Positions 1 to 64,000 of a DNA stretch of 64,000 nt are shown piece after piece. Every line of letters begins with the position of its first letter. Within the stretch, counting starts at the first letter, position 1. The DNA is from Psychrobacter sp. P11F6. GTDB lineage: Bacteria; Pseudomonadota; Gammaproteobacteria; Pseudomonadales; Moraxellaceae. The stretch lies in the NCBI RefSeq assembly GCF_001435295.1, contig NZ_CM003594.1, positions 3,120,574-3,184,573 on the forward strand, in the 5' to 3' direction. A program made the translations under genes and the position numbers. The notes beneath the pieces were generated by a model. It was not told where the DNA came from and did no database searches. It saw only the letters and a list, made by a program, of their open reading frames with translations.

Positions 1-1299
1 ATTCCTGCTGTTTTCATCTCACTTGAGTTAACAGGCAATCCAATTCCAGGTTTGGGCTTGTTTTCAAACCATGTGGAAGCAGGGGTTCCTATCTTAACCA
101 AGCTAGATCAGGTGGTTACTGACTTGGGTTTCACGGCTTATACCGCTGACGTTCCTAACAAACTAAACATGGTGCTATTTACCTTATCACTCATGATCGG
201 TACAGCAGGCCTACCACACGTTATCATCCGCTTCTTCACCGTACCTAAAGTCGCTGATGCGCGTTGGACAGCTGGTTGGACATTAGTATTTATCTCGCTA
301 CTATACTTCACTGCTCCTGCCGTAGGTGCAATGGCACGTTTAAACCTGATTGATACGATTTATCCACAAGGGGTAGCAGAAGCACCTATAAACTATGATC
401 AACGTCCAGACTGGATGAAGACATGGGAAGATACCGGTCTTATTAAGTATAATGATCTTAATAATGATGGTCGTATCCAAATGTACAACGATAGTGGTCT
501 TGGTGCCGCTGAGCTTGCCTTGACTGCTGCACAAGCGGATGGTGGCGATGTAGCCGCTGCCACTGCAGCCGTAGAGACTGCACGTGTCGCACAGGATCTA
601 GAACTTGATGGACGCTTTACCGCAGCAGGCTGGAAGGGTAATGAGCTGGATGTCAATGCCGATATCTTAGTATTAGCTAACCCAGAAATTGCGAATCTTC
701 CACCATGGGTTATTGGTCTTATCGCCGCAGGTGGTTTGGCAGCAGCGCTCTCAACAGCAGCAGGCCTACTACTGGCTATTTCGTCAGCGATCAGTCATGA
801 CTTGATTAAACGAAATCTTAATCCAAATATTACTGATAAAGGCGAATTGAGAGTTGCGCGTATTACGATGGGTGTTGCGATTGTAGTTGCTACTTGGTTA
901 GGAATAAATCCACCAGGGTTTGCCGCACAGGTAGTCGCATTAGCATTCGGTATCGCTGGTGCATCGCTCTTCCCTGCACTAATGATGGGTATTTTCTCTA
1001 AACGGATCAATAATGTTGGTGCCATCGCTGGTATGCTAACAGGTCTGATTAGTATCCTTGTTTATATCTTTGTCTTTAAAGGTTGGTTCTTCATTAGCGG
1101 TACAGCGAACTTCCCTGATACGGCAGAGTATTGGTTGTTTGGTATCTCACCACTATCATTTGGTGCGATTGGGGCATTGCTTAACTTTATCGTAGCGTTT
1201 GCTGTCTCTTATGCTACTGCTCCGCCACCATTACACATTCAAGAGTTGGTTGAAAGTGTCCGCTCTCCACGTGGCGCAGGCGGTGCAGTCGACCACTAA
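1..1299 (+). CDS. Sodium:solute symporter (SSS family, VC_2705-like), 3' part
   Basis: The reading frame is open from base 1, so the N-terminus lies outside the window. The visible part is a polytopic membrane protein with many hydrophobic segments typical of the sodium:solute symporter family. The stretch SLMIGTAGLPHVIIRFFTV matches the conserved core of the ActP/acetate-type branch, and the large hydrophilic insert at about bases 350-660 is typical of the VC_2705 subgroup. The expected role is sodium-coupled uptake of a small carboxylate such as acetate or pyruvate across the inner membrane; the substrate is inferred. The hydrophilic insert contains an EF-hand-like loop, DLNNDGRIQ, at bases 454-480. 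A strong terminator follows. The family is clear; the subfamily and substrate are less certain. Confidence 0.85.
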   Translation: MPAVFISLELTGNPIPGLGLFSNHVEAGVPILTKLDQVVTDLGFTAYTADVPNKLNMVLFTLSLMIGTAGLPHVIIRFFTVPKVADARWTAGWTLVFISLLYFTAPAVGAMARLNLIDTIYPQGVAEAPINYDQRPDWMKTWEDTGLIKYNDLNNDGRIQMYNDSGLGAAELALTAAQADGGDVAAATAAVETARVAQDLELDGRFTAAGWKGNELDVNADILVLANPEIANLPPWVIGLIAAGGLAAALSTAAGLLLAISSAISHDLIKRNLNPNITDKGELRVARITMGVAIVVATWLGINPPGFAAQVVALAFGIAGASLFPALMMGIFSKRINNVGAIAGMLTGLISILVYIFVFKGWFFISGTANFPDTAEYWLFGISPLSFGAIGALLNFIVAFAVSYATAPPPLHIQELVESVRSPRGAGGAVDH

Positions 1300-1334
1300 G
1301 TGTATAAATGAGAATATATCTTCAGTTACTATAT

Positions 1335-1373
1335 ATCACTCACAGGCAGTAGCTGCTTGTGAGTGATTTTTTT
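1335..1373 (+). terminator. Rho-independent terminator of the symporter gene
   Basis: A hairpin with arms ATCACTCACAGGCAG and CTGCTTGTGAGTGAT (one G-T pair) is followed directly by seven T residues. It lies 35 bases after the symporter stop codon. Confidence 0.9.
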
Positions 1374-1440
1374 ATCTCTTATTTATTATAAAAAATGCTA
1401 GATTTTTGCTTTATTGAATATACTTTATTAACTATGCTTA

Positions 1441-1610
1441 GGGCGTGTCCTCAATTAAATCGATTATCCTCTAAATGGGCTAAAAATGGCTAAATTTTGC
1501 CAAACATCGTTAAATAGCTTATCAATATCTCGATATTATTTTCGCTACTTTCTTTGTTTGACGGCAATTTATCTCATTTTTATGACCATTTTTAAAATGA
1601 GGACACGCCC
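1441..1610. mobile_element. MITE-like element, 170 bp, with 13-bp perfect terminal inverted repeats
   Basis: The element starts with GGGCGTGTCCTCA and ends with its exact reverse complement, TGAGGACACGCCC. Both ends are flanked by TA, which would fit a TA target duplication as made by IS630/mariner-like transposases. The interior is AT-rich and has no plausible reading frame, so a transposase would have to act in trans. It sits between the symporter terminator and the next gene, about 50 bases upstream of that gene's start codon. A decayed relative of one end is seen near base 59627. The family assignment is inferred from the ends only. Confidence 0.75.
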
Positions 1611-1659
1611 TAGTTAAAAGCGCTCAATTAAAAGCGCTTAACGCATTAAGGAAGATTTT

Positions 1660-2205
1660 ATGCTTTTTGAGTTTATCGCTACCATTGCTGCCGCATTTGG
1701 CATGGCTGGTCTGGCACTCATTATAACTCACCTCAGTAAACTGGCTGGCAAACGCGCACCAAAGTGGCTTATTCCTTTGTTTGCTGCGATTGGTATGTTT
1801 GCCTTTCAAATACACCAAGAGTATAACTGGTATGGTCAGCAAGTGAGCAAGTTACCGGCAGGCGTGCAAGTCGTCAAAGTAGCAAAAAGCACCGAGTGGT
1901 TTCGCCCATGGTCTTATATCAAACCGCAAATATTACGTTTTATCGCTGCCGATACCGCCAACGCTAGCGTGCAGGTAGACAATCCAGATGTATATTTGGT
2001 TAATTTATATCTGTTTGAAAGACGCAGAAGCGTGCAGAAAGTACCACAAGTTATAGACTGTCGTATTCCTGCGCGTGCCGATTATGTCATACCCGAAAAA
2101 GACAGTAAGCTAACGATTGATGAACATGTCAAGCAAACAACAGCATGGCGAGAGTTGGCAACAGATGATCCGTTGTTCATTAGTATTTGTACTGATAAAA
2201 GCTAA
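1660..2205 (+). CDS. Conserved hypothetical membrane protein, 181 aa
   Basis: I do not recognise a named family. The start is supported by AAGGAAG eight bases upstream. Residues about 2-25 and 37-50 are hydrophobic and probably span the inner membrane; the remaining 130 residues are hydrophilic and soluble-looking. A MITE-like element lies immediately upstream and probably supplies or displaces the promoter region, since a terminator closes off the preceding gene. The 3' side faces the convergent rhomboid gene across 84 bases with no obvious terminator. The coding character is good; the function is unknown. Confidence 0.7.
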   Translation: MLFEFIATIAAAFGMAGLALIITHLSKLAGKRAPKWLIPLFAAIGMFAFQIHQEYNWYGQQVSKLPAGVQVVKVAKSTEWFRPWSYIKPQILRFIAADTANASVQVDNPDVYLVNLYLFERRRSVQKVPQVIDCRIPARADYVIPEKDSKLTIDEHVKQTTAWRELATDDPLFISICTDKS

Positions 2206-2289
2206 CCTCCGCATAAATATGCAAATAAAACCCTGCTAGAACATCTGATTACTAAGGGATTTAAGACAGCTTATATTATAGTCATGTAT

Positions 2290-2895
2290 TCAGTTGCGCT
2301 GAGAAGTTGCAGTATAAGTATGCTTAGAATTAGCGCCTAACAGCAATCCAGCGCATAGACCACCGAAGTGCGCCGCAAACGAGATACCTTGTTGCGGCAT
2401 TAATCCTTGCTTGATGGTCAACCAATAGCCAGTACCCATGACAATACAGGCAATCAAATAACCCCAACGCCGCGCAAATACAGCACCACCTATCATATAG
2501 CCGAGCATCGCGAAGCATAGCCCTGATGCGCCAACATGAATTGACAATGGCGAGCCAATGATCCAAGTGACCAATCCAGACGCGATAATGAGCTTAATCA
2601 CTGTTCGATAAGCATTCTTCTCAAACAATCCAAACAAAAATAAAATTTGTAACAACGTCAAAGTGTTACCAAGCAAATGTGAAAAATTGCCATGCATCGT
2701 CCATGACGCAAATACCCCAATCATACTGCCCACATCTAAGGCACGAGGCACAATCCCAAAGATATTCCACATGCCGAATAATGCCACTTCATTTAAAAAA
2801 AACATGCCCCACATCGGTATTAATACAAAAGCATATAAGCCTATAACCTGCTTTATTCGTATCATAATCAAGCTAAGCAGTTGCTGCCAATTCAT
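2290..2895 (-). CDS. Rhomboid-family intramembrane serine protease
   Basis: Rhomboid proteases cut transmembrane substrates inside the lipid bilayer with a Ser-His dyad. This 201-residue protein has about six membrane segments. It carries the family signatures: HLLGN at residues 73-77 (the HxxxN motif of helix 2), GASG at 122-125 with predicted nucleophile Ser124, and AAHFGG near 174-179 with predicted base His176. Its length fits the compact six-helix bacterial class. The start is preceded by an AGGG element. No partner substrate can be named from the context. It may share transcription with the nucleotidase gene upstream on the same strand, 52 bases away. Confidence 0.9.
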   Translation of the reverse strand: MNWQQLLSLIMIRIKQVIGLYAFVLIPMWGMFFLNEVALFGMWNIFGIVPRALDVGSMIGVFASWTMHGNFSHLLGNTLTLLQILFLFGLFEKNAYRTVIKLIIASGLVTWIIGSPLSIHVGASGLCFAMLGYMIGGAVFARRWGYLIACIVMGTGYWLTIKQGLMPQQGISFAAHFGGLCAGLLLGANSKHTYTATSQRN

Positions 2896-2947
2896 ATAAT
2901 GCCCTATTCTTTTAATTCATGTTTTAATCTATGTTTTTAGCGATATT

Positions 2948-3997
2948 TTAATGACTCAGCGTAGCAGTGGAGCGTGTTACAGGTGTAAAATCTAACAATG
3001 CAGCCTCTTTGTCAGTCATCAAATAACTGTCACTATGTAATAACGACGTCGAGTGATAAGGCACTAAAGCGGTGGGTACGAAGCGACGAGCGGCATCGAT
3101 ATGTTTGATAGAATCATCAAAAAAGATATGAGGTGCAAATGTTCTAAGCACAGCTGTTTTTTCTAAACCTCCTAAGAAAAACGCCATATCAACATTGACG
3201 CCCCACTCTCGCAATGTCTTAATCGCACGCAGATCAGCGGGTGCGTTGCGAGCTGTCACCAATGCAATCTTTATTGGAGAATACTTGAGACCAGCGGGTA
3301 GACGTTCCTGTAAATTTGATAGTTTAATCAACAATTCAGCATAAGGGCCTTTTTCAATGGGTAAATCACGCATCTGTATTTCGCGATCGTGAAAAGCACG
3401 CAGTCCCTTTTGCTTGTACAGCAGTTCACCTGAATCATCAAACAGTACCGCATCACCATCAAAAGCAATACGTAGCTGATCAGTATCTAACTCATAGGTA
3501 TTGACAGGGGTTGCATCGAGTATCGCACAAGCGCAGATATTGGCATCAGCCACTTGCTGGGCATCTTCGCGATTGGTAGTCAAAAATAGATCGACGTTGA
3601 AGTCTTTAATATAAGGAGCAACAGGACTGCCTGAAATAAATGCCGAGCGCGAGATAGTCAGCTCATGTTCAAGAATTGCATTGAGGACTTGAATGCCCGT
3701 ATCTGGACTACTCTTTGAAACAATGACCACTTCCACCAAAGGTGTCTCAATCTCTAAATCTTGCATACCATCATTGCAATAATTATTCAGATTTAATAGA
3801 GCTTTAATTAATGGATAACCAGCACCAAGACTCAGAGCATCGTTTTCACGCTTGGTCATATAATCTCGAAACTCTTTTATGGCGCTTACAGGTCTCTGCT
3901 CTAGCAGCTCTAGCAAATAATTTTCTGATTCTGTTAAATCAAAAAGTGCCGTTGCAGAAATCGCGACGATGAGCGTATTACTAAAATCGACTGCCAT
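2948..3997 (-). CDS. 5'-nucleotidase (PF06189-type, cytosolic)
   Basis: The 349-residue protein resembles the bacterial 5'-nucleotidase family related to eukaryotic cytosolic 5'-nucleotidase I, which dephosphorylates nucleoside monophosphates. Visible hallmarks are the N-terminal block NTLIVAISATALFDL with the conserved ALFDL element, the central IAFDGDAVLFDD segment typical of the HAD-like phosphotransfer core, and FFLGGLEK and IFFDDS blocks near the C-terminus. No signal peptide is present, so it should act in the cytoplasm. It is probably involved in nucleotide salvage or pool control. The ribosome site is weak (AGAGA). Family confidence is good; the preferred nucleotide is unknown. Confidence 0.85.
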   Translation of the reverse strand: MAVDFSNTLIVAISATALFDLTESENYLLELLEQRPVSAIKEFRDYMTKRENDALSLGAGYPLIKALLNLNNYCNDGMQDLEIETPLVEVVIVSKSSPDTGIQVLNAILEHELTISRSAFISGSPVAPYIKDFNVDLFLTTNREDAQQVADANICACAILDATPVNTYELDTDQLRIAFDGDAVLFDDSGELLYKQKGLRAFHDREIQMRDLPIEKGPYAELLIKLSNLQERLPAGLKYSPIKIALVTARNAPADLRAIKTLREWGVNVDMAFFLGGLEKTAVLRTFAPHIFFDDSIKHIDAARRFVPTALVPYHSTSLLHSDSYLMTDKEAALLDFTPVTRSTATLSH

Positions 3998-4333
3998 GAT
4001 TTTCTCTACTTATAAAATTATCTATTCGGAAATGCCAACCAGTTTACTACATTCACAAGCCCTTAGAATGATAAGAAAAGTTATCCACGTATAATGTCAT
4101 TTAGTATAAAAACCACCTTCTAAGTAATCTAAATGACCGCTCAAAAAATGTCTCATAATGTGACTTTATGTGGAATAATTTAACCATAGAATTATTACGC
4201 CGACTTTTTCTTTTATCATAAAAAAACCATATTGCTATGAAAACAATATGGCCCTATTAATGAACAATACAGATGAACAGTGTAGATGAATGACGCAGCT
4301 ATGATTTTCTAAGCTTACTTTTATCAATAGCGC
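3998..4333. other. Intergenic region upstream of the nucleotidase and downstream of dctM
   Basis: The 336 bases hold the predicted terminator of the TRAP transporter operon (4220-4251) and the promoter region of the nucleotidase gene. The rest is AT-rich with no coding character. Confidence 0.6.
4220..4251 (-). terminator. Rho-independent terminator of the TRAP transporter operon
   Basis: Read on the minus strand, arms CCATATTG and CAATATGG enclose a nine-base loop and are followed by seven T residues. It lies about 80 bases past the dctM stop. Confidence 0.8.
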
Positions 4334-5623
4334 TTACGTTAGCAGCACTAAAGATATCGCTGGAAAGGCGACCAAAATAACCAGTCGAATCAGATCAGAG
4401 ACAATAAATGGTGCGACCCCGCGGAACATATCAGACAGCTTAATATGCGGTGCCATTGCCTTAATCACAAAGATATTCATCCCCATCGGCGGCGTAATCA
4501 GTCCAAGCTCTACTGTCAATACAGCGATGATACCAAACCATACGGGATCAAACCCTAACGCCACAATGATTGGATATACCACTGGAATGGTAATGACCAG
4601 CATCGCCAAAGCATCCATGAACAACCCTAATAGGAAGTACATGATTAAGATACAGATCAGTACAATCATCGGGCTAACTGCTAATGTACCAATCCAAGTC
4701 GCTAGCGTATAAGACAAGCGTGAAACGGAGATAAAGTAACCCAAGGCTTCTGCACCCAGCAGCATAAAGAACACCACCGCTGATAATGCAAGCGTTTCAA
4801 TCAAAGATTGCTTTAGACCTTTTATACGCATGCCTTTGGCAAAAGCATAAGCCCAAGAAAAAAACGCACCGACTGCCGCTCCTTCTGTCGGAGTAAATAA
4901 CCCAAAGAAAATACCAGCGATAATCACAATGAAAATAAAGCTAAATGGTATAAGTCCCGTCAATGACAGCAGCTTGGCTTTCCAAGAAGTAGGCTCACCG
5001 CGACGCGCTAAATGGGGCTTCCAGCGTACCATAATCATAACAGTGATTGAATACATCACCATGCCCAAAATCCCAGGCAAGAAACCAGCGATGAACATGT
5101 CACCGACTGACTGCTGGGTTAAGATGGCATAAACCAGTAGCGCAATGCTAGGCGGAATCATAATACCTAACGTGCCACCCGCTGCTAAAATACCACAGGC
5201 AAAACCTGGTTGATAACCATATTTCTCCATTTGTGGCAGCGCAACCTTGGTCATAGTGGACGCTGTGGCTAGGGATGAGCCTGAGATAGAAGCAAAAATA
5301 CCAGACGATCCTATGCCAGCGATACCCAAACTGCCCCTCACTCCCCCAAAAATAGTTCGGGTAGCTTCAAACAATTTCCCTGCCATCCCTGAATGAGTGG
5401 CAAAAACTCCCATTAAAATAAATAAAGGAATCGCACTAAAGTCATACTTTGCCAAGACATCGACTGGAATGTCTTTGAGCATTTGCAGTGCACCACTGGG
5501 CGCCGTCACTGCGCCAAAGCCAACCAATCCAACACCTAACATGGCAAGCGCCACTGGAACTCGCAGGACAACAAGCAGGATCATGACGATTAAGCCGATA
5601 GCTCCAATAATTTCTGGACTCAT
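4334..5623 (-). CDS. dctM: TRAP transporter large permease, DctM subunit
   Basis: DctM is the large membrane subunit of tripartite ATP-independent periplasmic transporters and moves the substrate across the inner membrane using a sodium gradient. The 429-residue protein is almost entirely hydrophobic with about a dozen membrane segments. It has the characteristic DctM blocks: GxxFATHSGMAGKLF, the GSSLATASTMTKVALPQM region near residues 115-132, GTLGIMIPPSIALL, and PPMGMNIFVIK near the C-terminus. The start codon overlaps the dctQ stop by four bases (ATGA) and is preceded by GAGGAGA, so translation is probably coupled. A terminator follows. Confidence 0.95.
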   Translation of the reverse strand: MSPEIIGAIGLIVMILLVVLRVPVALAMLGVGLVGFGAVTAPSGALQMLKDIPVDVLAKYDFSAIPLFILMGVFATHSGMAGKLFEATRTIFGGVRGSLGIAGIGSSGIFASISGSSLATASTMTKVALPQMEKYGYQPGFACGILAAGGTLGIMIPPSIALLVYAILTQQSVGDMFIAGFLPGILGMVMYSITVMIMVRWKPHLARRGEPTSWKAKLLSLTGLIPFSFIFIVIIAGIFFGLFTPTEGAAVGAFFSWAYAFAKGMRIKGLKQSLIETLALSAVVFFMLLGAEALGYFISVSRLSYTLATWIGTLAVSPMIVLICILIMYFLLGLFMDALAMLVITIPVVYPIIVALGFDPVWFGIIAVLTVELGLITPPMGMNIFVIKAMAPHIKLSDMFRGVAPFIVSDLIRLVILVAFPAISLVLLT

Positions 5624-6147
5624 GCGCCTGTCTCCTCGGCGTCAAAGAACTCGCCCGTTTTAAAGATATTGATGGATTCGATTAATGAGCGAATGGCGAG
5701 TAAGAGACTTAAAAATGCACTAAATGCATAGATGGGCATCATTGACAATCTAAGATCTTGAGTGACTTTGCCGTATTCTATGGCATCAACAGCACTCTCA
5801 TAAAGCCCCCAAGCAAAAACGATACCAATGACGAAAAAGCCCATCATAAAGACGCCCATCATATAACCTTTAATGGCTTGCGGCATTTTTTGGGTAAAGA
5901 CATCAACGATGATTTGTGAGCGTTCGACGAAAGCGCCAAAGGCAGCAAGTAAAGCAAAGAGCATGAAGTAAGAAACGATCTCTACACTGCCTTTAACGGT
6001 AAAGCCAAACTCACCACCAGTCAGCTTAAAAATATAACGAGCAGTCACATCGAGCATCGTTGTGAGGACAATAATAATAAGACTGATACCACCGATAAAC
6101 TGGCATAATCTAGAGATTAGAATACTGATTTTTACTAAAAATGCCAT
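5620..6147 (-). CDS. dctQ: TRAP transporter small permease, DctQ subunit
   Basis: This 175-residue protein has four predicted membrane segments, the size and layout of DctQ. The segment FVERSQIIVDVFTQKMP between the second and third helices fits the family. DctQ pairs with DctM and is needed for transport, though it is not the channel itself. The gene lies 17 bases after dctP, has a strong GGAGG site, and overlaps dctM by four bases. The three genes form a complete TRAP operon on the minus strand. Confidence 0.93.
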   Translation of the reverse strand: MAFLVKISILISRLCQFIGGISLIIIVLTTMLDVTARYIFKLTGGEFGFTVKGSVEIVSYFMLFALLAAFGAFVERSQIIVDVFTQKMPQAIKGYMMGVFMMGFFVIGIVFAWGLYESAVDAIEYGKVTQDLRLSMMPIYAFSAFLSLLLAIRSLIESINIFKTGEFFDAEETGA

Positions 6148-6164
6148 GTGACACCTCCAATGGG

Positions 6165-7226
6165 TTATACCACTTTACAAGCGGCACTGGCAGCTTTTGC
6201 TTTCTCATAGACACTATCAGCATCTAAACCCAAAGCATTGACATCACTTAGATATTTTTTGGTACCCTTTTCAAGTGGTCCTTTCCAATCAGGATCATTC
6301 AATGGATCAGGAATTTCAACGATCTCATCGCCTTTAGCTTTAGCAGCTTGAATGGCCATTTGATCATGCTTATCAAACACTTCACCAACTTTATTCGCCA
6401 ATGCCATTCCTGAGTTTTTATCCAACACTTGCTTTAAATCATCAGGTAAGTTGTTATATTTATCCTTATTCATAGTAACCATCAGCGCCGAACTATAAAA
6501 AGGAATATTGGTGTGATATTTGGTGATTTCATCGATTTTGAACGCTGTTACGGCCTCCCAGGGAAAACTCAACCCATCGACGACGCCGCGCTGTAGCGAG
6601 GTATACATATCATTAGCAGGCAATCCTACTGGTGACGCCCCAGCACTTTCGATAATATCACCCGCGACCGCAGAAGGGCGGCGGATGCGCATGCCTTTCA
6701 TGTCTTCAGGAGTCCGAATCAACTTATCCGTAGTATGCAGTGAGCCAGGCCCAGCGCCATACATAAATAGTAGATGTGAGTCTTCATACTCACTAGCAAG
6801 CGTGCCATCCTCATAAAGAGTCTGAAGCATACAACCCATTTGAGTCGCTGAGTTTGATAAACCAGGAAGTTCAGTGATTTGAGTTAAAGGAAAACGACCA
6901 CTGGTATACCCATGTGCTTGTGAACCAATATCTATCGTACCTTTAGCAGCAGATTCGTACGTAACATCTGCTTTAGCAAGACCCGCGGAAGGATACAACT
7001 CTACTTTTAAGCGACCATTAGAATCTGTCTCTATTTGCTTTGCCCAAGGTTCAAAAACCTCTGTGCTAATAGAAGAGGTTGCTGGCCAAAAGTGAGAGAA
7101 GCGTAAAACGGTGATTTCTTGAGAGTTTACTGATGAGTCATCAGTCGTGTTAGCAGATTGGTTAGAGCAGCCTAAAAGACTAACAGCCGCTAAGGCACCA
7201 ATTGAAAAAAGAGGAGCTAGCTTCAT
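6165..7226 (-). CDS. dctP: TRAP transporter substrate-binding protein DctP (lipoprotein)
   Basis: DctP-type proteins capture a substrate, usually an organic acid, and deliver it to DctQM. I place the start at 7226, 20 codons inside the longest frame, because AAAGGAAT precedes it and the protein then begins with a proper signal peptide ending in the lipobox LLGC. It is therefore predicted to be anchored as a lipoprotein and not a free periplasmic protein. The mature part has typical DctP blocks: LRFSHFWPATS, PWAKQIE, the GMRIRRPS segment with the usual substrate-binding arginine, and GVVDGLSFPWEAV. Length (353 residues) is normal. The substrate cannot be read from the sequence; no regulator gene is adjacent. 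Confidence 0.93.
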   Translation of the reverse strand: MKLAPLFSIGALAAVSLLGCSNQSANTTDDSSVNSQEITVLRFSHFWPATSSISTEVFEPWAKQIETDSNGRLKVELYPSAGLAKADVTYESAAKGTIDIGSQAHGYTSGRFPLTQITELPGLSNSATQMGCMLQTLYEDGTLASEYEDSHLLFMYGAGPGSLHTTDKLIRTPEDMKGMRIRRPSAVAGDIIESAGASPVGLPANDMYTSLQRGVVDGLSFPWEAVTAFKIDEITKYHTNIPFYSSALMVTMNKDKYNNLPDDLKQVLDKNSGMALANKVGEVFDKHDQMAIQAAKAKGDEIVEIPDPLNDPDWKGPLEKGTKKYLSDVNALGLDADSVYEKAKAASAACKVV

Positions 7227-7549
7227 TATCAATTCCTTTTGATAATTGTGAAAATAGGAGTAATACATCACTGGTAAATAATCCAATCTATACCAGATGT
7301 AATAATTTACAAGTTTTAAATATGTCTTTTACATACCTGTAATAAAAATCTAGTTTAAAATTAGCAGCTATAATGATATAAGTCAAATCATTTTGATGGC
7401 AGGACTAGAAAATATATTCATAAAATTGCATAGCAATTAAACAAGAAAACTCGTCAATTCAAATAGAAAACGCACTTATAGAGTGTGAATTATAAAAACA
7501 GGTTAGACTAAGTATAATTTTATACTATTTTCCCAAACCCGCGCGCAAA
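7227..7549. other. Intergenic region between dctP and the rRNA operon terminator
   Basis: This AT-rich stretch must hold the promoter of dctP, read leftward. I see no coding frame, repeat or structured RNA in it. Confidence 0.5.
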
Positions 7550-7584
7550 GAAAACCCCCTTCTGCATAAGCAGAAGGGGGTTTT
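7550..7584 (-). terminator. rRNA operon terminator
   Basis: Arms AAAACCCCCTTCTGC and GCAGAAGGGGGTTTT enclose a four-base loop. On the minus strand a T-rich tract follows. It lies just after the 5S gene in the direction of transcription. Confidence 0.92.
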
Positions 7585-7599
7585 ACTTTAGAATAGAGA

Positions 7600-7713
7600 G
7601 CTGACGATGACCTACTCTCACATGGGCGAACCCACACTACCATTGGCGCAATGATGTTTCACTTCTGAGTTCGGGAAGGGATCAGGTGGTGCCATCATGC
7701 TATTGTCGTCAGC
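7600..7713 (-). rRNA. rrf: 5S ribosomal RNA
   Basis: On the minus strand the sequence holds the conserved 5S core, including CCGAACTCAGAAGTGAAAC and GGTAGTGTGGG, bounded by complementary ends GCTGACGA and TCGTCAGC. Length is about 114 bases. It is the last gene of the rRNA operon. Confidence 0.95.
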
Positions 7714-7892
7714 AAAGGGGGTTAGATATGAGTCTGTTATTTTTATTGTTTGACTATAAGTGTTTAGTTTATGGTCGATCAACTTGTAACCTAACTGAAT
7801 CAAGGTTAAAGGTGATATCGAAATATTCTTTCTTTTATTCTATAAGCTTTCGCTTATACAAGATAGATTAATTAGAGCTTTCATACAAACCA

Positions 7893-7904
7893 CTTGGGTG
7901 TTGT

Positions 7905-7913
<9 letters not shown>
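7893..7913 (-). other. 3' arm of the 23S precursor processing stem
   Basis: This 21-base sequence is, apart from one inserted base, the reverse complement of 10760-10779 on the other side of the 23S gene. Such flanking stems are the usual RNase III cleavage substrate that releases pre-23S rRNA. Confidence 0.75.
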
Positions 7914-10770
<2,857 letters not shown>

Positions 10771-11125
10771 AACCCCAAGTAGTCTAACTTATAAATAAGT
10801 GTTGACTTCAAAGTGTCATAAGATCTAATTATGATAACGATATCACCTATGTTTATACGCTTGATTCAGTTCTCTTTACTTTTTTAATCACTCACCCCTG
10901 GGATAACAACTGATGTCGTTAAGAGGTGAGTGATTAAGGTTAAGAGGTGCGCGTGAACACGCTCCTCCTAACCCAGACTCATATCTATGTTTTTAAATAG
11001 TCTCTATGCTCTCGTCGAGTCACAGATTTCCGTATAAAACAGAAAGAAGTAATCGTGTCTTTATTCAAAGATAAATCACTTGTTTCTATTTATACTATTA
11101 GCACTTAAAGCTTATTCGTCTATAG
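10771..11125. other. 16S-23S spacer, part between tRNA-Ala and 23S
   Basis: The spacer carries the 5' arm of the 23S processing stem (10760-10779) and a second perfect 11-bp hairpin with arms AATCACTCACC (10886-10896) and GGTGAGTGATT (10925-10935). No other gene is seen. Confidence 0.8.
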
Positions 11126-11201
11126 TGGTGGAGCCAAACGGAGTCGAACCGTTGACCTCCTGCGTGCAAGGCAGGCGCTCTACCAACTGAGCTATGGCCC
11201 C
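11126..11201 (-). tRNA. tRNA-Ala (anticodon TGC)
   Basis: The minus strand gives a 76-base cloverleaf from GGGGCCA to TGGCTCCACCA, with anticodon loop CTTGCAC (anticodon TGC), T loop GGTTCGACTCC and an encoded CCA end. It sits in the 16S-23S spacer, the usual place. Confidence 0.97.
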
Positions 11202-11210
11202 ATTATAAAA

Positions 11211-11287
11211 TGGTGGGTCTAAGTGGACTTGAACCACTGACCCCCGCGTTATCAACACGGTGCTCTAACCAGCTGAGCTACAGACCC
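11211..11287 (-). tRNA. tRNA-Ile (anticodon GAT)
   Basis: The minus strand gives a 77-base cloverleaf beginning GGGTCTGTAGCTCAG and ending AGACCCACCA with encoded CCA. The anticodon loop TTGATAA gives anticodon GAT. It is nine bases from tRNA-Ala in the rRNA spacer. Confidence 0.97.
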
Positions 11288-11314
11288 AATTACGCTTGTT
11301 AAAACGTAAGCTTA

Positions 11315-11332
11315 AACTAAAGAACAACTTGT
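11315..11332 (-). other. 3' arm of the 16S precursor processing stem
   Basis: The 18 bases starting AACTAAAGAACAACTTGT are the exact reverse complement of 13102-13119 upstream of 16S. The pairing continues imperfectly inward on both sides. This is the expected RNase III stem flanking pre-16S rRNA. Confidence 0.8.
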
Positions 11333-11362
11333 TGTGAATTCTTGCTGACCGAATGCCATCTA

Positions 11363-12902
<1,540 letters not shown>

Positions 12903-13229
12903 ATCTTGCTATGAAGCTCTTTAAAGAAGCTTCTAAACTTGGCTCATCTAATCTGGCAAAATCGCTAAAAATTATGTTCGTAATGAATTAACTTTGAGTT
13001 TTTCTGCTGTCTTAAATGATAATTTTTATAGTTAGAATGAACTCCGAAAAGGAGTTAAAACCAACTTTATTTTTTAGCATTCTGAATCAGCAAAAATCCA
13101 CACAAGTTGTTCTTTAGTTATGCTTTTAAATAGTGCTCAATCACTGTCGTCCAGTAACTGATATATAGGGTAATTCTCTTGCTGTTTAGTCTCAAACCCT
13201 TTCAGGTCAAGCTATCTAGCGAGCCGACT

Positions 13230-13257
13230 ATCTTATCATAATGATTTGATTTGTCAA
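13230..13257 (-). promoter_or_regulatory. Predicted rRNA promoter, downstream copy (P2-like)
   Basis: On the minus strand TTGACA (13252-13257) and TAAGAT (13230-13235) are separated by 16 bases. The spacing and the perfect -35 box support a promoter for the rRNA operon downstream of the stronger one at 13341. Confidence 0.6.
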
Positions 13258-13340
13258 GCTTTTTTATGTTTTGTCTTAGCTTGGTAATCTAAGTAATAAG
13301 TTGGTTAACTTACTGCTTAGCTTCCTTTGCTGTGGGGCGT

Positions 13341-13368
13341 ATTATATAGAGTTTGAATCTTTAGTCAA
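13341..13368 (-). promoter_or_regulatory. Predicted main rRNA promoter (P1-like) with GC-rich discriminator
   Basis: On the minus strand TTGACT (13363-13368) and a perfect TATAAT (13341-13346) are 16 bases apart. The -10 box is followed by ACGCCCC, a GC-rich discriminator typical of stringently controlled rRNA promoters. The upstream flank is AT-rich, as for an UP element. Confidence 0.85.
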
Positions 13369-13531
13369 GGGCTATTTTAGCTTAATTCAAATAAACTTGG
13401 TGATTAGACTAAATTGGCAGAATGGCGACGCTACTTTTGCTTCAATCGGGCGGCAGTGTATGAGATTTTGAGCAAGGATAGCTTTTTTCCCTTAAAATTG
13501 CTTACCTCTTTCTATAAATGGCAACTTTACA

Positions 13532-14242
13532 TTACAGCTTGCCTATCTTTTTGAAGAAGTCTTTGTAAGCAGCGACTTTTTTATCTAAGGCTAAAGGATA
13601 GGCACGCGAGGTTGAAGGCAACCTATATAAGGTAAGATTATTTATATCCACTTTTCGATTGTGCTCGTTTTGCCATTGATATGGATAATCCATACTTTGA
13701 TTGGTCTTAGGATACTTGGATTTAGCAGGTGGCTCGGCTAATAAACCAAGCAGCACTTCTGTTGCTTTACCGCCCGTGGTAAATAAGGTTTCAACCTTTG
13801 GCACTTGTGGCAATATACTATCTAGGTCAACGGGTATGACAACGGTTAAGTTCTTATCTGAGGCATTACCAGTCTCGCGAATCGCTTGCTTGACGGTCGG
13901 ACAAGAAGCAATTCCGCGCTCGAACATAAAGGCGCGAATACGCTCAGGATCAAAGCGCTTCTCATCCCCTACTCTAAAATAATCCACGTCATCAAAAAAA
14001 ACACTACCATAGATACGCCACATGTCATTGTAAAAGTTTGGATAGTGAAATGGCATTGCCCATTTATCAGCGGTCGGTGGAAAAGTACCCATCATCATTA
14101 CCGTAGCATTAGGTGGTAAAACGGGAGCGAACGGATGCGTTTCTACCTCTGCTGCTTGGGCTTCAGATAATATCAAGCGATTATCGGTTTGATGCGTATT
14201 ATTCTGGGTGTGATATGGTTGTGTAGTCATAAGATTCTTCAT
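13532..14242 (-). CDS. Uracil-DNA glycosylase superfamily protein
   Basis: The 236-residue protein shows the fold markers of the UDG superfamily: the substrate-loop motif MGTFPP at residues 51-56, followed by a KWAMPFHYPNFYNDMWRI block, the central strand and turn LFTTGGKATEVL, and LPSTSRAYP at 208-216 in the place of the usual HPS/NPS minor-groove motif. Enzymes of this class remove uracil or mismatched bases from DNA. The conserved Asp of motif 1 in family 1 is absent, as in the Mug/TDG-like families, so activity and specificity are uncertain. The start is ambiguous: Met1 or Met5, neither with a strong ribosome site. The gene ends about 165 bases upstream of the main rRNA promoter. Confidence 0.75.
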   Translation of the reverse strand: MKNLMTTQPYHTQNNTHQTDNRLILSEAQAAEVETHPFAPVLPPNATVMMMGTFPPTADKWAMPFHYPNFYNDMWRIYGSVFFDDVDYFRVGDEKRFDPERIRAFMFERGIASCPTVKQAIRETGNASDKNLTVVIPVDLDSILPQVPKVETLFTTGGKATEVLLGLLAEPPAKSKYPKTNQSMDYPYQWQNEHNRKVDINNLTLYRLPSTSRAYPLALDKKVAAYKDFFKKIGKL

Positions 14243-14501
14243 CAGAAAAGCGGTTTTTTTGCTATTATAGCAAGCCTAAACACTGCTTCATTTATTAGGG
14301 CGCTATTATAGTCAAACATAGTCGGCTTAAATAAAACCAACCCTGCCATAAATATACTTGGCTTACTTTATTATCAAAGCAGTAAGCTTACTATTTTTGA
14401 GATAGATATAAGGTTGAAGTGCAGTAAGTGTTTGTATCTTTTATACTAATGGCAACCGCAGTAACTGCGCAAGCATCAGACCAAAAACCAAGAGAAACCT
14501 T

Positions 14502-15149
14502 ATGAGCGACTTAAAAATCACCGTCATTGATCACCCGTTAGTCCGTCATAAACTCAGCCTTATGCGCGAAAAAGACTGTAGCACTTATAAGTTTCGCACG
14601 TTGACCAAAGAGCTTGCACGCTTGATGGCATATGAAGCAAGCCGTGATTTTGAAATTGAAACCTTCCCAATGCAAGGCTGGTGCGGTGAAATCACAGGTG
14701 AACAAATCATCGGTAAGACCGCAACGATTGTACCGATTTTACGTGCGGGTATTGGCATGTTGGACGGGGTACTCGATTTGATTCCTACAGCAAAAATCTC
14801 TGTCGTCGGTTTACAGCGTGATGAAGAAACCTTACAACCTGTGCCGTTCTTTGAAAAATTTGTCAGCCATATGGACAAACGCCCAGCCCTTATCATTGAC
14901 CCAATGTTAGCCACTGGCGGATCTATGGTTGCGACCATCGAGATGCTAAAGAAAAATGGCTGTACCAATATTAAAGCATTGGTATTGGTTGCCGCGCCTG
15001 AAGGCGTACGTGTGGTCAATGAAGCACATCCTGACGTCACCATTTATACCGCCGCACTAGACAGCCATTTGGATGAGCACGGTTATATCATCCCAGGTTT
15101 AGGCGATGCGGGCGATAAAATCTTTGGTAAGCAATTATTCAACAAGTAA
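14502..15149 (+). CDS. upp: Uracil phosphoribosyltransferase
   Basis: Upp converts uracil and PRPP into UMP in pyrimidine salvage in the cytoplasm. The 215-residue length is normal. Clear family blocks are [12 protein letters not shown] near the N-terminus, [13 protein letters not shown] around residues 77-89, the PRPP-binding loop [12 protein letters not shown] around 128-139, and the C-terminal uracil-binding segment [12 protein letters not shown]. The start is consistent with family proteins beginning shortly before the conserved HPL motif. No uracil permease is adjacent. The following SDR gene starts 78 bases later on the same strand. Confidence 0.96.
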
Positions 15150-15227
15150 GAAAAAAAATGAATCAAAACTAGCTATCGTCGTAACACCCATGACACATGT
15201 GCAAAACATCAATGATAAGGATATAAG

Positions 15228-15980
15228 ATGAACGTATTGATTACAGGAGCAAGCGCAGGTTTTGGTAAAGCGCTGGCCGAGCGTTTGGTTGCCAATGGTC
15301 ATCGCGTGATTGGCTGTGCCAGACGCTTAGACAAACTAAATGCTTTAGCAGACACTTTAGGCGAAGCATTTTTACCTGTGGTGATGGATGTGAGTGACAC
15401 GGCTACTATCCCGCAAATCATTGCTGATTTGCCTGCTGACTTTAGTCAAATCGATGTCTTGGTCAATAACGCTGGGCTAGCGTTAGGTACAGAGCCTGCG
15501 CACAAGGCAAATCTTGATGACTGGATGCGTATGACTGATACCAATGTGAAAGGGTTGATGGCGCTAACCCATGCAGTCTTGCCAGCGATGGTGGCGCGCG
15601 ATAGCGGTTATATTATCAATGTTGGTTCAATCGCTGGCAGTTGGCCTTATTTTGGTGGCAACGTCTATGGTGCGACCAAAGCCTTTGTCAAACAGTTTAG
15701 CCTAAATCTGCGCGCGGATCTCATCGGTACGCAAGTGCGCGTGACCAACCTTGAACCGGGTAATGTCGCGGGCACTGAATTTTCAAATGTGCGTTACCAC
15801 GGCGATGACGATAAAGCCGCCAAGGTTTACGACGGCTTTAAAACCATGACCGGCGATGATATTGGCGATATTTTATTATGGCTGATTGAATCGCCTGCTC
15901 ATATTAACGTCAATCGTTTAGAAGTGATGCCAGTTGCGCAAACTTATAACGGGCTGACGATTGCTAAGCAAGATTCTTAA
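15228..15980 (+). CDS. ydfG: Short-chain dehydrogenase, YdfG-like
   Basis: The 250-residue protein is a classical SDR with N-terminal GASAGFGKA (NADP-binding glycine motif, residues 7-15), VNNAGLALG near 85-93, catalytic Ser in NVGSIAGSWPYFGG and the YGATK catalytic Tyr-Lys pair. The blocks RLEVMPVAQTYNG and EPGNVAGTEFSNVRY match YdfG, an NADP-dependent 3-hydroxy acid dehydrogenase that also reduces malonic semialdehyde. AAGGAT lies nine bases before the start. A strong terminator follows, placed inside the 3' end of the convergent gene. The SDR assignment is certain; the exact substrate is inferred. Confidence 0.88.
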   Translation: MNVLITGASAGFGKALAERLVANGHRVIGCARRLDKLNALADTLGEAFLPVVMDVSDTATIPQIIADLPADFSQIDVLVNNAGLALGTEPAHKANLDDWMRMTDTNVKGLMALTHAVLPAMVARDSGYIINVGSIAGSWPYFGGNVYGATKAFVKQFSLNLRADLIGTQVRVTNLEPGNVAGTEFSNVRYHGDDDKAAKVYDGFKTMTGDDIGDILLWLIESPAHINVNRLEVMPVAQTYNGLTIAKQDS

Positions 15981-16004
15981 AATTTTAGCTGACCGTTTGG
16001 CTCA

Positions 16005-16661
16005 CTAACGTAATTCATAAGAGCGAAGCAATATAGATTCCTTTATATTGCTTCTTTTTTTGCTACTAACATTCTCTTCATTGACCAAGCGTAAATCCTG
16101 AAAGTCTAAAATCAATACCTCATTGCGCAAGCGCTCGCTAGTACGTTTATTATGGCGTATCGGAAATCCCAATACGTGTTTACCTTTCACCACTATCTGA
16201 TTAATAATGATGGTCGGATTATTCATCGTAGCTTTTGCACTTAACTTCTGAGCATTAATGATGACTGTGGCAGGATTAACAGTGGTGCTTAAAACTTTTG
16301 TTTGACGCACACTTTTTGGCAAATCCCCTGCAAAAAACAAGACTTGCTCTAGTGGTAAATACTGCGCGTGTCGCATTAACTCTTGACGAAACAGCAAAGG
16401 CATATCTGCATTAAAACTGTCTTCTGCTTGCTGAAAGAACGCCGTAAAATTACGCTGCAAGTAACGCCCAAATACACTGCTATTAATCCACTCTTGATAA
16501 GTATCATTAGCTAGTAACTGCCTAGTGAAAACATCGGCATCTGGCGTAATATCCGCTGTCAGCATTGCCATCAATAGCGCCTGCGGATTGGTAAATGTTT
16601 GCTGCTGCCAAAATTGTGGATATAGGCTGCTATCAAGCAATGGTAACGTCAGCTTGTTCAT
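16005..16661 (-). CDS. Hypothetical protein, 218 aa, possible ADP-ribosyltransferase-like fold
   Basis: I do not recognise the family with confidence. The start has AAGGAT upstream. Three spaced blocks recall the ADP-ribosyltransferase pattern: VLFFAGDLP (residues 107-115, at the position of the usual RG strand but without the Arg), VLSTTV (123-128, like the STS motif), and RNEVLILDFQDLRLV (179-193, like the ExE/EVLLP strand). No signal peptide or membrane segment is seen. The last 18 or so residues are encoded across the terminator of the convergent ydfG-like gene, so the basic tail may be a late extension. The similarity is weak and needs structure-based testing; hypothetical is the safe label. 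Confidence 0.6.
   Translation of the reverse strand: MNKLTLPLLDSSLYPQFWQQQTFTNPQALLMAMLTADITPDADVFTRQLLANDTYQEWINSSVFGRYLQRNFTAFFQQAEDSFNADMPLLFRQELMRHAQYLPLEQVLFFAGDLPKSVRQTKVLSTTVNPATVIINAQKLSAKATMNNPTIIINQIVVKGKHVLGFPIRHNKRTSERLRNEVLILDFQDLRLVNEENVSSKKRSNIKESILLRSYELR
16025..16061 (+). terminator. Terminator of the ydfG-like gene, inside the convergent gene
   Basis: Perfect 11-bp arms GAAGCAATATA and TATATTGCTTC are followed by seven T residues. It lies 45 bases after the SDR stop, but overlaps codons about 201-213 of the gene on the other strand. Confidence 0.85.
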
Positions 16662-16879
16662 ACCTTAATATCCTTATATTTTACTTGCTGACGTTTGATT
16701 CGATTGGTCAAAGTCTATGGCAAGTCACTACTTTTAACCCTAAACAGCTTTTATGCTATGGTTAATTACCTGCTTTAATATAGCAGTCTTTTAGAAATGA
16801 GATAAAGACTTTTGCTACGATACATTTTGGCTCAATCGACTTGGTAAAACAGCTTAATGAAAACAAGGTACATTGCCTT

Positions 16880-17836
16880 ATGAATAAAAACTTAATCAAC
16901 TTGCCTACTAACTACCAGTTGAAAACGATTGACATCACTTTAACTGACGGTACGCTGCTACCAGTGTCAGTCATAGGCAGCGGCAAGCCTGTAATATTAC
17001 TGCATGCTTATGGTATGGACGCGCGTGAGTTTTTGCCATTTATTTTTCCTTTGCTTGGCAAATATGCATTTTACCTGCCGCATCTACGAGGATTTGGTGC
17101 CGCAAAAGATATTAAGCTGACCCAATTTGATTTTGTAAGGCAATATGCCGATGATATTAGCGTTGTCATAGAGAAAATTTGCTTGGCGCGCAATATAGAA
17201 TCTGTGCCAGTTGCCGCTATTTCGATGGGCGCACAAGTAATGTGGGCGTATTTTGAGCGTTATGGCAGCGCGAAAATCAGCCATTATTTGAATATTGACC
17301 AAAGTCCTGCTATCCATAATCAGTCTGATTGGCAAGGTGGACTGTTTGGTGCGCGGCAGCAAGAAGTATTCGATATCTTTCACGAGGTAATTGAGAAAAC
17401 TTTACCTTATGCTGAAATAAAAAGCTTTACCCACCTACCGTTTGCTCTAAAACGCCGTGCAACGGATATCGAACGATTGTTTTCTCTATTATCTGTTAAT
17501 CGAACGCGCTCGAAAGCGTTTATACAAGTGATGACTTATAAAAATGACCCCAAACTTGCGCTTTACAATCACAGTATTTGGCATCATAAAATGCGCTGCT
17601 TACAAGCCTATTTGACACTACCCTATGACTTTCGCGGTGCGATAGAGCGGGTCACTATTCCAGTGGTTAACCTCATCGGTGGTCGCTCCAAACTTTACGA
17701 TGCTAAGTGGCAGCAACAAGTCACCCAAATACTACCTAATGCAACTGAGGTCGTGTTACCGCGCTCAGGTCATGCGGTACCAATGGATGAGCCAATTGGG
17801 TTTTATAAAGTATTGAAGGAATTTTTGCAGGATTAG
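16880..17836 (+). CDS. Alpha/beta hydrolase
   Basis: The protein has the alpha/beta hydrolase layout: oxyanion region KPVILLHAYGMD, nucleophile elbow AISMGAQ with predicted Ser115, and catalytic His298 in SGHAVPMDEP. I chose the ATG at 16880, giving 318 residues, over an upstream TTG at 16841, because AAGGT precedes it and the extra 13 residues have no family support. No signal peptide is seen, so it should be cytoplasmic. The substrate cannot be inferred; the fold includes esterases, haloperoxidases and lactonases. It faces the DUF1653 gene across a bidirectional terminator. Confidence 0.85.
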   Translation: MNKNLINLPTNYQLKTIDITLTDGTLLPVSVIGSGKPVILLHAYGMDAREFLPFIFPLLGKYAFYLPHLRGFGAAKDIKLTQFDFVRQYADDISVVIEKICLARNIESVPVAAISMGAQVMWAYFERYGSAKISHYLNIDQSPAIHNQSDWQGGLFGARQQEVFDIFHEVIEKTLPYAEIKSFTHLPFALKRRATDIERLFSLLSVNRTRSKAFIQVMTYKNDPKLALYNHSIWHHKMRCLQAYLTLPYDFRGAIERVTIPVVNLIGGRSKLYDAKWQQQVTQILPNATEVVLPRSGHAVPMDEPIGFYKVLKEFLQD

Positions 17837-17850
17837 TTGTTCATTTATAT

Positions 17851-17880
17851 AAAAAAAGCGACTCCAAAAGTCGCTTTTTT
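17851..17880. terminator. Bidirectional terminator between hydrolase and DUF1653 genes
   Basis: Arms AAAAAAAGCGACT and AGTCGCTTTTTT enclose a five-base loop, giving T tracts on both strands between two convergent genes. Confidence 0.92.
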
Positions 17881-17903
17881 ATGTGAGCAATAAATTTTAA
17901 TCA

Positions 17904-18140
17904 TTAATCAGCTAACGCTTTGGTCAGCTCAAATCGCGGCACTTGCTTACCCTCAACTTCAACCGTTTCAGAAAACATAGATAACGGTCGTACCCATACG
18001 CCATACTCACCGTATAGGCAGCGATAAACGACTAATGCTTCTTGGGTTTCCGAATGCTGAGCAGTGTGCAACACTTGATACAGGCTGCCTTTATAGTGGC
18101 GGTAAATACCTTGAGGGACACTTTGAAGTTGTTTAGTCAT
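17904..18140 (-). CDS. DUF1653 domain protein
   Basis: This 78-residue protein is a near-minimal DUF1653 domain. The family signature is clear: GIYRHYKGSLYQVL at residues 11-24, then HSETQEALVVYRCLYG and VWVRPLSMF. DUF1653 proteins are small, conserved and cytoplasmic with no established function. The ribosome site is weak. It lies 33 bases downstream of the broken GNAT gene on the same strand. Confidence 0.88.
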   Translation of the reverse strand: MTKQLQSVPQGIYRHYKGSLYQVLHTAQHSETQEALVVYRCLYGEYGVWVRPLSMFSETVEVEGKQVPRFELTKALAD

Positions 18141-18173
18141 AATTTTCTTACTTGTATTAATTGTTATAAAAGC

Positions 18174-18752
18174 TTAGTGAGCATCATTAAGTTTTTTCGT
18201 CAGCTCTAACTTTACTCGTAGCCACTCAGATTTTCTTAAGCTATACATCACTGTATCTGAAATAACGCCATCGCGGCAGACTCGGTTGCCTCGAATCACC
18301 CCATCTTTTTTAGCACCTAAACGCTCAATGGCTCATTGTGAGCGATGATTGCCAATATCCGTGCGCCAGCCTACGGTTTGATAGTCTAAAGTTTCAAATA
18401 TATGAGTTAGTAGCATGAGCTTACAGGTCGTATTGACATGCGTTCGCCAGTACGACTTTGCATACCAGGTATAGCCAATCTCTAGACGTTTTGCAAAAGG
18501 TAAAATATCGTGGAAACTTGTTGATCCAATCGCTTTTCCAGTTAAGTCATCAATGACGACAAAGGCTTTTCTATCAGCCATTGATGTTGCGGTATTAATA
18601 TAGTCAATAACCTTGTCTGGCTCAGGTACTGATGTCTCATTTATTTTCCATAGTTCACCATCTTGGCAAGCTTCGGCTAAGTCAGTTGCATGACTTAGCG
18701 TCAACGGCTTAAGGGTAATGCCATTACTTGATAACGTAGGAAGGGCTAACAT
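18174..18752 (-). pseudogene. GNAT acetyltransferase broken by one in-frame stop codon
   Basis: The frame starts with a strong AAGGAG site and encodes a GNAT-family N-acetyltransferase of the RimJ/RimL type, with LKPLTLSHATDLAEAC, GSTSFHDI and LEIGYTWYAKSYWRTHVN blocks. After 139 codons a TGA (18333-18335) interrupts the conserved RSQxAIERLGAKKDGV segment. Reading continues in the same frame for 52 codons, ending in an SEWLRVKLEL-type C-terminus and TAA. Family proteins normally have Arg at the stop position (RSQRAIERLG), so a single CGA-to-TGA change explains it. The rest looks intact, suggesting a recent event, a sequencing error, or readthrough. The truncated product would lack the last core strands. 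Confidence 0.88.
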
Positions 18753-18812
18753 ATACTTCTCCTTAAGCCATAATGAACTTAGAAACTTTGGCTACCTAAC
18801 TCAATTTTTTAA

Positions 18813-20024
18813 CTACCCTACCGTCACTTTCGCATAAGCCTTTTTGCCTGCTTGAATGACGACTGTCTGACCAGACGTTAAGCTAAAGCCTGCATCAACA
18901 ACTTCGCCATCTACTTTCACCGCGCCACGTTTAATCATATCTTTAGCAGATGAGCTATTTTTAGCCAATCCAGCTTGGTTGAGTACTTGAGTAATAAATA
19001 GCGCCTCAGCACCTTCCAAATCTAGCGTCACTTCTGGCAAATCAACAGGCAGTTCACCATCCGCTAAGACGTTGCCCGCTGATTTATGCGCATTGGCAGC
19101 AGCATCGGCATCATGGAAACGCTCGATTAATTCTTTAGCCAGAATACGTTTAATTTCTTGTGGATTGCGACCATTTTCCATCTCTGCCATTAACGCTTCA
19201 ACTTCTTCCATCGGCTTAAAGCTTAAAAATTCAAAGTAGCGACGGATTAAGGTGTCTGGCATTGATAGAAGTTTTTGGTACATGGTGCCCGGTGCATCAT
19301 AAATGCCGACATAGTTATTCAGGGATTTAGACATTTTATTGACGCCGTCTAGCCCTTCTAAGATTGGCACCGTAATACAAACTTGTGGCTCTTGACCATA
19401 ACGACCTTGCAGGGTACGTCCCATTAGGATGTTAAAGGTTTGGTCAGTACCGCCAAGCTCGACATCCGCTTTTAATGCGATAGAATCATAGCCTTGCACC
19501 AATGGGTATAAAAACTCATGAATGGCGATTGGGGTTTGTGCGGCATAGCGTTTAGAGAAGTCATCGCGCTCAAGCATACGCGAGACAGTCAGCTGGCTAG
19601 AAAGCTGAATCATATCGCCCGCCGACATATCCTTGAACCATTCAGAGTTAAAGACAATCTTGGTTTTTTCTTTATCCAAAATTTTAAAAACTTGTTCCGC
19701 ATAAGTCTGTGCATTGACTTTGATTTGCTCATCGGTCAATGGCGGACGCGTGCTGTTTTTGCCAGAAGGGTCGCCAATTTTGGCGGTATAATCGCCGATT
19801 AGAAAATAAATCTCATGACCCAAATCTTGAAAATGCTTCAGCTTATTAATCAACACGGTATGACCCAAATGCAGGTCAGGGGCAGTAGGGTCAAAGCCTG
19901 CTTTGATACGTAGCGGGCGATTGAGTTTAAGCTTCTTAATCAAATCTTCTTCAGATAGGATTTCTTGCGTACCGCGTTGGATCAGGGCAAGCTGTTCTTC
20001 TAGGGTGTAGGTTTGAGTGGTCAT
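18813..20024 (-). CDS. tyrS: Tyrosyl-tRNA synthetase
   Basis: TyrRS charges tRNA-Tyr with tyrosine. The 403-residue protein has the class I signatures HLGH at residues 52-55 and KMSKS near 229-233, the [13 protein letters not shown] opening typical of the TyrRS form common in Acinetobacter relatives, and a C-terminal S4 RNA-binding domain from about residue 340 ([21 protein letters not shown]). The start is preceded by AAGAGAG. It is divergent from anmK, with a 119-base shared upstream region. No T-box or leader structure was recognised. Confidence 0.97.
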
Positions 20025-20143
20025 GATGCTCTCTTTATTGTCTTTATTAAAAGGGTAACGCGTTTGGGCTATTTAGAATCTCATAGCCAGTAAAAGATGT
20101 TAGAATTTGAGAGATATACTAGCGTTTTTTAAGGTAAATTGCC

Positions 20144-21469
20144 ATGACCAACCCTGCATCGATTGCTGATACTAATGATTCAACTATAAATTATGACGAT
20201 AATTTAAATAACACTTTGGATAAAACTTTAGATGACGATTTAAATTATGCCACCTTGACCGATGCGCTTGAGCAAACGGTGTTTGAAAACTTCGATGATG
20301 GCTTATATATTGGCATGATGTCTGGCACCAGCTTAGATGGGATGGATGCGGTTCTTTGTCAATTCGGTGGGGAAGAAAACACTCAGCAACCGATGCGACT
20401 GTTAGCAACTCATAGCCAAGAATTTCCGCCGCGTTTGCGTGAAGTGTTATTGGCTTTATGTCAGCCTAATGGTGTGCAAGAGTTAGTACCCGCAGAGGGT
20501 GAACCAAACAGCGAATTAGACTGGTTCGGTTGGGCAAGTAAAGAATACGCTGAATTTGCCAGCGAGGTGGTCAATAATTTATTGCAGCAATCGAATACTG
20601 ATGTAGAGTCGGTGCTAGCGATTGGCTGTCACGGTCAAACGGTACGCCATCGTCCGCAACTGGGCTTTAGCTTGCAATTGGTCGATGCCAATATCATTGC
20701 TGAGCGTACTGGCATTAGCGTCGTCAGCGATTTTCGCCGCCGCGATATGGCGGTTGGTGGTCAAGGAGCGCCTTTGGTTCCAGCTTTTCATCAAGCGTTA
20801 TTTGCCACGCCTGATAGCACGCGCGTGTTATTAAATTTAGGCGGTATTGCCAATATCACAGTCTTGCCAGCAAACGATAGCCCTGTGATTGGTTATGATA
20901 CGGGTCCTGCGAATTTATTATTGGATGCGTGGACGGCATTGCATACTGATAAAGATTATGATGCTGGCGGCACTTGGGCACAGTCTGGACAAGTGGTTGA
21001 GCCGCTACTTAATCAGCTAATAGAACATCCGTTTTTTGCACGAACGTATCCAAAAAGTACAGGGCGTGAAGATTTTAACTTAGTATGGCTACAGGATGAA
21101 CTGCAAAAGTTCGATCAGGCATCTGCCCATATTCGCTATTCGTCAGCGGATGTGCAGGCAACGCTTACTGAGCTGACAGCGATGAGTGCCAGTATGCAAA
21201 TTAATATGTTTATTAATGCTCATGAAAATAGCTCGGTTTACGTCTGTGGTGGCGGTGCATTAAACGATTATTTGATGACTCGCTTGCAAGCGCATCTGCC
21301 CCATTGCACGGTAGAGACCACCGCAAGCTTAGGGCTGAATCCAGCGTGGGTCGAAGCCGTCGCCTTTGCATGGCTCGCACGGCAAACCCTGATGGGTGAA
21401 ACGGGTAACTTACCAGCTGTCACCGGCGCCAGTAAAGGCGTGGTTTTGGGTCAGGTTTGTTTCGCCTGA
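20144..21469 (+). CDS. anmK: Anhydro-N-acetylmuramic acid kinase
   Basis: AnmK phosphorylates and opens 1,6-anhydro-MurNAc in cell-wall recycling, giving MurNAc-6-phosphate. The ATP-binding opening YIGMMSGTSLDGMDAVL appears at about residues 52-68, followed by GCHGQTVRH, VSDFRRRDMAVGGQGAPLVP, NLGGIANIT and the catalytic-region YDTGPANLLLDAW. The C-terminal VCGGGALNDYLM block is also typical. The protein is 441 residues against about 370 usually; the extra 50 acidic, Asp/Asn-rich N-terminal residues are unusual but follow an AAGGT ribosome site, so I keep the long start. Confidence 0.94.
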   Translation: MTNPASIADTNDSTINYDDNLNNTLDKTLDDDLNYATLTDALEQTVFENFDDGLYIGMMSGTSLDGMDAVLCQFGGEENTQQPMRLLATHSQEFPPRLREVLLALCQPNGVQELVPAEGEPNSELDWFGWASKEYAEFASEVVNNLLQQSNTDVESVLAIGCHGQTVRHRPQLGFSLQLVDANIIAERTGISVVSDFRRRDMAVGGQGAPLVPAFHQALFATPDSTRVLLNLGGIANITVLPANDSPVIGYDTGPANLLLDAWTALHTDKDYDAGGTWAQSGQVVEPLLNQLIEHPFFARTYPKSTGREDFNLVWLQDELQKFDQASAHIRYSSADVQATLTELTAMSASMQINMFINAHENSSVYVCGGGALNDYLMTRLQAHLPHCTVETTASLGLNPAWVEAVAFAWLARQTLMGETGNLPAVTGASKGVVLGQVCFA

Positions 21470-21565
21470 CTGGTCAATTTTTAGTTTACACACGTGCACT
21501 TATGTGTTTTATAATGAATTCTGAAATACCCTCCTCTTAGGACTCGTAAGTATAGGATATATCGC

Positions 21566-22945
21566 ATGAGCCAACACAGCAGTTCACTTACTGATCAAGC
21601 CACCAATGATGCTAGCGCAACAGCAGAGTATCAACCGCGTCAGAAACTACCGCACTATGAGCGTGGCGATGACTTGCGCGTCGTAATTACGGGTATGGGT
21701 GCGTTAACACCTTTGGGACTCGACGTCGATAGCTCATGGACTAAGCTGCTCAATGGTGATAGCGGCATCGCGCCAATTACACATTTTGATGCTACTGGCT
21801 ATCGCGCTCAAATTGCTGGCGTGGTCAAGGATTTCGATGCCAAGCAATATATGAATGCCAAAGACGCGCGACGCTATGATGAATTTATTCATTATGGTAT
21901 TGCCGCCTCTAGTATGGCATTACAGAACGCTGGTTTTATCGATGAAGTAAGTGCTGCTGATGCACCTGTGCAAAATGTCGATCAAGAGCGATTCGGCATT
22001 ATTTTAGGCTCAGGTATTGGTGGTATCCAAACCATTGAAAACAGTCGCGATACGCTACGAGAAAAAGGCGCTATGAAAGTTTCGCCCTTTATCATTCCTG
22101 GCTCTATTGTGAATATGGCAGCAGGCTTAGTGGCCATTAAACATACCTTAAAAGGTCCCAACCTTGCGACATCGACGGCTTGTACCACCGCTACCCATGC
22201 GATGGGTCTCGCTGCACGTTTGATTGCTTATGGTGACGCCGATGTCATGCTAGCAGGTGGTAGTGAAAAAGGCTCCAGCCCACTTGGCATATCAGGTTTT
22301 GGTGCCATGCATGCCCTCTCAACTCGTAATGACGAGCCAACCAAAGCCTCGCGTCCCTTTGACAAAGACCGTGATGGCTTTGTGCTCGGTGATGGCGCGG
22401 GTATGGTGGTACTAGAAAGCCTCGCTCATGCCAAAGCACGCGGTGCAACCATACTCGCTGAACTGGTCGGCTTTGGGATGAGTGATGACGCCAGTCACAT
22501 CACAGCACCGCCTGAAGATGGCAGCGGCGCGGCACGAGCGATGCGTAATGCCCTAAATGATGCAGGTATTGAGCCATCGAGTATTGGTTATGTCAATGCT
22601 CATGGCACCAGCACCCCTGCGGGTGATGTCGCTGAATCTATTGCTATTGAAACCGTTTTTGCCCCAGTTAAAGACCGCATTTTGGTCAGCTCAACCAAAT
22701 CGATGACGGGTCATTTGCTTGGTGCCGCGGGTGCTGTTGAAGCCATATTCACCGTCCTTGCCCTACAGCATCAGCATGTGCCACCCACCATTAATTTGGA
22801 CAATGTGGAAGACAACTGTAACCTCGACTATGTCGCCAACCAATCGCGCAAAGTTGAAAACCTACAGTATGCCGTATCCAATAGCTTTGGCTTTGGTGGT
22901 ACCAATGGCTCGTTAGTATTTGCGCGCTGGCCCGTGAATCATTAA
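21566..22945 (+). CDS. fabF: 3-oxoacyl-ACP synthase II (KAS II)
   Basis: FabF condenses malonyl-ACP with acyl-ACP in fatty acid elongation. The KAS catalytic set is present: Cys206 in the STACTTATHAMG block, His346 in NAHGTSTP and His383 in KSMTGHLLGAAG. VVITGMGALTPLG marks the true domain start at about residue 41. The first 40 residues are a polar extension not seen in the usual 412-residue FabF. TAGGAT precedes the chosen start. A terminator follows at 23014. It is not in a fab cluster here, so it may be a second, specialised KAS II copy. The KAS fold is certain; FabF versus a close paralogue is less so. Confidence 0.92.
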   Translation: MSQHSSSLTDQATNDASATAEYQPRQKLPHYERGDDLRVVITGMGALTPLGLDVDSSWTKLLNGDSGIAPITHFDATGYRAQIAGVVKDFDAKQYMNAKDARRYDEFIHYGIAASSMALQNAGFIDEVSAADAPVQNVDQERFGIILGSGIGGIQTIENSRDTLREKGAMKVSPFIIPGSIVNMAAGLVAIKHTLKGPNLATSTACTTATHAMGLAARLIAYGDADVMLAGGSEKGSSPLGISGFGAMHALSTRNDEPTKASRPFDKDRDGFVLGDGAGMVVLESLAHAKARGATILAELVGFGMSDDASHITAPPEDGSGAARAMRNALNDAGIEPSSIGYVNAHGTSTPAGDVAESIAIETVFAPVKDRILVSSTKSMTGHLLGAAGAVEAIFTVLALQHQHVPPTINLDNVEDNCNLDYVANQSRKVENLQYAVSNSFGFGGTNGSLVFARWPVNH

Positions 22946-23013
22946 GGTATAAAACTCACCATATCGGTCGTTGTAACCTTGGTGTCAGATTTACTACGTT
23001 TGTCCACTTGCAG

Positions 23014-23051
23014 CCCCTTATCGTATTTGCGTATGATAAGGGGTAATTTTT
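23014..23051 (+). terminator. Terminator of fabF, ending next to the following start codon
   Basis: Arms CCCCTTATC and GATAAGGGG enclose a 12-base loop and are followed by TAATTTTT. The T tract ends ten bases before the start codon of the next gene, so the hairpin may also act as an attenuator for it. Confidence 0.75.
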
Positions 23052-23060
23052 GGAACATTT

Positions 23061-23891
23061 ATGGACGATACCATGTCAAGCTACTCATTTTCCCATCAGT
23101 TTTACCAGCGCTGGACGTGTGCGCCTGAACCTATTCGCGCAGCAATTACCCAAGAGCTAAAAGACATCACCACCTTACTGCAAAACGATACCCCATTTGA
23201 AAGCTTTGTCTTTAATACTCATGATTTGGATACCCACATCGATGAGCTCTACGAAAACCATGAAGCGGAGCAAGCCATCGCTAAAGCCATTACTGACAAA
23301 AAGGCCGAAGAGCAAGCGACCGCAGAAAAACAGCAGCGAGAAGAACAACAAAAAGTAAAAGCGGCAGAGGATGCCAGATTAAAAGAAAGTGCTAGATTAA
23401 AAGAAGCAGCAGATACCGCGCAAAAAGAACAACAGAAAACTGAGCAAATAGCCGCTGAGAAGAATAATCTTGCTGATAAAACGACCGCTATGAACACCAA
23501 TGATGCGAGTGATTCAGAATCGCTCAGCATTGATAACACGGTTGAAAAAAACCAAAATGTTGAAAAATCGGCTGCGACGCAATCTAGTTCTGAGAACAAA
23601 ACCATTAGTGAACATGCTAATGTCGCTCATGACAAGCATATCAATGACGACCACAGTATAAAAGCGGTCAATGACAAAGCCAGCGCCGCCATCAAACTGG
23701 CACTGAAAGATGCAAAACTAAGTACCACGCATCAAGAGATGATCCGTGAGTTGGAAATGCAAATTGATGATTATCTCAGTGAGCAAATGATGCTGATGTC
23801 TGAGAATTTAAAATCTTGGTTACGTGCTGAAGTGACTCAAAATCTAAGCGAAGATGAAGTAGGAACTGACAAAGAATCGAAAAAAAGCTAA
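23061..23891 (+). CDS. Hypothetical coiled-coil protein, 276 aa
   Basis: No named family is recognised. The N-terminal 60 residues (FYQRWTCAPEPIRAAITQEL) look like a small folded helical domain. Residues about 75-150 are extremely Lys/Glu/Ala/Gln-rich, a predicted charged coiled coil; 150-210 is polar and disordered-looking, and the C-terminal 65 residues are again helical (EMIRELEMQIDDYLSEQMM). No signal peptide or membrane segment. The start may be Met1 or Met5; both lie directly after the fabF terminator. Terminal domains separated by a long charged spacer suggest a tethering or adaptor role, but this is only inference. Confidence 0.7.
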   Translation: MDDTMSSYSFSHQFYQRWTCAPEPIRAAITQELKDITTLLQNDTPFESFVFNTHDLDTHIDELYENHEAEQAIAKAITDKKAEEQATAEKQQREEQQKVKAAEDARLKESARLKEAADTAQKEQQKTEQIAAEKNNLADKTTAMNTNDASDSESLSIDNTVEKNQNVEKSAATQSSSENKTISEHANVAHDKHINDDHSIKAVNDKASAAIKLALKDAKLSTTHQEMIRELEMQIDDYLSEQMMLMSENLKSWLRAEVTQNLSEDEVGTDKESKKS

Positions 23892-23951
23892 ACGCTGCTT
23901 CCTACGCATCACCTTTTAGCAATAAATCCTCAGTAACAAATTCCTAGTACT

Positions 23952-23985
23952 AAAAAACCCCCGTAAACTTTACGGGGGTTTTTTC
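23952..23985. terminator. Bidirectional terminator
   Basis: Arms AAAAAACCCCCGTAAA and TTTACGGGGGTTTTTT (separated by a couple of bases) lie between the coiled-coil gene and the convergent aminopeptidase gene. Confidence 0.93.
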
Positions 23986-24015
23986 ATTTTAGATTCGTCG
24001 ATATGAGCGTTTACT

Positions 24016-25833
24016 TTAGATAGCCTTAGTCCGCTCAGTCAGCCAGTCAAGTGCCGCACCTTCAACGCGGTCTTTTAGCTCTGCATAGACTTGGCTATGA
24101 TAGTTATTCAACCAATCAATTTCGATTTGAGTTAATAATGACGACTCAATTAAACGGGTATCAATTGGGCAATAAGTGACAGTTTCAAAATTAAGAAAAT
24201 CGCCGAATTCCGTTTCTATAGGCTGGGCAACACGTTTATTAACCATCAGGTTCTCAATACGAATACCGTATTTGCCTTCACGGTATAGACCTGGCTCATT
24301 ACTTGAGATCATGCCCTCTTTCATCGCGCGCTCTTTCGGCATGCTGGCACTATAAGCAATCACTTGTGGGCCTTCATGGACGTTCAAGAAATAACCAACG
24401 CCATGACCAGTACCGTGACCATAATCCATCTGTGCCTGCCATAATGGTGCACGGCATATCGCATCGATGAGTGGTGAGGCGATACCATCAGGGAAATGCG
24501 CTTTTGCTAAGGCAATATGGGCTTTGAGTACGGTGGTAAAGTCACGTTTGTGTTCGCTGCTTACCTGTCCAATACCGACCACACGAGTGATGTCTGTGGT
24601 GCCGTTTTGATACTGAGCGCCTGAGTCAATCAGTAACAATCCACCTTCGCCCTCGACCACATCAAGGTAGCTGAATTTTTCTGGTGTTGCACGATAATGT
24701 GGCAGCGCACCATTTTCATTAAAGCCTGCGATAGTCGGGAAACTTGGCGATACATAATGTGGCTGCTGACTGCGCACTTCGATGAGCATACTATCAACGT
24801 CCAGCTCGCTTAAACGCTCACCGTCTGCTAAACGCTGCTCAAATGCGGCAAAAAACTCACTTAATGCTGCACCATCTTGACGCATGGCTTCACGCACATG
24901 GTCGATATCAGCGTCAGATTTAACTGATTTTAGCAACGTACTTGGCGCCATTCGCTCAATAAAACCTATGCCATCGCCCATTTTAGATAACGTACCTACT
25001 GCCACTTTACTTGGGTCTAATAGCAATAAGTCATCAGCAGTCAATGTGCCCAACGCATCTTGCACAGCGTCATAATCAGCAAGGGTGATACCGCTGTCTT
25101 TTAAGCTTTGTGCTATCTCGCTACTTACTTTATTATTATCGATAAACAATGTCGCGTCATGTTCGCTAATGAGCATATGTGCCAAAAACACAGGGTTATA
25201 ATCAACATCAGCGCCGCGTAAATTGGTCAACCAAGCAATATCGTCTAAGCTTGAAAGCAAGTGATGGGTTGCGCCTGCCTCAGCCATACCTGCGCGTACA
25301 GCGGCAAGTTTTGAGGTAGCAGACTGCGCGACAAACTGCGCATCGTGTTGATATAGACTGGCAGTAGGTAGCGCTGGACGATCGCTCCATATTTCTGTCA
25401 ATACGTCACGCTCAGTGATTAACGTAATATCATTGGCATCAAAGGCATTTAACAATCTATCTTGCTCAGATATAGACAATACATTACCATCGACTGCCAC
25501 GCTATCACCCTCAGCCAAATGCTCGGCGAGCCAATCAATATGATTCGGCTGACCCGGTGCAAGCTTCTCTAAGCTAATACCAGTACCTTCTAATTGGTCA
25601 GCGGCATGTACCCAATAGCGGCTGTCCGTCCATAATCCAGCAAAATCAGCGGTAACAACGAGCGTACCGACTGAGCCTGTGAATCCTGATAACCATAAGC
25701 GCGCTTGCCAATATTCTGGCAGATACTCAGATAAATGCGGATCAGCAGACGGTACGATAATCGCGGTCAGATCTTGTGCTACCAACGCCTGACGTAGGCT
25801 GTCGATACGATCGTGGATGCTTTGTTTATTCAT
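24016..25833 (-). CDS. Aminopeptidase P family (Xaa-Pro aminopeptidase, M24B), 605 aa
   Basis: Aminopeptidase P removes the N-terminal residue from peptides whose second residue is proline, using two metal ions. The protein has two creatinase-like N-terminal domains and a C-terminal pita-bread domain. Predicted metal ligands lie in LLIDSGAQYQNGTTDITR (two Asp, about residue 400), GHGTGHGVGYFLNVHEGP (His, about 470) and SNEPGLYREGKYGIRIEN (two Glu, about 510). The 600-residue three-domain form matches the eukaryote-like XPNPEP1 type and not the 440-residue E. coli PepP. AAGGACAC precedes the start. The adjacent peptide transporter gene suggests a joint role in peptide use. Confidence 0.93.
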   Translation of the reverse strand: MNKQSIHDRIDSLRQALVAQDLTAIIVPSADPHLSEYLPEYWQARLWLSGFTGSVGTLVVTADFAGLWTDSRYWVHAADQLEGTGISLEKLAPGQPNHIDWLAEHLAEGDSVAVDGNVLSISEQDRLLNAFDANDITLITERDVLTEIWSDRPALPTASLYQHDAQFVAQSATSKLAAVRAGMAEAGATHHLLSSLDDIAWLTNLRGADVDYNPVFLAHMLISEHDATLFIDNNKVSSEIAQSLKDSGITLADYDAVQDALGTLTADDLLLLDPSKVAVGTLSKMGDGIGFIERMAPSTLLKSVKSDADIDHVREAMRQDGAALSEFFAAFEQRLADGERLSELDVDSMLIEVRSQQPHYVSPSFPTIAGFNENGALPHYRATPEKFSYLDVVEGEGGLLLIDSGAQYQNGTTDITRVVGIGQVSSEHKRDFTTVLKAHIALAKAHFPDGIASPLIDAICRAPLWQAQMDYGHGTGHGVGYFLNVHEGPQVIAYSASMPKERAMKEGMISSNEPGLYREGKYGIRIENLMVNKRVAQPIETEFGDFLNFETVTYCPIDTRLIESSLLTQIEIDWLNNYHSQVYAELKDRVEGAALDWLTERTKAI

Positions 25834-26233
25834 AAAAGGTGTCCTTATTGATTTTAAAAAATAAGATTTGGAAAAATCATATTGTGAGGCGACTATGGAT
25901 AGTCGTCTTATTTGAGCGAGTAAACTGTTTTAGGCGTTTGCTATTTATCATTCACTGAATGCTTAGCATCTAAACAACCTGCGTAAGACGCTTAATGTCT
26001 TAAAAATTAAAGTGTTGTCAATGACCAGATAGATAAGGCTAACTATTTTTAGGAGCATTACAGCAGAGCATTATTAGATGTTTGGGCGGAAAGCGGACTT
26101 TCAATAGCGTGGGGGCAATAACTTACTAAGTGTCACCATAAAACGTGCTACCAATCATGGTAACACGTCTCGCCATCTAACATTTTTGCTGGTATTGCTA
26201 TTGATACTAAATCACGTTAACTGTATGTCTGAA
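25834..26233. other. Intergenic region between aminopeptidase and POT transporter genes
   Basis: The 400 bases include a hairpin at 26137-26168 that may end the transporter transcript, and the presumed promoter of the aminopeptidase gene. No coding frame is seen. Confidence 0.5.
26137..26168 (-). terminator. Possible weak terminator of the POT transporter gene
   Basis: On the minus strand ACGTG-TTACCA-TGAT-TGGTA-GCACGT forms a hairpin with one mismatch, followed by TTTTATGG. The short T tract makes it a weak candidate. Confidence 0.45.
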
Positions 26234-27796
26234 TTAGCTCAGCTTATCTGCACGCTCGCTTTTTTGCAGCATATTATTGATCGGTTTGGCTAATGCCAAT
26301 AAGACAACGGCTGTGACCACCAAAAAGATTGTCATCATCGTAAATAAGCCCGGCAACCCTTCGATCTTATCCGCTGATACTTGACCACCAAAGAACGCAG
26401 CAACCAAATTACCTAAAGCGAGAGAAGCAAAGAAAAGCCCCATCATCTGACCTTGCATGCCTTTTGGCGCAAGCTTAGTCATCGCAGACAACCCGACAGG
26501 GCTGAGCGCCAATTCACCAAGTGTTAGCAATAATAAACTACCCACTAACCATAAAGGTGAAGCCAATCCACCATCGCTAGTCAAAATGCTTTTTGAGGCA
26601 AATATCATCAAAGCAAAGCCTGCAGCGGCAAACAACATACCAAGCGCAAACTTTACCATACTATTTGGCTCAAGGCCTCGATTGGCAAGCTTGACCCAAA
26701 CAATGCTAATGATCGGCGCTAATATTAAAATAAACAAAGGATTGAGCGATTGGAACCAAATACTAGGCACTTCAAAGCCTAAAACATTCAGGTCTGTATA
26801 GCGATCAGCGAACAGGTTAAAAGACGTTGGCTGCTGCTCAAAGCTTGACCAAAATAGCGTCGAGCCGATGATTAAGATAAAACAAATTAACAAACGCAGC
26901 TTGTCAGTTTTATCCAATCGCGGTGAAATAAACATGACAGCAAAGTATAGTATGACGACTGCTGCAATGAGGTAAGTCATATACTGAGCAACCATTTCAG
27001 GGTTAAATGGCATAATACCAGTCGACACTAAGACAGTAATGGCAGCAAGTAGCGCGAGAAACCCGCCAACCCAGCGACCTACATTTTTGAAACGTCCAGT
27101 CGTTTGTTCCCATTCAGGCGTAATGTTTTTGGCACGAGCATAACGATTTAAGGTTTTTTTAGCTGAAAACCGATAAATCAATAGTGAAGCTAACATGCCA
27201 AGACCACCGACACCAAAGCCTACATGCCACATACCTTTTTCTTTAAATACGCCAACGATAAGGGCAGCCAGTAGCGCACCAATATTGATACCCATATAAA
27301 ATAGAGTAAAGCCACTATCACGGCGTGCATCGCCTTTAGGGTACAACGTTCCGACCATCACGGAGATACAGGTTTTAAATAAGCCTGAACCGAGAACGAT
27401 ACACATCAAACCCACAAAAAACAGCGTCATCCCAAGCATAGCGGATAGTGCGATACACAAATGACCAAGGGCGATAATAATACTACCCCACCACAGTGCA
27501 CGCTCTTGACCGAGCCAATTATCAGCCAACCAGCCACCCGGTACTGCCGCTAAATATAACGAACCAGCAAAAATACCATAGATAGCAGAAGCTGTGACCT
27601 CATCGAAACCAAAACCGCCACTACCGACGGTCGCTACCATAAATAATACTAATAGTGGACGGATACTATAATAAGAGAATCGCTCCCACATTTCTGTGAA
27701 AAACAATGGACGTAGCGGCTTAGGGTGCCCCATAAATCCATTATCTAGTGCTGCCAATTCAGCAGCACTAACCTCTGACTTTGATTCTGTACTCAT
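26234..27796 (-). CDS. POT-family proton-dependent oligopeptide transporter
   Basis: POT (PTR2) transporters import di- and tripeptides with protons across the inner membrane. The 520-residue protein has about 14 hydrophobic segments, the bacterial POT number. The proton-coupling ExxERFxYY motif is intact as EMWERFSYY at residues 35-43, and FTLFYMGINIGAL near residue 165 matches the PTR2 signature region. AAAGGAAT precedes the start. The downstream neighbour on the same strand encodes aminopeptidase P, so imported peptides could be hydrolysed next door, although 400 bases with a possible terminator separate the genes. Confidence 0.94.
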   Translation of the reverse strand: MSTESKSEVSAAELAALDNGFMGHPKPLRPLFFTEMWERFSYYSIRPLLVLFMVATVGSGGFGFDEVTASAIYGIFAGSLYLAAVPGGWLADNWLGQERALWWGSIIIALGHLCIALSAMLGMTLFFVGLMCIVLGSGLFKTCISVMVGTLYPKGDARRDSGFTLFYMGINIGALLAALIVGVFKEKGMWHVGFGVGGLGMLASLLIYRFSAKKTLNRYARAKNITPEWEQTTGRFKNVGRWVGGFLALLAAITVLVSTGIMPFNPEMVAQYMTYLIAAVVILYFAVMFISPRLDKTDKLRLLICFILIIGSTLFWSSFEQQPTSFNLFADRYTDLNVLGFEVPSIWFQSLNPLFILILAPIISIVWVKLANRGLEPNSMVKFALGMLFAAAGFALMIFASKSILTSDGGLASPLWLVGSLLLLTLGELALSPVGLSAMTKLAPKGMQGQMMGLFFASLALGNLVAAFFGGQVSADKIEGLPGLFTMMTIFLVVTAVVLLALAKPINNMLQKSERADKLS

Positions 27797-27936
27797 AACT
27801 TTATTCCTTTAAAGACCACTGTATTAACGACCAAACATATAATTATCCCGACAAGCGGTCATATAGGCGCATCATTGTTTCAATTGGATATAATCAAGTA
27901 AAGAAATAATTGGTCAATAATTACACAAATACCCAC

Positions 27937-27974
27937 AAAAAAGCCCGCTATCATTGGCTGAAAGCGGGCTTTTA
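27937..27974 (-). terminator. Terminator of the acidic membrane protein gene
   Basis: Arms AAAAGCCCGCT and AGCGGGCTTTT enclose a 13-base loop, with T tracts on both strands. It lies downstream of the gene ending at 28152. Confidence 0.88.
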
Positions 27975-28040
27975 TTCTTAGCATCAATGGCATTGATGAC
28001 GATGCTGTTGTGCTTACGGTATTACAATAATATTGCCATA

Positions 28041-28103
28041 ATACTTAGTTTTTAAGCAAAAACACTTAGGTTTTAAGCGAAAATACTTAGGCTTTAAGCG
28101 AAG
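28041..28103. repeat. Three tandem copies of a 21-bp repeat
   Basis: Units at 28041-28061, 28062-28082 and 28083-28103 share the pattern AYACTTAGGTTTTAAGCGAAA with few differences. They are transcribed in the 3' untranslated region of the gene ending at 28152. Too few and unspaced for CRISPR. Confidence 0.85.
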
Positions 28104-28151
28104 CGGTTTGTCGAGCTGTACATTTAAAAAGGTAGCATCGACTTACGTATA

Positions 28152-28589
28152 TTACTGTGCGGCTACCGCTTCATCAGTGGTATCACCCGCTTCCAAATCA
28201 CCGTCTGCTTGCTCAGCCGTTAGATCAGCATCTGCAACCGCAGTTTGACTGACTGTACCAGAAGCAGTGGCAGTACCAGCTTCTGCGGTAACCACAGCGC
28301 TATCAGTATCGGTCGCTGGGGTGACGCTTGCATCTGCAGCAGTATCAGTCGCTGTAGCATCCGCAGCTACAGGTGCTGTTTCAGCTGGCGCAGTGTCTTC
28401 AGCAGCAATCGCTTCTGCTTCATCAGCCGCCGCTGACGTTTCGGTTGTCTCAGCAGTAATGTGCTCGCCTGCTGGACGCAAAAATCCAGAAATACCAATA
28501 AGTAAGACGATACCTAAAAATAAGGCAACACCGCCTAAAGCAAATAAGAACTCTTTCTTAGGGTTGTTTTCGACAATATGTTCTGACAT
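28152..28589 (-). CDS. Small membrane-anchored protein with acidic Ala/Thr-rich tail
   Basis: The 145-residue protein has a short basic start, one membrane segment at about residues 14-36 (FALGGVALFLGIVLLIGISGF), and then more than 100 residues of low-complexity Ala/Thr/Asp/Glu sequence. No family is recognised. The charge pattern before the helix suggests the tail lies in the periplasm. The start is well supported by AAGGTGGATAAGG. Composition resembles the acidic lipoprotein at 61925, but there is no clear sequence relation. An overlapping alanine-rich frame on the other strand is a composition artefact. Function unknown; an envelope spacer or surface-charge role would be a guess. Confidence 0.7.
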   Translation of the reverse strand: MSEHIVENNPKKEFLFALGGVALFLGIVLLIGISGFLRPAGEHITAETTETSAAADEAEAIAAEDTAPAETAPVAADATATDTAADASVTPATDTDSAVVTAEAGTATASGTVSQTAVADADLTAEQADGDLEAGDTTDEAVAAQ

Positions 28590-28769
28590 ACCTTATCCAC
28601 CTTGCACAAAATATTTAAAATATTGGTCTATTATATCGCAATTCGTACCGATTTGTTAAAACCCTTAAGTATTTAAAGGATTTATTATCAACAAACTTTG
28701 CCACTCGCTTTTGTGGTTAATTCTCATAACCCATTCTAGCGATTCATTATGACTTGTAATAATAGCCAG

Positions 28770-30353
28770 TTATTTTAGCGACTTACCCAAACGCGGTTGC
28801 GGCATCCCACGCTTACCAAAGTAGCTCAAGACAAGTAACAGCGTAATGATAAAAAGAATCGGATAATTACCGAAGCTCATAAAAGGTGTATTACCAACCC
28901 GCGCCTGAACATCACCGCGCAATACGGTGCGCTCAAACTGCGGTGCACGCTCGACGATACGACCTTTATGATCGATGATCGCGGTCACGCCCGTATTGGT
29001 CGCACGCATAAACCAACGCCCATTCTCTAGCGCGCGCATCTGCACCATTTGCAGATGTTGCAATGGACCTGCCGACGTACCAAACCAAGCATCGTTTGAG
29101 ATGGTCAATAAGAAGTCCGTGCCAATCGCGTTTTTACGAGTGGTATCAGGGTAAGCCACTTCATAACAGACTGCTGAGCCCAAATTATGACCACGTACAC
29201 GCAGCGGTGATTGGTTGTCACTACCACGACTATAGCTCATGATTTCTTGACTACCAGCAAGGTTTGGCAAGATATCTAACATGCCTTCGAAGGGAATATA
29301 TTCACCAAATGGTACCAGGCGCTGCTTTTTATACATGCCCTCAGCGTCACTACCTAGCGCAACCACGCTATTATAAAATGGCGGATATTTATCCGTTTTT
29401 GGGTCAAAGTTTTCTAAATCTCTATAAGGAATACCTGTTACCCACGTGGTATCTGTTTCTTTGGCCATTTTAACCATTTCACTGATAAAACCAATCGCTT
29501 CATCTTGAAACATAGGAATCGAGGATTCTGGCCATAAGACGATATCGCGATCCCACTCAGTACTGGTCAGAGTTGCATAAATTTTCAGGGTTTCTATTTG
29601 ATATTCGGTGAGCCATTTTAAATCTTGTGGAATATTACCTTGGATTAAGGACACGGACAAATCAGGCGTACCTTTTGGTTTCGTCCATTGCGGATTCATC
29701 AACCATAACGCGCTGCTAATTACCAACAATGCTATCGACGGAATCATATATCCGCCACGGCGACGCAATAGCTCAACCAAACTGGCTGCCAATAATACCG
29801 CCACAAAAGACACTGCAAAGACGCCAGCGACTGGTGCTAATGACGATAACCAATACTGCTCCGTAAAGGCATAACCGACAAACAACCACGGAAATCCAGT
29901 GAACAGCCACGTTTTCAGCCACTCTTGTAATATCCATAGCGCCGCAAACGACAACGGCTGACGACCGACCATACGGTTGAAAACCAACGCCAAAAAGCCA
30001 TGAAACAAGCCCATGCCTAACCCCATCAGCGCGATCATAATCAGCGCAAGCCATGCTGGCGTATCGCCATAGACATGAATAGAGGTGTATAACCAAAATG
30101 CACCAACGCACCAAAGTCCCGTACCGTAAGCCTGACCGATAAGAAAAGCACGCTTGCCACTCATATCAGGCATCAATAAGGCATATAAAATAGCAGGCGA
30201 CACTAGCGCCAGTGGCCAAATGCCATAAGGCGCAAGTGCAAATATAAACACTGCCCCTGCCAACAACGCAATCAATACCGTCAGCGCTATAGGCAAACCC
30301 TTTGGCTTGTCAGGGTTCAGGCGTTTTTGTAAATCAACAGTAGACAGGCGCAT
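28770..30353 (-). CDS. lnt: Apolipoprotein N-acyltransferase
   Basis: Lnt adds the third acyl chain to the N-terminal cysteine of lipoproteins, the last maturation step before Lol sorting. The 527-residue protein has a polytopic N-terminal half (about six to eight helices) and a periplasmic nitrilase-like domain. The catalytic triad is visible as Glu in LWPESSIP (about residue 275), Lys in KKQRLVPFGEY (about 341) and Cys in SAVCYEVAYPD (about 395). A final membrane helix lies near the C-terminus. At least three lipoprotein precursors are encoded in this window. It follows corC as in other gammaproteobacteria, but a terminator separates the two. Confidence 0.96.
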   Translation of the reverse strand: MRLSTVDLQKRLNPDKPKGLPIALTVLIALLAGAVFIFALAPYGIWPLALVSPAILYALLMPDMSGKRAFLIGQAYGTGLWCVGAFWLYTSIHVYGDTPAWLALIMIALMGLGMGLFHGFLALVFNRMVGRQPLSFAALWILQEWLKTWLFTGFPWLFVGYAFTEQYWLSSLAPVAGVFAVSFVAVLLAASLVELLRRRGGYMIPSIALLVISSALWLMNPQWTKPKGTPDLSVSLIQGNIPQDLKWLTEYQIETLKIYATLTSTEWDRDIVLWPESSIPMFQDEAIGFISEMVKMAKETDTTWVTGIPYRDLENFDPKTDKYPPFYNSVVALGSDAEGMYKKQRLVPFGEYIPFEGMLDILPNLAGSQEIMSYSRGSDNQSPLRVRGHNLGSAVCYEVAYPDTTRKNAIGTDFLLTISNDAWFGTSAGPLQHLQMVQMRALENGRWFMRATNTGVTAIIDHKGRIVERAPQFERTVLRGDVQARVGNTPFMSFGNYPILFIITLLLVLSYFGKRGMPQPRLGKSLK

Positions 30354-30530
30354 AGCAGTTATCCAAAACCATATTTTTCAAAATTTTAAGCGTCAACATT
30401 CAGATAAAAACCAAGCTGAAGCAGACCGTATTGTGTTTTGTACAGTATCTAAAAGTTAAACCTGCCCATGATACCAGTCTCAACCCATTAATAGGTAACA
30501 TTGCGTAGCAAATACCCAATAGCAAACACA

Positions 30531-30560
30531 AAAAAAACACGACCGCAATCGTGTTTTTTT
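30531..30560. terminator. Bidirectional-looking terminator between corC and lnt
   Basis: Arms AAAAAAACACGA and TCGTGTTTTTTT enclose a six-base loop. On the minus strand it follows corC and precedes lnt. Confidence 0.9.
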
Positions 30561-30597
30561 GAGTATATCAAACAATGTTTAGGTCGCTATCGACATA

Positions 30598-31497
30598 TCA
30601 ATGACTGCCTATCAATATTTGCTGAGCAGGATTGATTTTGGTGAGCTCAAGATTTTGGATAAAACGCCCTTCAACATCAGTAATAGTGATTTTCCAATCA
30701 TCTATCACCACACTTTCACCTTCCAAATCACCTACATAACCAAGCGCCTGCATGACCAGACCACCCATGGTATCGACATCCGTATCATCAAAATGACTGC
30801 CAAGCTCATCATTACAGTCTTCAATCACGGTAGACGCTTGCACACGCCAGGTATTTGGTTTTTCAGGATCAGCGACGATGTTATTGATATCACTGTCTTC
30901 ATCGAAGTCATCATGCTCATCGACGATGTCACCGACAATCTCTTCAAGCAAGTCTTCCATGGTAACAACACCGCCAAAGTTGCCGAATTCATCGACGACA
31001 ATCGCCATATGTACTTGGGTACGCTGCAATGAGCGTAACAAGGTATCAGAGCGTGCCGTCTCACTAATATATAGCGGCTGACGTACCAGATCTCTCAAAC
31101 GTTTGCTATCGATTTTATCTTCTTGATCGCGCACCATATGCACAAGAATAGGAATCAAATCTTTTGCCAAGAGGATACCAATGACGGCATCATCATCTTG
31201 ACTGTCAAAGACAGGATAACGCGAATGGGTGGTCTCAAGGATGATATCCATCACCTCAGCGAGACTGGTGCTTTCGTGCAGCCCAACCACTTGCGGGCGC
31301 GGCGTCATAATTTCGCGCACTTGTGTCGCAGGCAGATCCAGCACGCCTTCTAACATATCGACGGTATCAGGCTCTAAGAACTGGCGCGAGTCTTGTACCA
31401 GACGAATCAATTCGTCACGGGTTTCGGGGGCGGTCGATAGCCAGCGTTTTAAGCCGCGCATCGACCAACTACTCGGGCTGGGAGTGTCGTCAGACAT
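30598..31497 (-). CDS. corC: CBS-domain protein CorC/YbeX-type
   Basis: CorC-type proteins carry a CBS pair and a C-terminal CorC_HlyC domain and are linked to magnesium or cobalt efflux. Visible blocks are REIMTPRPQVVGL (first CBS, about residues 60-72), GILLAKDLIPIL, the second CBS with VHMAIVVDEFGNFGGVVTMEDLLEEIVGDI split across about 157-186, and a C-terminal domain with VDTMGGLVMQALG. No membrane helix is present, so this is the short cytosolic form next to lnt, as in E. coli ybeX-lnt. The only ribosome-site candidate is far from the start, so the start is less certain. Confidence 0.92.
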   Translation of the reverse strand: MSDDTPSPSSWSMRGLKRWLSTAPETRDELIRLVQDSRQFLEPDTVDMLEGVLDLPATQVREIMTPRPQVVGLHESTSLAEVMDIILETTHSRYPVFDSQDDDAVIGILLAKDLIPILVHMVRDQEDKIDSKRLRDLVRQPLYISETARSDTLLRSLQRTQVHMAIVVDEFGNFGGVVTMEDLLEEIVGDIVDEHDDFDEDSDINNIVADPEKPNTWRVQASTVIEDCNDELGSHFDDTDVDTMGGLVMQALGYVGDLEGESVVIDDWKITITDVEGRFIQNLELTKINPAQQILIGSH

Positions 31498-31758
31498 GGT
31501 GATGTGATTTAACCTCTTTAGTTAATAACAATTAAAATAATACGTAAAAACAATAATACGTAATAACAGACGTAGATGGGGATGAATACAGCAAATAAAA
31601 CAGATCTTTGATTATTAAATTATAAATAGAGCAGATCAAAGTAGCTTCACTTTAGCGCAAGGCTCACCGACATTCAACGATAAATTCACTCAAATTGTAT
31701 TGTCAGTACGTTATAAACTTTGCTATGGTCAAAGCCTTCACACACCAAAGCACACCCT

Positions 31759-33120
31759 ATGTCGCTACGTTCCTTTTTCTCTCGCCTGCTCACGCCGCAC
31801 TCACATAGCCATCGTTCAGATAACGGCTTGGACACGCTTGAGCCAAATAATCATGGTTCGAATAGACACGGCTTAAAAAATAACACTGCGAATGGTCGCC
31901 AACCGACACCTACATGGCGATATTATCTTGTACAGTTTTTCATCATTATCACCTTGCTACTGTCAGCCGTTTGGTTATTGCTGGCGATTTGGTATCAGTT
32001 TGGAGCAGGCTCTGCCATCACTTGGTTAACCGCACTTTTCATTGTTGGTGTACTGACAGCCTTACTGAGCGTTCGCTATTGGCCGAAAATAGCTCAGCGC
32101 TTTGATCATAAACAACGCAGCAGTAAACCATGGAGCAACAAAACAACCATAAATAGTAAGTCAGTAAATAAATGGTTAACCGCTTTATATGGTGCTATTT
32201 GGTTGGTAGGCGTTGGCTGGTTTTTTTCTATTGAACCCCAACAAGAGCGCGACTGGATGGCTGAGGTAAGTGAAAGGGTCACTTACGAGCGCGATGCAAC
32301 CAATCCTGACTTAGTGACCCTAACCAATGTACGCAACTTTGATTGGCATACCGACACGGAGGCGACCGAACGCTGGGACACACGTACCATTGATATGTCC
32401 AAACTATCTGGCGTCGATGTCACCAATTCTTACTGGATGGGTCCACTGATTGCCCATACGTTGGTCAGTTTTCGTTTTGAAGATGATAGACCGCTTGCTT
32501 TCTCATTTGAGATTCGTAAAGAAGAAGGCGAATCGTTTTCGGCATTGGCAGGGTTTTTTAGACGCTATGAGCTGAGCCTGATTGCCGCAGAAGAGCGTGA
32601 TATTATCTATACCCGAACGAATGCGCGTGGCGAGCAAGTTTATCTATTTCCCGTTAGCAACTTGCAGCAGCACGAGGTCAAGTCACTATTTGAATCTTAC
32701 TTAACCGCTGCCGATGAATTGAATGCCAAGCCTGCTTGGTATAACACATTACTCAGTAATTGCACCAATATCATTTTTTATATGGCGCGTATCGTCAGTG
32801 GCGATCGCCTGCCGTGGGATTATCGGATTTGGGTCTCTGGCTGGCTGCCAAATTATCTATATGATGTCGGTATGCTTGACGCTAATCCAGAAAAGACTGG
32901 GCAGCCTTGGTCAATGGATACATGGTACGAGCGTACCCATATCAACTCAAAGGTTAAAGGATTCAGTAATCAAATCAATCTAGAGTCTGGCGTTAATAGC
33001 AACGAAAACAGCCGCGAATTTTCTGAGCAAATTCGTCAGGACATTCCTATCCCGCCATTGGCTGACACGCAAGAAGATGCTGAGACAAAAGCCAAATCTG
33101 CGGCTCAGGTTTCTTATTAA
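31759..33120 (+). CDS. DUF4105 domain membrane protein
   Basis: The predicted protein has 453 residues from the ATG at 31759; an upstream TTG at 31720 is in frame but unsupported. Three hydrophobic segments (about residues 50-75, 82-97 and 135-155) lead into a large DUF4105 domain with YWMGPLIAHTLVSFRF, FFRRYELSLIAAEERDIIY and the conserved SNCTNIIFY block (Asn-Cys-Thr). The Cys and upstream polar residues recall a papain-like layout sometimes suggested for this family; that is inference. The domain is probably periplasmic. The last 60 residues are polar. Function unknown. Confidence 0.85.
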   Translation: MSLRSFFSRLLTPHSHSHRSDNGLDTLEPNNHGSNRHGLKNNTANGRQPTPTWRYYLVQFFIIITLLLSAVWLLLAIWYQFGAGSAITWLTALFIVGVLTALLSVRYWPKIAQRFDHKQRSSKPWSNKTTINSKSVNKWLTALYGAIWLVGVGWFFSIEPQQERDWMAEVSERVTYERDATNPDLVTLTNVRNFDWHTDTEATERWDTRTIDMSKLSGVDVTNSYWMGPLIAHTLVSFRFEDDRPLAFSFEIRKEEGESFSALAGFFRRYELSLIAAEERDIIYTRTNARGEQVYLFPVSNLQQHEVKSLFESYLTAADELNAKPAWYNTLLSNCTNIIFYMARIVSGDRLPWDYRIWVSGWLPNYLYDVGMLDANPEKTGQPWSMDTWYERTHINSKVKGFSNQINLESGVNSNENSREFSEQIRQDIPIPPLADTQEDAETKAKSAAQVSY

Positions 33121-33199
33121 CATCAAGTAGCACTATACTTTTATCCTGCAATAATACCAACGTCACTGATGTCACTGATTTCAGTAACTCTCAGTATTA

Positions 33200-33823
33200 T
33201 CAAGGCTTGACCCAGCTGACCACCCGCTCCTCCATCGCTTCATCAGACATACCAGTCTCAGAAACACAGCGCCCAGCCACGCCAACATTGGCAGCACGCA
33301 TTTGTTGCTGTGTTACCACTACATCTTGGGTCAATAACAAATGCCAACTTGGCAAATCTTGTCCTTTATACAAACGCTTATAGGCGCAGTGCGAAGGCAA
33401 CCACATCATCTGCGGCAGATTGTCCATGGTCAGCTGAATACAGTCAGGCACATGCTCTTGACGCGTGGCGTAATGCTGGCAATAACCCGTCGTACAATCC
33501 ATTAGCTGGCAAGTCACATCGGTATACTCGACCAACTCTTCATCCACATCACCATTCTCATCTTCGTCAATATACTTAATCAAACAGCAACTACCACAAC
33601 CATCACACAACGCTTCCCATTCGCTATGATTTAATTCTGACAATGCAAAGCGCGACCAAAAATTCGGACGCAATGTGTCATTGAGTTTACTGTCATAGTC
33701 GCTATTGCTTTCATTACCACTGTCAGGAAATAAGCTCACAGCTGATTTTTCCGTGACTTTTAACGCCAAAGTTGCGTCAGAGTCTAGGTGGGCTGCACAG
33801 TTGTTTAACAAGTTTAGTGTCAT
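33200..33823 (-). CDS. YcgN/UPF0260-family cysteine-cluster protein
   Basis: The 207-residue protein has a 50-residue polar N-terminal extension and then the UPF0260 core: FWSRFALSELNHSEWEALCDGCGSCC split over about residues 55-80, followed by further cysteines in VTCQLMDCTTGYCQHY and VPDCIQLT. The CxxCxxCC-type cluster and later cysteines are thought to bind a metal or an iron-sulphur centre (family knowledge; not proven here). The SHCAYKRLYKGQDLPSWHLL block near the C-terminus is typical. The usual family length is about 150. The start at 33823 has no strong ribosome site, so a shorter start is possible. Confidence 0.88.
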   Translation of the reverse strand: MTLNLLNNCAAHLDSDATLALKVTEKSAVSLFPDSGNESNSDYDSKLNDTLRPNFWSRFALSELNHSEWEALCDGCGSCCLIKYIDEDENGDVDEELVEYTDVTCQLMDCTTGYCQHYATRQEHVPDCIQLTMDNLPQMMWLPSHCAYKRLYKGQDLPSWHLLLTQDVVVTQQQMRAANVGVAGRCVSETGMSDEAMEERVVSWVKP

Positions 33824-33982
33824 AAAGGTGCCGTAGCATTTTGATAAAGAGCGTTACAGTATTATAGCTGTTTTTGCCTAGGTTGAGCGTTAAGGTAGTA
33901 AAAGTAAGAAAAACGATATAGCAAAAACACAGACAAATAACCTTTATAACGTAAAACTCCTCACATAAAAAAGGATAATAAT

Positions 33983-34723
33983 ATGTCAATTAAGACTTTT
34001 GAATTAATCAGTACCACCGAAAACGGTGTCCAGCTTATCAGCTATGTGGCATTGCCAGAAAATGCATCTGACGACCATCCTGTTGCGGGAATTTTAGTAG
34101 CGCCAGAATGGTGGGGTATCGTTGATCACCCAAAATCAGTGGTCGAGCGCTTGGCAGAAGCAGGTTATGCCGCCGTCGCAATGGACGTGTACGGTGAAGG
34201 CAAGCTGACCACCGATGCCGCGCAAGCGAATATGTGGATGGAGCAAGTATTAGAAGATCAAGATATGCTGATGTCGCGCTGCCGTTTAATCCTTAATGAC
34301 TTTAGCGACCAGTTAGCCGTTGATGGTGACAATCTAGCAGCGATTGGCTTTTGCTTTGGTGGTAAGGTCGTGCTTGATATGGCTCGCGAAGGCATGCCAT
34401 TAAAAGCGGTCGCCACTTTCCATGGCAACCCAACACCAAAACAGCCAGCGGATAAAAACTTCACCGCTAACGTATTGGTTGCTCACGGTCGCGATGATTC
34501 AATGGTATCAATGGAAGCAATAGAAGGTCTAAAATCAGAACTAGATGCTGCTGGCGTTGACTATATTATCGATGTTTATGACAACGCTAAACATGGCTTT
34601 ACCAATCCACATGCCGATGAGCGCGCTGCTAAAAATGAGGTTGATCTCGGCTACAACGAAGCCGCTGCCAAGCAAAGCTGGGAAAACATGCTTGAATTTA
34701 TGGAAAATAACTTAGGTAAATAA
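33983..34723 (+). CDS. Dienelactone hydrolase family protein
   Basis: The 246-residue protein is an alpha/beta hydrolase of the dienelactone hydrolase type. It has PEWWGIVDH near residues 47-55, the nucleophile elbow IGFCFGGKV with predicted Cys124 in place of Ser, the acid loop HGRDDSMV and His in KHGFTNP. The true enzyme opens dienelactone in catechol degradation, but no other aromatic pathway genes are nearby, so the physiological substrate is unknown. AAGGAT precedes the start. A 13-bp tandem repeat begins in the last codons and runs past the stop. Confidence 0.9.
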   Translation: MSIKTFELISTTENGVQLISYVALPENASDDHPVAGILVAPEWWGIVDHPKSVVERLAEAGYAAVAMDVYGEGKLTTDAAQANMWMEQVLEDQDMLMSRCRLILNDFSDQLAVDGDNLAAIGFCFGGKVVLDMAREGMPLKAVATFHGNPTPKQPADKNFTANVLVAHGRDDSMVSMEAIEGLKSELDAAGVDYIIDVYDNAKHGFTNPHADERAAKNEVDLGYNEAAAKQSWENMLEFMENNLGK

Positions 34724-34745
34724 CTTAGGTAAATAACTTAGGTAA
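34707..34745. repeat. Three tandem copies of a 13-bp repeat across a stop codon
   Basis: ATAACTTAGGTAA repeats three times (34707-34719, 34720-34732, 34733-34745). The first copy encodes the last residues of the dienelactone hydrolase; the stop TAA falls at the first junction. This looks like slipped-strand duplication. Confidence 0.9.
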
Positions 34746-34830
34746 ATAATCTTTGAATCAGGCATATCAATAGCTGTTTTCAGGTTATTAACACACTATT
34801 TATTAACCCCTATCTATTAACGCAATATAT

Positions 34831-34863
34831 AGCAGAGTGCGCCCGCCGCACTCTGCTTTTTTT
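34831..34863 (+). terminator. Terminator downstream of the dienelactone hydrolase gene
   Basis: Arms AGCAGAGTGCG and CGCACTCTGC enclose a short GC-rich loop and are followed by seven T residues. Confidence 0.92.
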
Positions 34864-35023
34864 ATCGTAAACAAATCCATATTGATCATTACATATTTAC
34901 AAAGGCTTACTATTAGTAAGGATTTAAGACGCTAACATGGTTATTGCACAGTCGTGATTCATATAATCGGTCACACCACTTGCTGATAGCTCTCTAACCA
35001 CTCACTAATAATGAGGTAAAACC

Positions 35024-35815
35024 ATGAAAACAATCCAACAACTATTCGACTTTCATCATAAAACCATCATTATCAGTGGTGCAGCAGGCGCTATTGGTAG
35101 CGAGGCTGCACGGTTTTTAAGCTCATTAGGAGGCAACATTGTCCTCGCTGATTTAAATGAAGATAAAGTGAAGCAAATTGCCGCTGATATCGAAAAAGAA
35201 ACAGGCAATGCAACCTTAGGCATGAAAACCGACTTTACTGACGAGACGCAAATTGCAGCCTTGGTGGATGCAACTATTGCAAAATTCGGTAAGATTTCTG
35301 CAGTAGTCAACAACGTCGGTTGGGGTGCAAGTACGCCCTTATGGGAATCTACCACCGAAAAAATGGTCAATGCGTATAAGCTCAATACCTTGGGATCTTA
35401 TCATTTGACTCGTTTATGTATGCCGTATTTAAAACAAGAAGAAAACGCCTCTGTGGTATTTTCTGGATCCATGGTTGGTAATACACCATCGCCAGAATTT
35501 ATCGAATACAGCACAGCTAAAGCGGGCTTGCTAAATATGGTAAAAAGTATGGCGGTCGCATCAGGTCCTGAAGTGCGCTTTAACTCACTAATCATCGGTA
35601 CAGTAGATAATGGTGCTTCCTCTGAAGAAGCCGGTTATACCCAAGAGATGATCGATAATGTGGTCAAAGGTATCGTCCTAAAACGACGTGGTGTGCCAGC
35701 AGATATCGCTCAAGCGATGGCGTTTTTGTTAAGTGATGCAGCGTCTTGGATTACTGGTGCTGAACTGACAGTCAATGGTGGCGGTGTTTACAAAAGCAAA
35801 ATGCCAACCTCATAA
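35024..35815 (+). CDS. SDR-family oxidoreductase
   Basis: The 263-residue protein is a classical short-chain dehydrogenase. It has the nucleotide-binding GAAGAIGS at about residues 20-27, ADLNED after strand 2 (an acidic residue that favours NAD over NADP), NNVGWGAS in place of NNAG, Ser in FSGSMVGN, and the catalytic YSTAK. The C-terminal DAASWITGAELTVNGGG block is typical. GAGGT precedes the start. Without specific context the substrate is unknown; steroid, sugar or 3-oxoacyl substrates are all possible. A terminator follows. Confidence 0.88.
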   Translation: MKTIQQLFDFHHKTIIISGAAGAIGSEAARFLSSLGGNIVLADLNEDKVKQIAADIEKETGNATLGMKTDFTDETQIAALVDATIAKFGKISAVVNNVGWGASTPLWESTTEKMVNAYKLNTLGSYHLTRLCMPYLKQEENASVVFSGSMVGNTPSPEFIEYSTAKAGLLNMVKSMAVASGPEVRFNSLIIGTVDNGASSEEAGYTQEMIDNVVKGIVLKRRGVPADIAQAMAFLLSDAASWITGAELTVNGGGVYKSKMPTS

Positions 35816-35881
35816 ACTCAGTCATCATTTTAATCATAAATTTATAAACGATACATAATAGGGCGTGTCGAGCATTCGACC

Positions 35882-35916
35882 ATACTGGGTAGGATTTTAT
35901 CTACTCAGTATTTTTT
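35882..35916 (+). terminator. Terminator of the SDR gene
   Basis: Arms ATACTGGGTAG and CTACTCAGTAT (one G-T pair) enclose an eight-base loop and run into six T residues. Confidence 0.85.
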
Positions 35917-35954
35917 ATGCATAAACCTACCTGATTAGACTTGGAACATAAACC

Positions 35955-36425
35955 ATGGCAACAGCATTAAACGCAAAATTACTAAAAGGCGCTATGCTTA
36001 CTGGCGTAATCAATGCTTTCATTAACGGCGGCATACAATATTTCTTCTTAAAAACATACTCATCAATCGCAATATCTGTTGACTCTATTACCAATAATGA
36101 AGACACGGTGCTCGGTACCTCCGTTACCTTATCGATTACGTTAGCCATGATTTTAACTATGGTGGCTTATTTTGGTATCAAAGAAAAAAAAGTAGCCTTC
36201 TTCCCAACCGCTTTTTGGTTGACGATAAAGCATGGATTTTTTACCTTTGGGGTATTGACCTCTCTTGCTGTACTATGGCAAAAATACGCAGGTACGGTCG
36301 AAGTATCTTTGATTTCAGCTTTAATTATTATCGGTGTTATTGCAGGTATCGTCTCAGGTATGGTGAATTATCTAACCTTGCGTGAATGTACGTTGTCAGA
36401 AAGACATAAATTATATGCCGCTTAA
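35955..36425 (+). CDS. Hypothetical four-helix membrane protein, 156 aa
   Basis: Four hydrophobic segments are visible at about residues 11-33, 55-75, 85-108 and 117-140, making a small inner-membrane protein. The N-terminal phrase LLKGAMLTGVINAFINGGIQYF suggests a conserved family of small permease-like proteins, but I cannot name it. TTGGAA lies before the start. A likely terminator follows at 36450. No functional partner is evident next door. Confidence 0.75.
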   Translation: MATALNAKLLKGAMLTGVINAFINGGIQYFFLKTYSSIAISVDSITNNEDTVLGTSVTLSITLAMILTMVAYFGIKEKKVAFFPTAFWLTIKHGFFTFGVLTSLAVLWQKYAGTVEVSLISALIIIGVIAGIVSGMVNYLTLRECTLSERHKLYAA

Positions 36426-36449
36426 ATATCTTAGTTTATAAAGCATCAA

Positions 36450-36498
36450 GGTCAGCTCCATGATCGTAAACGAATAATCTTGGGCTAGCCCTTTTTTT
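36450..36498 (+). terminator. Probable terminator of the four-helix membrane protein gene
   Basis: GGTCAGCTC (36450-36458) pairs with GGGCTAGCC (36482-36490) with one mismatch and G-T pairs, followed by seven T residues. The loop is long, so confidence is moderate. Confidence 0.55.
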
Positions 36499-36578
36499 GA
36501 TGAGCGCTTTGCTTGTGTTTGCTTTGAAATCGAGTCATCATCAAGCCATCAAATATTGAGTAACGGTGTGGTAGCGCT

Positions 36579-39500
36579 ATGTCTGATATCAGCGGGTTTG
36601 TATTGCTTGTTTGTCTAGTAGTGATTATCGTTTTTTACAATAAACTAAAGCGACGCGTTGATCAGCTTCAACAAGACATCACGCAACTGCAAGATGAGTT
36701 ACAAGCGCAGCAACACCGTGTCAGCTCTATGAACAACGTCAACGCCGATAATAACGTAGACGTTCATACTGAACCAATGGCTCAAACGCTAGCTGAGACT
36801 CACTCGCCCCAACCTATTATCGAGGAGCTATTTGACTCAGCACCTCCTTTACCTACTGCTACGATTCACCCGAAACCAGCCCCTTCTCCAAAAAAACCAT
36901 CACCCATAGAGCCTGATGAGCGCTCACTGCCTATCGTCACTTCATTGATTCACTCTATCAAAAACTGGTTTTTTGGCGGCAATCTGGTCGTACGCGTTGG
37001 CGTGATCGTCCTACTTATCGGTGTGGTGCTACTACTTCGCTTGTTAAGCGACTATATCGAAGTGTCGATAGCGTCCAAGCTTTTAGCGATAGGCATCCTC
37101 GGTTTAGGTCTAGCAGCATTAGGCTTAAAATTGGCAAAAAATCGCTTTGCTTATGGCATCACCCTACAAGGTGCAGGCTTAGCGATTGCGTATTTAACGA
37201 CCTTTTTTGCCTATGGCGTTTACCAAGTCTTGCCTAACTTACCGAGCTTTATTGGGCTTGGGCTATTATCTGCGATTACCATTGCACTCGCCGTGCGTCA
37301 AAACGCTTTTCCACTGGCGTTGTTAGCGTTATCGGGTGGGTTTTTTGCGCCTATTTTGACCAGTGAAAACACGGGCAGTTTGGTGGTATTGTTTAGTTAC
37401 TATCTACTATTGAACGTGACGATTGCGATTATCGCGCATTACCGCCCATGGAAAATACTGAATTTATTCGGTGTCACTGTGACCTTTGGATTGGCTTACT
37501 ACTGGGGTATCAGTGAGAATTTGAGCACAGTCATTGAGGCGCAGCGCTGGTCTTTAGTCCTACTGGTCACCTTACATTTACTGCTATATCTGTTTGTCGT
37601 CATTCGCTACGCCCAACAAATCATTGCCTACAATACTCTTAATGAAACAGACATCATCCAGACAGAGAGCGCAGACAACGTAAAGCCTTTAGATAGCGTT
37701 CACGCAAGAAATAATAGCTATGTATTCCCTATTGATACTGGCTTACTGTTTTCAGTGCCGATATTAGCCTTTGGTTTATTTGCGGCATTATTCGATGACA
37801 TTCCTAACGCCTTAACCATCGCTAGTACTATTTTAGCCACTGTTTACTTAGGACTCGGCTGGTTGTTTGTGCAGCGTAGCCAGCGTTATGCCTTAATCAC
37901 CGAAGGCATGTTGGCTTTAGGATTTGGTTTTTTGGCGCTGGTAATCCCCTTAGCATTAGATGCTGAATGGATTGCTTTTGGCTGGTCAGTACAAGGATTG
38001 GCGCTGGTCTGGTTTGGACGGCGTTCATTGCGAGCGTGGTCAGTGTTATTTGGTTTGTTATTGCAGCTAATCAGTATAGGCATGCTGATGGTAAAAGTAG
38101 TCTTCGCCATTCAAGATCATCCAACATTGGCCTTAACCATTTCGGCTATCAGCTATCTAGCAACGATGTTTATCTTACGCGTCAGCAACTCGCCAACTAC
38201 ATTGAACGATAGCAGCGACAGCTTTGATAACCACTTAAATAGTAGCTTAAACAATAACTTAGAATTCTCCCAAGAGCAAAACGCCACGCCAGATGCGATA
38301 GCGACCTATGCCGACGCACTGGGGATCAGCACTCATGCCGCACAGCAATGGCTAACCTCAATCAACAGCAAAAGCACCGTGTTTAATCTTGTTTGGCACA
38401 GTCCTATACTTATAAGGTTTTTGACCTTTACAGCTATAGCGTGGCTACTACAAGTGCTGCTGCTTGATTTTAACCAGTGGTTCACCAGTTGGACACTGGC
38501 AACGACGACCATGATTGCACTCGCAGCTCTAATCAGCCTTGCCATTTATTGGACAATCGATCGTTATCACTCGTGGATAGAAATCAGACAACTTAGCCAC
38601 GGCTTATCGATCGTCTTTTATCTCATGCTTGTCCTACAGTTACCGCAAAAATTCGAGTTTCATTTGATATGGCAGACAGCAGATTGGCTACTATTTACTG
38701 GTTTAATCGTTGGTTGGTTGATTATCGGACAATCGTGGTTAAAGACATGGTACGACCACTCCGAGCTGTCACGCTATGATGGCGCAAGCTGGCTGGGAGC
38801 TAGCATTCTAATCATTGCTGCCGCCGCCCACTATGGAATCGCAGATTCCGCTGGCGTGATGGCTGTCTTGAGTCCAGCCATTTTAATATTGGCTGGGCTA
38901 TGGTTCAGCTATCGTAATTCCGATTATCGTCAGCAAAATAAGCGCACGAATCAGGTATTAAAACAAAGCCCACTGTACTGGTTTGATTGGCAACAAGCGC
39001 TATTGAGCTGCGCGGCTATCTTTGCGCCCATTGCTTTAAGTTGGGTCATCATGACCAACTGGTCTTATGATGGTGTAATTTGGGATATGTCCTACTTCCC
39101 ACTACTGAATTTATACGACATTACCTCATTGCTGACGCTATTGGTTGGTTTTAGTCTATATTACATGAGCCAACATCGCCGCGATGAGAGTCTTATCGAA
39201 TCAAGTGCAGCCCCCCAAACTAAGCGCATATTCACTACTGATAATTTACTGGTTATATTGGGGCTTATCAGCTTTTGGCTGATTTCCAGTATGTTGGTTA
39301 GAACATTACATGCCTTTATCGGTACACCGCTGTGGGACAGCGCTCAGGGCGGCGCATGGAATAGCGAGCAAGTACAGACAGGATTGACCATTTTATGGAC
39401 GCTCTTGGCTTTAGTCGCCACCATCGTCGCCAGTCGCTATTGGCAGCGGACGCTTTGGTTTATGGGTATCGGGCTATTAGGTATTGTCGTACTCAAACTG

Positions 39501-39641
39501 GTATTGGTTGATTTGTCGCAGACCGAAGCGATTTGGCGGGTGATATCTTTCCTTGGCGCAGGCAGTTTAATACTATTAATTGGTTATCTTGCACCGTTAC
39601 CCCCTGCCCGCGATGAAATAGAAAATCTAGCTCAAGAGTAA
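36579..39641 (+). CDS. DUF2339 multi-spanning membrane protein, 1020 aa
   Basis: The protein starts with one membrane helix (residues about 5-20), then a coiled-coil stretch (LKRRVDQLQQDITQLQDEL, about 22-45) and a Pro/Ser-rich linker. From about residue 130 it is almost continuously hydrophobic with well over 20 membrane segments, beginning with the DUF2339 signature NWFFGGNLVVRVGVIVLLIG and GLAIAYLTTFFAYGVY. DUF2339 proteins are very large inner-membrane proteins of unknown function found widely in proteobacteria. Length is in the family range. Two polar loops (about 370-395 and 540-590) interrupt the membrane part. Confidence 0.9.
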   Translation: MSDISGFVLLVCLVVIIVFYNKLKRRVDQLQQDITQLQDELQAQQHRVSSMNNVNADNNVDVHTEPMAQTLAETHSPQPIIEELFDSAPPLPTATIHPKPAPSPKKPSPIEPDERSLPIVTSLIHSIKNWFFGGNLVVRVGVIVLLIGVVLLLRLLSDYIEVSIASKLLAIGILGLGLAALGLKLAKNRFAYGITLQGAGLAIAYLTTFFAYGVYQVLPNLPSFIGLGLLSAITIALAVRQNAFPLALLALSGGFFAPILTSENTGSLVVLFSYYLLLNVTIAIIAHYRPWKILNLFGVTVTFGLAYYWGISENLSTVIEAQRWSLVLLVTLHLLLYLFVVIRYAQQIIAYNTLNETDIIQTESADNVKPLDSVHARNNSYVFPIDTGLLFSVPILAFGLFAALFDDIPNALTIASTILATVYLGLGWLFVQRSQRYALITEGMLALGFGFLALVIPLALDAEWIAFGWSVQGLALVWFGRRSLRAWSVLFGLLLQLISIGMLMVKVVFAIQDHPTLALTISAISYLATMFILRVSNSPTTLNDSSDSFDNHLNSSLNNNLEFSQEQNATPDAIATYADALGISTHAAQQWLTSINSKSTVFNLVWHSPILIRFLTFTAIAWLLQVLLLDFNQWFTSWTLATTTMIALAALISLAIYWTIDRYHSWIEIRQLSHGLSIVFYLMLVLQLPQKFEFHLIWQTADWLLFTGLIVGWLIIGQSWLKTWYDHSELSRYDGASWLGASILIIAAAAHYGIADSAGVMAVLSPAILILAGLWFSYRNSDYRQQNKRTNQVLKQSPLYWFDWQQALLSCAAIFAPIALSWVIMTNWSYDGVIWDMSYFPLLNLYDITSLLTLLVGFSLYYMSQHRRDESLIESSAAPQTKRIFTTDNLLVILGLISFWLISSMLVRTLHAFIGTPLWDSAQGGAWNSEQVQTGLTILWTLLALVATIVASRYWQRTLWFMGIGLLGIVVLKLVLVDLSQTEAIWRVISFLGAGSLILLIGYLAPLPPARDEIENLAQE

Positions 39642-39765
39642 CCGCGCATCTGGTTGGGCGAAATTATGGCGTGAGTACTGTGGTTCTGTAGTAAACTGGA
39701 CACCATGAAAAGTAAATGACGATCGTCTTACTTTGCGCATTTTTTATAAAAGGTTATGAAAGCAG

Positions 39766-40722
39766 ATGGATAAGAGAGCAAGTATTCAGTGGTTCCCTGG
39801 GCACATGAACAAAGCCCGTAACGAAATCAAAGAAATCATGCCGCAGATGGATTTGGTCATCGAGGTGATCGATGCGCGTATCCCATATAGTAGTGAAAAC
39901 CCAATGGTCGCGGCATTGCGCGGCGAAAAACCCGTCATCAAAATTCTGAACAAAGCCGACCTTGCTGATCCTGAATTGACCCAAGCGTGGATGGACTATC
40001 TTGAGCAGCAAAGCGGTGTGAAAGCCATTGCTTGCGATACTGATAAAGCCAATGATGTCAAACGTATCATAGCCATCTGTAAACAACTTGTGCCCAATAA
40101 AGTGGGTACGGGTCGCCAAATTAAAGCCATGATTATGGGAATTCCAAACGTCGGTAAATCGACGTTGATTAATACCTTGGCTGGACGCGCCGTAGCAAGA
40201 ACTGGCGATGAGCCAGCAGTTACTAAGTCGCAGCAGTTGATTAAACTTGATGATGACATCATGCTTTATGACACGCCCGGTATGTTATGGCCAAAAGTCG
40301 AAAACGAAAACTCTGGCTATCGTCTGGCAGCGACGGGTGGTATTCGTGATACGGCTTTTGACTTCGCTGATGTCGCCAGCTATACCGCTGAATACTTGAT
40401 GCAAGCCTACCCTGAGCTGCTAAAAACCCGCTATAAAATTGAAGCACTACCAAAGACTGATTGGGAGTTTTTTGAAGTCGCTGGACGCAATCGCGGCTGT
40501 GTACGTTCGGGCAATCAAGTCGATACCTACCGCATGTCTGAGATTTTGATCAACGAGTTACGTAGCGCTAAGCTTGGGCGTATTACGCTTGAGACGCCAG
40601 CCATGTCTGAAGCTGAAGAACTCGTCGTCGCTGAGCAACGCTTAGCAGCAGAAGAAAAAAGAATCGCTAAAGAAGAAGAAAAGCGCTTACGTCGTTTGAA
40701 AACGCGGAAGAATCGGAAGTAG
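39766..40722 (+). CDS. ylqF: Ribosome biogenesis GTPase YlqF/RbgA
   Basis: YlqF-type GTPases act in late assembly of the large ribosomal subunit. The G motifs are circularly permuted as expected: G4 NKAD at residues 62-65 comes before G1 GIPNVGKST (about 125-133) and G3 DTPG (169-172). The opening IQWFPGHMNKA is a hallmark of the family. The C-terminus is a Glu/Arg/Lys-rich helical tail ending RRLKTRKNRK. A broken second copy of its 3' part (bases corresponding to 40430-40722, minus 98 internal bases) lies at 42571-42765 on the far side of the 459-residue cargo gene, so the 3' end of this gene marks one boundary of the rearrangement. Confidence 0.96.
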   Translation: MDKRASIQWFPGHMNKARNEIKEIMPQMDLVIEVIDARIPYSSENPMVAALRGEKPVIKILNKADLADPELTQAWMDYLEQQSGVKAIACDTDKANDVKRIIAICKQLVPNKVGTGRQIKAMIMGIPNVGKSTLINTLAGRAVARTGDEPAVTKSQQLIKLDDDIMLYDTPGMLWPKVENENSGYRLAATGGIRDTAFDFADVASYTAEYLMQAYPELLKTRYKIEALPKTDWEFFEVAGRNRGCVRSGNQVDTYRMSEILINELRSAKLGRITLETPAMSEAEELVVAEQRLAAEEKRIAKEEEKRLRRLKTRKNRK

Positions 40723-40859
40723 GTTGAGAAGTAGTTAATTCTATTTTTCAATTATAGTTAGAATCTTATATGATACATAACCTAGCACATGAGCATTTTT
40801 TAGAGTTCATAAGATAAAATTTAGATAATAGTCAACAGTAATTATATTAAGAGCAAATT

Positions 40860-42239
40860 ATGAGAGATTCCTTAGTAGCGATTGCAGATGAGGTGAAACA
40901 TTTAACAGATTCAGATATCGAAGAGTTGTATCAACGATATCTGAATGGTGAAAAAAATTCTGCTTTGATAGCTGACTATGAAATCGATATTAACCCTAAT
41001 AAACTGATTAAAGTACTACCTCCTCAGCAGTTACTTGATACTGTATGCCCATACTGTCAAATCCCAATGTATGTAAAGCGTAAAAGTAAGAGCCACAGTT
41101 CTTGGAAGAACAATCCTATCGAATGTTATAAATGTGCCCATAAAATTTTTGCTAGTAGTAATAGTTGCTACCAAGAATACTGCGAATGCAGCAAATGTTT
41201 AGATTTAAAAAGACAGAAAGCTATTGACGATGTAAATAAAAAAAGAGAAATTATTGCAGAATCACACTGCTTGCAAAAATTCTCTCCCATAGATTATGAG
41301 TGTTTAACCTTTACTGAAAAACTAATATTACTAACTTTATTTAGGATCCAAACTGATGAAGACTTTGGTCATATCCTATCTTTAGATAATCCATTAAGAA
41401 TAAGACTATTTACACCATCTAGTTCTATGGATGAAGGTTATATTGACAGACTATATCGTTCAAATATTTTGTTGATAGATCCTCTTTCTTCAATTGATGC
41501 TTTTCCAGATGAAAATCCAGCTAAAAGTTATTACCAAAGAAAAGTCCAATGGATAGTTAATGTGTCACTTGATGGTGAAAATCGCAATCAATTAAGTGAA
41601 ATTTATAATAAGATTTATTTTGATATAAAAAATGATATTACGCCAGAATGGGAAAATGAACTATTTGAGCTTCTCCTGAAAATTAGTGTTGAAGAAGTAT
41701 TACAGTATTTGTATATAAAAATTGAAGAACTAAACGTAATTTTCGTTGCTGAGAAGAAGACCAGAGAGATAACAGAACAGTTATTAATAGATTTCTCAGT
41801 AAGCGAAATCTATTATTTCGTAAAAAAGGCAGTTGAAGATGCTCATATTTTCTATACTAAGGGATTTGCAAGTAGTAGAAAACATGCAGGGAATATCATT
41901 CCTGGAAAAATGTTGTCTTTAGGTGAAAGAGCGTTAAAAGAAAATTGGGAAACTTATAAATATAATCGCGATTCAAGGGCTCCTCGTTCCTATTTAAGTC
42001 AGATGGTTTTTGACTTCCTTTTAAATGGTGAGGACGCTGGGTTTAATAAAGCTATAGGTAAGTACTGGGAACAAGAAATTTCTCCTAAATATTTTCCTAC
42101 TAATGAGAGTAACAAAGAAAATAATTTATATTGCATAAAATGTAACTCTAAAAACGTTCAAATTAACATGATTGACTCTAAGCTGTCGCTCGACTGCAAA
42201 GACTGTGGATTCAAAAAGGGTTATACGTCTGAAAACTAG
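40860..42239 (+). CDS. Unknown 459-aa protein with terminal zinc-ribbon-like cysteine pairs (accessory gene)
   Basis: I recognise no family. The N-terminal part has C63-x2-C66 and C89-x2-C92, resembling a zinc ribbon, then C103, C108, C110 and C113. The C-terminus has C425-x2-C428 and C446-x2-C449, a second ribbon. The middle 280 residues are helical-looking, rich in Ile, Glu, Lys and Tyr, without signal peptide or membrane segments. Base composition is clearly more AT-rich than the neighbours, and the gene lies between intact ylqF and the mutY/ylqF scar, so transfer from elsewhere is likely. AAGAGC precedes the start. The double-ribbon design fits nucleic-acid binding or a large enzyme; a defence role is possible but unproven. 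Confidence 0.8.
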   Translation: MRDSLVAIADEVKHLTDSDIEELYQRYLNGEKNSALIADYEIDINPNKLIKVLPPQQLLDTVCPYCQIPMYVKRKSKSHSSWKNNPIECYKCAHKIFASSNSCYQEYCECSKCLDLKRQKAIDDVNKKREIIAESHCLQKFSPIDYECLTFTEKLILLTLFRIQTDEDFGHILSLDNPLRIRLFTPSSSMDEGYIDRLYRSNILLIDPLSSIDAFPDENPAKSYYQRKVQWIVNVSLDGENRNQLSEIYNKIYFDIKNDITPEWENELFELLLKISVEEVLQYLYIKIEELNVIFVAEKKTREITEQLLIDFSVSEIYYFVKKAVEDAHIFYTKGFASSRKHAGNIIPGKMLSLGERALKENWETYKYNRDSRAPRSYLSQMVFDFLLNGEDAGFNKAIGKYWEQEISPKYFPTNESNKENNLYCIKCNSKNVQINMIDSKLSLDCKDCGFKKGYTSEN

Positions 42240-42310
42240 AGATAACTTATTTTTAGCTTTATTATTGTACTTATTTATATAAGTTATATGAATCATACTA
42301 ATATTCCTTT

Positions 42311-42570
42311 ATGACTAAGATAGCTGCTAACTCAGAGATACATCTCAAAGATAAACCTTCCAACCATATTGAAACCGAGCTAAACTGCTTCGCACCACGC
42401 TTACTAGATTGGTTTGCCAAAAACGGTCGCCATGATTTGCCTTGGAAGCAGCACCAAACCGACGCGCCCAATCCTTATATCGTCTGGCTATTCGAAGTTA
42501 TGCTACAGCAAACGCAGGTGGCTACTTTGCGCGTTTTATGGCGTCGTTTCCGACCGTGCAAGATCTAGCA
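42311..42570 (+). pseudogene. Truncated 5' fragment of a second mutY copy
   Basis: From about 42384 the sequence matches the 5' part of mutY at 43809 ([19 protein letters not shown], then QQTQV), with roughly 15 mismatches over the best 130 bases, most at synonymous sites. A deletion of about 13 bases near 42520 shifts the frame, and homology stops at about 42570 in the codons for FPTVQDLAA. The first 24 codons differ from resident mutY. It keeps an ATG start but cannot make a functional glycosylase. It joins directly to a ylqF 3' fragment. Confidence 0.9.
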
Positions 42571-42765
42571 GCTATAAAATTGAAAAATTACCTAAGACTG
42601 ATTGGGAGTTTTTTGAAGTCGCTGGACGCAATCGCAGCTGTGTACGTTCGGGCAATCAAGTCGATACGTACCGCATGTCTGAGATTTCGATCAACGAGTT
42701 ACGTAGCGCTAAGCTTGGGCGTATTACGCTTACGTCGTTTGAAAACGCGGAAGAATCGGAAGTAA
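42571..42765 (+). pseudogene. Truncated 3' fragment of a second ylqF copy
   Basis: The sequence matches ylqF from base 40430 to its stop with few mismatches, but lacks 40591-40688 (98 bases). The missing part is bounded by the 5-bp direct repeat CGCTT in ylqF, a typical deletion footprint. The deletion shifts the frame. The junction with the mutY fragment has only two shared bases (GC), pointing to illegitimate joining. Confidence 0.92.
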
Positions 42766-42823
42766 ATCGACAACCCTTTGTGTCTATAATGTTAGCTGTA
42801 TAAAATTATTTTAGAGCTCATGC

Positions 42824-42848
42824 AAAAAAAGCCCATAAGGGCTTTTTT
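42824..42848. terminator. Bidirectional terminator
   Basis: AAAAAAAGCCC and GGGCTTTTTT enclose a four-base loop between the scar and the convergent haem-binding-like gene. Confidence 0.9.
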
Positions 42849-42919
42849 TATGTTTACTGCTAACGATATCGAAGTTATTTGATGATATCTAAATCATTTA
42901 GCAATATCTAAGCCATCAA

Positions 42920-43435
42920 CTACTTCTGTTTAGGCATGACTTTTTCGATAGCTTTCAACGCACAAGCTTCATCTTGTACTGCACCGCCTGCGCCGCCCGC
43001 TGCAATAGCGCCGATCACATCATTACCAAACTTTAACGGCACACCGCCGCCGATCAGCAGTAAATCATTTACCGTATTCAAGTTATTTGAGTCTGGATTA
43101 GCGCGAGCATTATCCGCCAACGTACGTGAAGGCGTTTTGGTAGATAATGCCGTGAATGCTTTGCGGACAGCAGCATCAGTATTGTGCGGACCAACGTTAT
43201 CATCGCGCTGTAGCGCGATTAAATTGCCAGCACGATCAACAACCGCGACCACGGCGGATTTGCCCTCTGCGTGACAGGCTGCCATGGTGGCATCGATTAA
43301 TTCATTGGCCAACTCTAAAGAAACATTGGGCTGTTGTAATACTAGATTTGGTTTGGCGGCCAAAACGTTGGCTGAACAGCCGATGACTGCTAGTGCCAAT
43401 AATGCTTTAGATAAGTAGTTCGACATTAACTTCAT
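42920..43435 (-). CDS. Secreted GlcG/HbpS-like haem-binding family protein
   Basis: The 171-residue protein begins with a clear signal peptide (about residues 1-27, cleavage near VLA-AK) and continues with a GlcG/HbpS domain (PF03928 type). Family blocks are LANELIDATMAACHAEGKSAVVAVVD in part, GNLIALQRDD, and IGGGVPLKFGNDVIGAIAAGGAGG near the C-terminus. Members bind haem or small molecules; periplasmic forms like this are common in proteobacteria, with unclear roles. TTAGGAC precedes the start. It is divergent from mutY and lies in the segment between the ylqF scar and intact mutY. Confidence 0.88.
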   Translation of the reverse strand: MKLMSNYLSKALLALAVIGCSANVLAAKPNLVLQQPNVSLELANELIDATMAACHAEGKSAVVAVVDRAGNLIALQRDDNVGPHNTDAAVRKAFTALSTKTPSRTLADNARANPDSNNLNTVNDLLLIGGGVPLKFGNDVIGAIAAGGAGGAVQDEACALKAIEKVMPKQK

Positions 43436-43808
43436 AAAGAGTCCTAAATATTACTCATACATGTGAGCGTTTGTTTGAAATGATGCTTAGTGAGCTTTAA
43501 TAAGCGTATTTGATGAAACCAGACAATGAGTTATCGTTAACTCAAAGGTGCTCTTGCGGCCCTAGCGAGAATAAGAGTCATAATCTTGCAAAAAGCACAA
43601 CAATGATAAGTTAATTTTTCTACAAAATTCACTTAATTTTGTAAGATTTACTTTATAAATTTGCAACTCTATATTAAGTTTTCTGTTACATACTCTGTTT
43701 TTCAACACTCACACTCAAAAAACGCTTACATCGTGGTAATCTCAAAAAGCGCACAACAGTGATATCAACTCACTTCTTTCGAAAATCGGTTATAATTCAT
43801 ACACTAAT
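43436..43808. other. Divergent promoter region of the GlcG-like gene and mutY
   Basis: A perfect TATAAT sits at 43791-43796, only 12 bases before the mutY ATG, which would leave a very short leader. No other feature is seen in these 373 bases. Confidence 0.45.
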
Positions 43809-45095
43809 ATGCCAAAAATTGATGATATGACTCAGCTTACCCCCACTGCAAACCTCACAACGATAGAAAACACTTTTACTCAATACTTTACTTCTCTCGA
43901 TTCGTTCGCCCCGCGCCTACTCGATTGGTTCGCCGAAAACGGTCGCCATGACCTACCTTGGCAGCAGCACCAAACCGACGCGCCCAATCCTTATATCGTT
44001 TGGCTATCCGAAGTCATGCTACAGCAGACGCAAGTAACGACGGTGCTGCCCTATTTTGCCCGTTTTATGGCATCGTTTCCAACGGTACAAGATTTAGCAG
44101 CCGCAGAATGGGACACGGTAGCAGAGCATTGGGCAGGACTTGGCTATTATGCGCGCGCGCGTAATTTGCATAAAGGCGCGAAACAACTGGTCGAAGTCAT
44201 TGATGAGACGGGCGACTTTCCGCAGACGCTAGCAGGGTGGGAAGCCATCTCTGGCGTCGGGCCATCGACCGCTGGCGCGATTATGGCGATGGGCTTACAT
44301 CGTTATGGCGTCATTTGTGATGGCAATGTCAAACGTGTCTTGACGCGTTGGGCAGCGATTGATAGTGATATTACCAAGTCTGCCACCACCAAAGTGCTAT
44401 GGGCATTGGCAGAGCGTTTAACGCCTGTCGATGACTCAGGATTGTTCGCGCAAGCGATGATGGATATGGGCGCGACGTTATGCACGCGTAGCAAACCTGC
44501 CTGCCTATTATGTCCCCTTCAAGAGGACTGCCTAGCCCACGAGCAAGGACGCGAAACAGATTATCCAGTCAAAGCAAAAAAGCAGCCTAAACCTAGCAAG
44601 TTTAGCAATGCGTTATTGATTGAAGATATTGATGGAAAAATACTGTGGCTACAACGCCCTGACAATGGCATTTGGGGCGGACTGTGGAGTTTGCCTTTAC
44701 AGTTTGTTGAAAAAACCGCAGGTAAAATGAATACTAAAACTGCCGCAGAAAAAATGACTAAAATTGACGATACAGTATTAAAAGTGACCAGTAATGAAAA
44801 AGTATATGAAGCAGAATTTACCACTGCCGAGCAAATTATCAACGAGTGGTTAGATAAGCATAAATTGACAGCAAAAGCAGTCAGTAAAAATTTATTAGAC
44901 GACGTCCCTATTAAGCATTCACTGACCCATTTTCATTGGTATCTAACACCGCAATCAGTCACTTTAAATGCTAAGCAAGTGGCTGAAATAACCGAAGCCT
45001 TAGAAGCAGCACAAATTAATATTAATTGGCTAAATGCTGTTGATGCTCAGGCAACACTTGGATTGCCACGAGCAATGGTTAAGATTTTAGAATAA
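43809..45095 (+). CDS. mutY: A/G-specific adenine glycosylase
   Basis: MutY removes adenine mispaired with 8-oxoguanine. The 428-residue protein has all key parts: Glu68 in [10 protein letters not shown], the helix-hairpin-helix ISGVGPSTAGAIM, catalytic Asp171 in GVICDGNVKR, the iron-sulphur cluster Cys225-x6-Cys232-x2-Cys235-x5-Cys241, and a C-terminal NUDIX-like domain that reads the 8-oxoG strand. The C-terminal domain is longer than usual because of a Lys/Thr-rich insert at about residues 300-350. The start could also be Met7; a -10 box only 12 bases upstream of Met1 would fit a later start or a leaderless message. A broken 5' copy lies at 42311. Confidence 0.96.
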   Translation: MPKIDDMTQLTPTANLTTIENTFTQYFTSLDSFAPRLLDWFAENGRHDLPWQQHQTDAPNPYIVWLSEVMLQQTQVTTVLPYFARFMASFPTVQDLAAAEWDTVAEHWAGLGYYARARNLHKGAKQLVEVIDETGDFPQTLAGWEAISGVGPSTAGAIMAMGLHRYGVICDGNVKRVLTRWAAIDSDITKSATTKVLWALAERLTPVDDSGLFAQAMMDMGATLCTRSKPACLLCPLQEDCLAHEQGRETDYPVKAKKQPKPSKFSNALLIEDIDGKILWLQRPDNGIWGGLWSLPLQFVEKTAGKMNTKTAAEKMTKIDDTVLKVTSNEKVYEAEFTTAEQIINEWLDKHKLTAKAVSKNLLDDVPIKHSLTHFHWYLTPQSVTLNAKQVAEITEALEAAQININWLNAVDAQATLGLPRAMVKILE

Positions 45096-45131
45096 AAAAA
45101 GCGACTCAGAACAATTCTCAGTCGCTTTTTA
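45095..45131. terminator. Bidirectional terminator between mutY and tesB
   Basis: AAAAAAAGCGACT and AGTCGCTTTTT form the stem between the convergent genes. Confidence 0.88.
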
Positions 45132-45160
45132 TTCAACTTTATTTACAAACACAGTTAGAG

Positions 45161-46063
45161 CTAAGACTTCGGCACTCGCAAACGCATCAAGCCTTCTTGT
45201 TGTACCGTAGCAACCAGCTTACCGTCTTGCCAAAACTGCCCATGGTTTAAGCCCTTGGCATTAGACGTGGTATCACTCCACATGTCGTATAGCATCCAAC
45301 CGTTTAGATCAAAATTACGATGGAAATGCATCGAGTGGTCAATACTAGCCGCTTGCAAGCCGCTGGTCATAAAGCTAACACCATGTGACATCAGCCCTGT
45401 ACCAACCAGATAAAAATCGGACGAAAATGCCAATAGCGCTTGTTGAATCGCAACAGGTTGATTGCCCAATTCGCGGATACGCAACCAGTTCGCCTGCTTC
45501 GGTTTCATTGGCTCTGGATGAATCGGATCACGCGGTTTAACGGGTTTAATTTCGACATGGCGACGCCGCATAAAACGGGCTTTGAGTGCGTCTGGGACTT
45601 TTCCGACATACTCTTCTTTTAAATCTTGCTCAGCAAGCAAATCTTCAGGCGGTGGATAAACTGGCATATCTTCTTGATACTCTAAACCCTCTTCCATCGG
45701 CGAAAACGAGGCTATCATTGAAAATATTACTTGCTCAACGGGCGCTTTACCACGCACTTCTTTATACTGAATCGCCGTCACTTCACGCGCAGACAGACTA
45801 CGACCGTCACGCAAGCGGCGTACCTGATAAATCACTGGCTGAGTGATATCACCACCGCGTAAAAAATACCCGTGCAATGAATGACAGGGCTTGTCTTTAT
45901 CCAGTGTATGCGCCGCCGCCATGATGGCTTGGGCGAGCACTTGTCCACCAAAAATACGACTGCCAACATAGTCATGGCTCTTACCCTCAAAGACATCGGG
46001 GGTCACTTCAATAAGCGCTACGGTAGCTAGCAGCTCATCAATCAATTGCGAATAATCGGACAT
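45161..46063 (-). CDS. tesB: Acyl-CoA thioesterase II
   Basis: TesB hydrolyses medium- and long-chain acyl-CoA to free fatty acid and CoA. The protein is a double hot-dog fold: the first half has GGQVLAQAIMAA and HSLHGYFLRGGD, the second ASIDHSMHFHR and MLYDMWSDTTSNAKGLNHGQ, which hold the catalytic Asp, Thr/Ser and Gln region. I set the start at 46063 (300 residues) because AAGGAAA lies eight bases upstream and the family begins near MSDYSQL; the longer frame adds 18 unlikely residues. It is cytoplasmic. Confidence 0.95.
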   Translation of the reverse strand: MSDYSQLIDELLATVALIEVTPDVFEGKSHDYVGSRIFGGQVLAQAIMAAAHTLDKDKPCHSLHGYFLRGGDITQPVIYQVRRLRDGRSLSAREVTAIQYKEVRGKAPVEQVIFSMIASFSPMEEGLEYQEDMPVYPPPEDLLAEQDLKEEYVGKVPDALKARFMRRRHVEIKPVKPRDPIHPEPMKPKQANWLRIRELGNQPVAIQQALLAFSSDFYLVGTGLMSHGVSFMTSGLQAASIDHSMHFHRNFDLNGWMLYDMWSDTTSNAKGLNHGQFWQDGKLVATVQQEGLMRLRVPKS

Positions 46064-46559
46064 GACGATAGGTTTCCTTATTTTTATCAAAAACGCTAAG
46101 CATCTGAAAATACGCACCCAACGATATCAATATCATATCGCGAAAGACAAAAGACACTTTGCATTTGAATGTAAAATAATATGAAATCACTTGCTAAAAA
46201 TGCACAAGAGAGATTTAACACGAAAATTTTAGCGCAAAAAACACGGTCATAGCAGCGCTATCACCAGCATTTATTATATCGTTGTTTCAGCTTAAAAGAA
46301 GTACAAAGCAATCGAGTACAAAGGTATATGTGATACTTCACACGAGACGCGGTCACCCTTTTATAGCAAACGGGCTATAAATCGAAAAGATAAACATCTT
46401 ACCCAATATCGATGGCTTTGACTAGAGAGCGACGCTCACTTGGCAATACCATGTTGATATTTTTGCTTAACATGCCTTAAGGCGCGCCCTAATATAAACA
46501 ATATTAATCATAAAAAAACGAGATGCTATTAAACATCTCGTTCTTTTGGTCATTTGAAT
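46064..46559. other. Intergenic region between tesB and rapA
   Basis: The 496 bases hold the rapA terminator (46511-46543) and the tesB promoter region. An imperfect palindrome TTAAGGCGCGCCCTAA lies at 46477-46492. No coding frame is seen. Confidence 0.6.
46511..46543 (-). terminator. Terminator of rapA
   Basis: On the minus strand arms AACGAGATG and CATCTCGTT are followed by seven T residues, 17 bases after the rapA stop. Confidence 0.88.
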
Positions 46560-49448
46560 TTATGGCTTCACTGCCACTAACACACGGATGGAGTCTGGGA
46601 CTAATAACAGACTACCTAGTGCTTGCTCACCCTGGGCTTTTAGCTGCTCCAAACGCTCAATTTCGGCAGGGCGTACATTAGGATTAATCGTTTGTAGATG
46701 CTTTAGGCGTTTGATTTCACGTGACCACTGCTGGCTAAAACGGGCACTGGCTTGTTCACCAATCTCAGCAAGCTGCTGACGGGCAATCTCTTCCGCTTCA
46801 TAATAACGCTGCTCAATCACATCACCGCGTACTTTAATGACTTGGCGGGCGCGGTTTTTATCCAGACGCTCAATATGCGGCATAATCATCTCCGCACTGA
46901 TACGCGAGGATAAATCACTGCCTTGCTCACTGATAAACACGCGGATATTTTGCGTGGTCAGCGTCGCTGGCAAATTGAGCAACCTTGGCGCAATGGCTTC
47001 AACGCGGAAATTCACTTCGAGCAGTACCATACCTTGTGGTACAGCAGAACTTTTTAGCATCGCCACCGTGGTATTACCAAAGGTGCTGGTACTCGCCAAC
47101 TCATAAATCGCGCGCATCAATGGATGTTCGTGAGTGATAAATTCGATATCTTCACGCTGTAATGCTTGCTCACGCTCGAATGTCAAGGTCATGCCATCTT
47201 CGTCACCGAGTGGCAGACCATCGATATAATCACTAATTTCAGTGCTGTCAATCGGAGCAATCACCCACGAGCCATCGCGCTGGATATTGTGATCGATATT
47301 GGCTGAGGCAAAAAAGCGCTCAATAAACTGCGGCAGTAGATTATGACCATCAAAATCGCGCATGGCGTCAGCGATACGTTTGGCAACACGTGGGCGACAC
47401 GAGTTGTATTCTAATAGGCGATCACGACCCGCTTGTAGCTGTGCTTCTAGCCCCAATCGCGTCTGCTTCGCGTCTTCGATGATATCTTGTAGTATCGCAC
47501 GGTTCTCATCAGTATCCGCGCCTTCAAGCATGGGCTTTAGCTCTTGGATATACTGCTCTTGCACGCTCTGCGCCGTTGGAGAGATTTGATTAAACATATT
47601 CAGCGCGTCGTGATACCAATGATACAGTCGCTCTTGTGCTGTGCCTTGTACATAAGGCACATGGAGCATAATTTGCTGCGTTTGTCCGATACGATCTAGG
47701 CGACCAATACGCTGCTCTAAGGTATCTGGATTGGCTGGCAAATCCCACAATATTAGCTGGCTTGCAAACTGGAAGTTACGACCTTCCGAACCAATCTCTG
47801 AGCATAATAATATCTGCGCGCCTTCGCTATCAGCAAAGAACGCCGCTGCTTGGTCACGCTCAAGCAAGGTCATCTGCTCAGTAAAGATAGCGGTTTTAAT
47901 ACCAGCATGTAAGCGTAATACCGCCTCCAAGCTCTCAACCGTCGCGCCACTACGGGCAATCAACAGCACTTTTTTGTGCTTAAGCTCGCCGCGCAAAATA
48001 TCAATCAACCAAGGCACGCGTGGGTCATCTTCTAGCCAGCCACCATCAGGTTGGTTTTCTTCGCCCCATAGCTGCTCACGCAATTTACCATTGGTTTGAT
48101 AGCTGTCTTTCCATGCGGCAGGTAATGCCAATGGGTACGGCTGGCTGCTACGACCATAGAATCCTTTCACACTTTCACGGGTATTACGGAATAGAATACG
48201 ACCTGTACCATGACGATCTAATAGCTCGTTGAGCGCATAAGTACGCAATTTTTCGTCATCATTAATCGTTGCCAACTCATCAAGACTGATGTCTAACAAG
48301 CTGCTTAAAGCGGCAATTTGACTGTCGCTCAATGGCTTATCTTCTATCAATACACCAGCAACGGCAGCCGTTTCAGCAAAGGCTTCTTGACCATTGATAA
48401 ACTCATCCAAATCATCAAAGCGATCCGGATCGATCAAACGCAATCGAGCAAAGTGACTTTGCGCGCCAAGCTGCTCTGGCGTTGCTGTCAATAGCATGAC
48501 CCCTGGCGTTTCTTCGGCAAAGTCAGCAATCAAGTCATATTTATCATTGCCGCCTTGCGCCTCATCCCAATGCAGGTGATGCGCCTCATCAACCACCAGT
48601 AAATCAAACCCTGCATCCATCGCTTGGTCGTACAAATCAGGGTGGTCAAGGAGTAAATCCATACCCGCAATGATACATTGCTCAGTGGCAAAGACGTTTT
48701 GCTCAGGATCGTGCTCTTTAATGGCTGCTGCACGTACCAAATCAAATAAGGCAAAATTTAGATTAAAACGACGACGCAGCTCAATCATCCACTGATATTG
48801 TAGACTGTCTGGTACAAGAATGAGCACTCGCTCAGCTTTGCCTGTTAGCAGCTGTTGATGAATAATCAAACCTGCTTCGATGGTTTTGCCCAAACCAACT
48901 TCGTCAGCAAGCAACACACGCGGTGCGATACGTTTGCCAACTTCATGAGCGATATAGAGCTGATGTTCAATGATATCGACACGCGCACCCATCAAACCTT
49001 TAAGCGGATGACCCGCTAGCGCCGACTGCATACGCAAGATATCTTGACGCAGCTCATACCAATCGCCGCGCTCAATCCGACCAGCCAGCAGACGCTCAAG
49101 CGGCTTGGCAAGCGTGATATTGGCCGCCAAACGGGTTTCCATAATGCCTTTTTCATGCTCATCGACACTGTATTTGAGCACGCCCATCACTTCTTCGACC
49201 GCGGTTACGGTATAGCTCTTACCCGCTTGATCAGAAATACTATCGCCGACTTTAAACACCACGCGTGATAATGGCGCGGAGTTTTTGGCGTAGACGCGCG
49301 TCTCTTCACTTTGTGGAAATAGAATGTGCACACATCGGTCATCTACATCGATGACCACACCCAAGCCCAGCTCGGACTCCGTATCAGATAAATAACGTTG
49401 ACCAACGGCAAATTCAGTATTGTGCAATGAAGCGATAGAGATAGTCAT
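46560..49448 (-). CDS. rapA: RNA polymerase-associated helicase RapA
   Basis: RapA (HepA) is a Swi2/Snf2 ATPase that binds RNA polymerase and helps it recycle after termination. The 962-residue length is typical. The N-terminal Tudor-like region begins VGQRYLSDTESELGLG. ATPase motifs follow: Walker A LADEVGLGKTIEAG (about residues 178-191), Walker B VVDEAHHLHW (about 284-293), LLTATPEQLG, and in the second RecA lobe SEIGSEGRNFQFA and QRIGRLDRIGQ. All catalytic residues appear intact. The ribosome site is weak. A -10-like TATAAT lies about 165 bases upstream on the minus strand. Confidence 0.97.
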   Translation of the reverse strand: MTISIASLHNTEFAVGQRYLSDTESELGLGVVIDVDDRCVHILFPQSEETRVYAKNSAPLSRVVFKVGDSISDQAGKSYTVTAVEEVMGVLKYSVDEHEKGIMETRLAANITLAKPLERLLAGRIERGDWYELRQDILRMQSALAGHPLKGLMGARVDIIEHQLYIAHEVGKRIAPRVLLADEVGLGKTIEAGLIIHQQLLTGKAERVLILVPDSLQYQWMIELRRRFNLNFALFDLVRAAAIKEHDPEQNVFATEQCIIAGMDLLLDHPDLYDQAMDAGFDLLVVDEAHHLHWDEAQGGNDKYDLIADFAEETPGVMLLTATPEQLGAQSHFARLRLIDPDRFDDLDEFINGQEAFAETAAVAGVLIEDKPLSDSQIAALSSLLDISLDELATINDDEKLRTYALNELLDRHGTGRILFRNTRESVKGFYGRSSQPYPLALPAAWKDSYQTNGKLREQLWGEENQPDGGWLEDDPRVPWLIDILRGELKHKKVLLIARSGATVESLEAVLRLHAGIKTAIFTEQMTLLERDQAAAFFADSEGAQILLCSEIGSEGRNFQFASQLILWDLPANPDTLEQRIGRLDRIGQTQQIMLHVPYVQGTAQERLYHWYHDALNMFNQISPTAQSVQEQYIQELKPMLEGADTDENRAILQDIIEDAKQTRLGLEAQLQAGRDRLLEYNSCRPRVAKRIADAMRDFDGHNLLPQFIERFFASANIDHNIQRDGSWVIAPIDSTEISDYIDGLPLGDEDGMTLTFEREQALQREDIEFITHEHPLMRAIYELASTSTFGNTTVAMLKSSAVPQGMVLLEVNFRVEAIAPRLLNLPATLTTQNIRVFISEQGSDLSSRISAEMIMPHIERLDKNRARQVIKVRGDVIEQRYYEAEEIARQQLAEIGEQASARFSQQWSREIKRLKHLQTINPNVRPAEIERLEQLKAQGEQALGSLLLVPDSIRVLVAVKP

Positions 49449-50103
49449 AGGGCGATGTCTTTTGTACTCAGATAATAGGAAAAAATAGATAGCTCATAAT
49501 GAGATTTGCTAGCGTGAATCACTAGCGCGATGTCATTATTTAATAGTCTGAGAGGTCACCGGCCATACCGGCAGCGTCAGCTCATTAGCTAGGTCGCAAG
49601 ATAAAGCCGACCATTATATAACGTTAGCAGCTAGATGAGTGCGCTAAGTTGACTTTTCAAGAGCAGATTATTGCAAGATTATATCAACGCCAAGCATAAG
49701 TTGGTCATATAAAACAATGAGATAACGACTCGCAAGTAAAGAAAAAATATTGTCATTATAAAATTGATTCTGTATTGTTAATAAATGCAATAGAACATTT
49801 CTTCTTTCTTACCTGAATTATTCAAACGCACGTCTACACATACTCTTTTGCCGCCTAGTATTCATGATTAATTATCCTTAAGGATTTATGGGCACAGTAC
49901 GGCCTTTTATAGTACTTTAAGTTATAAAAATATCAATAGTTAAGTCGGTTAAGTTATAAGAGCAAAGTAGTACTTTTAATTTTTTGCCATTATGTACAGA
50001 CCATTTTAATTAAGATTACGTATTACCACCTAATTGATTGCCACCAATACCTAGCATTGGCACTCTTCTTCGTGGTCACTATTATCCAAGGACTATCACC
50101 ATC
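49449..50103. other. Divergent region between rapA and the sensor kinase gene
   Basis: These 655 bases have no credible coding frame. They contain a perfect TATAAT for rapA on the minus strand (49613-49618) and, closer to the kinase gene, the direct repeat TTAAGTTATAA at 49917-49927 and 49949-49959 with a partial copy TTAAGT at 49940. A small GC-rich palindrome lies near 49560-49575. Confidence 0.5.
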
Positions 50104-52416
50104 ATGAGTGCCTCCAAAAAAGTTGGCTTTTTTAATCAAGTCAGTACCCAAGTAACCACTATTTTATTTATTGCTTTTGCGGTCGTACTGGCGGTCGTCG
50201 TTTATGTTGTTGATAAAGAGGGCTATGAGAAAATCCGCCTTGAATCTGCAAAATTGGTGGCTGAACGTGGCAATACCGCGGTAAATAGTATTTCAGCCGA
50301 TATCAATCGGGTGATGCGTAGTGCCTTGCTACTACAGCAAAGCGCGCAAACCTTGCCCACAGAAGAAGCAATTTTACAAACCAGTACTGCCAATGCCTTT
50401 GATAAGCGTGATTATAGCCTATTAGGTAGTGGTGGTATTTGGCCTGAAAAAGGCGCACTTGGGGCAAATACCGCGACCCATCCATTTTTGATGGTTCGCC
50501 AAAACGGTGATTATCAAGCGGTGTTGAGCGATCCAAATCCTACCAATCCTTATTATCAAGAAGATTGGTTTAGCGTCTTAAAACTGCTCAAACCTGAGAG
50601 CTGTATTTGGAACCATGTGCGCGCCAGCCAAACCAAAGGCGAGCTTGCGATGAGCTGCGGTGTGGCAATCGAGCGTGACAATCAGTTTTGGGGTGCCAGC
50701 ACGGTTAACTTTACGCTGAATCAGCTACAAGAAAACATCGTCAAGTTAAGCGAAAGCTCAGGCTCAGGCTACATTCTACTCTTGGATAATAGTGACAAGG
50801 TGATCGCCTCCTCTAACCCTGAACGCTTAAGCTATATTGATGAGAAAACGGGTACGCCGCTTGATATCAAACAAGTCATCAACTCAGACCCTGCTTGGCA
50901 ACCCGTGCTTGATTTCTTAGATGTCCAACGTAATGAGATCATCGAACAAGTCGCCGCTAGCGTCTCACCACAAGTTCAGCAGGTACTGACCACGCTTGAT
51001 AAAGCTGAGACTGGTACGGCAAAGGGCTATTATTTGGTGAACTACGCCGCTTACCTGAATAACGGTGAAAACAAGCAAAACGCCATGGACAGCCGCTTAT
51101 TACAGAGCTTTGAGTTGACAAAAGACAGTTACTATAACGGCAGTCAAGCCTATGTGTTTGAGATTCCTGAGACTTATTGGAAGCTGATCGTTGTCCAACC
51201 TGATGCTGAAATTAACGCCATTGCAGATAATCTCAGCGAAAACTTGGTTAACTGGATTGCATTAGCACTATTGATTACGGCTGGCGTCATTTACTTCATG
51301 CTGACCTTCTTAGCATTCAAACCCTTGAAAGAAACCACTGATAAAATCTCGCAAGCGGAAAACTTAATTAATAATAAGCAATACAATAAGCTGAGCGAGG
51401 TTAAATTCGCAGAAGGTCGCAACGAGATTGGACTGGTGAACGGCTCTATTAATGACCTACTAGACCGAATCCAGTCTAACGAAGGTAAGCTTGCCAACAT
51501 TAACCAACAGCTAGAGATTAAAGTCGAAGAACGTACCGCTGAGCTACAAGAGACGCTAAAAGAGCTGAAAAACTCGCAGCTACAATTGATTCGTTCAGAA
51601 AAAATGGCAACGTTGGGACAAATGGTGGCAGGCGTTGCTCATGAAGTGAACACACCTTTATCATACGTGCAAAATAATCTTGAAATTATTGGTCAGTTAA
51701 CTGAGCAATACGAAGAGCTGATTGAATTGGTACAAGGATTAAAAAGCGTTAAAACTGACGCGGTGACTGATGGCAAAATTGACAAGCTATTGGCAGATAT
51801 TATCCGTGCTTCTGATGAAATCCAAGAAGACGACCTATCAGCTGAATTAAAAGAGCTGATTAAAGATTCGTTATTTGGCGTCGAGCAAATCACTGAGATG
51901 GTACTAAACCTACGCAACTTTGCCCGTCTTGATGAGTCAAAAGTAAAAACCATCGATGTGCGCGAATGTATCGAAGCCTCGCTTAAAATCGCTGGCAACT
52001 CCATTAGACATCAAGAGATTGTGACTGATTTTGCGCCCACGCCTGAAGTGAAATGCTCACCGTCGCAAATTAACCAAGTCTTGGTCAATCTACTGAACAA
52101 TGCCGCGCAAGCCATGGGAGAAAAACCTGATGGCAAAATCGAAGTGCGCACCCGTGCCGATGATCACCATGTTTATATTGATGTCATAGACAACGGTAAA
52201 GGTATGAGTCCAGAAGTTCTCAATCAAATCTTTGAGCCGTTCTTTACGACCAAAGGCGCAGGTGAAGGCACTGGTCTTGGTATGGCAATCAGTCAGCAAA
52301 TTATGGAGCAACATAATGGCGATATCAAAGTCGTATCGACCGAAGGCGTTGGCACCACATTTACGTTAATACTGCCGATTAATAATAACTTAACAGAGCA
52401 AAACCTAGTCGCGTAA
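50104..52416 (+). CDS. Membrane sensor histidine kinase with extracytoplasmic Cache-like domain
   Basis: I start the protein at 50104 (770 residues) because AAGGA precedes it; the longer frame uses TTG and adds 22 residues. One membrane helix lies at about residues 16-37, a periplasmic sensing domain of about 340 residues (Cache-like, with WFSVLKLLKPE and IWNHVRAS) follows, then a second helix at about 382-405. The cytoplasmic part has a HAMP-like linker, a coiled coil, the H box VAGVAHEVNTPLSYV with phospho-accepting His513, an N box LVNLLNNAAQAM and the ATP-lid EPFFTTKGAGEGTGLGM. All kinase motifs are intact. The response regulator gene follows 79 bases later and is the probable partner. 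The signal is unknown. Confidence 0.92.
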   Translation: MSASKKVGFFNQVSTQVTTILFIAFAVVLAVVVYVVDKEGYEKIRLESAKLVAERGNTAVNSISADINRVMRSALLLQQSAQTLPTEEAILQTSTANAFDKRDYSLLGSGGIWPEKGALGANTATHPFLMVRQNGDYQAVLSDPNPTNPYYQEDWFSVLKLLKPESCIWNHVRASQTKGELAMSCGVAIERDNQFWGASTVNFTLNQLQENIVKLSESSGSGYILLLDNSDKVIASSNPERLSYIDEKTGTPLDIKQVINSDPAWQPVLDFLDVQRNEIIEQVAASVSPQVQQVLTTLDKAETGTAKGYYLVNYAAYLNNGENKQNAMDSRLLQSFELTKDSYYNGSQAYVFEIPETYWKLIVVQPDAEINAIADNLSENLVNWIALALLITAGVIYFMLTFLAFKPLKETTDKISQAENLINNKQYNKLSEVKFAEGRNEIGLVNGSINDLLDRIQSNEGKLANINQQLEIKVEERTAELQETLKELKNSQLQLIRSEKMATLGQMVAGVAHEVNTPLSYVQNNLEIIGQLTEQYEELIELVQGLKSVKTDAVTDGKIDKLLADIIRASDEIQEDDLSAELKELIKDSLFGVEQITEMVLNLRNFARLDESKVKTIDVRECIEASLKIAGNSIRHQEIVTDFAPTPEVKCSPSQINQVLVNLLNNAAQAMGEKPDGKIEVRTRADDHHVYIDVIDNGKGMSPEVLNQIFEPFFTTKGAGEGTGLGMAISQQIMEQHNGDIKVVSTEGVGTTFTLILPINNNLTEQNLVA

Positions 52417-52495
52417 GCGCTGGGTCAGCTGTCCTGTTACGTAGAACATATTTAGATATTTAACGACTATTATTCATCATCATAAGGATATCATC

Positions 52496-53452
52496 ATGAA
52501 TGAATTAGAAAATGACTTAACCACAGTTGAAAGCAGCGCTGAGTCAAAGCCGAAGTTGGCATTTATCGACGATGAACAACGCATTTTACGGTCTATGAAA
52601 CTGCTGTTTCGTAAGACCCATGACGTGTTTATCACCACCGACCCGACTGAGTATATTGACTATATCAAGAACAACCATGTACACGTGGCGGTCAGTGACC
52701 AGCGGATGCCTGAGCGAGTCGGTGTGGATATCTTACGTGAAGTAAAAGATGTCTCACCGTCTACCATGCGTATTTTATTGACGGGCTATGCCGATTTAAA
52801 CGCCATTATTGGCTCTATTAACGATGGTGAGATTTATCGTTATTTGACTAAGCCTTGTAAATCTGAAGAGCTGATCACCGTGGTCGGACGCGCTACCGAA
52901 ATCGCCTTGACCTATAATCCAGACGAAGATGCCGACCAATTCGACAGTTCAGGTAATAAGCAAACACTGCTGGTGATCGATGAAACCAATGAGTTGATTG
53001 AGCAAATACGTAAGCAATTTTCTCACAGTTATAAAGTACTGCACGCTGAGAGTTTAGAAGAAGCGTACGATTACTTGGCGAATGAAGATATCGGTGTTTG
53101 TATCACCGATATCAATGTCAGTGGTGAGAATATCGCGCCGATTATCTTTACCTTAAAACAAGATGCGCCGCATTTAGTGGTTTTGGTACAGACTGAATTT
53201 CAAGACGCTGGCTTGCTGATTGATTTGATTAATAAAGGTCAAGTCTATCGCTGCTTGCCGAAACCGATGCGCGCCAGTCTGCTTGAGATTAGCGTCAACC
53301 GTGCGTTTCAGCATCATGCGAAGCTGAAATCCAGCCCTGATTTGGTCAAACGCTATGAAGTCGAGCATGACCCTGAAAACGACGTTCGTATTGACTTGAG
53401 TAGTCGCGTACGTAGCCTTATTGGCAAATTGCGTAAACGCTTTTCTTTATAA
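52496..53452 (+). CDS. Response regulator with two receiver domains and no output domain
   Basis: The 318-residue protein has a first receiver with Asp25-Asp26, phospho-acceptor Asp68 in AVSDQRMP and Lys119 in YLTKP. A second, more divergent receiver spans about 156-275 with Asp162, Asp205 in CITDINVSG and Lys256 in CLPKP; only one acidic residue of the usual pair remains next to Glu163. The last 40 residues are charged and contain no DNA-binding or enzymatic domain. AAGGAT precedes the start. It lies directly after the sensor kinase and ends in a terminator, forming a two-gene signalling operon. It probably works by protein contacts or as a phosphate relay; this is inference. Confidence 0.9.
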   Translation: MNELENDLTTVESSAESKPKLAFIDDEQRILRSMKLLFRKTHDVFITTDPTEYIDYIKNNHVHVAVSDQRMPERVGVDILREVKDVSPSTMRILLTGYADLNAIIGSINDGEIYRYLTKPCKSEELITVVGRATEIALTYNPDEDADQFDSSGNKQTLLVIDETNELIEQIRKQFSHSYKVLHAESLEEAYDYLANEDIGVCITDINVSGENIAPIIFTLKQDAPHLVVLVQTEFQDAGLLIDLINKGQVYRCLPKPMRASLLEISVNRAFQHHAKLKSSPDLVKRYEVEHDPENDVRIDLSSRVRSLIGKLRKRFSL

Positions 53453-53498
53453 GTGCATAAAACCAAATAAGCACAAAAGACTACCGTCTCAATCAACA

Positions 53499-53533
53499 AA
53501 ACCTCTATTTCAATATTGAAGTAGAGGTTTTTT
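53499..53533 (+). terminator. Terminator of the two-component operon
   Basis: ACCTCTA-TT-TCAAT and ATTGA-AG-TAGAGGT form an interrupted stem followed by six T residues. Confidence 0.85.
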
Positions 53534-53651
53534 GCTTTGTACTTTTTTGATGGATTTTTTGACGTGCTTTTTGACTAAAATCACCAACGTGCTACATTAA
53601 GTCGATCATTATTAAAATCATTTTAAAATAACTATTTAATAAGGAATAACC

Positions 53652-54593
53652 ATGCGCGCGGTTTTTTTAGATAAAGGCACTTTTTCTGATGGCATCGACT
53701 TGCCAGCCCCAGACGGCATCAGCGATTACCTCACTTATGATGATACCCCAAAAGATGCTGCTGTTATCGTAGAGCGCTGCAAAGACGCCGACATCATTAT
53801 CACCAATAAAGTGCAAATCAGCGCTGAAGTGATAAGCAAATTGCCCAAGCTCAAGCTCATTCAACTGACCGCTACTGGTATGAACAACGTCGATCAAGAC
53901 GCTTGTATTGAGCACCATGTGGCGCTTTATAATGTCGCAGGTTATGCAGTCAAAAGTGTGCCCGAACATACCTTTATGCTCATGCTCAACGCCATGCGCG
54001 CGGGTATTTATTATCATCAAAAAGTCGCTGATGGCACATGGCAGGCAAACGGTAATTTTTGCCTACTGGATATTCCGCTAATAGATTTGGAAGATAAAAC
54101 GCTAGGTATTATTGGGGTCGGTACCATCGGCAAACGCGTGACCGACATTGCGCGCGCTTTTGGAATGACAGTATTGTGGGCGGAGCAACAAGGACGCGCA
54201 CCGCGCAATGACGACTATACTGCGTTTGACGACGTACTGGCGCAGTCTGATGTACTGAGCTTGCACTGCCCATTAAACGAGAAAACTCAGCACCTGATTA
54301 ATGCAGATACTTTAGCAAAAATGGTCAAACAGCCGCTCATCGTCAATGTCGCTCGTGGTGGCATCGTGGATAGCCAAGCGCTGACTGATGCCATTAACAA
54401 TGAGCAAATCATCGGCTACGCCAGCGACGTTTTTGAGCAAGAGCCAATCACCGCTGACGACCCTTTATTGACCATTGCCAAGCATCCGCGCGTTATATTC
54501 AGCCCGCATAATGCGTGGGGCAGCAAAAGCGCGCAAGAAACCTTGTGGCAGATCTTAAGCAAACAAGTTGCTGATTTTATTAATAGCCATTAA
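53652..54593 (+). CDS. NAD-dependent D-2-hydroxyacid dehydrogenase (glycerate dehydrogenase-like)
   Basis: The family reduces 2-oxoacids such as hydroxypyruvate or glyoxylate, or oxidises the D-hydroxyacid. The 313-residue protein has the NAD-binding GVGTIGKRV (about residues 155-163) and the catalytic Arg in NVARGGIVDSQAL, Glu in DVFEQEP and His in SPHNAWGS. The AWGS ending after His and the N-terminal LIQLTATGMNNVD block fit the HprA (hydroxypyruvate reductase) type. AAGGAATAACC precedes the start. It stands alone between two terminators, so it is a single-gene unit. The substrate is inferred. Confidence 0.9.
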   Translation: MRAVFLDKGTFSDGIDLPAPDGISDYLTYDDTPKDAAVIVERCKDADIIITNKVQISAEVISKLPKLKLIQLTATGMNNVDQDACIEHHVALYNVAGYAVKSVPEHTFMLMLNAMRAGIYYHQKVADGTWQANGNFCLLDIPLIDLEDKTLGIIGVGTIGKRVTDIARAFGMTVLWAEQQGRAPRNDDYTAFDDVLAQSDVLSLHCPLNEKTQHLINADTLAKMVKQPLIVNVARGGIVDSQALTDAINNEQIIGYASDVFEQEPITADDPLLTIAKHPRVIFSPHNAWGSKSAQETLWQILSKQVADFINSH

Positions 54594-54627
54594 AAAACAT
54601 TGAGCAAACGACTGTAACCAAGCGACC

Positions 54628-56253
54628 TTAACGACTAAAACGTAACCAATCATCTTTTATTTTGCGATGTTTGAGCATGATGCGGTCGCTTAGGTAGTTG
54701 TTTGTCACCCGCCAAGGATAGACATCGCCTTGCTTGGGTAGCTCGTGTTGAGCGCGCTTGACATATCCTGAGGATAGCGCGCCCATCACCGTATCTGTCT
54801 GCGTAAGCGCTTTGGCATCTTTAGTCTGTGCTTGTGGCAATACCACTTGATAGCGATGCTGATGCATATAGCCCAGCAGTCGCATCACATACTGACACGC
54901 CAAATCGATTTTTAGCGTCCATGAGGCATTGGTATAGCCAAATAGCGCCACCATATTTGGCAACTCTTCAATCATCACCGCCTTATAGGTCATGCGCGAG
55001 CCGATATCGATTGCTTGCCCATCGATATATACTTTAGCGCCGCCGAGCATTTGTAGCTTTAGTCCTGTCGCTATGACGATGATATCAGCATCGAGAGAGT
55101 TACCCGATTCGAGCATGATGCCCGTCTTGGTAAAATGGCTGATTTGATCGGTGACGACGCTGGCGCGTGTGCCATGCAATGCTTTGAATAAATCACTGTC
55201 TGGCACCGCACATATTCGCTGATCCCAAGGATTATAGTCCGGTACAAAATGTGCCACATCGATACCGCTACCCTTTAGCTCTGTTTTGACACCGCGTTTT
55301 AATAACGCTTTCATAAGCTTGGGTGCCAATATAGCCGCTCGATAAGTGCCTTGTTGAATCAATACATTACGAGTACGCAGCAGCGTATAAGCTTGCTCTT
55401 TCGACAACGGTGAAAATCTGCCTGCTAGCCAATCAAGCGTATAATCATCGCCCGGTACACTTGCCACATACGTGGGAGAACGCTGTAGCATAGTGACGTG
55501 ACGAGCGCATTGCCCACCGGTTTCATCCGCCAAAGCTGGCAGCAATGTCATCGCTGTGGCACCGCTACCGATAATAACTACCTTCTTATCGTCATAATCC
55601 ACATTTTGCCAATGCTGCGGATGAATGATCTCACCTTGAAAATCTGCTTCTTTATTAAAAGAAGGACGATAACCTTGTTCATAATCGTAGTAACCCGTGG
55701 CGCCAACGACGAACTTTGCCGTTACCGTAAACACCTCACCGCTGGCATGATTTTTTACCATCGCCGTCCATTGTTGATGGCTACTTGACCAAGACAGCTG
55801 CTGCACCTCGTGCTGATAGCGAATATGTTCGCTGATACCAAACTCACGCGCCGTATCAGCAATATAGCTTTTAATATCACCGCCTTTTGCCAAAATCCTG
55901 TGATTTAGCCATGGTCTGAAACTGTAGCCAAACGTCAAGGCATCAGAGTCAGAGCGGATGCCTGGATAGGTAAATAAATCCCATGTACCACCCAAATTTG
56001 CTCGTTTTTCTAACACCAAAAATCGCTGTGCACTTTTCTGCTGTTGTTTTGATGATTTGCGTTTCTGCGTACTTGGACTTTTATAACCAAACAGTCCTTT
56101 GTGTTTTTGCTGCTGCAATCGGCACGCCATACCAATACCGGCAATTCCTGCACCGATAATCAGTACTTCATAATCCACTGGTGTGTCTGAGAGTGCCGAT
56201 TGAGGTTTGAAGCGTTTCTTAACTGCCTGTTTGGCTGCCGTCATATCAAGCAT
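54628..56253 (-). CDS. Flavin-containing Baeyer-Villiger-type monooxygenase
   Basis: The protein (541 residues from the ATG at 56253, which has AAGGAA upstream) has an N-terminal FAD-binding GAGIAG at residues 34-39, the Baeyer-Villiger fingerprint FxGxxxHxxxW as FQGEIIHPQHW at about 205-215, and an NADPH-binding GSGATA shortly after. Such enzymes insert oxygen next to a ketone or oxidise soft heteroatoms. YVIATGLKLQMLGG-type blocks near residue 375 fit the EthA-like branch. The longer frame would overlap the preceding pseudouridine synthase gene; the chosen start leaves 53 bases. The substrate is unknown. No terminator is obvious at its 3' end. Confidence 0.9.
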   Translation of the reverse strand: MLDMTAAKQAVKKRFKPQSALSDTPVDYEVLIIGAGIAGIGMACRLQQQKHKGLFGYKSPSTQKRKSSKQQQKSAQRFLVLEKRANLGGTWDLFTYPGIRSDSDALTFGYSFRPWLNHRILAKGGDIKSYIADTAREFGISEHIRYQHEVQQLSWSSSHQQWTAMVKNHASGEVFTVTAKFVVGATGYYDYEQGYRPSFNKEADFQGEIIHPQHWQNVDYDDKKVVIIGSGATAMTLLPALADETGGQCARHVTMLQRSPTYVASVPGDDYTLDWLAGRFSPLSKEQAYTLLRTRNVLIQQGTYRAAILAPKLMKALLKRGVKTELKGSGIDVAHFVPDYNPWDQRICAVPDSDLFKALHGTRASVVTDQISHFTKTGIMLESGNSLDADIIVIATGLKLQMLGGAKVYIDGQAIDIGSRMTYKAVMIEELPNMVALFGYTNASWTLKIDLACQYVMRLLGYMHQHRYQVVLPQAQTKDAKALTQTDTVMGALSSGYVKRAQHELPKQGDVYPWRVTNNYLSDRIMLKHRKIKDDWLRFSR

Positions 56254-56306
56254 AATACGTTCCTTGTTTTTGCATGATGGGTTTAAAAAATTTGACATAA
56301 ATTCAT

Positions 56307-57032
56307 TTAAAAAGGGCTTGGGCTTTCCCAATCCATCCACGCACCAAACGTAGGATGCTTGAGACGCAATTGCTGAGCATGGAGATTAAGCCTTGGCGCA
56401 ATCGCTAAAGCCGTGCCTTCTGCATAAATAGGATCGCCAATCATCACATGACCAACATGCACCATATGGACGCGCAGCTGATGACTACGACCCGTGACCG
56501 GCTTTAGCATTACGCGCGTGACTGTCTGACCGTTGCATTGCTCATGGCTGATGACTTCATATAAAGTTAAGGCATGCTTTGACCAGCTAGGATCGACGAT
56601 ATGGCGCGGTTTCGTCTCCGGCTCATAGCGCACTGGTACGGATATTTCACCCGTTGCGCCGGCACGCTCCCACTCTCCAAAGACGCGTGCCTGATATTTT
56701 TTTTGTGGCAGCCGTTCAATGAATTGCTTACTAATATGGGTTTGTGCTTCGGCATTCTTGGCAAAAATGAGCAGCCCTGAGGTATCCATATCCAGACGAT
56801 GAATCAGCTTGACTGCGGGATTGGCACGCTCAAGTCTCGCCAGCAAACTGACCTTGAGCGTTTTGCCATCGACACTCAACAGACCTACAGGCTTATCAAC
56901 CACCCAAATATCATCATCTTCGTAGACAGTAATCTGTTGCGCAAATGCTTGAAAAAACTCAAGCGGATAGGCGTTTTCTTGAGCATTGAGGGCGTTGACT
57001 TCTTCAGCAGTAAAAGGCATAAAAATAGGCAC
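56307..57032 (-). CDS. RluA-family pseudouridine synthase
   Basis: The 241-residue protein has the RluA-type catalytic motif HRLDMDTSGLLIFAK with the conserved Asp at about residue 101, preceded by VYEDDDIWVVDKPVGLLSV and followed by TGRSHQLRVHM. There is no N-terminal S4 domain, so it matches the short RluA class that modifies 23S and tRNA positions. The start could be Met1 or Met5; the ribosome site is weak. It is 53 bases upstream of the monooxygenase gene on the same strand and may be co-transcribed with it, an unexpected functional pairing. Confidence 0.92.
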   Translation of the reverse strand: MPIFMPFTAEEVNALNAQENAYPLEFFQAFAQQITVYEDDDIWVVDKPVGLLSVDGKTLKVSLLARLERANPAVKLIHRLDMDTSGLLIFAKNAEAQTHISKQFIERLPQKKYQARVFGEWERAGATGEISVPVRYEPETKPRHIVDPSWSKHALTLYEVISHEQCNGQTVTRVMLKPVTGRSHQLRVHMVHVGHVMIGDPIYAEGTALAIAPRLNLHAQQLRLKHPTFGAWMDWESPSPF

Positions 57033-57389
57033 TTATATAAATGGGCTTGAATGATTAATGAGCTTACATATGAAAGCTGTCTTAAGTGGTAGATATTAGA
57101 GTATAGATATAGTGTTATAAACCGCTTATTTTTGAGCAAAAGACACAGACAGGATTATCAAGTGACAGATAAAACCATGCCTGTGTCGTTATGTGTCGAT
57201 TTATTGTGCTAATCGTAATTGTTAAACAATTTAACCAGCCTGCATCTGTTAACCCTGAGCAAACATGTTAATATAATGGCACATTTTAACCACTTCTAAA
57301 CGCTTCTTTGGTCACTCATCATTCTATTATGCAACAAATATATTAGTTGATGGATGGCGATAGAAATAATAAAACAAGAGAGATAAATT
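57033..57389. other. Divergent region between the pseudouridine synthase gene and trxA
   Basis: The 357 bases contain a likely trxA promoter (57249-57277) and presumably the promoter of the opposite gene. No coding frame is seen. Confidence 0.5.
57249..57277 (+). promoter_or_regulatory. Predicted trxA promoter
   Basis: A perfect TATAAT at 57272-57277 follows TTAACC (57249-57254) at 17 bases. The leader to trxA would be about 105 bases. Confidence 0.5.
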
Positions 57390-57716
57390 ATGTCAGACCT
57401 TATTTTACATACTACCGATGCCGACTTTGACAAAGACGTATTGCAATCAGATGTGCCAGTATTGGTAGACTTCTGGGCAGCATGGTGTGGTCCTTGTAAA
57501 GCAATCGCCCCTATTTTAGAAGATCTAGCCACTGAGTACCAAGGCAAAGTTAAAATCGTCAAAGTTGATGTGGATAGCAACCCACAAGCAGCCAGCCGTT
57601 TTGGTATCCGTAATATCCCAACACTATTTGTCTTTAAAGATGGCGAAAAGGTTGACTCAGTGATGGGTCTACAGCCAAAAGCTGAATTGGCAAAAGTGTT
57701 AGACAAGCATCTCTAA
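57390..57716 (+). CDS. trxA: Thioredoxin 1
   Basis: Thioredoxin reduces protein disulphides in the cytoplasm. The 108-residue protein is the standard length with the active site WCGPC at Cys33 and Cys36, preceded by VLVDFWAAW and followed by the cis-proline block [17 protein letters not shown] precedes the start. It lies upstream of rho as in E. coli, though a terminator separates them. Both cysteines and the buried Asp are present, so it should be active. Confidence 0.97.
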
Positions 57717-57769
57717 GTTGAGACTTGCTCGTTTTGCATCAGCATTCTAAAGAGACAGCAACACCGTCG

Positions 57770-57805
57770 AAAAAGCCATTATCTAACGTAGATAGTGGCT
57801 TTTTT
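57770..57805. terminator. Terminator of trxA
   Basis: AAAAGCCATTATCT and AGATAGTGGCTTTT enclose a five-base loop and run into a T tract. Confidence 0.92.
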
Positions 57806-58242
57806 GCTTGTTTTTTATGCAAAAAACTCAATTAGACGACTTTTTTGGCAAAATTTATTGACAATACTGTTGTGAAGACCGTATAGTCTGCTGACAACAG
57901 AAAACTAACGGTTTTCCTAACTGTCTTATCGCTATTCTCCTCGTGTTTATCAACAAAAACACAATCGTCGTTATAAACACCATTGCTGAACGAAATGACT
58001 AAACACAATTACTGATATTGAGTTTTTGACGCAGACTCTTATGTAGACTTCTTTATCCTTATTTCTTATTACCTTGCATAAACGATTGCAATTCGTATAT
58101 AAGCTGACACGTAATATCCAAACTACATAAATCCAGCTCTGTGCACGCACCCTCTATCACCATACTATCGTTGTTTTAATCACTGTCGTGACTTGTGCTG
58201 CTAATGGCATCTCTCATCTGATCAATTGCTAATGACCTATCT
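57806..58242 (+). other. rho promoter and long untranslated leader
   Basis: From the predicted promoter at 57858-57887 the rho transcript would carry a leader of about 350 bases with no credible reading frame. Long leaders in front of rho are known in other bacteria in connection with autogenous control. Confidence 0.55.
57858..57887 (+). promoter_or_regulatory. Predicted rho promoter
   Basis: TTGACA (57858-57863) and TATAGT (57882-57887) are separated by 18 bases, just downstream of the trxA terminator. Confidence 0.65.
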
Positions 58243-59511
58243 ATGAATCTTACTGAATTAAAGAAAAAATCAATCGCTGAGCTATTGGCTATCGCCAAAG
58301 AAATGGGTCTTGATAATATGGCGCGTAGCCGTAAACAAGACATCATCTTTGCTATCCTAAAAACCCATGCGCGGAACGGTGAAGCCATTTATGGTGACGG
58401 CGTACTTGAGGTTCTTCCGGATGGTTTTGGCTTTTTACGCTCATCAGAAGGCTCATACTTAGCCGGTCCTGATGACATTTATGTCAGCCCTAGCCAAATT
58501 CGTCGCTTTAGTCTCAAGACGGGTGATAGTATCGCTGGTACGATTCGTCCACCAAAAGATTCTGAACGTTATTTTGCGTTATTGAAAGTTGGCGAAATCA
58601 ACTTTGATACCCCAGATCGCTCACGTCATAAGCTTATCTTTGAAAACCTGACACCACTATTCCCAACTGAGCATTTAAAACTCGAGCTTGGTAATGGTAC
58701 CACTGAGGATCTGACGGGTCGTATCATCGATCTAATCGCGCCGATTGGTAAAGGTCAGCGTTCTATCATTGTTGCACCGCCGAAAGCGGGTAAAACGATG
58801 CTGCTACAGACCATTGCTCAGTCGATCACTCGTAATAACCCTGAATGCTACTTAATTGTCCTATTGATTGATGAGCGTCCAGAAGAAGTCACCGAAATGG
58901 TACGTACGGTACGCGGCGAAGTGGTTGCCTCTACCTTTGATGAGCCGCCACAGCGTCATGTACAAGTCGCTGAAATGGTTATCGAAAAAGCCAAACGTTT
59001 GGTCGAGCACAAACAAGACGTGGTTATTTTACTGGATTCAATTACTCGTTTGGCGCGTGCTTATAACACGGTTATTCCATCGTCAGGTAAAGTGTTAACC
59101 GGTGGTCTGGATGCCAATGCGTTAGAACGCCCAAAACGCTTCTTCGGTGCTGCTCGTAATGTTGAAGAAGGTGGTAGTTTGACCATTATTGCCAGTGCGC
59201 TTATCGATACGGGTAGTAAAATGGACAGCGTTATCTTTGAAGAGTTCAAAGGTACTGGTAACCAAGAGATTACGCTTGAGCGCGATCTGGCTGAAAAACG
59301 TGTCTTCCCTGCGATTAATATCAAAAAATCTGGTACACGCCGTGAAGAGCGTCTGCTTGATGAAGATAAACTGCGCAAGGTTTGGATTTTACGCAAGCTA
59401 TTACAGCCGATGGATGGTGTACAAGCCACTGAGTTCTTACTGGACCGCTTAAAAGAAGCGAAAACCAATGATGAATTCTTTGAGCAGATGAAGCGTAAAT
59501 CACAGAACTAA
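58243..59511 (+). CDS. rho: Transcription termination factor Rho
   Basis: Rho is the hexameric RNA helicase that ends transcription at rut sites. The 422-residue protein has an N-terminal helical domain ([15 protein letters not shown]), the RNA-binding cold-shock-like domain with [20 protein letters not shown] in part, Walker [11 protein letters not shown] near residues 178-187, Walker [14 protein letters not shown] and the Q/R-loop region. Length and motifs are normal, with no insertion domain. The long leader upstream suggests autogenous regulation. A strong terminator follows. Confidence 0.98.
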
Positions 59512-59560
59512 TGATAGATCCGTGCTGCTTTCCCATACTCAATAGATAAGCCACTTAAGC

Positions 59561-59594
59561 AGAAAAGACCGCATTCGTGCGGTCTTTTCTTTTT
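59561..59594 (+). terminator. Terminator of rho
   Basis: AGAAAAGACCGCA and TGCGGTCTTTTCT enclose a four-base loop and are followed by TTTT. Confidence 0.92.
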
Positions 59595-59626
59595 GTATTC
59601 ATTTTTTATATATTCAGGCATGTCCT

Positions 59627-59821
59627 GAATTTAAGAATGGCAATAAAAATGAGAACAGACCTTAATACCTCACTATTAGACGCCAAAAGCACTATTTTTA
59701 AAAACAGTTAGCTTACTATCAATATAAATACAATAACCCTAAGCAAAACCCCTACCAACGATACAGTGGAGAAACATCCTTTACAGGCTATTTGCAAAGC
59801 TTAGCGCTTTTACTACGCCTA
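59627..59821. mobile_element. Degraded relative of the MITE-like element
   Basis: AGGCATGTCCTGAATTTAAG and the following AATGGCAATAAAAATGAGA match, with few changes, the inverted sequence of the right end of the element at 1441-1610. The interior has diverged. ACGCCTAG at 59814-59821 could be the other decayed end, giving a length near 195 bases. The left end is well supported; the right end is tentative. Confidence 0.5.
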
Positions 59822-59865
59822 GAAATTATTATATGGGTTAGTATAGGAGCCAGTATAGATATACT

Positions 59866-59894
59866 CTGCTATCACGTGTTGATAGCAGTATAAT
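59866..59894 (+). promoter_or_regulatory. Palindrome overlapping a -10-like box
   Basis: CTGCTATCA (59866-59874) and TGATAGCAG (59880-59888) form a perfect inverted repeat, followed directly by TATAAT (59889-59894). This could be an operator within the promoter of the lipoprotein gene 200 bases downstream. No good -35 box is seen. Confidence 0.4.
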
Positions 59895-60091
59895 TTTCGA
59901 GATATTTAACATCCTTGATGTAATCCTTACTAATGCAGACCTTTGTATGTCTTGCGGTAGCACAATAGATTATTCTAAGATACTTGCCCAAATATTTTAA
60001 TACAACCTACTATCGGTATTAAAATTAGTGGTAATAAAAATATCGTATTTTGAGTTTGATAAACTAACTTGATAACCTAACAGGTGATACT

Positions 60092-60331
60092 ATGAAATTT
60101 GCTAAAACTATCGCAATGACTGCTCTTACTAGCTCTGCCCTTATCATGGGTGGCTGTGCAACTAACGGATACAATAGTGGCTTGAGCAATACCGCTAAAG
60201 GTGCTGCTGCCGGCGCTGCTGCTGGTGCACTTATTAGAAGTGGCGGCGATAGCAAAGACATCGCTCGTGGCGCACTTGGTGGTGCTGCAGTAGGTGGCGC
60301 TGGTGCTTACATTCTTAACAACAGCAGATAA
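60092..60331 (+). CDS. Small glycine-zipper lipoprotein, 79 aa
   Basis: The protein starts with a lipoprotein signal peptide and lipobox MGGC at about residues 19-22. The mature part has Gly/Ala-rich repeats (KGAAAGAAAGAL, then GALGGAAVGGAGAYI) with the spacing of glycine-zipper domains, which pack in or on membranes. It belongs to the broad YMGG/glycine-zipper lipoprotein group, often stress-linked outer-membrane proteins. AGGTGAT precedes the start. A terminator follows, so it is a single-gene unit. Lnt, encoded in this window, would complete its acylation. Confidence 0.85.
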   Translation: MKFAKTIAMTALTSSALIMGGCATNGYNSGLSNTAKGAAAGAAAGALIRSGGDSKDIARGALGGAAVGGAGAYILNNSR

Positions 60332-60428
60332 TCGCTAAATGATTATTTGGTGCTATCAAGACCGTTTTTAAGCATTTTAACTGTGTGTATTTTAAATCTA
60401 TTGAATATGGCTAAAACGCTCTAAAATA

Positions 60429-60463
60429 CAAAAAGCCTGCAATCGATATTGCGGGCTTTTTTG
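60429..60463. terminator. Terminator between the lipoprotein and metallopeptidase genes
   Basis: AAAAGCCTGCAAT and ATTGCGGGCTTTT (one G-T pair) form a stem with T tracts on both strands. Confidence 0.9.
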
Positions 60464-60515
60464 TTTCTAACTCATGAGTTGAAAGTAAATCCGCTTATCA
60501 TGATATCCAGTACAC

Positions 60516-61406
60516 TTATAGCGCCCCGCTAAAAGTATCACAAGACTGCACGTTGCCACTTTCCAAACCACGAGTGAACCACTGAACACGCTGCTGACTG
60601 GTGCCATGAGTGAAATTATCAGGTACGACTGCTCCACCGCTAGCACGCGCTAAACGATCATCACCAATTTGACCAGCGGCATTGATAGCCTCATCAATAT
60701 CACCTGCCTCCAAAAACTGTACACGCTCTTGGTTGCGTTGTGCCCAAACCCCAGCAAAACAATCAGCTTGCAGTTCTTGTAGTACTGATAGCTTATTGGC
60801 TTGTGCACGAGTGACTTGACGGCTGGCTTCATTAACTTGCTGGCTAATGCCTAACAAAGTCTGTACGTGGTGACCAACTTCATGCGCAATAACATAAGCT
60901 TGCGCAAAATCACCCGCTTTACCTTGATTATCTTGGTCGCCAGAGCCTTGCTTATCACCCGTTATACCGAGATTTTGGCGCATTTCTACAAAGAAAGATT
61001 TGTCTAAATAGACAGTCTGATCGCCTGGGCAATAAAACGGGCCCGTCGCGGAGCTAGCACTGCCGCAGGCTGAGCTAACTTGACCATTGAAGAGAATCAA
61101 TGATGGCTCCTGATAGGTGCTGCCTGCTTCTTTAAATATCTGATGCCAAACTTCTTCAGTATCAGCCAATACTACTTTGACAAACTGCGTATCTCGATCG
61201 TTACTTGTCGCAGGTTCGGTAGCGGCACTGCTATTGCCACCGCCTGCTACTACTTGACCCGTCTGTAAAGCGGTCATTGGATTTACCCCAAATACTAGCC
61301 ATAAAATGCCAGCAATAATAATACCACCGATACCACCGCCTATCATTTTGCCGCCACCACTGCTGGTGCGCACATTGGAACTGCCGCGTCTACCTTGCCA
61401 TTTCAT
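60516..61406 (-). CDS. Neutral zinc metallopeptidase (YpfJ-type)
   Basis: The family has a single N-terminal membrane anchor and a periplasmic zinc protease-like domain. I start at 61406 (296 residues): TGAGGAA lies just upstream, whereas the longer frame would use the TTG that is part of this site. The N-terminus is KWQGRRGSSNVR, followed by a Gly/Ile-rich helix at about residues 25-45. The zinc motif HEVGHHVQ lies at about 172-179, preceded by FAQAYVIA and followed by LQADCFAGVWA, whose Glu/Asp side chains may supply the third ligand. Function in the cell is unknown. It faces the lipoprotein gene across a terminator. Confidence 0.92.
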   Translation of the reverse strand: MKWQGRRGSSNVRTSSGGGKMIGGGIGGIIIAGILWLVFGVNPMTALQTGQVVAGGGNSSAATEPATSNDRDTQFVKVVLADTEEVWHQIFKEAGSTYQEPSLILFNGQVSSACGSASSATGPFYCPGDQTVYLDKSFFVEMRQNLGITGDKQGSGDQDNQGKAGDFAQAYVIAHEVGHHVQTLLGISQQVNEASRQVTRAQANKLSVLQELQADCFAGVWAQRNQERVQFLEAGDIDEAINAAGQIGDDRLARASGGAVVPDNFTHGTSQQRVQWFTRGLESGNVQSCDTFSGAL

Positions 61407-61776
61407 TGTTTCATTCCTCAAATATACGATATATATTGCTACTCGTATTGATGATTTTTTATATAGTGTAATTTTGACTCAATTCTTTATTTTTTGATCA
61501 AATCCGATTTCTGATACGTAAGTAGTGACAAAGTATTTTTGATAAACGCTACTTTACTAGGCTCTTGATATTGCACTAATCAAGACATTTAATGACTATT
61601 AAACCCCTAATAGATACAATAGATGTTTAAAAAGCATAGTAGAAATCAAGACATCGAAAAAGTCATCAAAATAGGTTGATGTCATTGATTATACGTCTAT
61701 TAATTTGGCTCGTTGTATTAAAAATTATAACGAATAAGTGATGTAAAACACTATTTACAATTTTATTGTTACTTAA

Positions 61777-61804
61777 TTGTACAGCCTATTTCTATTTATA
61801 TAGA
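61777..61804 (+). promoter_or_regulatory. Predicted promoter of the acidic lipoprotein gene
   Basis: TTGTAC (61777-61782) and TATAGA (61799-61804) are 16 bases apart in an AT-rich context. Transcription would begin near 61811. Confidence 0.45.
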
Positions 61805-61820
61805 AATCCTATAGAATGCG

Positions 61821-61886
61821 TGAAAGCTGAGTAGCTGTAACTAAGACTAGTTGAATTCTGAGAAATCTCAGCTTTCAACCTTTTTT
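61821..61886 (+). promoter_or_regulatory. Leader with mutually exclusive hairpins (possible attenuator or short RNA)
   Basis: TGAAAGCTGAG (61821-61831) pairs perfectly with CTCAGCTTTCA (61867-61877), and TTTTTT follows three bases later. Alternatively CTGAG (61858-61862) pairs with CTCAG (61867-61871), using part of the same arm. The arrangement resembles a terminator with a competing structure. Confidence 0.5.
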
Positions 61887-61924
61887 GCTGCTACTGATCA
61901 TTTCATTTTCCCGGAGAAAACCTT

Positions 61925-62281
61925 ATGAACTTAAAATTACTTGCTCTAGCTGGTATCATGACTGCAACTATGGGCCTTACTGCCTGTGACAGCAACAAAG
62001 AAAACGCTGCTGAAGATTTATCTGACGCACAAGAAGAAGTGCAAGATGCATCAGAAGAGCTAAACGAAGCTGCTGCTGAAGGCGAAGTAACTGCTGATGC
62101 TGACGCTGCTGTTGCTGAAGCTGAAGCTGACATCGCTGATGCTCAAGTTGCTACTGCTACTGACGAAATCGATGCTGAAGTACCTGTAGACGGTACTACT
62201 ACTAGCGTTGACGTAGCTAGCGAAACTCCAGCTGTAGACGCAGCTGACGAAGTTGTAGTTATTGAAGAACCAGCTCAGTAA
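61925..62281 (+). CDS. Small acidic lipoprotein, 118 aa
   Basis: The protein has a lipoprotein signal with lipobox LTAC (Cys21) followed by DSNKEN; the Asp after Cys would, by the E. coli rule, favour retention in the inner membrane, although this rule may not hold here. The mature part is almost entirely Ala, Glu, Asp and Val, with a helical heptad-like stretch (EDLSDAQEEVQDASEELNEAA) and a Thr/Val-rich end. Its net charge is strongly negative. No family is recognised. GGAGAAA precedes the start. The codons are regular and GCT/GAA-rich, which suggests high expression. Confidence 0.8.
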   Translation: MNLKLLALAGIMTATMGLTACDSNKENAAEDLSDAQEEVQDASEELNEAAAEGEVTADADAAVAEAEADIADAQVATATDEIDAEVPVDGTTTSVDVASETPAVDAADEVVVIEEPAQ

Positions 62282-62313
62282 TTTTATCGTTTATATGATA
62301 GAAATACTGTAGT

Positions 62314-62346
62314 AAAAAAAAGAGAGCCTAAGCTCTCTTTTTTTGT
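62314..62346 (+). terminator. Terminator of the acidic lipoprotein gene
   Basis: AAAAAAAAGAGAGC and GCTCTCTTTTTTT form a strong stem with a short loop and T tract. Confidence 0.92.
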
Positions 62347-62515
62347 GCGTGTCATTTGCCATCGTTCATGGTTATTCATAGCTAAATATGATATTTAATG
62401 TCTCTGATCAAATGTAGATCCACCATCTCACATTAATAATAAAGCGCAACTTTAACAACCATCATGAAGTCATGATATATTTATATGTTCAGTTTTATAC
62501 GATTGACAGTTACTG

Positions 62516-62815
62516 CTACTCGTCAAAGAGACGCTCATCAACTTGTTGACGGAATTTTTGCCCTGTTTTGAAAGTCACCACGCGGCGTGCTGATACAGCG
62601 ACTGGCTCCCCTGTCTTAGGGTTGCGACCTGGACGGCTATTTTTATCTTTAAGCTCGAAGTTGCCAAAGCCTGAAAGCTTGACCTCTTTGCCATCAATTA
62701 AACTCTCTGACAATTCATCAAAGAAATTCTCTACCAAACAGCGGCCTTCTTGGCGTGTTAGGTCAAGATGACTCATCAAATGCTCAATCATGTCAGATTT
62801 GGTTAAGGTGCTCAC
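62516..62815 (-). CDS. ihfA: Integration host factor subunit alpha
   Basis: IHF alpha pairs with IHF beta to bend DNA. The 99-residue protein has the HU/IHF signature [21 protein letters not shown] with the conserved intercalating Pro in the beta arm (RNPKTGE). The start is GTG, supported by AGGAG at seven bases. It follows pheT as in many gammaproteobacteria, but 247 bases apart; a hairpin with arms TAGCCTC and GAGGCTA (63011-63033) lies between them without a T tract. Length is normal. Confidence 0.97.
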
Positions 62816-63062
62816 AGTACGACTCCTATGCTATGTCGTGATGTCGAATATCATGGTTTAGCGGTATGAGGGTTAATGCTAGCTATTATAAAGGTTTTCT
62901 AACCTCTTTTTAACAAAGACTGCTTTAAAATCCTTTATTAATAACCACTTAACTATTTTTATGAAAAAAAATTTTATAAAATCATAATTCTTATAAATAG
63001 CAATGCCCTATAGCCTCTTGAAGAGTGAGGCTACAGAGCATGTCTATGATAAGAGTTATATG

Positions 63063-64000
63063 TTAGCTGTCACGCAACTTTGCAGCATGTTGCTCAGTTA
63101 GTGCTTGCACCACTTTGTCAGTCGCGGTTTTAATGGCGTCATCAGATAGCGTTTGTGCATTGTCTTGCCATATTAGCGCAAAAGCTAATGAGCGCTGACC
63201 AGCTGGCACGTTGTCGCCTTGATACACATCAAACAACCACAGATCAGCCAATAGCTCACCAGCTGCCGCGCGTATCGTCGACTCTAATGTCTGTAAGCTG
63301 ATCTCGCTGTCTACTAAAATGGCAATATCACGGCGTACTTGTGGAAATTTGCTTGGGGTGGTGATGGTATGCTGCTCACGGGCAAGGGTCAGTAATGGCG
63401 CAAGTGATAATTGAGCAACCCACGTAGCCGGCAAATCTAACTGCTTAGCCGTGTTAGGATGCAATTGACCCAACCAACCAATATATTCATCATCAATATA
63501 GAGCTTAGCACTTTGACCTGGATGCAAGAAAGCAAGCTCACTGCGCTCATAGCGAATACGGGCGCTATCCATTTGTGCAGGTAATAACTGCTCAATATCA
63601 TGCTTAAGATCATAAAAGTCTAACGCACGGTTTTGATACGCTTGCTCGTCCCAGACATCGCCAACTGCTACTAACGCAATACTTGGTGTCTGCACCAACT
63701 CACTAATACTTTGACCAACAAAGCTAAGCCCTGTTTCAAAGAAACGCACGCGCGGCTGCTGACGATTGAGATTGTACTGCACGCAAGGTAATAAGCTTGA
63801 TAACAAAGTACGGCGCATCACGGCTAAGTCACTAGAGATAGGATTGGCCAGTGCCAACACTTCTCCTAGAGCTTTATCATCAAGCAAGGCTTCTATTTTT
63901 GCGTCACTAAAGCTAAAGCTAATGGCTTCCATATAGCCATTATCGACCAGCGCGAGCTTCATCTCGTGTGTCAAGTCTGCGGTATCGTCATAATCCATGC
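63063..64000 (-). CDS. pheT: Phenylalanyl-tRNA synthetase beta subunit, 3' part
   Basis: The frame runs off the right edge of the window; the visible part is the C-terminal 312 or so of about 790 residues. It includes the catalytic-like B6/B7 region (EAISFSFSDAKIEALL, LANPISSDLAVMRRTLLSSLL) and the C-terminal ferredoxin-fold anticodon-binding domain (SKFPQVRRDIAILVD, QTLESTIRAAAGELL, LWLFDVYQGDNVP). The beta subunit works with PheS to charge tRNA-Phe. ihfA lies downstream on the same strand, the usual gammaproteobacterial order. Confidence 0.96.
   Translation of the reverse strand, partial: MDYDDTADLTHEMKLALVDNGYMEAISFSFSDAKIEALLDDKALGEVLALANPISSDLAVMRRTLLSSLLPCVQYNLNRQQPRVRFFETGLSFVGQSISELVQTPSIALVAVGDVWDEQAYQNRALDFYDLKHDIEQLLPAQMDSARIRYERSELAFLHPGQSAKLYIDDEYIGWLGQLHPNTAKQLDLPATWVAQLSLAPLLTLAREQHTITTPSKFPQVRRDIAILVDSEISLQTLESTIRAAAGELLADLWLFDVYQGDNVPAGQRSLAFALIWQDNAQTLSDDAIKTATDKVVQALTEQHAAKLRDS

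What the first reader, a model, noticed from the sequence alone, without database searches (positions are those of the whole stretch)
40430..45095. mutY/ylqF chimeric scar marks capture of an accessory gene between ylqF and mutY
Seen: after intact ylqF and a 459-residue AT-rich gene comes a 5' fragment of mutY (to about 42570) joined to a 3' fragment of ylqF (42571-42765), then a GlcG-like gene and intact mutY. A fused mutY-5'/ylqF-3' junction is the signature of a tandem duplication of the ylqF-to-mutY interval, with different cargo in each copy. The mutY fragment differs from resident mutY at roughly 15 of 130 bases, mostly third positions, so it diverged as a working gene before being broken. 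That favours DNA from a related strain or species, integrated by homology at ylqF on one side and illegitimate joining (shared GC only) on the other, as described for naturally transformable Acinetobacter. The locus may be a repeated landing site for accessory genes.
Basis: partly seen in the sequence, partly recalled or inferred. Interest (0 to 1): 0.72.

Follow-up and report, generated by a model that had tools for sequence, protein, structure and literature searches.

The report
Scarred gene-capture hotspot in Psychrobacter
Between two housekeeping genes of this cold-loving bacterium sits a spot where many different accessory genes come and go, and in this genome one arrival left a broken two-gene scar that records how foreign DNA was probably spliced in.

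Summary
Observation confirmed. The window reads ylqF, a 459-codon AT-rich gene (P0001), a mutY 5' fragment fused at a 2-bp overlap (GC, 42571-42572) to a ylqF 3' fragment, a GlcG/HbpS-like gene, and intact mutY. Two internal deletions (13 and 98 nt) were missed. In 81 loci analysed (genus Psychrobacter) the ylqF-mutY interval is a hotspot with 16 cargo modules; neighbouring intervals vary far less. In the window's ylqF clade 12 of 14 loci carry glcG; five of those have an extra cassette between ylqF and glcG, with four different joints, three other genomes also keeping ylqF 3' fragments. Simple ylqF-cassette-mutY layouts exist for two of the four events. The mutY fragment's differences are mostly alleles of working mutY genes (2 of 32 private, 19.4 expected at random); the ylqF fragment looks native. 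This fits insertion anchored by homology at ylqF with illegitimate joining on the other side. The anchor side, transformation as route and the donor are inferred or unresolved. The kind of hotspot is known (Oliveira 2017) and such joining has been proposed for Vibrio arrays. Cargo of 38 of 81 loci belongs to clusters whose representative matches defence models; some distant P0001 relatives lie beside defence systems.

The parts
39766..40722 (+). intact ylqF (ribosome biogenesis GTPase YlqF), left core flank and presumed homologous anchor
   Evidence: TIGR03596 E 2.6e-105; open frame
40860..42239 (+). P0001, 459-aa AT-rich cargo gene of an uncharacterised family; cysteine pairs near both ends
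   Evidence: open frame; no family above cut-off in Pfam and NCBIfam, none at all in PADLOC and PHROGs; one 54% relative among 104 other genus genomes, elsewhere in that genome
42308..42572 (+). 5' fragment of a mutY gene (ATG at 42311), with a 13-nt deletion near 42522-42530
42571..42572 (.). 2-bp overlap (GC) at the mutY|ylqF illegitimate joint
42571..42765 (+). 3' fragment of ylqF from codon 222 to the stop, with a 98-nt deletion at a CGCTT repeat (42727-42731)
42766..42919 (.). spacer shared with ylqF-glcG-mutY relatives (recipient-side sequence)
   Evidence: alignment; positions 3326-5900 of the window slice match L046 at 95%
42920..43435 (-). GlcG/HbpS-like gene, resident cassette of this clade
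   Evidence: PF03928 E 3.2e-32; in 12 of 14 clade loci
43809..45095 (+). intact mutY, right core flank
   Evidence: TIGR01084 E 3e-100

Best explanation
The ylqF-mutY interval of Psychrobacter is a cassette-exchange hotspot. Usually a whole cassette is swapped by recombination in the two flanking core genes. In the window lineage an incoming DNA piece, ylqF(3')-P0001-mutY(5'), from a related strain or species was instead added: it paired with resident ylqF by homology, and its other end, inside mutY, was joined illegitimately at GC to resident ylqF codon 222. This left intact ylqF, the new gene, a mutY5'/ylqF3' scar, and the older glcG cassette with intact mutY. The scar then decayed by small deletions. 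Shown: anatomy, hotspot, recipient layout, allele make-up of the pieces, other additions with different joints. Inferred: ylqF as the anchor, natural transformation as the route, and P0001 being defence-related.
For: Hotspot with controls (85 unique loci, each interval counted where both genes were found): gap over 500 bp in 65 of 77 for ylqF-mutY, 1 of 68 for DUF2339-ylqF, 9 of 81 for mutY-tesB, 5 of 73 for tesB-rapA, none of the last over 700. Seven clade loci have ylqF-glcG-mutY only, and the window's ylqF fragment continues into their spacer. Other additions at the same place: G020/G010 (KAP NTPase, ylqF from codon 272), G029 (AAA gene plus N6-MTase/S gene, ylqF from codon 281), G075 (C6 and the DUF6414 gene C7, joint in the spacer after ylqF). 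Nine loci have ylqF-C3-mutY and one has ylqF-C6-C7-mutY, i.e. donor-type layouts. The G020 joint lies in an 11-nt run, GCATCACGTTA, shared by donor-type G041 and recipient-type G004. mutY fragment: 16 in-clade, 14 outside-only and 2 private alleles of 32, whereas six clade members put to the same test had 0-6 outside-only and 0-1 private; random changes would give 19.4 private. ylqF fragment: 8 differences, 3 private, 1 outside-only. mutY 5' ends can travel with the cassette: G008 has clade ylqF but a mutY 5' end grouped with the C2-cassette loci. ComEC and DprA domains are present.
Against: The intact ylqF is clade-like up to its stop in the five stacked loci, so no donor tract proves the anchor. 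The mutY fragment cannot be placed by tree: AU p 0.627 for inside the glcG group, 0.138 for sister to the resident copy. No ylqF-P0001-mutY locus was found: P0001 has one close relative (54%) in 104 other genus genomes and it lies elsewhere. G020 and G010 share a joint although their cargo is only 86% identical, so later recombination has blurred single events. G075 is a draft of 85% completeness with stops inside ylqF and mutY, so its details are less sure. ComEC and DprA domains ring in 10 and 11 of 14 control genomes, E. coli included, so they say little about competence. The 2-bp overlap is no more than chance would give. One related pattern lies on the mutY side (G027/G028).
Confidence: 0.72

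Rival explanations
1. Mirror image: P0001 was resident and the ylqF3'-glcG-mutY piece came second, anchored by homology in mutY and joined illegitimately on its left.
For: It gives the same final order. mutY 5' ends of glcG loci form one group that also holds a species outside the clade, G019. G027/G028 have a 206-bp repeat of the mutY upstream/start region around VapBC, so additions on the mutY side may occur.
Against: glcG is in 12 of 14 clade loci, 7 of them without an extra cassette, while the extra cassettes differ. The ylqF fragment carries mostly clade alleles.
Confidence: 0.12
2. Unequal crossing-over between two chromosomes, or a merodiploid, carrying different cassettes (transformation-induced tandem duplication), followed by deletion.
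For: Same topology. Transformation-driven tandem duplications are documented in pneumococcus (PMC3784515, abstract).
Against: The duplications in that abstract are about 100-900 kb and rest on repeats. Here the joints lie within a few hundred bp and differ between lineages.
Confidence: 0.1
3. Tandem duplication within the window's own lineage, cargo diverging or being replaced later.
For: An AU test does not reject the fragment as sister to resident mutY (p 0.138).
Against: 30 of 32 differences are alleles of other mutY genes. The two cargoes are unrelated genes.
Confidence: 0.03
4. Site-specific integration of a mobile element at the 3' end of ylqF, displacing the old 3' end.
For: Three other genomes also carry displaced ylqF 3' ends.
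Against: The displaced ends start at codons 222, 272 and 281, and in G075 after the stop, so there is no fixed core. The window cassette holds no integrase; one transposase turned up among the interval genes scanned.
Confidence: 0.02

Closest known systems
Integration hotspots without mobile elements, diversified by homologous recombination in flanking core genes (Oliveira et al. 2017, PMC5635113; abstract and passages seen)
   Same: One conserved gene pair, turnover of unrelated cargo, few mobile-element genes, a sign of recombination in a flanking core gene
   Different: That paper proposes double homologous recombination; the word illegitimate does not occur in its held text. Here additive events leave chimeric core-gene scars.
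Homology-facilitated illegitimate recombination (Acinetobacter, Streptococcus pneumoniae, Pseudomonas stutzeri; as described in PMC3240628, passages seen; the Acinetobacter paper itself is not held, the other two were not looked up)
   Same: One homologous side, one illegitimate joint at little or no homology, foreign gene gained
   Different: Here inferred from natural genomes; no experiment, and the homologous side is not proven
Stacked immunity genes at Vibrio cholerae T6SS loci (PMC5361080, passages seen)
   Same: Incoming module anchored on one conserved side pushes the older module downstream and leaves remnants; the authors propose a mechanism akin to the same one
   Different: There the remnants are parts of effector modules; here they are parts of the two housekeeping flank genes, and the cargo is unrelated genes
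Core defence hotspots of Pseudomonas aeruginosa (PMC10250203, abstract seen)
   Same: Defence-type cargo between fixed core genes
   Different: The Psychrobacter site is small (0.1-5 kb; mostly one or two genes) and much of the cargo is at best candidate defence

Membership tests
Recombination-driven integration hotspot | High cargo turnover at one core-gene interval, above neighbouring intervals | tested here: met
Recombination-driven integration hotspot | Few or no integrases or other mobile-element genes | tested here: met
   One IS transposase (G005, locus L082) among 20 representative interval proteins plus those of the window; five of the 20 have no Pfam match
Recombination-driven integration hotspot | Recombination in flanking core genes above the genome background | tested here: inconclusive
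   Cassette-linked mutY 5' end in G008; no genome-wide background measured
Homology-facilitated illegitimate recombination product | Illegitimate joint at one end with short or no homology | tested here: met
   GC in the window; 11-nt run at the G020 joint
Homology-facilitated illegitimate recombination product | Homologous crossover at the other end | tested here: inconclusive
   No donor tract visible in intact ylqF
Homology-facilitated illegitimate recombination product | DNA taken up by natural transformation | not testable with these tools
   ComEC and DprA domains only, which also ring in most control genomes
Site-specific genomic island | Integrase and fixed attachment core | tested here: not met
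Self tandem duplication | Duplicate mutY derived from the resident mutY | tested here: inconclusive
   Allele test against; AU test not rejecting

The most novel reading that the evidence does not exclude
The ylqF-mutY site of Psychrobacter is a small defence-gene hotspot that grows by a one-sided capture ratchet: each additive capture pushes the older cassette towards mutY and leaves a mutY5'/ylqF3' or ylqF3' scar, so the site is a natural fossil record of illegitimate gene capture; and P0001 is a member of an undescribed, mobile, defence-associated protein family.
Probability: 0.35. Interest if true: 0.6.

Novelty: new member of a known kind. Interest (0 to 1): 0.42.

Why it matters
How bacteria add genes that share no homology with them, without mobile elements, is mostly known from laboratory transformation. 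This locus gives natural products with recipient-type and, for two of four events, donor-type layouts still present in other species, so direction, joint sequences and decay can be read and the model tested by transformation in a laboratory strain. It also points to a compact site for finding new phage-defence genes in this genus.

Tried and rejected
Placing the mutY fragment by tree: 201 nt are too few. The free tree left it unresolved and the AU test rejected nothing, so I used an allele test instead. Site-specific integration: rejected, since the joints are not at a fixed core. A self tandem duplication: disfavoured, not excluded by tree. In the scar search I left out: a 37-nt mutY-start match in G060 (E 8e-8; looked at, judged too weak); 25-28-nt mutY-start matches that end at the interval's right edge in L066, L067, L076, L082, L086, L094, L095, L116 and L122, and ylqF-end matches at the left edge in L105, L107, L116-L120 and L122, both of which I read as gene ends set short by my extrapolation, not as scars; and a 35-nt reverse match in L115. 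The 129-aa chimeric frame over the scar has no Pfam match at E 1. PDB by sequence: no match for P0001. P0001 in the 84,980-species collection: no relative confirmed.
Full report
Observation. Repeat finding inside the window and comparison with genus core genes confirm the scar: mutY homology at 42308-42572 and ylqF homology at 42571-42765, overlapping by two bases (GC). The fragments are not clean: 13 nt are missing from the mutY part (frameshift) and 98 nt from the ylqF part, the latter at a CGCTT repeat. ylqF, P0001, the HbpS-like gene and mutY are open frames; all but P0001 match their families. GC content dips to 0.29-0.33 over P0001.

Setting. Named loci fetched with MutY identify the genus as Psychrobacter. 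105 genus genomes were searched with the scar, P0001, MutY and YlqF. I fetched 80 loci and analysed 81 with the window; the 24 others are accounted for under Tried and rejected. Cargo between ylqF and mutY falls into 16 modules by my count of the clusters: a DUF4357 gene with a weak GIY-YIG match (26 loci), glcG/HbpS (14 loci, alone or stacked; broken into frames in G051), KAP NTPase (11), a two-frame module C2 (6), VapBC (5), and rarer ones, one of them an IS transposase; 13 loci have none and L097 holds 775 bp with no frame of 70 aa. On a quick ylqF tree, with L097 left out, the labels change at least 39 (mutY side) or 44 (ylqF side) times over 80 loci.

Controls. With duplicates removed (85 unique loci, each interval counted where both genes were found) the gap exceeds 500 bp in 65 of 77 for ylqF-mutY, 1 of 68 for DUF2339-ylqF, 9 of 81 for mutY-tesB and 5 of 73 for tesB-rapA, the last never over 700 (before deduplication). 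The variability therefore belongs to this interval, with a weaker site on the far side of mutY.

Repeated additions. The window's ylqF clade has 14 loci (SH-aLRT 98). Twelve carry glcG; seven of these have nothing else and five have an extra cassette between ylqF and glcG: the window, G020, G010, G029 and G075. G020 and G010 share a joint (C3-mutY spacer to ylqF codon 272), G029 joins at codon 281, G075 joins after the ylqF stop. So there are four distinct joints. In the four loci with a ylqF fragment it runs into the same AAATCGA spacer as in the glcG-only relatives, which marks fragment+glcG+mutY as recipient DNA. Loci with ylqF-C3-mutY (9 of 81) and ylqF-C6-C7-mutY (1 of 81) show that these cassettes also exist in simple form; G103 matches G075 through C6-C7 at 82%, although the C7 frame of G075 is short (180 against 309 aa) and that genome is a draft with stops inside ylqF and mutY. 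No simple-form locus was found for P0001 or for the G029 cassette. G027 and G028 show a related pattern on the other side: a 206-bp repeat (77%) of the mutY upstream and start region on both sides of VapBC.

Origin of the pieces. Against resident mutY the fragment has 32 differences in 195 columns: 16 are alleles seen among 13 clade loci (G008 left out because its mutY 5' end groups elsewhere), 14 only outside them, 2 in no other sequence. Random changes would give 19.4 of the last kind (0 of 10,000 simulations at or below 2; with the first 15 columns left out 24 differences, 2 private, 15.2 expected). Six clade members put to the same test had 0-6 outside-only and 0-1 private alleles. Hence the fragment diverged as a working gene. 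The ylqF fragment has 8 differences in 162 columns: 4 in-clade, 1 outside-only, 3 private against 4.7 expected, i.e. a clade-like allele in decay. Results against a clearly foreign source: the fragment shares the QTDAPNPY residue seen in 12 clade loci and in no other sequence printed that far, and the AU test does not reject it within the glcG group (p 0.627) or as sister of the resident gene (p 0.138). The donor may thus be a close relative whose interval carried P0001.

Mechanism. The best reading is homology-anchored, one-sided illegitimate insertion, next to ordinary cassette swaps. A swap is visible in G008, whose ylqF is of the clade but whose mutY 5' end groups with the C2-cassette loci and two others. 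The additive step needs one homologous side; ylqF is preferred because in this clade the extra cassette lies next to ylqF in all four events and glcG is the common resident. But the intact ylqF shows no donor tract, so the anchor is inferred. The joint in G020 lies in an 11-nt run shared by donor-type G041 and recipient-type G004; in the window only GC is shared. ComEC and DprA domains are present, but they also ring in 10 and 11 of 14 control genomes, and transformation of this strain is not shown.

Cargo. Twenty representative interval proteins were scanned against Pfam and ten of them against PADLOC. Four of the ten matched: the 26-locus family as PDC-S14, the KAP NTPase (11 loci) as PDC-S20, and G029's two genes as AAA defence proteins and type I methyltransferase/specificity; six had no match. 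By cluster membership that is 38 of 81 loci. PDC entries are candidates by the library's own description, and only representatives were scanned. P0001 itself matches nothing above cut-off. Counting weak matches (E up to 0.001) 25 of 105 genus genomes have a relative; the only close one besides the window is 54% identical and lies elsewhere in G044. Six genomes of other genera hold relatives of 27-36% at E 1e-25 (348 family genomes searched). On plasmids 12 records match, at best 33%, in phage records 2, at 20%. Distant relatives lie beside SIR2-HerA and DUF3584/MksE genes in this same genome, near a SIR2 gene in G084, beside Gabija (L239) and near a type III restriction gene (L238), near a type I restriction gene (L241) and a gene with a weak DrmC match (L237), near BREX genes on an Oceanisphaera plasmid and beside type I restriction genes on a Psychrobacter plasmid. 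Against this: the scanned neighbours in L229, L236 and L240 had no PADLOC match, the two scanned in the 54% relative's locus L228 are a TonB receptor and an aminotransferase, no restriction or BREX gene is annotated around the relatives in L244 and L246-L249, neighbours were hand-picked, L230-L234 and L242 were not scanned, and no background rate was measured. A defence role for P0001 is a lead only.

Literature. Hotspots without mobile elements, with recombination in flanking core genes and more frequent in transformable species, are described (PMC5635113, abstract and passages). One-sided illegitimate insertion is reported in three competent species (PMC3240628, passages) and proposed for natural T6SS arrays (PMC5361080, passages) and for variable segments of E. 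coli (PMC2884548, passages). No held paper contains both ylqF and mutY as whole words. Searches combining Psychrobacter with other terms listed 15 of 21, 10 of 11 and 10 of 193 papers; by title and abstract start none is about this locus. This is absence in one open library and in capped listings only.

Verdict. It is a new, well-documented member of a known kind of hotspot, with unusually legible scars.

Noticed in passing
L243 (own genome, G000:C1:3318300-3331200): A 429-aa distant relative of P0001 sits between a SIR2-HerA pair and DUF3584/MksE-like genes: an uncharacterised gene inside a defence-type cluster of the same genome.
   Followed up: partly
L110:2512-2717 and L110:3483-3687 (G028), likewise G027: 206-bp direct repeat (77%) of the mutY upstream and start region flanking a VapBC pair: a possible scar on the mutY side of the hotspot.
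   Followed up: partly
L203: A record titled Streptomyces cinereus JCM 3040 holds a MutY 60% identical to the Psychrobacter one; the label or assembly looks doubtful.
   Followed up: no
L215 (G020), upstream of ylqF: DUF2339-ylqF gap of 3617 bp, the only one over 500 bp among 68 loci: perhaps another insertion just upstream, or a poor match to the DUF2339 gene.
   Followed up: no
mutY-tesB interval, e.g. L188, L191, L196: Gap over 500 bp in 9 of 81 unique loci: a second, less used site on the other side of mutY.
   Followed up: no
L044 and L049 (G020, G010): Same joint but cargo genes only 86% identical, so the cargo was probably replaced after the scar formed, or the scar itself has moved between species.
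   Followed up: no
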